DNA of 39,556 nucleotides from assembly GCA_018524725.1 (NCBI GenBank), contig JAEUWP010000201.1:1-39556 (forward strand), in the 5' to 3' direction. Numbering within the stretch: position 1 is the stretch's first letter; every line of letters starts with the position of its first letter. The position numbers and the translations under genes were made by a program. Shown one piece after another: positions 1 through 39,556 of this stretch. The notes below the pieces were generated by a model. That model was not told the DNA's origin and did not search any database. It saw only the letters and a list, made by a program, of their open reading frames with translations. The stretch is from Podaxis mareebaensis. Lineage: Eukaryota; Basidiomycota; Agaricomycetes; Agaricales; Agaricaceae.

Positions 1-80
1 TTATTCTAGCCATAAAACTTGATTGTATTATAATCTAAGTACTGCTTTCATGACTGAAAACAGTTTAGGCCATAACAATG
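1..80. other. unassigned sequence at the window edge
   Basis: This stretch lies beyond the point where the minus-strand Gypsy fragment stops matching the complete element (about position 80). It is AT-rich, and I see no gene or repeat in it. Confidence 0.4.
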
Positions 81-706
81 CTGTGCATGGGTGTAAGGTC
101 AGTTCGTTTGACCTTCGTGGCCCGGGCCTTTTGGTAGGCCATGCAAAGCTTTGTCAAAGCTTTGATATAAGTAGTGTGAAATCGGTTGGAGCTGACTTCT
201 ATTGGCGAGTCGGTTTCACAGTACGACTCCGCTATGATTGTTTCAGCGTATATCAACATTTGGTGTTGGTGTTGGCGTTTAATAATGCCATAGTCTGTGA
301 ATACGGAATTGACTTGGTCTTCTAAGGAGACCACGTCGTTGAGAGCAGGGGGCAGGAATTCCAGTGTTGATGGTTCAGAGTGTGAACCATTGGATCAGTG
401 TGTTGTGCTTGATGTGGGGTGCGATGCTGGGAATTGGCTCAGCTTGAATTCAGGGAATAGGGGAAGCTCCTCTGGAGCTTCCTCACTGTTGGTGGATGAT
501 TCATGAGCCGACACATCTGCTGGGGGTGTGGTGATGGGGAAGGGGGTTGTCGGTTCATAATGTGGCGAGGGGATGGATGGGGAAGGGGGAGTGGGTGGAG
601 TGTGTGTGCCTTGTATGTTCACATTGCACATCGTCACATCGAGATGTCATTGCATGTCTTCAGACACGTCATAGTGTCCAGGGGGGTGGTTGTGCTGTGA
701 GGCCAT
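80..706 (-). pseudogene. gag N-terminal fragment, Gypsy copy 2
   Basis: The frame starts at the ATG at 706-704 and matches the N-terminal gag region of the complete element (from 3121) without frameshift. It includes a Pro/Ser/Thr-rich stretch and the conserved block beginning VSLEDQVNSVFTDYGI. Two in-frame TGAs interrupt it. At one, the other copy has CGA; at the second, the other copy has CAA. Conversely, this copy keeps CGA where the complete element has TGA at 3721. These reciprocal differences point to CGA as the ancestral codon. It encodes only the start of gag and cannot be functional. Confidence 0.8.
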
Positions 707-812
707 TTGAGTAAGTGGTGACGAAAGCTTTTTACTTTAGGCTTTTAAGTGCAATAGTTGCGTTTAATGGATTCACTTAGTACGTGCCCAAGTGCGGGGT
801 ATTGTAAAAAAG

Positions 813-1074
813 TGTAAGCCTACTGAGGCTTACCTAGAGCGTAGACCTTAAGTTCACACCAACATACAATAAACCCGATGTATTGGGATGTACGTAGTGT
901 AGGTATAAGGTCAGCTGTCGTGACAACAGCTGACAATGAGAATATAAAGGATATTTTCCTGATGGATTAAGTAATCCATCGGGTTAAGTAACAGCAGGAA
1001 TTAAACAATTAATTAATACAATATTGATTACCAAGAAAGGAGACAGCCACAATAGTAAGGGCTTAACCCTTACA
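813..1074 (-). repeat. LTR of the truncated Gypsy copy
   Basis: A 262-bp LTR in reverse orientation. Its minus-strand sequence begins TGTAAGGG and ends GGCTTACA, like the two LTRs of the complete element. The terminal hairpin GTAAGCC/GGCTTAC and the central GTCAGCTGT/ACAGCTGAC pair are both kept. Confidence 0.9.
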
Positions 1075-1498
1075 GACAGGGAATTGATAAGAAATTTGCC
1101 ATTTTTCTGTTTATGCCCGGGAAATGGTTTTTTATAATGTCCCAAGTATCGCTGAGCCTAACCTGCCACCCCAGGGTGTTCTTGTCTGGGAATGGTTGTA
1201 TAGGGGATATCGGAGCCAGAGCAGGGTTATAAGCGATGTCGGTGTGTCTGGATATCAGACCAGGTTCCTAAAACTAATATGTATCAGGCTCGTCAAACTT
1301 CCTGGCTGTTATGTTCACATCTGATACTAAGGCTCACAACAGAAGTATCTTTAATCTGTCAGATGAAAGAATATACATTGCAGTCTGCAGACGAAGTGGT
1401 GTTGGCCTCTAATTCCATGCAGCGTTCTCCACCACATATTGAAATCCTTGACTGGTTACAGATTTTTGGCCCTGGACTTCTCGCACTGGACTTCTCAT
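1075..1498. other. no recognisable gene
   Basis: Sequence between the Gypsy fragment and the duplicated coactosin block. Only short ORFs are present, with no motif I recognise. Confidence 0.4.
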
Positions 1499-2180
1499 TA
1501 GATTCAGTGCCACCACTCAATTCTGTTGCGACTGACAATTTTAACTCATAAGTCTATTTGTCTGTTGGTCAAGGATATCCACGAGGGAGATGTCTGATGA
1601 GGCAAAAATTCCTGGTGCACTCCCACAAAATGAGAATAAGATATGCGATGTTTGGAATGGACATTAACAGATGCCTCCGATTAGGATCACACTGGAGTTC
1701 ACAAAGGAAAGATATTTCTGGGTGTTAGCAGTATAAGGAAACACATTGAAACAAAATGACAAGTCTGGATCCCTCCTGTGCCCATAAAATCGAGACGGCA
1801 TCCCATGGGGGAAATATAGAGTGTTAGTATCTAGGGAATCCTCATGTGGATCCATTACCCCAGATATTATACCCTGTCATAGCTCACACCTCCACCCTCG
1901 AACATTCACGACCCAAAAAAAAGTGAAGGTAAAAAGTTGTGTAAATGAACAACAATAGGTACTTTCTTTAGTTTGTCATTCTTCCTCGCAGCAGCTCCGA
2001 TAGAGAGAATTCTCTGACATCCGCAATGTGTATACTGAGATCTACGAGACGGAAGGTCGCGGAGAATCAGTTCATGGGTTTGCGGAGTGGCGAGAAGTCT
2101 AAGACACACCTTTGCTTTCCTCATCGCCTTACAAGTTGGACCCATCCACACCTGTCAATTGACTTGTCAATTCGCATGAT
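1499..2180 (-). repeat. partial duplicate of the coactosin 3' half and its downstream flank
   Basis: This block aligns in the same orientation with about 18,689-19,400, roughly 20-25% diverged by eye. The shared part begins in coactosin intron 2, covers exons 3-5 and continues about 370 bp past the stop codon. Anchors include GGATCCCTCC near 1768 and 18,958, and CACACCTTTGCTTTCCTCAT near 2105 and 19,326. It is a segmental duplicate, not an LTR, because it contains spliceable host exons. Confidence 0.8.
1867..2151 (-). pseudogene. coactosin pseudogene, exons 3-5 only
   Basis: Three pieces match exons of the intact gene at 19,055-19,903. Exon 3 (2151-2110) encodes VWMGPTCKAMRKAK and is followed by the same GTGTGT donor. 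Exon 4 starts at 2041 but has small deletions and a frameshift. Exon 5 (1896-1867) encodes GGGVSYDRV then TAA. Exons 1-2 are absent, so this is a 5'-truncated, frameshifted duplicate. It probably lost function when it was made. Confidence 0.8.
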
Positions 2181-2752
2181 GATTGAAGAGATACAACCTC
2201 TGTTAGAGGTTCAGGGAAAGTGAGCACAGTTGAATCCAACAACCACTGGACTTCGAAACCAAACCACAAGAGGTAGGGGCCCAAAAACAGAAAATAAAAC
2301 GAAAATAAAAAAATATAAAAGTCGGCAAACAGAACTTGTGGGTGAACTTTGGATGGCGAGGTGGAGGTCAAATAGAGGTGTGCAATTCACTACCTAGAAT
2401 ACATGGCAAGCTTTTCTTTATATACGAGTAAAACTATGAATCTGAATGGGGATCTCGAGGTGAAAGGGCATAGATGAGGCAAAATGGAAGGTAATTAAGC
2501 TGAAACTGGCTGAGAAATGTAGTAAAACAATAAACCATAGAGATTAAAGGAAGTGTGAAGGCGAAACAGATGATACACAATATCAAATGCAGAGTGAGAA
2601 GGCGAGAGCGAAATGGAGAAGGCATAGGCTGAGACGTGAGCGAAATTTCACAAGACAAGACTACTTGAATACCACTACAAATAAGACAATAAGCAAGGAT
2701 AGGATCATGGGACTGGCGGCGACAGAAGAAATGTAGAAATGTATACACATAG
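2181..2752. other. no recognisable gene; contains the retroelement target site
   Basis: A purine-rich + strand that gives spurious hydrophobic ORFs on the minus strand. The last five bases (2748-2752, CATAG) are the left target-site duplication of the retroelement. Before insertion this sequence would have continued directly into 14428. Confidence 0.5.
2748..2752 (+). repeat. target-site duplication, left copy (CATAG)
   Basis: CATAG immediately precedes the TGTAAGGG start of the 5' LTR. It is repeated exactly at 14423-14427 after the 3' LTR. Five bases is the usual duplication made by Ty3/Gypsy integrases. Confidence 0.92.
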
Positions 2753-3015
2753 TGTAAGGGTTAAGCCCTTACTATCGTGGTCGTCTCCTTTCTTGGTAAT
2801 TAATATTGTATTAATTAATTGTTTAATTCCCACCATTACTTAACCCCAATGGATTACTTAATCCATCAGGAAAATGTCCTTTATATTCTCGTTGTCAGCT
2901 GTTGTCATGACAGCTGACCTTATACCTACACTACGTACATCCCAATACATCAGGCTTATTGTACATTGGTGTGAACTTAAGGTCTACGCTCTAAGTAAGC
3001 CTCAGTAGGCTTACA
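2753..3015 (+). repeat. 5' LTR
   Basis: 263 bp, TGTAAGGG...GGCTTACA. It contains five perfect inverted repeats: GTAAGGG/CCCTTAC (2754-2760, 2766-2772), TAATTAATA/TATTAATTA (2797-2805, 2809-2817), ATGGATTA/TAATCCAT (2849-2856, 2859-2866), GTCAGCTGT/ACAGCTGAC (2894-2902, 2910-2918) and GTAAGCC/GGCTTAC (2995-3001, 3008-3014). The first and last lie one base inside the LTR ends. Promoter and poly(A) signals are presumably here but I cannot place R and U5. Confidence 0.93.
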
Positions 3016-5997
3016 CTTTTTTACAATACCCTGCACTTGGGCACGTACTAAGTGAACCATTAAACGCAACTATTGCACTTAAAAGCCTAAAGTAAAAAGC
3101 TCTCGTCACCACTTACTCAAATGGCCTCACAGCACAATCACCCCCCTGGACACTATGACGTGTCTGAAGACACGCAACGACATCTCAACGCGACAACGTG
3201 TGACGTGAATGTACAAGGCCTACACACTCCACCCACTCCCCCTTCCCCATCTATCCCCTCACCACGCTATGAACTGACAATCCCCTTCCCCATCAACACA
3301 CCACCAGCAGACACGTCGGCTCACGAATCATCCACCAATGGTGAGGAAGCTCCAGAGGAGCTTCCCCTATTTCCTGAATTCAAGCCGAGCCATCCCCCAG
3401 CATTGTGCCCCTCACCAAGCACAACACACCAATCCAATGGTTCACACTCTGAACCATCAATGCCGGAATTCTCGCCCCCTGCTCTCAACAATGTGGTCTC
3501 CTTAGAAGACCAAGTCAACTCTGTATTCACAGACTATGGCATTATTAAACACCAATGCCAACACCAAATGCTGATATACGCTGAATCAATCGTAGCGGAG
3601 TCATACCGGGAAACCGACTCGCCAATAGAAGTCGGCTCCAACCGATTCCGCACCACCTATATCAGAGTTTTGACAAAGCTCTGCATGGCCTACCAAAAGG
3701 CCCAGGCCACGAAGGTCAAATGAACTGACCTTACGCCCATGTATAGTGTATATAAAATACAACCCACTCAACAGTACCTCGAGCACATCCTTGACTCCAC
3801 TAATGATGGGATCACCTATGATCCCCTCAATGCCAAAATTAACAAAGCGATTGAGAGGGCCGAACAACACTCAGTACACGAGCACCATCGTCAACACAAT
3901 AATGATGGACCGCCAGCAACGCCTCAACCACAACTCCACATTGCAGCCCCTCACTTTCATCCATGCCATCCATCTCCCTCACTGACTGCATTATCAAATA
4001 CCACCCAAGCCATGGTGCATTTACATGTGCCCAGGCAACCAGGGGAAATGGATCAAGCTTACAACGAGCGCCTCAGCATGCAATGACAACACGCACAAGG
4101 GTACGGCCTAAGGGCTGCACACTTCACCATTGATGGGTCCACCATCACGGACAGTGAGACGATCCCAGGGAATGATACCTTCACGAACCAATTGCATTGC
4201 TATGCCCCAACCACTGGGGCATCACAATCCCAACTGCCGCCTCCCCTGTTAATGCAACCTGACCCCCGGGGTCAGATCAACACCCTCAACCCACATTGGT
4301 CACCTTGACTGCCCCCTATTCCTTCTCCCAAAGGGAAAGGGCCGATGGGTGTACCATCACCAAGAACAATGGCGCAGGGTAGTAACTATCCTGCAACGAG
4401 TCCTGAGACCATGAGATCACCACTGGCCAAACCCATGGCCAGTGGAAAATCTCCAGTGGCTTCAACATCAAATGTTAAAGCTGAGCTACCTTCCACCACT
4501 AGTGTTCCCATGAATGCTGGTTCATTCCAAGCCTCAAGCACCCCATTCATATTGCCTACGGCTAAACGAACCCCTCATGCTGATAAGTGGAGCGACTGGG
4601 TCGCCCTACAATGAATGCAAAATGAAGACATTCGCACCCGTGGGTCATCTCTGATAGACGACCAATATGTTAGGTTCAACGGACACATACCTGTTGAGGC
4701 CACCATGTCGGAACACGAGGAGCAAAAGGCAGCTACTCATGTATTCTTTGGAGGCCCTCTCAAGACACCTCAAACAGTTAATACCCGCAAAATGGTCAGG
4801 ATGGCATCCTCACCCCAACAACCATCCTCGCAGGGGCAAAATCTGCCCCCGCTATACAATCTACATCCCCTCTGAAATCTTCCTCCCATCCAAGAGGAAG
4901 AAGGAGAGGAAGAAGATGATACAAAGGAGGAGTGGGAGGTATACACCACCTCACGACTCCCCACACCGAACCGAGGGACTCGTCAATACTCTCTAGTCAG
5001 AGAGGCACATGATGAGTCAGTAACTCTGGGGATCATACAATCCGTCCAGAGTTACAATAACCTAATGTATGATCATCTACACTGAACAATTGACCAATAC
5101 CTCGTGCAACCCATCGAGTATCCCGAAGGTTATAAACCTTCACTAAACAAGCTCCCCACAGAAAAGAGCTTAGAACTGTATGGTGGAAGTCACCGATTCA
5201 GAGACTTGTTGTCATTCGTAACAAGTCTCTGTGCTGACTTCACCATGAAAGGACTAGAGGGACAGAGTCCTGCTACGGATCGACTATGAATCCTAACCCT
5301 CCAATATTACCTCGTTGGAGAGGCGAAGGATATGTTCGTTCGTCATGTACTTAGTATAGATTGTAGTAAATACGATTGGACATTCAAGAGCGTCATTATG
5401 GCACTCTATGACAGATTCATCAGGCCGACATCAATGCACAAGGCTCGCGAAAGCCTCAAAGGAGTCAGATATAATCCCAAAGAAGGGATTCAACATTATT
5501 ATGACACCATCTTGGGTTATTCACAAGACATGGCAATCCACCCCGATGATTACTCTCTCATCGAGACCTTCTTAGAAGGTCTACTGCAAACTATGAGACA
5601 CTTCCTCATGTTTGACAGAGGGTTGTCACCTGAAATGAATCAACTCGAAGACTTCGTAGCACACACAGCTGATTACGAGAATCAGATGCAAAGCAGCACC
5701 TTCTTCAAAAGGGTTCTGAAACCCTCCTGACCACATGAACCATCAGCAGGCTTCTCAAAGAAACCTGCTGCAGCAGAACCAAGAACAAGGACCGCATGGG
5801 TCCCTCGTTGCATATCCGCAGGATGGGATCGCATTCCTGCCCATGAGCTAAGGTGATCCTTGAACGCCTTTCCACCAAAATGACCATCGAGACCTCCACC
5901 TCGACAACACAAACCCAAGGCTCAATTCAAACCACAGGTACAGAGCAAAGTACCTGTTAAGCAGAACCAAGGGAACAAGGCCACAGAGAAAGGGCCT

Positions 5998-6039
5998 TGT
6001 TACAAATGCGGAAGACATGGTCACTGGGCACAAGAATGC
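5998..6039 (+). other. gag CCHC zinc knuckle
   Basis: Encodes C-Y-K-C-G-R-H-G-H-W-A-Q-E-C, a perfect CX2CX4HX4C nucleic-acid-binding knuckle. It separates gag from the acidic linker and the protease. Confidence 0.9.
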
Positions 6040-7018
6040 CCAGAGAAGGGGAAACAATGCAGCTATGTATGAGCTGCACACACAGTCGTTCCAGTGAATG
6101 ACGAAGAGGTTCTTCAACAAGAAGTTGAAGAAATTGAACGGGACTCGACCTCAGATGACAACACTGAGGTCCAAGAAGAACCAGAGTCTAGTTCGTCAAA
6201 TGGAGACAAACTAGTACAAGTCGAAGTCATCAAATCAGACTACGGATCTGATGTTGACGATGAATACAATTTCGCCACCATGATTGGTGACGCAGAAGAT
6301 GTCAGTGATAAAGATTGCGACGATTTCAATGTCATCGATGCTCTCACTGTCGAGCCCAGTGAGAAACCAGACCATGAAGTGAGGGTACGCTGCGTTACCC
6401 TCCATAAAGAAAAGGATAAGATCCTCCAGCCCCAAGCCTCCCTCAGCGAGAAACAATGTCTCGCCACTCTCATCACCATCAACAGGATTGATGCTTGGAC
6501 ACTGTGGGACTCCGGTAGCACAACTACCAGCATCACCCCCACATTTGCACAAGTGGCTGGCATCAGGGTCAATGAACTATTAGACCCTCACACACTGCAA
6601 CTGGGGACAGTGGGCAGTTGATCCACTGTCAAGTATGGAGCGACAGTAAACGTCACCATTGGAAACATACGTACTCACATGTATGTAGATGTAGCGAACT
6701 TCGATCACTATGACATGATAATCGGCATGCCATTCATGCGTATGAACAATGTTATCCTTGACTTCATCAAGAATGAAGTCAGAATCAGAAACAAAACCAT
6801 AGCAGTGGCAAACTTCGCTGGCAAATCAGATACTCACCTGCGTCGCCACCATGCAACTGACAAAAACAAGTCAAGTTGACTTGTGGAGGATGTTCGATGA
6901 GATAATATTCGTCGAACATCCATAGAAGAAGTCTGAGATGATGAACAAAGTTCCTGAGGGGAAACATTACCCCACAATAGCTGTCACCTCCTAGAAGAGG
7001 TCAAGAGTTCCATGAACT

Positions 7019-7031
7019 CTCAAAGGGGGGA
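7019..7031 (+). other. internal polypurine-like tract, copy 1
   Basis: CTCAAAGGGGGGA, followed by TG. It lies between protease and reverse transcriptase. Identical over 13 bases to 10939-10951. It could act as a secondary plus-strand primer or be a coincidence of Lys/Gly codons. Confidence 0.35.
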
Positions 7032-8063
7032 TGTAGGTCACAGAGGACACAAGGTCTCCTCCAAGAGAGACAAACTGAAGGGAAAATCACACCCTTCACC
7101 AAACCAAGAGGGACAAAATGCCCCTCATAGACCACAAAAAACGAGATACAAGTCTTGTTTGATGGACAGACCCACTCAGAACCCAATGTTCGAGTGGTAC
7201 TATGACCCCCACATGCCCGCAGAATGGAACGCCATGGTCTGCGGCATATGGGAAATGCGTCATCCTGGGGACGAACTACCAACTTTGACTGGGTTCACAC
7301 AACCCAACCTCGATGACGTAGTCGAAACCCAGGAGTTTACCAGGGTACATTACCCTGATAAAATGGTATGAGATCAACTCCGCAGTATGATTGTCACTCA
7401 TCTTCCAGTAGAAGACAATTCAGAAACACAGATACAAAACACTCGGATAAATGCTGAGAAGAGAAACCGCCACCCTGAGTGACAAGGCCGGTACTCCAAG
7501 AAGGACATACTGATGCTGTGCCAGCAGTGGTTCAATGAATTCGAGGACATAATGCATGGTCCTCCAGACGAGCTTCCCCCATTTCGTGAAGTAAATCATG
7601 AAATAAACCTCATCGACGAGAGTAAGAAGTATAGCTACTTCACCCCCAGATGCCCACAATCCCTGTGTGGGGAGTTTCACCAGAAACTCAACTGCTATGT
7701 GAACGCAAAATGGTGGGAGCCATGACATATCTCCCAAGCAGTGCCATTACTGTGCATCCCAAAGAAAGATGGTCAACTATGAACCATCATTGATGCACAA
7801 CAACGAAATGAAAACACTGTCAAGGATGCTACACCCTTGCCAGACCAAGATGTCATTCGAGAAGATGTTGCTCGAGCATGATATTGATCCAAGATTGATC
7901 TCGCTGATGCCTATGAGCAAGTCCGAGTACATCTGGAAGACGTAGACAAAACAGGATTTGCTACAATCGCTGGCACATATGTCAGCAACATAATGCAGCA
8001 GGGGGATTGTAACGCCCCTGCAACCTTTCAGCAGTTAATGACTGCTATATTTCGCGATATCAT

Positions 8064-8087
8064 AGGTATATGTGTACACATATACCT
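8064..8087. repeat. 24-bp perfect palindrome inside the reverse transcriptase
   Basis: AGGTATATGTGT followed directly by its reverse complement ACACATATACCT. The right half overlaps the codons of the YLDD catalytic motif. It is the only loop-free member of the inverted-repeat array that I found. Confidence 0.9.
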
Positions 8088-10830
8088 TGATGACATCTTC
8101 ATATTTTCTGACTCAATAGATGAACACGAAGATCATCTACGACTTGTGTTTGAGCAACTGCACGAACACAAGTTATATGTCAAACAATCCAAATGTGATC
8201 TGTATGCAGATCGCATCGACTGCCTTGGTCATATTATCGATGACCAAGGGATACACCCAGACAAAGACAAACTGACTCATATTCGGGGGTGGCGCACTCC
8301 CAGAAACTATACCGATGTCCAACGATTCATTGGACTTGTCAACTACCTGGCAAACTTTTTGCCAGATGTATCTGCATACACCAGGCCACTGCTCACAATC
8401 ACCCAGAATGGAACCCTGTTCCATTGGAGACCCCTTCACCAGTGTTGCTTTGACATGGTGAAGAGGATCTGCGAGAAGACCCCTATTGTCAAACTGATAG
8501 AACCCAGAACTGGGGAGCCCATATGGATCATCTGCGACACCTCTAAGACAGGCATCAGAGCCATGTATGGACAAGGACCCACCTGGGCAGACTGCTGCCC
8601 AGCAGGATTCATGTCCAAGAAGTTCACCCCCGCACAGCAGAACTATGCCATGCACGAACTCAAGACACTAGCGATCTTAGAAGTGCTAATGAAGTGGGAG
8701 GACAAGCTCGTCAGCTACCAGATCCATGTTATCATGGATCACAAGGCACTGGAGTTTTTCAAAACTCAAACGCGATTGTCTAGCTGACAACAACAATGGA
8801 TGGACTATCTATCACACTTTAACTTTGACATTACATATGTCAAAGGAGAATGAAATAAAGTAGCAGACTGCTTGTCTCGCTACTTTGAAAGTGATACTCC
8901 AGGAGAAGAACACTCCCCTGGAGAATACATCCAAGTCGACCACAGAATCGACCCTCACTGTGAGGACCTACCTCTACAACGAACCAAGGAGATTGAGCAT
9001 CTCCTCGACAGAGTCAAGGCAATGGTCGAGTGACCATTGCGGCGAAGCACCCACTTGCACGAATGACAGGAAGAACGAGAAATCAAAGCTCGTGAGCTTC
9101 AAGAAGCAGCCCAGAGACAGGTGGCTCAACAGGAGCCACAAGAACGAATTGTCAAGTCTCCAACACTGGGAGACGCGTTAACAGGTGACATCACCACTGA
9201 AGCTCCAATGGAGCTCCCAGCCAATGTGATGAAAACAATCACATCAGGATACGCATCTGACCCCGTATTTTCAGTGGTGCTTGAAGCACCTGAGAAATAC
9301 AGTGGTTTTACCGTCAATGACGACAGTATTATCCGAAGAACTAACCCCCAAGAACAGGAGGTAGTATGCATTCCCAATGATCGATCCTTAATTACAGAGC
9401 TTCTGAATAAAGCTCATGAGATCGTTGGTCACTTCGGTGACCAATGGACAGCAGAGTACCTCCGAAGGTGGTACTGGTGGCCAAAATTAGCCAAAGACGC
9501 ATGCATGTTCTGTAGAACCTGCGAGATATGTCAACGTTCAAAGGTCTCGAATATAAAACCTTCCAGAGAATTACACTCGCTACCAGTCCCAATCAAACCT
9601 TGGGACTCCATCAGAATGGACTTCGTCAGTCCATTCCCTGAATCCAAGGGTTTCGATTACCTTTGGGTTGTCATTTGTAGAATGACTAGCATGGTACACC
9701 TCATCCCAGTGCATATGCGGATGAAAGCATCCGAGTTATCCTGGATATACTTATGAGAAATTGTGAGGCTGCATGGCCTCCCTAGCTCGATCATCAGTGA
9801 TCAAGATTCGAAGTTCACCTCTGTTTGGTGGGTAGAACTCCACAAAATTTTAGGAGCTAAGCTCCTAATGTCCACATCATTCCACCCACAAACAGACAGG
9901 CAGACCGAACACATGAACTGGAATATCGGACAGATATTCCGAGCAATGGTCAGCCACAACCAAAAAAACTGGGTAGACAAGGTACCCATGACCGAGTTTG
10001 CTGTAAACTCAAGTATATCCGCCACTACTGGGTATGCACCGTTTGAATTGAATGGTGGATACATGCCCAGTATGATCTGAGAGATATGGGGCGACTTAAC
10101 ACCCCCTAAGGGTGTTAGACTATTTGCCGAAGCTGCCCTGATGAACCTGGCATCTGCGCATGACGCCATCATAGAAGCACGAGTTTTTCAAACCCGCCAG
10201 GCAAACAAGAGAAGAGGGCCTGAGCCCAACATTAAAGTCGGAGACCCGGTATTCCTTTCCACGAAGAACTTGAATCTGCCAAAAGGCAGAGCTCGCAAAC
10301 TCTGTCCAAAATTTATAGGACCATTCAAGGTCCTAGAAGCCAAGCCTGAGATGTCTAACTATCGTCTCAAGCTACCACCAGCCCTACAGGAATGTCGAAT
10401 ACACCTGACATTCCACATTTCCCTATTGCGACCCTATAATGCATTGGATGATGCACTATTCCCTAGCCGAAATAAACCGGAACCATACGACTTCAGCATA
10501 GATGACGAACATGAATGGTTCATCGATGAAATCATTGGTCATCGTTTCACAAACGATGGCAAGGCGGAGTTCCAAGTCTGCTGGAGTTTAGGCAATATGA
10601 CCTGGGAGCTGTATAGCCATTGTAAGGACCTAGCAGCTCTAGATCAGTATCTAGAGCTGAAAGGTGTTAAGTCAATCCAACAGCTACCACGGATCAGTCA
10701 ATGACTATCCGTGGAAAAATTGATGGTGTCCAAAAATGGACACTCGACCCTGAGGATTGTGTTCCCAATGTTTGGGAACACAAAGATTGGACAAATAACT
10801 TTAATTCGTCCTTTCACCTCAACCACACCC

Positions 10831-13800
10831 ATGGACTCCCAGCACAGCCAACACAACCAGCACACTCAACAACAATGACAACAACTGGCACCGGGTAATA
10901 TCAATCACCCTGCACAGACCGGAGGCCCTATATTGGGCCTCAAAGGGGGGAGGCAGATGGATATATTGCCCGACCTGACACCAACACATGATGGGCAGCA
11001 GTTGGCTGCCCATCAAGCACTACTAACCAGCCTTGTAGGTATGATACCCCAAGGCATCAACCAAATGGATCCATCACATTTACATGCAATGCCCCCACCA
11101 CCTCAGCAATTCATGCAAGGATATCCATATCCTCCATACTACCCCCCACCACCACACATGTATGGTTTTCCACAACCGTACGGACCATACCCTCCTCCTC
11201 TGACGCCATACCTGCCGTTTCAACACCAACAACCTGCGCCATTCACCCAGCAGCCATTTGCACCAAACCTGCAAATGGCAACCATTCCTCAACAGCCCCA
11301 ACAGCCAACTCAAGATCGGCCCATCTCCACACAGAAACCAACCACAATGGCGCCCAATCCATCACGGGCACCTGAACCACGAAGGAGTAACACTACTCCT
11401 TCATCCAGGTCCTCCTCTGTGACGTCAACCAGAGGAAGGAGTAAGGTGCCAAACCCCATGCTACCCTCGTCCTCTAAGGACAAGGGTAAACAGAACCCAC
11501 CTGAACCAGCACCAGCTGTGCTTTCCTCAAAAGCTCGAGGAAAGCAAAGGGCTGTAGACATAGAGCTCGAGGACAATCAATACGTCCAAGAGCTGATGAA
11601 CCAACTCAATGAGGCAGGTCTACCCATAGACCTGATATCCAAGCTGAGCACCAGCTCAAAACATGCTGGCTGCAACACCATTATTGAGGAGCTTTTAACA
11701 AAGCTCCACAGTTTACAAGACCGTTTCATCATGCTTGAAGGACAAAACAGCCTATTGCAGAGGCAGGTCTTGAACCTGCAATGACAGTTGAATGAGAAGT
11801 CAGACCACGAAGAAGAACAGCCTGCAAAACGGCGCGCGATGTCTCAATCAATGATGTCATCTCAATGGGGGGTGCCAAGCACCCCACAAGACCCCACCAC
11901 CCCAACACCACATATGGGCAATGAGGTAAAACCCTTACCTCGCCAACGCCGCCAACCATCACCACCACCAGCTGCGTCGTCATCGCGTCGGCCACCACCA
12001 CCTCCAGCTGACATCACCCTACCCTATATCGAGGAAGTACCATCTGGGGACATCGATGTTCCCATGCACGAACCCTTGATGAGCACAACCTTGAGGTCAA
12101 CGAAACCAACCTCGAGTGGTATTGTACCATCAGAGTCCCTCTTTGAGGGACTCTCCTTTGGCCAACCTATCCTGGTATGCCCACCAGGAAATCTCCTACC
12201 AGAACCCATAATCCACCTCCACCACGAGTTCATCTGATACAGTCCAGACGACCTGGAGGAATGGCTTTCGGGACTGGAATACTCAAGCGACGAAGACAAC
12301 AATTCATCAAGGAATCATCGTAAGAAAAACAAGAAAAACCAAAAGGCACAATTGTCTGGAGACGATGATTGCGCCGGCATCTCAGACCTCATCAGACAAG
12401 GAGGCAGGATTCCTGACCTCTGGGGACTTTGGGGTACCGAGCCGGGTATCAGAGAACACGACAACTCCATGTGAGGAATGTTGTCGCATGACATATACTA
12501 TTGCCAGTGAATAAACACAGTATTCACAGGCACAAATGCCTGACTTGTCGCCAACGCCGAACTCCAAGGCAGGGAGTTCGTGCACAGCAACAAGAAGGGC
12601 ACAGTGCACCACATCACAGGTTGGGGTCTACTGATGACCCCGAGACAAGTCATACGACTATGGCAGTTTATGAATAACCACCATGTCAACATTCACAGCA
12701 GATTCGAGGCATACTTCCTACTCCGAGAACTGCACAATATCGCAACCTCAACCATGCCAGAGCATCACGATGATGCTATGGACTTCATATTGAACCTTGA
12801 GGGGTACGACCCCAACTTCCTGGCGCCTGGGATGCAACAGGAATATATGACCAGGCTCGAGCCCATTCTGTGCACCGTGCAAGATCACGGCACTAGGAAC
12901 GTTCTCAAATGGAACGAGGGTAAAGGTCTCCCGATGCTGACTGGCCCTCAGCTTTTTGATATTGACCTCTTAGGTCAATATCTCCTCATCCACGGAAATC
13001 CCAATACCTGCAATGCCTACAATGGCATTGCATTCGAACAACAAAGACTCATCCACCGCTGTTGCATCTTCGGTTATGGCTTGGGTCGAGCATTGAGCCC
13101 ATCTGACAAGAGCACCTCACAGAAATTCATGAGGCTATTTGCCATTCTCGTCGCGACTCTGAACTTATACCGGGAATTCATTGCCAGATATAACAGTCGC
13201 GTTCCACAAGAATGCGCCTACTCCTCACAAAACAGGCCTGTATTTTCAATACAGTCCCTGGACATAACCCCCTATGCTGCACACAATTTGAGCCTCAACA
13301 ACATGGCTCATGTCCTCATCCGTAACAGTATACCCACATCATGGGTAGACCATGCATATCTCTTCAGGTTGTGGTGGCTCAACCACACCTATCGTGGTGA
13401 CCAACTACACCACAATTTATACGATGAACATGACAATCACCGAGTGGAATACCTCGACTGGTATCATGAACCACTGGCAATCCCAGAGTGGGATGGATGG
13501 AGACATCCCACTGACAACGACCTCAATCAATTCTTGTACTTTGAGTACAAGAACACTCAACAAGAAAAGGGGGAACACTTTGTTCCCCAAGGATGGTTAC
13601 CAGCAGGGGCCTCGCCTTACTTCCAGCTCCTACAGAACTGCGACTACCCTCAGTGTCTGCTGGAGCCACCCCTATCCCAACTGCGGCTGACCCATCCCCT
13701 TGTGCTAACTCTCGGTGAGGTGGCACCTGCCATCCCTGATGAAGTGGCTCTCGATACAGATGCCCAAATGACAGAGGCCAACACCTCTGTATCCACACTC

Positions 13801-14043
13801 GCTGCCACTGAATCTCACTTGTCTGATGTGACCATGACCAAGGCCAATGCCTCTGCCCTTGCGTCCGATCTCCCACCCATTGCTGTTTTGGCTGAGGCCA
13901 ACGCCTCCGCCTCCTCATCCCAGGACCCCATTGGTGAATCCTCGTCGATCGCCTCTTCATGCTCACGCTTGTCCTCATCACCTTTGTGATCGAGTTGACT
14001 CCAGCCCTGCATCCCCTACGAGGTGATCCATCACCTCGTCTAA
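10831..14043 (+). pseudogene. accessory coding region downstream of the chromodomain, unrecognised
   Basis: In the same phase as gag-pol. A plausible own start is the ATG at 10831; the first non-TGA stop is the TAA at 14041-14043. Layout: a Gln-rich start, a long Pro/Gln/Tyr-rich segment (about 11,080-11,330), a Ser/Arg/Lys-rich segment, a coiled-coil-like stretch (about 11,580-11,780, Leu/Gln-rich), a second Pro-rich block, then a compact region of about 330-350 residues (about 12,545-13,640) rich in Trp, His and Tyr, and a Ser/Ala-rich tail. Eight TGAs interrupt it. I recognise no family; it is not an envelope-like protein by eye (no signal peptide or membrane helix seen). It is either part of one giant polyprotein or a separate ORF. 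The short overlapping +1-frame ORF at 10701-10898 is an alternative for the junction. Confidence 0.7.
10939..10951 (+). other. internal polypurine-like tract, copy 2
   Basis: CTCAAAGGGGGGA, about 235 bases after the end of the chromodomain ORF. This is where the polypurine tract of an ordinary-length chromovirus would lie. Confidence 0.35.
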
Positions 14044-14145
14044 ATCTTACTACTGACTGGGCGCTATCTGTGTCCCCGTCTCCCACTCGTCACCACAAGT
14101 AACCTCATTACTTGTGTCCTGAAATTCTTGACCATACCCTACGGT

Positions 14146-14159
14146 CTCAACAGGGGGTG
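14146..14159 (+). other. polypurine tract of the chromovirus
   Basis: CTCAACAGGGGGTG abuts the TG of the 3' LTR, the position of the plus-strand primer in LTR elements. It is less pure than the two internal look-alikes at 7019-7031 and 10939-10951. Confidence 0.6.
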
Positions 14160-14422
14160 TGTAAGGGTTAAGCCCTTACTATCGTGGTCATCTCCTTTCT
14201 TGGTAATTAATATTGTATTAATTAATTGTTTAATTCCCACTGTTACTTAACCCCGATGGATTACTTAATCCATCAGGAAAATGTCCTTTATATTCTCGTT
14301 GTCAGCTGTCATCACGACAGCTGACCTTATACCTACACTACGTACATCCCAATACATCAGGCTTATTGTACGTTGGTGTGAACTTAAGGTCTACGCTCTA
14401 AGTAAGCCTCAGTAGGCTTACA
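14160..14422 (+). repeat. 3' LTR
   Basis: 263 bp, collinear with the 5' LTR with no indels. The eight differences fall at six dinucleotides and are all CG/TG/CA alternatives. The five inverted repeats are shared, and the third is one base pair longer here (GATGGATTA/TAATCCATC). Confidence 0.93.
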
Positions 14423-14427
14423 CATAG
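14423..14427 (+). repeat. target-site duplication, right copy (CATAG)
   Basis: Exact copy of 2748-2752, directly after the CA end of the 3' LTR. Confidence 0.92.
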
Positions 14428-14445
14428 GCACGACGACGATAAGAT

Positions 14446-14912
14446 TCAGAAACTCAAATAGTGGGTCCCAAAAGTAGCGATGTGCGGCTCGACGACGGGC
14501 GCTCCGACAGGGTGCATTCCGCAATTAGGTTTAGTGAGAGAGTGACATGAAGTTGCCGTTTTCACGAGCAACCGTTCATCAGTCTCTACAATGATTATGA
14601 CCCTAGCACCAATTGCTTTACCAATTCTGACTGATTCCTGCAAGGGTTGGATGAAGAACTCCTGGAATCGTCTCGCCATTGCATCATTGACAATTGTTTT
14701 GTTGCTGGAAACTCTCTTGTTGACTAAGTCGTGGTACTCCAGGAAATCAGTGAGCGAGCCAGTACACGAGGGAAGTGAAGAAACGCCTATCGTGGTCTCG
14801 ACCATTGATCGAGAAGAAAGCAATAGTCTGCCTGAAGCTTTGAATTTCTCCACACCGGTCTGAGCCAAAGCGGATTTCCCAACCCCAACTGGCCGTTCCT
14901 CCAGAATAATGT
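14446..14912 (-). pseudogene. NACHT-type NTPase relic
   Basis: On the minus strand, about 14,907-14,869 encodes RPVGVGKSALAQTG, a P-loop (GVGKSA) in the context typical of fungal NACHT/NWD proteins. It continues EKFKASGRLL, then a degraded middle with RRFQEFFIQPLQE and a Walker B-like RVIIIVETDE. Known NACHT proteins of agarics have the same order. The fragment is short, stops occur just upstream, and the 3' part ends without WD or ankyrin repeats, so it is a remnant. Its 3' end lies 19 bp from the retroelement target duplication, but the pre-insertion sequence at 2181-2747 does not obviously continue it. Confidence 0.6.
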
Positions 14913-16930
14913 GAACTGACTACCATTTATCCCTACGATTCGGGTGTCGAATAAAATAGGCATCTCCAGGTGGTGGAAGAAGCTAGGCCGTACGAAACAT
15001 GTACTCCGTGAATCAACATGTCCAGCACTTGTTTGTTTATGCATGACCAGCTACCACTGCCGAAGACATACCACTAGATCAATTCCGAGGAGACTCGACC
15101 CTGAGGAGGGCGAGGACCAACCATGACCCGCCCACTGGCCACAACGCTTATTTTCTCAAACTGACTCCCTTTCTATGTTATTCCCAAACTTTACCCATGA
15201 TTCTATGATTCTATGATTCTTTGACTATGACAATTCGCAGTAACAACACGACACATTTACATCAATATAACCCGTAAACTTCTCACTTCAACCGGACTAC
15301 TCCACACACCACCTCAGAACCCTTATATTTACTTAGATCTGCCGAGGGGCGTAGTTACCTAGTACGCGCCCACCGCGTCTTAGCAGTTAGTTTGCTTGTA
15401 GCGGTATAGAAATGCAGAATACAACAACAGCATGACCAGCTGAACGATCGTTCGGTTGTCTAGCAACGCCGCCACCATCACATCATCGGATGCCCCAAAA
15501 CTATAGATTGTCGCACCTTGTTTCGAGTAATGGGTGCTGCGCGTCAATATTCTCAATTTCCTTGTGAGAGCACTCAGTTCGGGTAGACGTGTGCGAGCGT
15601 GTAACGTCCAGCTACACTGAAGTTCGGTCCTATAGCCTCGTAGTAAACGCAATAAACAATAAATAGAAAAGAAAAAAATCATAAAATCCAGAGAAACGGT
15701 AGTAGAGACAGGACAACAGCCCTGGGACGGACTGAGGACTGATATACCGAGGCGGTCATGGGGACTTATAACGACAGAGACTCCCATCAACGGGAGCTGA
15801 GGTAGGTTGCGGGAGGCGAACCACCTAAATATTATCTGCCTAGTGGCCGTACGATAAAATTCTAAATACTCGAGGTCGGGAATAGGGGCCTTAGCGAGAC
15901 CCACGCACAACCAGGCTTTTACCTCCACACTCGCTTTCAAGTGAACTTAAAGACCATTCGGACGACGACTGGATTTGTAAAAGAGTCAATAGGAATGAAA
16001 TGGGTGTGTATACATAATCTAAGGGCATTTGGGTACACTACACTCGGGTACTACGCAAGTATTTCAATTTCCGATGACACAAGAACACAAGGAAAGTCGA
16101 AAACTCGACCGTCGGAAGACAAACATGAGCCATTAATCACAACACAATGCTGCAGAAAGCCAATATTAACCTTATCTGTCCTTCAACCTTCGACCGTCTC
16201 GCGTTGGTGGTCATTTGCAAACTGTAAGGTCGTCATGTTCCTCCAGGTCGTGGTTTCTGTCAGACCGCAATTGGCTCTTCGTAGGTTGAAGATCATTCGT
16301 GTCCCCTATTATGGTTGAATCAGCTATACTTCTCGTTTAGAACAACTGAATGTCCTACTAAAACGCATCCCATGACTTGATGCCATCTGCAGAAGGTGTT
16401 AGTTTGCACACTGGCAAAATGGTGCGATGTCTTACACCGTTACAATACCGTAGACATTGTAGTTGTTGTCCCGGAATTGAATTACAAGAACCATTTCCAA
16501 ACTTGCTAAAGCTGATATCCCAACATGTCATTAGTTTGTAATTAGTTGGAGTTGTAAGTCAGAAGAGACGCTTTAATCAGGTGGAATTCTCCACAGACCA
16601 AAAATCCTATTAAGCAGAGTGGGTCCTCGCCTTGCGTGATTATGAGAATACCCTCACGGAAAGAAGAGTAGAGTTCCATCGCGGTAGAGACTCCAAAAAG
16701 CAGGTGTAAAACGCCGGATGTGCGTTAGTCTGGACCGCAAGGATTCATGTGTTTGGCGAATGTCTCGCAAAGAACGGGACAATTTGAGCAGTGTGAGAAA
16801 TACCGAAAGGCCTAGGATGATGTTAGACTTCTGTCTGCTGTTATTGCAAAGTGCTTCACAGACTAAGGTTGGCAAGAGTACATGCACTTATATAGTTGTA
16901 AGTGAAGGGCAAAAAGGGCAGGGATGAGCC
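14913..16930. other. no recognisable gene
   Basis: About 2 kb of unassigned sequence. It contains a minor tandem run of GATTCTAT near 15,199-15,221 and a 186-codon minus-strand ORF (15380-15940) with a hydrophobic C-terminus that matches nothing I recognise. I would not call it a gene. Confidence 0.4.
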
Positions 16931-17400
16931 TTACTTGGAACCTATCAGGATAAACGTGAAGGCATAGAATTGCGAATCATCAACGGGGCAGTCATGCAGA
17001 GGAGAGGGTCCAAAAGGGGCGTTGAGAACTAAGATGTCGTTTCCGATGGTGACAACGGTAGCAACCTGGAAGAGGCCAATGAATCCCAACACAAAAAGTG
17101 TGAATAAACCTACACACTGTAAATTCAACTGGTGCAGTCTTTAAGCCGAGTGACACTTGTTGCAAAGAAAAATGACGTACCAAATGTACAAAACCATAAT
17201 ATGAAAGTTACTGAGTACAATAGCTCAACAGGAGGTATTTCTAAACAGAAACCGAAAGCACCTTTGCGACTGAAGCCCCACAGCGCGCACAACCTGAGAA
17301 GTAGGACTATTCTGAAGGCAATCATTGACGAATTGGCACTGGGAAAGGTCATCCTCGGTTAGATGATCTAGAAATTGAATAACGAACAGTGTCATTATGA
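16931..17400 (-). pseudogene. remains of a multi-pass membrane protein (possible DUF6533-like)
   Basis: Two overlapping minus-strand open stretches (17352-17125 and 17128-16931) are strongly hydrophobic. The first includes IVLLLRLCALWGFSRK, which resembles the LLLR-x-x-ALWG-x-x-RK pattern of basidiomycete DUF6533 seven-helix proteins. Upstream is a further helix-like stretch (LYLIMTLFVIQFLD). The frame shifts between pieces, and no clean splice sites restore a full protein. The family assignment is an inference from one motif. Confidence 0.25.
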
Positions 17401-18688
17401 GGTAGAGGACGGAACATCTGAGGAATATAGAGAATAATTAGAGTCTGAGTCAGCAAAGATCGTTACAATCCACGTCATTAGTTTGGAAACTAGCCTCACG
17501 TCTGGTGCGATGAAGCAGGAGATTAGTGATAACCATATTCAGTTCGACGTGAACACACTCACTGGCATTGGGATGTTAGCTGTCTGTGCCACTAAGGACG
17601 TGAATTAGTGGAAATGGTATGTATGTGCAGATATGGTGGCTGTATTTACACCAGAGCGCAATTCTGAACGCGAGTTAGTTCAAATCCCAGTGATAAATAT
17701 CTGACTTACATAACATATAAAAATGTCCCGGCCTGAATTTGTAGACAGAGAGCCTTCATGGTCCACCTAGAATTACTGAACGATTGGGATCAGCTTTGAG
17801 CGCAGACTATGAGAATAATATCAATGTTACCGATAAAGGTGGACTACTTCCGGGAGTTCTAGAAGCAAATCATAAGAAATAAGTGTCAGCGCAGCCGCTA
17901 GGGCAGATTCAGTGAGCGACGATATTCGAAATCGAGGGGTGAAGCTGCTTACTATAACTCCAGGATGCCTTCAAAGCATAAGAGAAATCTTGTTCAACCC
18001 AGTCTGCCATAATTTCTGTTTAGTCGGCCAAGGCAATGAGTTCGGAATGAGTTTAGAAGTACTGGGAATGTTGAGCGTGACCAATTCACCCGAGCCCATT
18101 TATCTCATTTCAGCTTTAACTGATAGCACATTATTAGTGACAATCACACAGATGGAATGATGCCGCACAAATTAGTGCCTCTTTTAGTCAGCGGTGTTGT
18201 CTCTTCATACCATACTTCTATACTTCATGCGAAACACTCTCAGACCGGCAGCTATTCCTGTATCCGCGATCACCATAGTCCAACAGATCAGAGGTATCAT
18301 CGCTTCTGCCTTCTAATTGATGGTGAACCTCGGATTGGTATCCGCGGACGAGCATATCATATAGCAGCATTCGCTTCACCCACCCGAAGCCGTTAATGCA
18401 CTACTTCCTCAACTATTCCGTTCCTCATCATACTACCTCGCTTGATACTTCACACGAGGTATGTCGAGTGACCTGATTTATCGGTCAAGGTGGTAAAGTC
18501 GAGGACTGGAAAGAGAATACTTGTCAAACACGCAGTATAACAACGTCCAGCAGCCTGTCATGTTGGGCTTTGATTTTCTTGATTGTCGCCGAAAGATATA
18601 TATGGTGCATGATGCCCGTGTTCAATGCGTATATCTTGGCGACCTACGAGACGGAGTACGCCGTGTTTACATATGCAACTCCAGACAA
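17401..18688. other. no recognisable gene
   Basis: Only short overlapping ORFs on both strands. I see no domain motif, repeat or RNA gene. Confidence 0.4.
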
Positions 18689-19400
18689 ATCATCATTCAA
18701 TGTCTGCCACTCAACTCGATTGCGATAAATCGGCAATCCCGAATTGTGAGTCTGCTTGTCTGTTGATCAGGGGCATTTACGAGGGAGACGTCCAACGGGG
18801 TGAATTTGCTAGCCTCTTCCCTGAACGAGGACATGGTACGAAGTGCTTGGAATGGGATTAAAAGGGTGCCTCCAAGTAGAATCGCGCTGGAGTTTAGAGG
18901 AAGGATATTTCTGGATATTAGTAATATAACGAAAGCATTGAGACAAACAACAAATCTGGATCCCTCCCGTGCCCGTAGAACCAGGATGTCCCGTAGGGAG
19001 ATATAATAACGTCGGTGTCCAGGGAATTCTTGTACAGATCCACTCCTGCAAATGTTATACCCCGTCATAGCTCGCACCCCCCGCCTCGAACATCCAATCA
19101 ACACACGGCCCGAAAACGCGAGGGTAAGAAGTGCCCACCTTGCGCAAACGAATGACGATGGGTTCTTCCTTCAAATCATCTCTCTCCCTCGCAGCAACTT
19201 CAATAGAGAAAACCCTCAAGACTTCTTTGACATCTGCTGTGTGTACGGAGATCTACGAGAAGGAAAGATCGTGGAGGATCAGATCATGAGGTCGCGGAGA
19301 GGAAGGTGGGATCAAGAAGTCAAGACACACCTTTGCTTTCCTCATCACCTTACAGGTCGGACCTATCCACACCTGTCGGTCGGTGTGTCAATTTACATCC
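18689..19400 (-). repeat. duplicated block, intact copy (coactosin 3' half plus flank)
   Basis: Partner of 1499-2180. It covers coactosin exons 3-5 and about 370 bp downstream of the stop. Divergence is similar inside and outside the exons, suggesting the other copy evolves neutrally. Confidence 0.75.
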
Positions 19401-19903
19401 GTGCGAGAGCAGTCAAGGGTCACCAGGCAATAGGGATCGCCAGTGCCATCGCAGTGCCGCCGTATGGCAACGAAAGCACCATCAAAAGAAAATCACGGAG
19501 TTCAAGCAACCGGAAGGCACCGACGGCCGACGGAAAGGAGTTCGAACGGGGTCAAGGAGAGGGATCAACTAAAGTCTTCCTGATCGATGGTAAGGAATGA
19601 CGGACCACAAGGACAAACTTTTCTCTGATAGACTCCTTGTCGTTGGAGTATTTGACTCTTACATACGCGAAAGAAGCCTTGGAATCATCGAGGTTCTCCT
19701 TGAGCTCGGAGAGACCGCCAGAGCCAGTGCTCGTGAGCTTCAGCTTGTCGGAACGATCAGATTCGTAGTCAAGTAGCAACCAGTTGGTCTCGTTCTTGTC
19801 ATCGCGGACGTTTCCATACGCTGGGAGAGAAAATAAGCTTCTGATAGGTGAAAGGGAGGTAGTACTAACCCTCGGCAATAGCTGGGTCTGACACGTCTGC
19901 CAT
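19055..19903 (-). CDS. coactosin (ADF-H domain actin-binding protein)
   Basis: Five exons give 144 aa: 19903-19870, 19820-19606, 19372-19331, 19252-19139, 19084-19055. Introns are 49, 233, 78 and 54 bp, all GT-AG and phase-consistent; intron 2 uses a GTCCGT donor. The protein starts MADVSDPAIAEAYGNVRDD and contains VWIGPTCKVMRKAK, ISVHTADVKEVLR and ends GASYDGV. This is the order of the small ADF-homology protein coactosin, which binds F-actin in the cytoplasm. Length matches the family (about 140 aa). It is transcribed away from the RRG9-like gene across a 129-bp shared promoter. A broken copy of exons 3-5 lies at 1867-2151. Confidence 0.9.
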
Positions 19904-20032
19904 GGTAGAAACTATATAAGTTTAAGTTGGATAGGGGTGGTACTCTCAACACTTCAATTCTATCTGATCACCGGCAATTGCCGCGTCATCCTGAACGCAA
20001 TATTTTCGAAATTTCCCCTGGATCCGTATCCA
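19904..20032. promoter_or_regulatory. bidirectional promoter between coactosin and RRG9-like gene
   Basis: Only 129 bp separate the two divergent start codons, so core promoter elements must be shared or interleaved. A TATATAAG-like stretch lies at 19912-19919, too near the coactosin ATG to be an obvious TATA box for it. It lies about 115 bp upstream of the other start. Confidence 0.5.
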
Positions 20033-20641
20033 ATGGCGTCGCGTGCCCTGTCGTCTATACGCGCCCTCCGCCGCTTCTCTACACAACCGACGTCCCCAGC
20101 AACTGTCTCTGTCGAAGCTCGTCGTAAATGGGGTCTTGGTGGCTTACCATCCCCGCGCTCTATCCTTAACGATGATTCCATCCCAGTCGACCTCTCCGAA
20201 GACGATGACATCGTCAACGGTTCACGACCAAACACGCCGCCTCTTCACCTCCGTCGTCCACCTACATCACCCACTCCAGCCGAATGGAAATCCCACCGCC
20301 ACGCCATCAAGCGCACGTTTCCGGATGGCTGGTCACCACCTCGGAAGCTCTCGAGAGAGGCTATGGACGGACTGCGTGAGCTGCACAAATTGGATCCTGA
20401 AAAGTTTTCGACACCCGTACTAGCGGAGCGCTTTAGAATCAGTCCGGAGGCTGTGAGGAGGGTCCTGAAGAGCAAGTGGGAGCCCTCGCCGGAGAGAAGA
20501 GCGCAGTGGGCTATGAAGCAGCGTAAGTTGAGGGACGAGAGGATCGAGCACAGAAGGCAGACAAGGTTGAAGGAGAGGGAGGAGGTGGAAGAAATTTTGC
20601 TTGCGAAACAATTCAGTGGCGGTTTATCGCTCAAGGGTTGA
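20033..20641 (+). CDS. RRG9/neugrin-like mitochondrial protein
   Basis: Intronless, 202 aa from the ATG at 20033. An in-frame upstream start at 19937 is possible, but the 20033 start gives a clean basic presequence (MASRALSSIRALRRFSTQ), typical of mitochondrial import. The core WKSHRHAIKRTFPDGWSPPR and REAMDGLRELHKLDPEKF followed by TPVLAERFRISPEAVRRVLK is the helix-turn-helix-like motif of Rrg9 (required for respiratory growth 9) and animal neugrin. A Lys/Arg/Glu-rich helix ends the protein. In yeast Rrg9 is needed to maintain mitochondrial DNA; function here is inferred by family. Confidence 0.8.
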   Translation: MASRALSSIRALRRFSTQPTSPATVSVEARRKWGLGGLPSPRSILNDDSIPVDLSEDDDIVNGSRPNTPPLHLRRPPTSPTPAEWKSHRHAIKRTFPDGWSPPRKLSREAMDGLRELHKLDPEKFSTPVLAERFRISPEAVRRVLKSKWEPSPERRAQWAMKQRKLRDERIEHRRQTRLKEREEVEEILLAKQFSGGLSLKG

Positions 20642-21124
20642 AGCTTTTGAAGTTTTACTGCCCCGTGTGTATACCTACCTACTTAATACTTATTCACCCC
20701 TTCCTCAACATGTTTTTGTCATCGCATACACTGATAGCTACACTCGCCATTGTACCATATCTTATTTACTTACAACATTTGCTATCTAACACTACTATGT
20801 AATCGTCCAGCTACAACTACTTTTACGTTAGGCGAATAAGGATAGGGGGATAAATAACACCGAATCCTAAACCATGTGGCATAAACGAACATGAAATGAA
20901 CGGCGGAAGAGGAGAAAGCGAACAGAAAGAGTACAACAAAAGGCAAAGTCAAGCTAAGAGTGAAGCGGACAATGAAAAACAGGCGCGTCTAGCGCACCAA
21001 ACACAGTCCGGGTACAACATGTCACATCGAAAATAAATAAAAAAGAGTGCAACCACGATCAAAAATCCAACGAAGTAAAAGTCGGGGGCAGAAGCGCGAA
21101 AGTGTCCAACGCCAAACGAAGTAT
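20642..21124. other. intergenic, convergent 3' ends
   Basis: 3' flanks of the RRG9-like gene (+) and the P450 gene (-). No gene, repeat or RNA seen. Confidence 0.5.
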
Positions 21125-24100
21125 TCACAACAAAGCGCTGTCCTTCCTTTCGAAGCCCAAGTGAAACGAACCTTTCGGTGGCCTGCACAACAAGATATCA
21201 TTCCAGTTCGGCCTGGGCAAATCGTCCATATGCTTTCCGTTCTTATCCACGATATCCAGATCAAACCCGAGCACGAACATCGAGAGGAGAAGCTTAAGCT
21301 CAACCTTTGCAAGACGCGTACCCAGACAGGCACTCTTCCCTGTAGACGGCCCGAACCTCAGCCTCAAATCCACTGGTCGTAGCAAACAAAGCACTCACCT
21401 GCACCCCAACCAATGTAGCCAAATGGTATCTCCTTCTCCGCCTTATGCTTCTTCTCCTCGCCAGACTCGTCCAACCACCTCCCCGGATCGAACTTCCATG
21501 CATCTTCATAAATACTTTCATCCAGATGTATGTCGGAGAAGGGATACACCACATATGCCCCGCTCGGCACCAACTTTCCATCAATATAGAACTCTGGCCC
21601 AACGTTCCTCCTCATCGCTGTATGCGGTTGCGCGACCCGCAACGTTTCTTTGATCAAAGCATCAAGGATGGGCGTAGACGACTCCCAAATTTCAAGTGGA
21701 ATCTGTTTAAGAGTCTGCGAAATGCTATGGAGTTGTGTTGGCGCAGGTGCAGGCGCAGACGACAATTGTGGAAGTCCCGACAGATTTTGAGCGTCCAGAT
21801 TCATAGCAGGTTGTGCGACCGGTACCGGCCCCGGCTTCATACCAGCGGCAATCGCATCCTTCCTCCTCCGCCCGCCAAGACCCAATCCTTGAAGGCTCGC
21901 TGGTCCAGTGGTAACCCTACCCTCTTCCATCTTCTCAATTTCACACCTTTCGCTATCGCTATCGGGAAACCCAACACGAACAGCACCCTCGTATTTCTCC
22001 TTCAAATTGCTTCCAGATCGCAGCAGCTCCACAGTCGAGTCCTGATCTAGGTCCACATCCGACCCGGAATTACATCGCTTGCGTTTATGCGAGTTATGTG
22101 AGGTAGTGGATGAATGTGAGTCCCTCCTTCGTGATGTTGATGGTGATGTCCAGGGTGGTAGTGGGAATACAGAGGAGGATAACAGGGACGGAGAAAGAGG
22201 AGAAGTTGGGGCCCGTGTGGCTGGAGAAGAACACGATGTGACAGGGACGATTGTGGGGGGCTTGATGGTGGCTGACCGGGTAAGGGAGGCAGAGGGGTGA
22301 GACGCCACTTGAGACGAAGGACGAAGAGGGGGCCAAGTATGAGCGCGAGAAGGCTGGCTTGAGGATGCAGAGGTTCGGAATGACGGTGCGGGTACCGAGG
22401 CGGGCGCAGATGCAGACGCAGGACCGGAAAACGTCACGTCCGTGTGCGTCGCGACGAGCTCTTCGACCTCAGCCCTAGCCTTCCTTGCCCATTCTGGATG
22501 ACTCGCTAGGAACGTCACTAGCCAAGATCCTGCAGAGCAAAAATATATCAGTCCACCGTGACGGAGACAAAACTTAACCGAATACAGCCAAGAAAAAGAA
22601 AGTGCAGGAAAAGGAGGCAAGAAAGAGAAGAAGGCTCCGCCAGTCGGGCGCACATGGACACCGACAGAAGGCCTCTCCGGCACTGCCAGTGTAATGCTCC
22701 ATTAGAACGTCACCTCGCCACCGACCCTGTCGCTCCTGGGAACCTTCGGAAGTTAAAACCACAAATTTTGGTTCTAAAAAGGCGCTATTCCAAAAAAGAT
22801 CAAGCGCCATCTCCCCACCCATCAAGATCTCATTTCCAGAATCCCGAATCCCGAGTCCCGAGTCTCGTTCCCCATATTGCCGCTGTGGGAAACAAGGAAC
22901 CAGGGGAGGAACTTATTTGTTATTGGCATAGCGAGGCACCGACGACTCCGATCAACAAAAACAAAGAACAGGGCGAGATAAAGGGGACGAGGGAAGTGAG
23001 GACAATGGAGGCGCAGGCGGGAGGTGCGGAACGGATATCGCAAGACAAAGAAAAAACGAGGAGAACAGAAATGAAAGACTTACCTGATGTACCCGTCGCC
23101 CGCGCTCCAGCAATCAATAGACCCATGATAAACTGTAAGGTCGAAAGGGGTTAATCATCCTGACACACCAAGCAAGCACTCTTGACGTCAAAAAACGCGC
23201 ACAGCGCACGCCAGAGCCACGACACAGTCGAGCAATAATTAAGAAACGTCACTCACACCAACGACAGCGATCGTATCATCTCCCGTATCCAACAATAGCT
23301 GCATCGTGTCTTGCGGCTTTTCGCCCTCCCCAATCTTCGTCAACAGCTCCTGTCGCTGCTTAACGGCCTTCACAAGAATATCATAGATCTCCTTGGTTGA
23401 CCACAGCTTGCTCACCATCGTCCAGGATGGGAGCCATGGCAATAAAATAGTAGCGGGCGTAGTCCCCAAGTCGAGTTTATCGTACAATTTCTTGATACGT
23501 GAGACGAGCTCCAGGTCGTCGGCAATTTCCCCGCAGGATAGCGCGCGCATCGTCGTTTGGAAGGTGAGCTGTATTCAATACCGTCCGGTTGACATCGCAG
23601 GAAACCGAAGATTATTCGGTGGGGTGCATTTCGGAGCAGGAGAAATTGACGGTAAAACCCAGGGAGCCGGTAGCGACAGAACACGCCGATGGGGGATTGC
23701 CGTTAGACCAATGAGATAGCCCCGGTAGAGAAAAGAATCAAAATAGACGCAGGAGGGCCATGATCATCAGATTGAAGCCCAATCATTAAAACAACGTGGT
23801 CGAAACGAAAAGCCCGTTGTTTTGATTCAATTCAAGGCCGAGGACAAACCCGTTCAAGGTTGGCATAAGGCGCGCAGTGAGTCAGAGAACGTGGCTTTCG
23901 TCAGAAGATGCGAAGCTGATGTAGTAGATAAAAATACCGACCTCGTATATTTTTTCAAACGGGTCGAATTTCCCGGATGAGCCCCATCTCTCCATCACCC
24001 TCCGAGAATCTTCCAATAAGTGAGGAAGTACTAGAAACACAAAAAAGATGATAAGGTCAGCAGTTCGACCATACAGCACAGAATGGTTGAATAAATAACG

Positions 24101-25077
24101 AGTGAAAGCATGAAAGGTTACCGTCGGGGAGTGGATTCGGCTTGATTGCGCTGAAGCTCCCCGAGGTGATAATCATAGGGTTCAAGAATAGTGGAAATGG
24201 GGTATAAAAGTCACAAAGAAAGAAAGGCGGGTAAACCGTATGAGAAAGAATGGACTCACAAGTGCTCAGGTGCCCACCCCGCTGAGCGGCGACTACTCGC
24301 TTGTGAATCGCAGCAATACGCCGAGTCTGCAGATCTGTCGTAACTCCGCTCACGTTGGGAATCTGTCATGTCAGTACAAGGGACAGATTTCGTATCAGCA
24401 TTGACAAGACATCCCGGTAGTTGCGCCACAGTGCGAGAAAAGATAGGGATACTTACGGCGCCAGACAATATCCTAAACCCCTCTGTCAAATCCAAACCCT
24501 TGGCCCCAAAGAACGCCTGTCGACCGCCCTCCCCGGAAACCACAATCACCGTATTCTATTTGAATCACCAGCAATGATGGAAAGCGACAAAGGATGTTGC
24601 AAGCGATTGACACAGAACAGAGCGGCGATAGAGTCGGGAGGAAATCGTGCATGGCCGATGCAACCGCAACCCAGACGACGACCACACCGAACACACACCG
24701 TCGCCACACCATGACATGCACAAAAAATAGAAATAACCGCGCAATTAGCACAGCAACAAGAAAAGGAACAGAACGGTCAGCAAACGCCACGGAGTGAAGC
24801 GAAAGAGACTCACCCTCAAAAGCTTGAATTGAAATACACTCTGTCCGGTGGCCTGAATTCCCCAGTTGAGGAAGTCGTACCTCCTGCGATAGAATGGGAT
24901 TATGTGAGAGAGTGATAGTCCAGGCAGAGACATCGGGGCATCTGCAGCATCTTTCTGGAAGGCGGATGTAATGAGGATGATCGAGAGGAATGTTATTACG
25001 GCCACTGTGAACTGTGTCGCAAAACCCGCGGAAAGGAACGCAGTTGCAGCAGCTTGCAGTCCAATGGCGTACGGCAT
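21125..25077 (-). CDS. cytochrome P450 with a large internal insertion
   Basis: Eight exons give 753 aa: 25077-24814, 24555-24457, 24362-24260, 24030-23942, 23568-23257, 23132-23084, 22529-21399, 21339-21125. All junctions are GT-AG and phase-consistent. An N-terminal membrane helix (about residues 18-37) anchors it to the ER. The I-helix reads AGARATGTS (297-305) and lacks the usual acidic residue before Thr. The K-helix has ETLR (600-603), then FDPGRW (about 652), then the heme loop WGAGKSACLG with ligand Cys687, split by intron 7. Usual P450s are 500-550 aa. The excess is a Ser/Pro/Ala-rich segment of about 240 residues (about 340-577) between the J region and the K-helix. Substrate unknown; I cannot assign a CYP family. 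Confidence 0.88.
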
Positions 25078-26476
25078 GGCCGCCAGTAACTCGCAGGCAA
25101 AGTAGCTCGAGTGAGTTATACGCTTCACACAAGGAGTATCAAGAGGAAGAGGTGCTAAAAGGTGATCTAAGAGCTTGAGGGTTGGACGTCAACATGCGTG
25201 AAACTGAGAAGAAAAGTAAATATACATACGTGGGTATGAGGAGAGCAGTGATTTAGAGAGACGTCCTAAGGAAGTGGGGGTAGAAAGGTCGGAAGTGAAG
25301 AAGATGATATATAGTGAGGACCAGCCAAGGAACGGGTCGGCAAAGGAACAAGGTGTAGACTTGAAAGGTATTTTATAGCCCTGCGCATCGAGCGACCGGA
25401 GGAAAGGAAATCAAAGTGTCAGCAGTGACCGGTAAAACTCTCATTTCGGTCATGCACCCTGGTGGACGGAAGCGGAACAAAATCGGGAAGGAGGGGGAGG
25501 ATCTGAAGGGATGGCAGTGAAGTGAAGCATTACAGGAGTGACAGACGCTCAACGTTGTCTTCTTGCTGTGGCTCTGTGACCCCCCTTATCATCAAGAGGT
25601 CGGTCCCGAGATGAAGGTCACTATGAAGCTCTCACCCGTCCAACACGTGGTGTATGCCGCTTGTCATCCCACCTGCCACCCATCCACCCCGCCACTTCCT
25701 GTGCAACATCTATTCTTCTACAGCGTTTCACGTCCACTAACCTTTTTTCAAAACCTCCCGCGACCTCGCTCCATGCCGTCAACTCTTTCTCTTCTTCTCT
25801 TGCCGGCGATTCCGTGTTCTTAGCACGGCATTAAGTCATATGCCCAGCCTCAGGACTATAGCAGTCACAGCTTGCTCATGATGAAATCATGAGAGCTTCA
25901 TCACACCACCACAGGGGGCATCACACGTCCCCCCGTCCTGTTCCAATGGACTCATCGATCCCACGTTGTGACGGACCCTGGTGGTGTGAACTATCGCTTC
26001 GCTTTTCTCGTAGAACGCTCATGGTGTCAAAATTTCGTCCAGAATAGATCTGAAGAGGCGGAGCCCGGTGCATGGGAGGGCCCCAAACAGGGCACGGCAT
26101 GATCAATTGATCTATCGTCGATCTCCCTCCAAACCACTCCCGCCTAACCATATCCAGTAATTTACCAATAACTCTATCCATTCTCGTACACCACCTATTC
26201 CAACGTTAATTGCCTTGTTTCCCGTCACTGAGGATACTGTACGTTTGTACAGCGGAAGTCGTCATTCGGGCGGCTCTACAGGAAACAGCCGTGCAGGTCA
26301 GACTTCGGCACCCAGGCTTCAGGCATCTGGATATCAATCACTGTCAGACGGCTTACACTATACCGCCAGGGAAGCGCATGTACTCTTGGTACTCCCCCAT
26401 GGTTCTGATTTCTGCCACATCAAAGAACAAGTTCTCTATATTATTTTATTTTCGGAGTGGCCTAATGCACGTGCAA
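25078..26476. other. upstream region of the P450 gene and 3' flank of PAQR; no gene seen
   Basis: About 1.4 kb. It must contain the P450 promoter. Only short overlapping ORFs without recognisable motifs are present. Confidence 0.4.
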
Positions 26477-27901
26477 TCACGTCCTACAAAGCTCCGGTGC
26501 CGATAAGCGGTGTGCGAATGCGATAACAATACTCCGGTAATGGGCGAGGGCTGCCAAAATGACACAGATGTGGAAAATCTGGTGTGATGCGAAGAAGTAA
26601 TCGAATTTTCCTGGTGCCAGCCGCTCCGGAATTCGATTCGCGCTTTTTTGGTGTATGGTGAGCGACGACGGTAACAAATACAGAGGCGAGGGAGTAATTG
26701 ACGTTAATGAAATGTCCATTGAAACGGAACGTCCACGTCCAAGACAACACGACACGGGAACGGCATAAAGACGTTCATGTCGGAAATGGGGTGAAGTTAA
26801 ACTTAGAATTGGATGACTTACTATAGTAACGCGCCTGCGATATACAACGCCGCAGACGTCAACAGCCATCCCAATCCCATGTCCGCGAGTAGCTCGTGAA
26901 TCCCATGCGTTGCGATGAGGTGCGACACAGGCACCATTCCAGAAAGGCCTAAGCCAATGAAGACGGAGGTTCGGGCTCCTCGATGAGTCGGTTTCGAGTA
27001 TTCTGGATTCAGCACAATGTACGCAGCTCCTAAGTTCCGCGACACGCGCCGATCACGATGTTAAACGGCCGATGCAGATCCCTAAATTAGACTCACCGAG
27101 ACCCGCAAGAGAAATCCCTGCGAGATAGAAGGCTGTCAAATGGGCATGACAGAAGAAGCCGTAGTATATCGCGGGATAAAATGACCCCACTGTAAGGATG
27201 ATTATTCCAGAGTAGTCGTAAGCATGGCAACGGGTGGCAACCTTAATTCACAAGGAATAAGTAGAAAAAACGCGGCTAGCATGCTAACATGCATACCTTT
27301 TCCGAATGGCAACCTGAAGTATGATACAGCGCACTGGCAAATAAACACATGGCTGCGGACAACAGAAAAATGAGGAAGACAGCGGAGTCGTGCCAGGTGG
27401 CGACCGAAGTGAAGGGCTTGATGTAAGAGCCGTAGAATGTGGCACAGAAATAGACAAAAAGGGCTGCGCCCCACAGGTGGGTGTGAATATTGACTGCGAC
27501 GTCGAGAAAGGCATTCAACGTGTGGGAGCGGAATCAGGTATGAAAACCGTTACTTGTCTCGTTATGCAAATCTGCAATGGTAAGCGGAACAAAGGTCAAA
27601 CGCGGAAGTGGAGCTGGAGGTAGTAAAGACACTCATACATGCATACACAGATTTCAGGCAGCCTCTCCAATGATATTGCACCCTTGGTACGGGTTAGTGC
27701 GACCCACGGTTCCGTTTCGACTGGCTGCGCTGGGACGTACCGCCTGTACCCATTCAGGATGAACTCGTTGTCCTTCTGCCATTCCTCTAGCTCGTTCCAA
27801 GAAAGGGTACGAGACCGAGGTGCCTGTCCCCGTTTCTCGTGCAGTTGTGATGATTTGAGGGCATTTCGGTGACGAAGGGAATGTATACTGGCCCCGGTCA
27901 T
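26477..27901 (-). CDS. PAQR/hemolysin III family seven-helix membrane protein (Izh/AdipoR-like)
   Basis: Six exons give 328 aa: 27901-27649, 27571-27554, 27493-27297, 27241-27097, 27029-26822, 26642-26477. All introns are GT-AG with consistent phases. The cytosolic N-terminus holds [14 protein letters not shown]. The family signature [16 protein letters not shown] is assembled across an 18-nt microexon. Later landmarks are [32 protein letters not shown], and the C-terminal [14 protein letters not shown] and [16 protein letters not shown]. His residues in LYHT and HQIFH are the expected zinc ligands. Yeast relatives (Izh1-4) act in sterol and zinc homeostasis, and animal relatives have ceramidase activity; which applies here is not visible. 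Confidence 0.9.
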
Positions 27902-27937
27902 GTTCTGGGCGAGATCTAAGGTCCGTAGAAGGATATA

Positions 27938-28522
27938 TTACTGTCCTCCACTGGATCTGTGGGTGGGCGATTTTATCCCGTTTTTTGGTAAATGGAAGGC
28001 TGTTGAGAACGAGGTTGCGGTGATAGTATCAAAAATATTCGCCTCGCGCGTGACATCAGACTCACGGCCCGTGATGGCCGTCAACAACACGAGTCCGCTC
28101 GAAGTGTAGCGCTCATCCTCTATGATCATACCCCAGACTTGCTGTGAACTCCGGCTGAATAGGCTAACACGCAGACGTTGTATGTGACGCGTATCATCCC
28201 ATGCGCTCTGCGCATGCTGCGCAACGTATCTATAGTATTGGCCTGGGCACAGGGAATGTTCTGAACACAGCGGAACCGAGACTTTGTATAGACTCCGCGT
28301 ATTGAACTCTTCTCGGCCATACGCTGTATAGTCAATTCTTTTTTCAGGACGTTTGAACCTTCTTTGGTCTTCGTCGTTCATAACTTCTCCGAAGCTACCC
28401 GCAAACATCAATGTGCCTTGGTGGCACCGATCTGAAGAACTAGAGCTTTCATATACATGCCGCAGTTGGTAATAATCACCCAGCGATTTGCGGGAAGGAC
28501 CCCAATAGTTTATGCCTCGCAC
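27938..28522 (-). CDS. unidentified ORF
   Basis: About 194 codons with no ATG at the start; the open frame extends upstream as RGTICDPFGVRGINYWGPSR. It may be the 3' exon of a gene whose 5' exon is at 28,510-28,834, but the only obvious intron (GTAAGT donor at about 28,600, CAG acceptor at about 28,560) does not join the two frames. I recognise no domain. ORFs of similar length occur by chance in this window, so confidence is low. Confidence 0.25.
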   Translation of the reverse strand: MRGINYWGPSRKSLGDYYQLRHVYESSSSSDRCHQGTLMFAGSFGEVMNDEDQRRFKRPEKRIDYTAYGREEFNTRSLYKVSVPLCSEHSLCPGQYYRYVAQHAQSAWDDTRHIQRLRVSLFSRSSQQVWGMIIEDERYTSSGLVLLTAITGRESDVTREANIFDTITATSFSTAFHLPKNGIKSPTHRSSGGQ

Positions 28523-28834
28523 TCCGAAAGGGTCGCAAATCGTCCCTCTTGTTCGCCTGCGGCCCCAACGTGTGTTGTGGTGTTTATAGACTTACGATAG
28601 CGAGTCTGGACGGGAATCCTCCTTTTCTCTCCAAGGTTCCTCCCGGTGACGGGGTCGACTAGGTCATTATTCTTCAACTGGTTCCAGCCATACCGCTGGG
28701 TAGCTTGCGAAAATGGACTTGGAAAGAGAGATAACAACCGCGAAAGAGGGGTACGTGCCAACTTATCCAAAGTTATCCATGATCCAACTGTGACGTTTTC
28801 CTCTCCAAAGCTTCTACGTCACCGCTGGTAATCC
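28510..28834 (-). CDS. unidentified ORF, possible 5' exon
   Basis: Open frame containing FSQATQRYGWNQLKNNDL and DPVTGRNLGEKRR. It has no in-frame ATG at its start; an acceptor-like CAG lies just upstream, near 28,822. Could belong to the same unidentified gene as 27938-28522. No family recognised. Confidence 0.2.
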
Positions 28835-28955
28835 AGAATATAACGATACCGCCCGGTTTTCAGACTCAATCCCATTGCACTGATACTTGAAACGGCCAAC
28901 AGCACATCACTGGACGTAATCCTACCATTCTCGACTTCCCCGTCTACCCTATATT

Positions 28956-29385
28956 ATGTCTTCAGATTCGGGAAACAATCTCTCAAAATCAGATGAGCAG
29001 ATCATAAACGAGGCCGAGCAGAACCTGAATTCGCGTCCCATGGTGCAAGGAGACGTACGCAAAGGTGCTGGTCGTCCTGAGCAAAGCTCCACAGGTGAGT
29101 CCGTCGAAGCCGCCCTTACGGTCTTTCGTTTATTTCTATGCATTGAATCAATTGTGACTGGAATTTTACTCCCCAGCTCGCGAATCTGGTGTTGACGCAA
29201 ATGCTACTAAGCACTTTGAAGGTGCGAGCGTGCGCATTGGTAAAGCAGCCACGGGTGGTGGCGGCGGGCAGATTATTCCGGAGAGTGAAGGCGGTGACAA
29301 GTTGCCCGGAAAGCATGGCGGAAGGGTCACTGTTGCTGATGATTTTGAAGGGCCTGGTGGTCCGGAGGATAAGGCTCGGGAGTGA
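28956..29385 (+). CDS. small hydrophilic protein of unknown function, 115 aa
   Basis: Two exons, 28956-29094 and 29177-29385, joined by an 82-bp GT-AG intron in phase 1. The product begins MSSDSGNNLSKSDEQIINEA and has a Gly-run (GGGGGQ) and a charged Gly-rich end. It has no membrane helix or signal peptide and looks intrinsically disordered. The gene is invisible to a single-ORF view because the reading frame changes at the intron. Clean splice sites and a sensible continuous protein support it. I do not recognise the family. Confidence 0.65.
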
Positions 29386-29536
29386 TAGTTATTTGACGGC
29401 GCAGAATCGCATGTATCTGTTCTGAGAGTTTGTACTACAACTTAATTGTCGAGCACATTAATGGCCCGACCCGCTCAATATTTTGGAGCAAGCATAATTG
29501 AGAGCATTTATATTTATCCGAGTCCCTCAGTGGTAA

Positions 29537-29621
29537 GCCCGCTTGGCTTAGGGGTAAAGCGTGCCACTCGTATTCTAAATACGGAATGGTAAGATCAGTC
29601 GTTCGAATCGGCTAGTGGGCA
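29537..29621 (+). tRNA. tRNA-Thr (anticodon CGT) with a 13-nt intron
   Basis: Acceptor stem GCCCGCT/AGTGGGC, D stem GCTT/AAGC, anticodon stem TGCCA/TGGTA, T stem AGTCG/CGGCT around a TTCGAAT loop, discriminator A at 29621. The anticodon loop is 20 nt. Removing 13 nt after position 37 leaves CTCGTAA, anticodon CGT, decoding ACG. The intron position is the canonical one for nuclear tRNAs. A box (TGGCTTAGGGG) and B box (GTTCGAATCG) are present for Pol III. Confidence 0.88.
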
Positions 29622-29641
29622 GGTTAAGCTCGATGCTTAAA

Positions 29642-29647
29642 TTTTTT
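29642..29647 (+). terminator. Pol III terminator of tRNA-Thr
   Basis: Run of six T residues 20 bp after the mature 3' end, the normal Pol III stop signal. Confidence 0.75.
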
Positions 29648-29764
29648 GAACGTGTTGCTGCAACCGAACAATGATGTACCTCTATGAATGCCTCATGTTT
29701 CGTCTGTTTTCTACAAGATTATGTTACACGTTACAAGTACAAAAAATACACGACGAAACATGAA

Positions 29765-31569
29765 CTACGAAATGAACACCTTTCGGAGCTCAGAAAATGT
29801 ACATGGAATTCCCGTTCGAGGACAAGTAACGACGTTGTTATTTTTCGCCGCCATTTCTTGCATCGCCTATCCAATTGCTTCAATTAGCATCCACCAAGAA
29901 ACCCTTTAGTGAAACAGGGAACCCACCTCCAACGAATACACATTCCCGTTCGGGAACGCCATTGGCATGTTATCCTCATCCATAATCTTCCCAGTAATTC
30001 TGCACACGATCGTCGAATTGGCGTGATGACTGAATGGTACTTCCTCTGCCAATTTGCCGAGGCCGAGAGGCTGTTGTCCCGAAGACGTAGGTGATATAGA
30101 TCCTCCTAGTGAAGCCGAGCATGAAACTGACGTCGATGTCGACGTAGTGGAGGGCTGTGAACTGTGGTCGGCGGTGTCATTACTGGACCCTATTGTTGAC
30201 GCGCTGGTCATGGTGACGTCTTTGTTATTTGCTGCGTTTAGGGCTGCTGACTCGCCGTCACATACGGGGCAGTCGACGTTCTTGGTGTGGGTGTCGTAAC
30301 ACGCTGGTAATTTGAGAGAGGCCAGACCTGCGTAGAGTGCGAGGTGGAGTAGAGGTTCATTTGGGAGCGTGTTGAGGTTGTAAATAGCGAGGCGAAACGA
30401 CCGGATGAGGTTTGACCAGCGGGAGTGATCATACAAACGCTGTAAAGATGAATGTCAACCCGATTATTCGGTTTGTAGAGAGTTGGACGGACCTTGTATG
30501 GGCCACAGGTCGTCGTGGGAGGAAAGGCGAGCAGTGCAGAGACACGTTTAATTTCTTCGAAATGCGTTTCTTGCCATTGAACCAGGTGCCTCTTGGCATA
30601 AGAGATGGCCTCCTGGTTTCTCCGTTGTCGTGCGAGTTCTATGAACTCCTGTAGACGCAGCTCGAATTCTAGAGTACTCTGTCGCAGCCCCTCGGTCAGA
30701 CAAATAGCAGGCCGAGCCTCTGGTGTATCACATACCTTAATTTTCCGAAGCCCCGCTTTGTTTTCACTGCACCATGCGAGTGCCTCCGTGCAACTATGCT
30801 GTGCGAGTGCGTCTTCGATCCGTTTGATATCGGAGAACAAGTCAATGTCAACCAGGGTCTGTCAGAGTGGAAACCTAAGTCAGTCACCTAAAACTCTTCG
30901 CCGTGTCAAAAACTACCGAAGAGAAACACAGCTCGTACCTCAATATCCTTGTCTCTTGCTACACGCTTCGCCGTCCGCTCCTTACCATTCCTTAGGGTCC
31001 AATCGACGAGCCACCGATCCAACCGGGTGTCTGCCCAGCGAGAGAACTCTGGGTCGGTGGTGCTTTGAATGGACTCAATCGTGGCAAGGTGATTCACTCG
31101 TTCCCGCATCACATCCAAAGTGGGCTTGCCTGCATTTTCGTTCAGATCTGAGAGCTGATGTTTCACATCGCATTTATGAAGGCGTAGGAGTATGTGAGGT
31201 GATTATGAGTGAATGGAGTATGCAAAGTGGTACGACAAACCTTGCGTTTCAAGGACTCGACCCGGCCTATCATCCCTTCGATGGACTTAAGCGCATCCTC
31301 TCCACTCAACGTGCCCGCTTTTGCTCGATTCGCAAGGTCATTGGATACATTTTGGAGCGGTCCGAATTCCTTTTCAACGTTTCTTTGGGACGTACGGAAC
31401 ACCTTGCGGTAGTTTTCATAGGGGACCTATTTAGATAAGTAGCAGAGTCAAGTTGTATGAGTGAATTGGTTGAATTGTGCGAAGACCAGACCACGTAAGA
31501 GGGGCGTACGCGAACGAAAGGCTGTTCTAGAAGTAGAATACCATCGACGTTGAGCTTGTTACTCGCCAT
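29765..31569 (-). CDS. FYV10: GID9/FYV10 (MAEA) subunit of the GID/CTLH E3 ubiquitin ligase
   Basis: Seven exons give 461 aa: 31569-31510, 31426-31241, 31154-30939, 30858-30736, 30678-30493, 30439-29927, 29866-29765. All introns are GT-AG, 53-86 bp. Landmarks in order: LLLEQPFVR and VPYENYRKVFRTSQR near the N-terminus; LisH region (about 125-160); CTLH with EALAWCSENK and LEFELRLQEFIELARQ; CRA; then the Gid-type RING with CPVC, FSHHANSTIVCRITGKIMDE and the final TCPRTGIPC...FSELRKVFIS. The GID complex degrades gluconeogenic enzymes via N-degrons in yeast (established). Between CPVC and FSHH lies an unusually long Ser/Thr-rich linker of about 75 residues. The last exon, only 33 codons, is needed for the RING. 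Confidence 0.93.
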
Positions 31570-32295
31570 ACAGAAGATGGAAAGTGTTTGGACGACCTGG
31601 GGTATAAGCTTTGGACAAGTGCTGTCGGGTCACACTGGCTGGTGCGGATGGGCGCCCGGCCACGGGCCGAGCACAGCCGGCGGGAAATCAGGGGTGCCTG
31701 CGGACTTGCATCTTGACTCAACTGGTTCTACTCCTATTCTCCTCGCGTTTCGCACCACATCGAAAGATATATACACCCTGTCACTTACTCGCCTAGGGAA
31801 ACTGAGACACCCGTTAGGAGCACCCAACATGAACGAAACCTCCAATTCAAAAGAACAGGGACATCGAACACCTCTTCATCATCTTCGGCGCAGGCAAATT
31901 TGGAGCTTTTCGTGTAACCTTGGAACTCAGGGAGATGTTCATGAATACGTACGAGGCAAGACAGGAGCTCCTTTCGGGACCGTAAGTTCAACCCTTGGCA
32001 CCAACGCAATACAGTCCGGAGTCTCAAGTGGTTTGGATCGCGTTACACCACTTTAATAGCGTAAGTGGCAAGTCTGCAGTGAATTACAAGCTCGGTACCG
32101 CTAAAGATGCACGCCGAGATTTACGGAACGGTGGCTTTTAGGATAATGTCTGTTGATGTTACGGACCGTGCCCTTGGCTAATGACGTTTAAAACCTTGTC
32201 AATCCCGTATAAGGGCGCAAGAAGGTGTCCGAAAGGAAAGGATCTGGTATGAGTAACGGATCGTTTTGGAGCACAAAAGCACATTATATTCACAG
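31570..32295. other. no recognisable gene
   Basis: Upstream flank of GID9. A minus-strand stretch near 31,850-32,000 reads RKELLSCLVRIHEHLPEFQ followed by an acidic run and could be a gene fragment, but I recognise no family and cannot build a complete model. Confidence 0.35.
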
Positions 32296-32661
32296 CTACC
32301 GCTTATAGCCTCGTCCAGGAAAATCGGAGTCGCAGGTACCGCAGGGTACTACTTTTGCCAGGTAGAGTAGCGCCAAGTGCGTATGGCTGACTCGGACTGA
32401 CAAGAATCTATTAATCATGAATAGCGTTGTGTGCTTCGTATGAGGAAACATCCGAAGAACTTGATAAGTATTGCTGGCCAGGAAGATCGGATTGTTGGCG
32501 AGGGCGAGGCTGGACGGGGGTGGCACAGGTAGATCTGAGACTACGGTGAACTCAAGCTTGGCCATGCGCTGGGGAGCAACAAGATCCTGACCCCAGTACC
32601 TAGGAAGCTCAACGCGATGGAAGTTAGGACCTACTTCGGGAAAAAATATCTGATCGTTCAT
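32296..32661 (-). CDS. unidentified ORF, 121 aa
   Basis: Starts at the ATG at 32661 (MNDQIFFPEVGPNFHRVELP) and ends at 32296. Composition looks coding over the first 75 residues, with a Pro-rich patch, then becomes less convincing. An intron after YLAK (GTAGTA donor) is possible. Divergent from the aldo-keto reductase with 119 bp between starts. Function unknown. Confidence 0.3.
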   Translation of the reverse strand: MNDQIFFPEVGPNFHRVELPRYWGQDLVAPQRMAKLEFTVVSDLPVPPPSSLALANNPIFLASNTYQVLRMFPHTKHTTLFMINRFLSVRVSHTHLALLYLAKVVPCGTCDSDFPGRGYKR

Positions 32662-32780
32662 GACATTACAAATTATAATAACCAAATTTATAATAACAAA
32701 TAACACTGGTCTTGCGGTTTCAGCTTGAATCAGTTTATCATCTCTTCATCAGTAACTCCTGTCATCGAACCCCCACCGTT

Positions 32781-34101
32781 ATGCCAGCCAACTTGACCGT
32801 TAAACTCAACACAGGCGTCGAAATGCCAGCCGTGGGTCTAGGTATGTATATAGTCACCCAAATCACCTCAGATAATCTTATCTAGCAACTCACTGTCCCC
32901 TCCTGATAAATAGGAACCTGGAAATCCAAACCCGGTGCTGTCGAGGGCGCTGTTGCCCATGCTTTGAAACATGGCTATAGGCTCATCGACACCGCGGCTG
33001 CTTATGACAACGAAGCCGAGGTTGGCAAAGGCATCAAAGACTCGGGCGTTCCTCGTGGCGAGATTTTTCTCACTACCAAACTAAACAACTGCGACCACAA
33101 GGATGTTGAGGGCGCCTTGAACAGGAGCTTGGAGAAGCTTGCTACAGACTATCTTGACCTGTGTACGCGCTCCTTCAGCGCTCCATCATTCATACGCATA
33201 CGCCCAGAACCTGACGCACCTCCATAGGGTTGATGCATTGGCCTGCGCCCATGAATGAAGATTGCTCAAAGGCAGACCGGTCTGTACGTTCAAAATAGAC
33301 TTACACCAATTTCCTTATACGACCTAACACACAACCATAGATTGATTGGCTTGACACTTGGAAGAAGATGGTCGACCTCTACAAGGCCAATCCCAAGAAG
33401 CTTCGCGCTATTGGTGGGTACCCAGAGACTAGTGCCTAGAAAATGGACTCACCCTAATTTATTCTTGAACCAGGTGTCTCCAACTTTTCCGTGGCCTTTT
33501 TGACTCGACTCTTAACGAACTCCGATACCGTCCCAGCTGTCAACCAGGTTGAGCTTCATCCGCAAGTATCTCTTAATTCACTAAAGATGTGCATATATGC
33601 TAACATTTTTCGTAGCTCTTGTCCTCAAGAAGAGCTCGTCAACTTTTGCCGTAGCAAGGGAATTGCCGTGACCGCTTACTCCCCCCTTGGATCTGATAAC
33701 TCGCCCTTACTCAATAACCCCGTTGTCACGAAACTCGCTGGAAAATACAATGTCCAACCTGCAAACATTCTTATCTCACTTCAGGCAAACAGGGAAGGCG
33801 TCAATGGTCAGTATTCAATTTGCTCGTTGTCTGCACATCCTCATGTCTGTCGTAGTCCTCCCTAAATCCGTCACACCTGCACGTATTGAATGTGAGATAC
33901 ATACTATTGAGTAGCGGTTTTTGGCTGACAATCTCCATCCCTCCAGCCAACTTCAAGGTTATTGACCTCACAGCAGAGGAAATTGCCGAGCTGCAGGCTA
34001 TTGACAAAGATAATCATTTCCGTGCTTGCCACCCATCTTGGACTGGTTGGGGAAGTCTTGGCTTCCCTGATTGCTTGGATGCAGACAAAGCAGCTTCCTA
34101 A
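32781..34101 (+). CDS. aldo-keto reductase, with a one-base frameshift in exon 6
   Basis: Eight exons: 32781-32841, 32914-33162, 33228-33283, 33341-33413, 33474-33565, 33616-33806, 33856-33891, 33947-34101. The NADPH-dependent reductase fold is clear: MPAVGLGTWKSKPGAVEGAV, LIDTAAAYDNEAEVG (catalytic Asp and Tyr), TTKLNN (Lys), LMHWPAP (His), IGVSNFSV, NQVELHPQ, VLPKSVTPARIE at the cofactor end. It resembles fungal glycerol dehydrogenase/GCY1-type enzymes, about 310 aa. At the start of exon 6 (about 33,616-33,626) one base too many puts the following PQEELVNFC out of phase. Every other junction is phase-consistent. This is either a real inactivating insertion or a sequence error. Confidence 0.82.
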
Positions 34102-34262
34102 TTATGCGAGTAGCAAGTATCGTTCCTCATAGGACGTCCATACAGTTAAATCCCACCTGCCCCTTTCTACGTTAATGTGGCCGGCATCTTGCCTGATCGA
34201 GGTGGTAGGATAAGTTTAAATACGAGTTATTTTTAAAAGTCTTTCCTTCGATCCGCACCGCC

Positions 34263-35395
34263 ATGCCAGTTCCGTCTGTAACTGCGGTCGAAGCTCTCCC
34301 CGCCAAGACGCTCTTAGAAATCTTCGGACAGTGGGATAGGACCGATCCAGGGGAGACTAAGGCACTTCAAAGCTCCTCTCTTGTATGTACTCCGGGACGG
34401 AAGCCCGCACAAAGCGTGTTATTTCATACCGTTTACATCCCGAACCCAGCACGGAAACTCAAGTTGCAAACGATTGGAGAGATAGCAGACAGCCTGCATT
34501 CCCTTATCATAAACCATGTTGCAACACTCTCAATCCGTTCATGATTTCCAGATTCTATCTTGCACCGTCCAGGATTGGTCAGATTCTTTCACCGGCTTCG
34601 GAAAGCGCGAAAACTGTTTGGAATCTGACTCTGGCTTCGAGCTTTTTGTGCACGATTGAGTACGAGAACCACTTCAGGCCTTTCTCTATATTTTTCGTCC
34701 ACCGTCGTTCATGAACTTGGAGATAATGGCGGACGACTTCCCTCTACCTTTGCCTGCTTGTTGCCCAGATATTCCGGACGTGATGTAGGAACCTTGGCCG
34801 GAGCTGGAAACCCAATTTATTGAACACGCAAGGGACGGAGAGCTGGCTCGAAGCGGAGGTTTTGATGACTCGCTGGTACTTATGACCGGCAAAGCTACAG
34901 CTCCAAGTAACTCGCAAATTTAGAATTTTCAGTGACTGATCAATGGTTGCTTAAGATCGTGCCCGACGAAAATGACTTTCGATCCACGGGAAGCCTGCGC
35001 AACCTTTCAGTTAAACAACGCACGACTCAACCCGAAGGCTACGACGACTATATCACTGGCATTACCATCAGCTTGTGGCTTCCCCCGTTCTTGAGGTTCC
35101 CCCCATCTGCAGAGGGGCCCAAAAAGATAGGATATGTCGTGGAACCTGTGAAGCATGAGGAGCAGTTGCTTTCAATCATGCTCCCCCCGAGGTGGCCAAT
35201 GACGCACAAGGAAGGGTGAAGCGTCTAGAAGAGGATGGACTGTCTTTTGACGACCAAATCCACTGGATTATCTTGCTTCAGGGTGCACATGCCTTGGTTA
35301 TCGATAATCACATAACAAAGAGGTTTCCGGGGATGAGGGAACAGGGAATTTTGGAGATGAAACCGCGACATTTGACCCTTTTGCTGCCAGGCTGA
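34263..35395 (+). pseudogene. F-box protein pseudogene (copy 1)
   Basis: Begins MPVPSVTAVEALPAKTLLEI with the F-box-like ALQSSSLVC and VLFHTVYI, then meets several stops and frameshifts. The 3' part (about 34,990-35,395, two frames) matches the C-terminal half of the downstream F-box gene: SLRNLS, DDYITG, KKIGYVVEP and PGMREQGIL align with LRNLSF, DYFVTG, KKIDYIF and PGLRERGIL. It is a decayed tandem paralogue. F-box proteins of this type are SCF substrate adaptors and belong to expanded families in agarics. Confidence 0.7.
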
Positions 35396-36138
35396 GTACC
35401 TGAGGTACAAGTATCTTGGGATTAGGATCGGAGACCATCCCTTCGACAATTATTTTGACGAATCGCATTCGCATTAGGGATTACCTTCTTCTATGAGGCT
35501 TTCAAGCTCTGATCTCCCTGGATCTGGTATACCCCCGTAGCACGAGGCGTGGCGTCTAACTTAGGCTTTTCATTTGTACTCAGGAAGTATTCTGTGGTAT
35601 AGAGCTTAATTTCGGTTTGTACCCCATTTCTTTAAGCAAAGTCAGTTCCATGGATAGGGTATGTATTCACTGGCGCAAGTGTGTTAACGACATAGCCTTC
35701 GATTACAGCTCATTCAGAAAGTGTTTGGGCCAATTGAGACCTCTGCCTTCTACAATATCTTCCATTCTCCGAGCTAATCAGACCAACAGAGTGTATTCCC
35801 GAGCTACTGGCATATGATCGGCTCTAAGAGCCGATGCCGGGAAGTTTGAGGTGACAATAAACTTAAATAACCTTATAGGTGTGACTGTGACTGTCAACGA
35901 CTGTTAAAACGTTAACGGTTCTGCGTGGATTCCAAAGGGTTACCTTGAATCCAAGAACGGAAGGTTTGAGGATGTTTTTCTTCTGAAATGTTTTTGTTTC
36001 TGTCTAGTATTCGTGATGTCATTTATGATACCCATGGGGCTAACACGGCTATCTCAAGCTCCGAGGTTCAGCAATCAGCGCCGTCGGCTAATTGACCTCG
36101 AGGCGTATCAATGATTATGTCTCCTTATACTTCCACCA
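35396..36138. other. intergenic between the two F-box copies; no gene seen
   Basis: 743 bp. It holds the promoter of the second F-box gene. No motif or RNA gene recognised. Confidence 0.4.
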
Positions 36139-37467
36139 ATGCCTCTCTCAGCCGAAGGTCTTCCTGTCGAGATCCTTTCTCATATCTTTCAGGACGCTGT
36201 TGAGAGCATTCCTGAGACTGCAGACGATGGAGCAACAAGCCTCAGGAACCTCTCCCTCGTCTGCTCCAACTGGCGCGACGTTGCCCAGCGAGAGATGTTC
36301 GTGCGACTCGTGATCGATGAGAGTTCCCCCTCGTCGATGATAAAAGAGATTGCTAATAATGAGCAACACGCTCACATTGGGTCCTACATAATAACTCTCG
36401 TCTTTGTTCTTCAACCAGACTCCGATGATTACAAGCTTCCACCGGAACTCCCCCAGTTCCTTCGTCGCATGACCATGCTGCGGGAGATCAAGCTCCTTGC
36501 GAGGAGTGGTACCTATCTTTTCGGGAGTCCATCGACTCCGGAGCTGCGGGATGCTCTCTTGCATCTTTTCCATCTTCCAACATTCACAACACTTGCGTCC
36601 AGTACAACGGGCTTTCCACTCCGAGCCTTGAGCTATTGCCCCAATCTCGATAACCTTACTATCAGATGGTCCTCGCTTGTCCCTCCCAATTACGATCCCT
36701 ACGTCCTCGGTCAAAATAGCATTACTTCTCCAGTGAAGCTGAAGGTATTACAGCTCGTAGGGAGTGCCGAGGACATATCGCGGTTTAGCCATTTCATGGC
36801 TGACCCACAGAACAAGATATCTACATCGGAGCTTCGCAGGCTCTCTTTGGCCTTCATGCCAACCCTCCCCAAGGGATCTGGCACCATCTTTTCCCGATGC
36901 GGGTCTATCGAAGATCTCAAGATTATATTTGGAGTCCGAGCGGGTGAGGATACCTTCGACTCTTTCTCTTGTTCGAGATTGAAAGAGGAATAAACAGAGG
37001 ATCAGCATCAATTCGAGATAGCCGAGGCGGACATTGCCATGCTTAAGAATCTTCGCAACTTGAGCTTCCAGCAAATGCCCTCTGTGCCTCGTGGCGGCCC
37101 TCCCGACGGTCTGGATTACTTTGTGACTGGAGGTCTGTTCGGACAATGGTTCCTCGGCATCCTGGCTAACCTGCCAAACCCCGACCAAGTCAAGAAAATC
37201 GACTACATATTTACCTTGCCCGAGCCATCAGATATCGAAGACGAGGTGGAGGAATGGCTGGATGCTATTCGCGAGACGGCAGGAGAGGAGGATGAGGCGT
37301 TTGACGACATTTTCTCTGAGATCGACAACTTGTTGACCAATCAGTTTACTGGGTTGTCGACGCTCACAATCTACCTGCCTTGGATCGAGTTTGAATACAT
37401 GGCGGAGAAGATGCCGGGGCTGCGGGAACGAGGGATTTTGAAAGCGCATGAAGCATCTCAGGGATGA
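36139..37467 (+). CDS. F-box protein (copy 2), one in-frame stop
   Basis: A single frame of 443 codons from the ATG at 36139 to the TGA at 37465. The F-box is at residues 6-60: LPVEILSHIFQDAV, then LRNLSLVCSNWRDVAQREMF. Leucine-rich, LRR-like segments follow, and the C-terminus has an acidic stretch (about 37,230-37,330). One TAA at 36991-36993 interrupts it, yet the frame continues with good similarity to copy 1 on both sides. No plausible intron removes the stop (the only GT...AG pair is 27 nt). Either it makes a truncated 284-residue protein or it is a very young pseudogene. Confidence 0.72.
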
Positions 37468-37919
37468 AAATCTTGCTCTTGTTCTTCTTTGTTCTGCATA
37501 ATCGATGTATATTGTGTATACGGATATTATAGATTCAAGAAAATGACAGAAAAGAAAGCGCTGATTAAAGGAAAGTGGTATCTGGTGTGGCACATTGTGA
37601 CAATAAATGCATACAAGAAAGACGACAAGGGGAAGTGATAGAAAAATATGGGGAGAGAGGAGGGGGTATTGAAAAGAAAGTTAGATGAATCCCAGTGTCA
37701 TTATTAAGGATCATAGCTTGAGCAATACGGGAGCTGTGGGTGGCAGACTAAAGAAAGTGATAGTGCAAAAGGAGAGGCGCAGTCAATATAACAGGGGGGG
37801 AAAAAAGGAGCAAGGCGTAATTATCACAGAATATCGACGACGAACGAAACCGGGGACCCCAACACCAAAAGCAGCAGCAACAAAGGGAAGGATTACCTAT
37901 TACACGCGCTGTAGTTCTC
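37468..37919. other. convergent intergenic region
   Basis: 3' flanks of the F-box gene (+) and the PH-domain gene (-). An AATAAA at 37602-37607 could serve the F-box transcript. No gene seen. Confidence 0.45.
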
Positions 37920-39556
37920 TCACTGATCCGCCGAAGGCACAGCGGGAGCCTTCGCCGACCTCTTCGTTCCAAACCTCAACTTACTTCCCTCGCCTCTCGC
38001 CCACGAGAACAACCCTCCACCATCATGGCTTTGTGCACTCCCCGCCTTGGACCTCAGCGACCACGCAGGGGAGACTGGTCTTCCAATTTCCAGGGGACTT
38101 GGATCTAGGTGTTGGTTGTCCATGCTCTGCCTGCCATGGATGGGCGCTGTGTGGGCATGGGCTTGTGCCTGCAGTTGGTTGATGGGATGCGAAGAGAGTG
38201 GATGATGATGGTGATGATGCCTCCTCGAATGGCCGACGGTATGCCTTCCATCACAGCACGCACGCACGTTCTCCAGTCCCTCAAAGCCGCCATCCGACAA
38301 CGATTCATCGTGTAACTCGAAGTCAAGGTCTTCCTCGTCCTCTCCTTGTCTATCAACATCCACGAAGGACTTGGTCGGGCTGTAAGGACTCTCAGGGCCG
38401 TTCCACCTGAGATACTCGAGCGCTGGCGTGCCAGACCTCTTGCTCACGGATCCCTTCACGGACAGTTGCGATCGGGAGCGTTTGCCCTTTGGTGTGCTGT
38501 TCCAAGTATCTCCAGGGGTAGCTCTCCTGGAGCTGCGGAAACTTTGCGGGCTGGACAAAAGACGCTGACGGCGGTGTTCACGGTCATCATCCGTCTGGTA
38601 GTCGCTGGGGCTTTGAAGAACGGGGGAATCGTCCATGGTATTCACGTTGGGACTCGGCCTGGAGAGGAGGTAGCGGAGAGCCTGTAGGTCCATGAGCACA
38701 TAATCCTGACAAAGGCATACTGCGTTAACTTACATTGAGCCAGATATCGTGTCTCTCCTTCGTAGGAGCGGTGATCTTCATCTCTCGTTGAGGGGTTGAC
38801 ACAACTACGCTGTACTGGTACAAGCCAGGCGGCATAGGGTTGGGATCCAACACAGACCTTACACCCTCAATGTATGCTGTGAACCATCAAATCAGTACCC
38901 ATACTTCCCAGCAAGAGGTAATACATACCGCTCTTAGCACTCGACTCATTCACATTCGAACTGCCAGGGTCCGACGAGCTCCAGTACAACGTCTTTGTAT
39001 ACGGATGCACCCAGAAGAACCTCCGATGCCTCCTCTCTCCATGTCCTTTTCCAATCGTCCTCCGCGTATACTTGTACAAGAACTCGCCGATCATCGTCTG
39101 CGTGATCGCATGAATAATCGCAGGATCGGTCGCCTGCCCGTTCGCGCGCGGCGTCATATCCGCGGTCCTATTCGGCGTCGTTGGTGCATCCGTCGCAGTC
39201 CGTGCATGTCCACCATGTGCATGCCCATGCTCAGACGATGAGATCGAGGACCTCGGCGATGCCACACCACTCCTCTCCGACAACGCAAGCGATGTGCTCG
39301 AGAACTGTCTGCGCTCCGCAGCAACACCCGAAACGGTCCCTATGTGCTGTCCAGACCTGAAACTGCTCGTGCTAGGTAATTGTCTCAAATTCATATTCGC
39401 AGCCGAAGGCGACATCGTGCTCGATCCGTGGCCTCTAACACTTCCAAGCGCACCCAAAGGTTTGCTCACACCAGGCACATTCAACACACTACCAAACGTG
39501 GGCGTGGTCGCACGTTGGATGAGCTCAGGCGGAGGTGGTGAGGAGGGTCTCGGCGG
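37920..39556 (-). CDS. Num1/Mcp5-type cortical anchor, C-terminal PH domain (5' end outside window)
   Basis: Three exons visible: 39556(open)-38929, 38876-38734, 38681-37920, with two 52-bp introns in consistent phase. The PH domain spans the exons: GEFLYKYTRRTIGKG, RHRRFFWVHPYTKTLYWS, AYIEGVRSVLDPNPMPPGLY, REMKITAPTKERHDIWLN, ALRYLLSRPSP. This is the PH domain of nuclear migration protein Num1/ApsA and fission yeast Mcp5, which binds PI(4,5)P2 and anchors dynein and mitochondria at the cell cortex. After it comes a 250-residue Ser/Arg-rich tail with a run of six His. The upstream part is also Ser-rich; the coiled-coil N-terminus must lie beyond the window. Confidence 0.88.

What the first reader, a model, noticed from the sequence alone, without database searches (positions are those of the whole stretch)
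2753..14422. Retroelement saturated with short perfect inverted repeats
The LTRs and the whole coding region carry perfect inverted repeats at a striking density. I found at least 13 internal ones with arms of 9 bp or more and loops of 14 nt or less. Examples: TTGTGTTCCCAA/TTGGGAACACAA at 10757-10783, GATATTGACCT/AGGTCAATATC at 12958-12982, CAGCTCTAGAT/ATCTAGAGCTG at 10634-10659, TTCTTGTACT/AGTACAAGAA at 13531-13553, AGAGTCCCTC/GAGGGACTCT at 12132-12154. For random sequence of this length about 0.7 are expected (15 loop sizes x 11,670 / 4^9). Arms of 6-8 bp occur every 50-100 bases, for example TTGGTCAC-TTCG-GTGACCAA at 9425-9444. Two checked repeats (GGAAGCTCC at 3345 and TGGTTCA near 3437) are also present in the second copy. 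Host exons do not show this. It could mean a selected, highly folded genomic RNA, or a reverse transcriptase that creates palindromes by template switching. I know of no description of this for chromoviruses.
Basis: seen in the sequence. Interest (0 to 1): 0.93.

Follow-up and report, generated by a model that had tools for sequence, protein, structure and literature searches.

The report
Retroelement family packed with perfect hairpins
One group of retrovirus-like mobile elements, in what looks like a fungal genome, carries about ten times more short, perfectly self-complementary stretches than chance in its terminal repeats and its whole coding region, with hints that DNA copying itself makes or maintains them; that would be an unusual way to shape protein-coding DNA.

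Summary
The element (LTRs 2753-3015 and 14160-14422, TSD CATAG) has 34 perfect inverted repeats with arms >=9 and loops <=15, against 0.5 in dinucleotide shuffles; at arms >=7, 103 against 9.8; the 25-kb flank shows no excess. Synonymous-codon shuffles give 10.6 against 90. The 14 fetched close copies and 13 fetched members of a sister family share the density; 35 RT regions of other Ty3-like elements do not. Only 5 hairpins of 33 and 27 share a centre between the families. Sense-RNA folding is disfavoured: G-U helices are enriched about as much as A-C helices, unlike an rRNA control; both strands fold equally; only repeats within about 15 nt are in strong excess. Loop inversions and compensated stems occur between copies. 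Best reading: a lineage-specific, DNA-level strand-switching process that makes and perfects hairpins, probably during reverse transcription. Selection is not excluded: one template-switch prediction failed, one is inconclusive, stems change somewhat less than their surroundings. In-frame TGA codons are decayed CpG, not recoding.

The parts
2753..3015 (+). 5' LTR, 263 bp, TG...CA; 6 inverted repeats with arms >=7 in 2753-3017 (22.6 per kb)
14160..14422 (+). 3' LTR, 263 bp; 8 differences from the 5' LTR, all of CpG-decay type; 6 inverted repeats with arms >=7 in 14159-14423
2748..2752 (.). target-site duplication CATAG (other copy at 14423-14427)
3091..14043 (+). single frame of 3650 codons without TAA/TAG up to TAA 14041, interrupted by 37 in-frame TGA; in the part compared between copies (7606-10505) the TGA sites are decayed CGA codons; 90 inverted repeats with arms >=7 (8.2 per kb)
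5995..6045 (+). zinc knuckle (zf-CCHC)
   Evidence: Pfam, (window coordinates computed from the match)
6454..6792 (+). aspartyl protease (RVP_2)
   Evidence: Pfam
7798..8238 (+). reverse transcriptase (RVT_1), YLDD motif present; nearest solved structure by sequence 4ol8 (reverse transcriptase/ribonuclease H)
8515..8778 (+). RNase H domain (RT_RNaseH)
   Evidence: Pfam
9379..9888 (+). integrase: H2C2 zinc finger (9379-9546) and rve core (9607-9888; rve below its curated cut-off)
   Evidence: Pfam
10240..10437 (+). Tf2-1-like SH3 domain
   Evidence: Pfam
9425..9444 (.). hairpin TTGGTCAC-TTCG-GTGACCAA; in copy L062 its loop reads as the reverse complement (TGAA against TTCA)
81..1077 (-). partial copy of the same family in inverted orientation (LTR 771-1077 and 5' internal part 81-770), 8 inverted repeats with arms >=7 against 0.6 expected

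Best explanation
A clade of Ty3-like LTR retroelements carries a lineage-specific, strand-symmetric mutational habit. While its DNA is copied (most likely during its own reverse transcription), the growing strand folds back on nearby imperfect or chance palindromes, copies one arm from the other, and returns. This perfects or extends short hairpins (arms of about 6-10 bp, loops mostly 3-10 nt), sometimes flips the loop, and spreads a change in one arm to the other. Repeated over many transposition cycles it holds hairpin density about ten times above chance in the LTRs and the coding region while individual sites turn over. Shown: the excess, its confinement to this clade within the genome as far as examined, its DNA-like perfection, its local range, the turnover, the loop inversions and the compensated stems. 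Inferred: that the copying enzyme is the element's own reverse transcriptase, and that the process rather than selection sets the density.
For: Excess against dinucleotide and synonymous-codon shuffles. The 14 fetched close copies and 13 fetched sister-family members have it; 30 + 5 RT regions of other Ty3-like elements do not (93 observed against 81.1 expected, and 16 against 19.0; some of these are likely copies of one another), which points away from a host-wide process. Arms are perfect Watson-Crick and end abruptly: beyond the first mismatch pairing is slightly raised for two bases (48 of 145 and 45 of 144 against 0.245 expected) and then near background. Pure Watson-Crick arms of 8 or more are 42-fold enriched, with G-U 1.9-fold and A-C 3.4-fold. 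Folding z is -2.33 sense and -2.16 antisense. 9-base inverted matches: 57 at distances 0-15, 6 at 16-50; direct and mirror matches within 15 nt number 5 and 3 (no shuffle control). Positions turn over: 5 shared centres between 33 and 27 hairpins (0.44 expected) and 2 shared between 24 and 30 where the proteins are only 32% identical. Loop inversions: CT to AG in 3 of 30 LTRs, centre C to G in 9 of 30 LTRs, TTCA to TGAA in copy L062, TCC to GGA in copy L085. Compensated stem GTAAGCC/GGCTTAC to GTAAACC/GGTTTAC in 5 of 29 LTRs. Denser in the LTR (22.6 per kb) than in the ORF (8.2 per kb), as expected if protein constraint filters events. PMC8794818 (abstract, passages and Discussion read) describes template switching making and maintaining perfect stems and inverting loops.
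Against: If whole arms had been overwritten from the other arm, one arm should differ more between families; instead the arms differ by similar amounts (mean |dL-dR| 0.94, 1.11, 1.03, 1.36 against 1.40, 1.41, 1.47, 1.44 in matched windows; correlation 0.68 against 0.26 in the first comparison). Base composition does not point to one arm as the source (A+C in 5' arms 395 of 841). Amino-acid identity in hairpin arms is not clearly lower than elsewhere. Recent polarised gains are few and mostly single substitutions. On the branch of the other lineage, third-position changes are fewer in stems than outside in 4 of 5 comparisons, which hints at conservation. Loop inversions show that hairpins form in DNA, not that they arose by strand switching; they could be a by-product of hairpins kept for another reason. 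Double changes keep pairing in 16 of 31 pairs (L064 to L078) and 6 of 24 (L078 to L064), no evident excess.
Confidence: 0.47

Rival explanations
1. Selection, not mutation bias: short local hairpins are favoured in the element's nucleic acid (single-stranded cDNA, extruded double-stranded DNA, or RNA of both strands), anywhere along it, for example for packaging, protection or strand transfer. Density is selected, positions are free.
For: Density is held at the same level in both families despite turnover. Some stems show compensation. Arms of the same hairpin diverge to similar extents. Third-position differences are fewer in stems than outside in all 7 within-family comparisons, p<0.05 in 5 of 7. 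Polarised on the other lineage's branch they are still fewer in 4 of 5: 9/164 against 62/710, 3/132 against 46/742, 8/136 against 62/733, 3/98 against 59/771; equal in one, 10/155 against 47/722 (no test was run, small numbers). Codon phases in which most pairs involve a third position are preferred (40 and 30 against 20).
Against: Part of the third-position deficit follows from choosing hairpins because they are intact in one lineage. Perfect arms are enriched about 42-fold but arms with one or two G-U only about 2-fold, which is hard to get from selection for stability.
Confidence: 0.36
2. Genome-scale ordered RNA structure: the sense genomic RNA is selected to be highly folded.
For: Sense windows of 140 nt fold with mean z -2.33, against 0.03 in 12 kb of host flank. 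In three little-decayed pieces at arms >=7, G-U is 2.8-fold and A-C 2.1-fold.
Against: Antisense is as low (-2.16). G-U helices are not consistently preferred over A-C helices, whereas the E. coli rRNA control shows G-U 1.9-fold and A-C 1.0-fold at arms >=7 (at arms >=8, few cases, 2.0 and 1.6). No strong excess of pairing beyond about 15 nt.
Confidence: 0.07
3. A host process (DNA repair or replication of this organism, or its CpG decay) makes hairpins.
For: Most of the copies compared are CpG-decayed, so a host process acts on them.
Against: Host flank and 35 RT regions of other elements, some equally decayed, have no excess; two little-decayed copies, with CpG observed/expected 0.96 and 1.00, have as many hairpins.
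Confidence: 0.03
4. Chance, composition or codon bias.
For: None found.
Against: Dinucleotide and synonymous-codon controls.
Confidence: 0.01

Closest known systems
Ty3/Gypsy LTR retrotransposons (Metaviridae), Ty3 and Tf2-1 as named relatives
   Same: LTRs with TG...CA and a 5-bp target duplication, zinc knuckle, protease, RT, RNase H, integrase with H2C2 and Tf2-1-like SH3 domain, in that order.
   Different: Very long single frame (3650 codons) with about 970 codons before the zinc knuckle and about 1200 after the SH3 domain without a Pfam match over a curated cut-off; tenfold hairpin density, not seen in 35 other Ty3-like RT regions of the same genome.
Template-switch mutations that create and maintain hairpins (Monttinen and Loytynoja 2022, PMC8794818)
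   Same: Perfect reverse-complement stems, compensated stems, loop inversions (paper: abstract, passages and Discussion read; here).
   Different: The paper treats DNA replication and RNA genes; words beginning 'retrotransposon', 'reverse transcript' and 'viral' are not found in its main text. Here the pattern is spread over a protein-coding mobile element at about nine hairpins per kb (arms >=7). Of the asymmetries that the paper discusses, G over C in 5' arms is weakly seen, T over A is not.
Genome-scale ordered RNA structure of RNA viruses (recalled; only a search listing seen)
   Same: Folding well below shuffled controls along the whole element.
   Different: Equal on both strands, no consistent G-U preference, no strong excess beyond about 15 nt.

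Membership tests
Ty3/Gypsy LTR retrotransposon (Metaviridae) | LTRs with TG...CA ends and target-site duplication | tested here: met
   263-bp LTRs, TSD CATAG
Ty3/Gypsy LTR retrotransposon (Metaviridae) | Domain order protease, RT, RNase H, integrase; RT closest to Ty3 | tested here: met
   (best solved chains 4ol8, E 1.7e-47, and Ty3 Gag-Pol 7q5b; rve below its cut-off)
Ty3/Gypsy LTR retrotransposon (Metaviridae) | Primer binding site next to the 5' LTR | tested here: inconclusive
   no complementary match of 8 bases or more between the 20 bases after the LTR and the LTR itself (self-priming type); tRNA primers not tested
Chromovirus | Chromodomain at the integrase C terminus | tested here: not met
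   SH3_Tf2-1 found; no chromodomain listed for the pieces of 8791-14040 at E 0.01, nor for 10690-14040 at E 10; pieces were read with TGA as W
Chromovirus | Position in an RT phylogeny | not tested
   no tree was built
Template-switch hairpin formation | Perfect reverse-complement arms ending abruptly | tested here: met
Template-switch hairpin formation | Exact loop inversions | tested here: met
   3 of 59 haplotype pairs with >=2 transversions in hairpin context against 14 of 2640 elsewhere (pairs are not independent); LTR loops; whole-hairpin reverse-complement haplotypes are rare, 1 of 130 pairs in the LTR and 0 of 871 in coding
Template-switch hairpin formation | Excess of changes in one arm when a hairpin is new | tested here: not met
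Template-switch hairpin formation | Directional (5' base) bias in stems: G over C and T over A | tested here: inconclusive
   arms >=7: window element G:C 227:179 (p 0.02), T:A 219:216; sister family G:C 145:108 (p 0.023), T:A 83:115 (p 0.027, opposite sign)
Genome-scale ordered RNA structure | Sense-strand structure with G-U tolerance | tested here: not met

The most novel reading that the evidence does not exclude
A retroelement lineage whose own reverse transcriptase habitually folds back and copies itself, so that its whole genome, coding region included, is continually rewritten towards perfect short hairpins: a heritable copying habit that shapes protein-coding sequence.
Probability: 0.4. 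Interest if true: 0.88.

Novelty: new variant of a known kind. Interest (0 to 1): 0.74.

Why it matters
In the paper read here, short-range template switching is inferred from scattered events in the history of RNA genes (PMC8794818). Here is an element with about one such hairpin per 114 bases, dozens of copies in one genome, a sister family with a largely different hairpin set, and control retroelements in the same genome without the trait. That makes the questions 'does copying create hairpins?' and 'how fast do they turn over?' directly testable. If instead selection maintains them, it would be selection for perfect local hairpins independent of position and strand, which I do not know to be described for a retroelement (the literature check was thin, see full report).

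Tried and rejected
UGA read as sense: the frame 3091-14040 has 37 TGA and no TAA/TAG, which at first looked like a recoded stop. Rejected: at the codon sites with TGA in 7606-10505 the 15 compared sequences read TGA 192, CGA 179, CAA 139 times, that is CpG decay; CpG observed/expected is 0.54 in the element and 0.94 in the flank.

Purifying selection on stems from third-position differences: partly explained by choosing hairpins that are intact in one lineage; the polarised counts still lean that way in 4 of 5 comparisons. Left open. After rechecking these counts I lowered the best explanation from 0.50 to 0.47 and the novel case from 0.42 to 0.40, and raised selection from 0.33 to 0.36.

Covariation as proof of RNA structure: present in LTR stems, not in evident excess in the coding region.

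Arm asymmetry as proof of template switching: not found. Strand direction: inconclusive.

Loop inversion search without a transversion filter: swamped by CpG decay, replaced. Exact whole-hairpin haplotypes: 1 reverse-complement pair of 130 in the LTR, 0 of 871 in coding (both families).

Eight paper searches and three paper look-ups failed or timed out (67, 68, 69). The four paper searches that were answered listed 2, 2, 0 and 5 papers; one paper was read in part, the others were seen as listings only.
Full report
THE OBSERVATION. The listed examples were found letter for letter. Between 2753 and 14422 there are 34 perfect inverted repeats with arms of 9 or more and loops up to 14-15. Thirty dinucleotide shuffles give 0.50 on average, never more than 2. 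At arms of 7 or more the count is 103 against 9.8; the inverted partial copy at 81-1077 has 8 against 0.6; the stretch 1078-2752 has 2 against 1.5; the flank 14424-39556 has 18 against 20.5. Synonymous-codon shuffles of the frame, which keep the protein, give 10.6 against 90. The excess begins at arms of 5-6 bp and rises with length, with loops mostly 3-10 nt. About 19% of the element lies in hairpins with arms of 7 or more, against 1.6% of the flank.

WHAT THE ELEMENT IS. LTRs of 263 bp at 2753-3015 and 14160-14422, target duplication CATAG, zinc knuckle, protease, RT, RNase H, integrase and a Tf2-1-like SH3 domain. The RT matches the solved RT/RNase H 4ol8 at E 1.7e-47 and Ty3 Gag-Pol 7q5b next. 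This is a Ty3-like LTR retroelement. The label chromovirus is not secured: no chromodomain was listed. The host has a 37-Mb assembly; flanking frames with Mcp5_PH, F-box, Neugrin, HlyIII, CTLH and P450 domains suggest a fungus, which is my inference. No call named the organism.

A FALSE LEAD WORTH RECORDING. One frame runs 3650 codons with 37 TGA and no TAA or TAG. It is not recoding. In 15 sequences (window and 14 copies) over 7606-10505, the sites with TGA also read CGA and CAA (192, 179, 139), so arginine CGA codons have decayed at CpG. The two LTRs of the window element differ at 8 places, all of CpG type.

WHO HAS THE TRAIT. In about 2.9 kb of the RT-integrase region, the window and 14 close copies have 26-37 repeats of arms 7 or more against 1.2-4.1 expected. 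Thirteen members of a sister family (66-67% nucleotide and 67-71% protein identity in three measured) have 15-30 against 1.3-4.5 (two of these pieces are shorter). Thirty RT regions of other elements have 93 in all against 81.1, and five further ones have 16 against 19.0 (ten shuffles per sequence; some of the thirty are probably copies of one another). In the protein search the two families lie at 66% identity or more to the query and the next match at 36%. Two copies with almost no CpG decay have as many hairpins as decayed ones, so decay does not create them.

TURNOVER. Of 33 hairpins in one little-decayed copy and 27 in a sister-family copy, 5 share a centre (0.44 expected by shifting, maximum 3). 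In the C-terminal region, where the proteins are 32% identical, 24 and 30 hairpins share 2 centres. The trait persists while the places change. Amino-acid identity in codons that lie in arms of both copies is 0.83, against 0.72 elsewhere, so sharing is seen mostly where the protein is conserved.

RNA OR DNA. In RNAs that evolved by folding, G-U pairs count as pairs. In E. coli 16S and 23S rRNA, hairpin helices of 7 or more with G-U are 1.9-fold enriched (23 against 11.8), pure Watson-Crick 2.0-fold (5 against 2.5), and those with A-C 1.0-fold (10 against 10.5); at 8 or more, G-U 2.0 and A-C 1.6 on few cases. In the element pure Watson-Crick arms of 8 or more are 42-fold enriched, G-U 1.9-fold and A-C 3.4-fold; in three little-decayed pieces 44-, 3.5- and 3.9-fold, and at 7 or more 18-, 2.8- and 2.1-fold. 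So there is no consistent preference for G-U. Mean folding z in 140-nt windows is -2.33 sense and -2.16 antisense (difference -0.17 +- 0.15), 0.03 and 0.19 in 12 kb of flank, and 0.07 and -0.18 in one control element; another control element (L042) has -0.94 and -0.49. Inverted 9-mers number 57 within 15 nt and 6 at 16-50 nt. Direct and mirror 9-mers within 15 nt number 5 and 3; these are somewhat more frequent per base of distance than far apart, but nowhere near the inverted ones, and had no shuffle control. This is a local, strand-symmetric, perfect-pairing pattern, unlike selected RNA folding.

EVENTS BETWEEN COPIES. Among 30 LTR copies (some are the two LTRs of one element) the stem GTAAGCC/GGCTTAC is GTAAACC/GGTTTAC in 5 of the 29 that have it, and the loop CT between 9-bp arms is its exact reverse complement AG in 3; the centre of another loop has G in place of C in 9. 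In coding DNA one copy (L062) has the loop of the hairpin at 9425-9444 inverted (TGAA against TTCA) and one sister-family copy (L085) has TCC to GGA. Reverse-complement replacements with at least two transversions make up 3 of 59 haplotype pairs in hairpin context and 14 of 2640 elsewhere, many of the latter in the most diverged copies. Such inversions are expected when a growing DNA strand switches template at a hairpin, and template switching is described as a way to create and maintain stems (PMC8794818; abstract, passages and Discussion read).

RESULTS AGAINST. If whole arms had been overwritten, the two arms should differ unequally from the sister family; they differ more equally than matched windows. 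Composition does not single out one arm as the source; G over C in 5' arms, as the paper discusses, is weakly seen, T over A is not. Arms are not lower in protein identity overall (0.638 and 0.719 against 0.717; 0.389 and 0.351 against 0.292). Polarised recent gains are few and mostly single-base. So if strand switching is the cause, it works mainly by small corrections of near-palindromes, in both directions. Third-position differences are fewer in stems in 7 of 7 within-family comparisons (p<0.05 in 5). Part of this follows from choosing hairpins that are intact in one lineage, but on the other lineage's branch stems are still lower in 4 of 5 comparisons and equal in one. Selection remains a serious rival.

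VERDICT. The excess is real, large, confined to one clade of elements among those examined, and not RNA folding of the ordinary kind. I hold a strand-switching copying process at a little under one in two, selection for local hairpins at a little over one in three. Whether other species carry the family with the same trait could not be examined here, and the literature check was thin (answered searches; eight others failed).

Noticed in passing
3091-14041 and RT matches genome-wide: In-frame stops in this element are TGA only, and inside the 150 RVT_1 matches listed TGA is far commoner than TAG (5) and TAA (2); in this family they are decayed CpG in CGA codons. A quick stop-codon census could mistake this for a recoded genetic code.
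   Followed up: partly
L019 and L005 (G000 C279, LTR starts 11,407 bases apart as in the window): The two LTRs of what looks like one element differ: near its 3' end L019 has a different subtype (stem GTAAACC/GGTTTAC, AAGTAC/GTACTT) than L005, which suggests a mosaic LTR made by recombination or template exchange.
   Followed up: no
29537-29621: A tRNA gene (Rfam tRNA 46.5 bits) that ARAGORN in bacterial mode calls tRNA-Pyl(cta); more likely an intron-containing eukaryotic tRNA with a mis-assigned anticodon (my inference).
   Followed up: no
2101-2177 and 19322-19398: A 77-bp direct repeat at 84% identity outside the element; nature unknown.
   Followed up: no
3091-5990 and 10440-14040: About 970 codons before the zinc knuckle and about 1200 codons after the SH3 domain have no Pfam match over a curated cut-off; the polyprotein is unusually long for a Ty3-like element (recalled).
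   Followed up: partly
L074 and L079: One diverged copy in each family (about 10% and 9% non-CpG divergence), useful for dating hairpin gain and loss.
   Followed up: partly
L042: A control element with slightly negative folding z (-0.94 sense, -0.49 antisense, 24 windows), without a clear hairpin excess (7 against 3.2).
   Followed up: no
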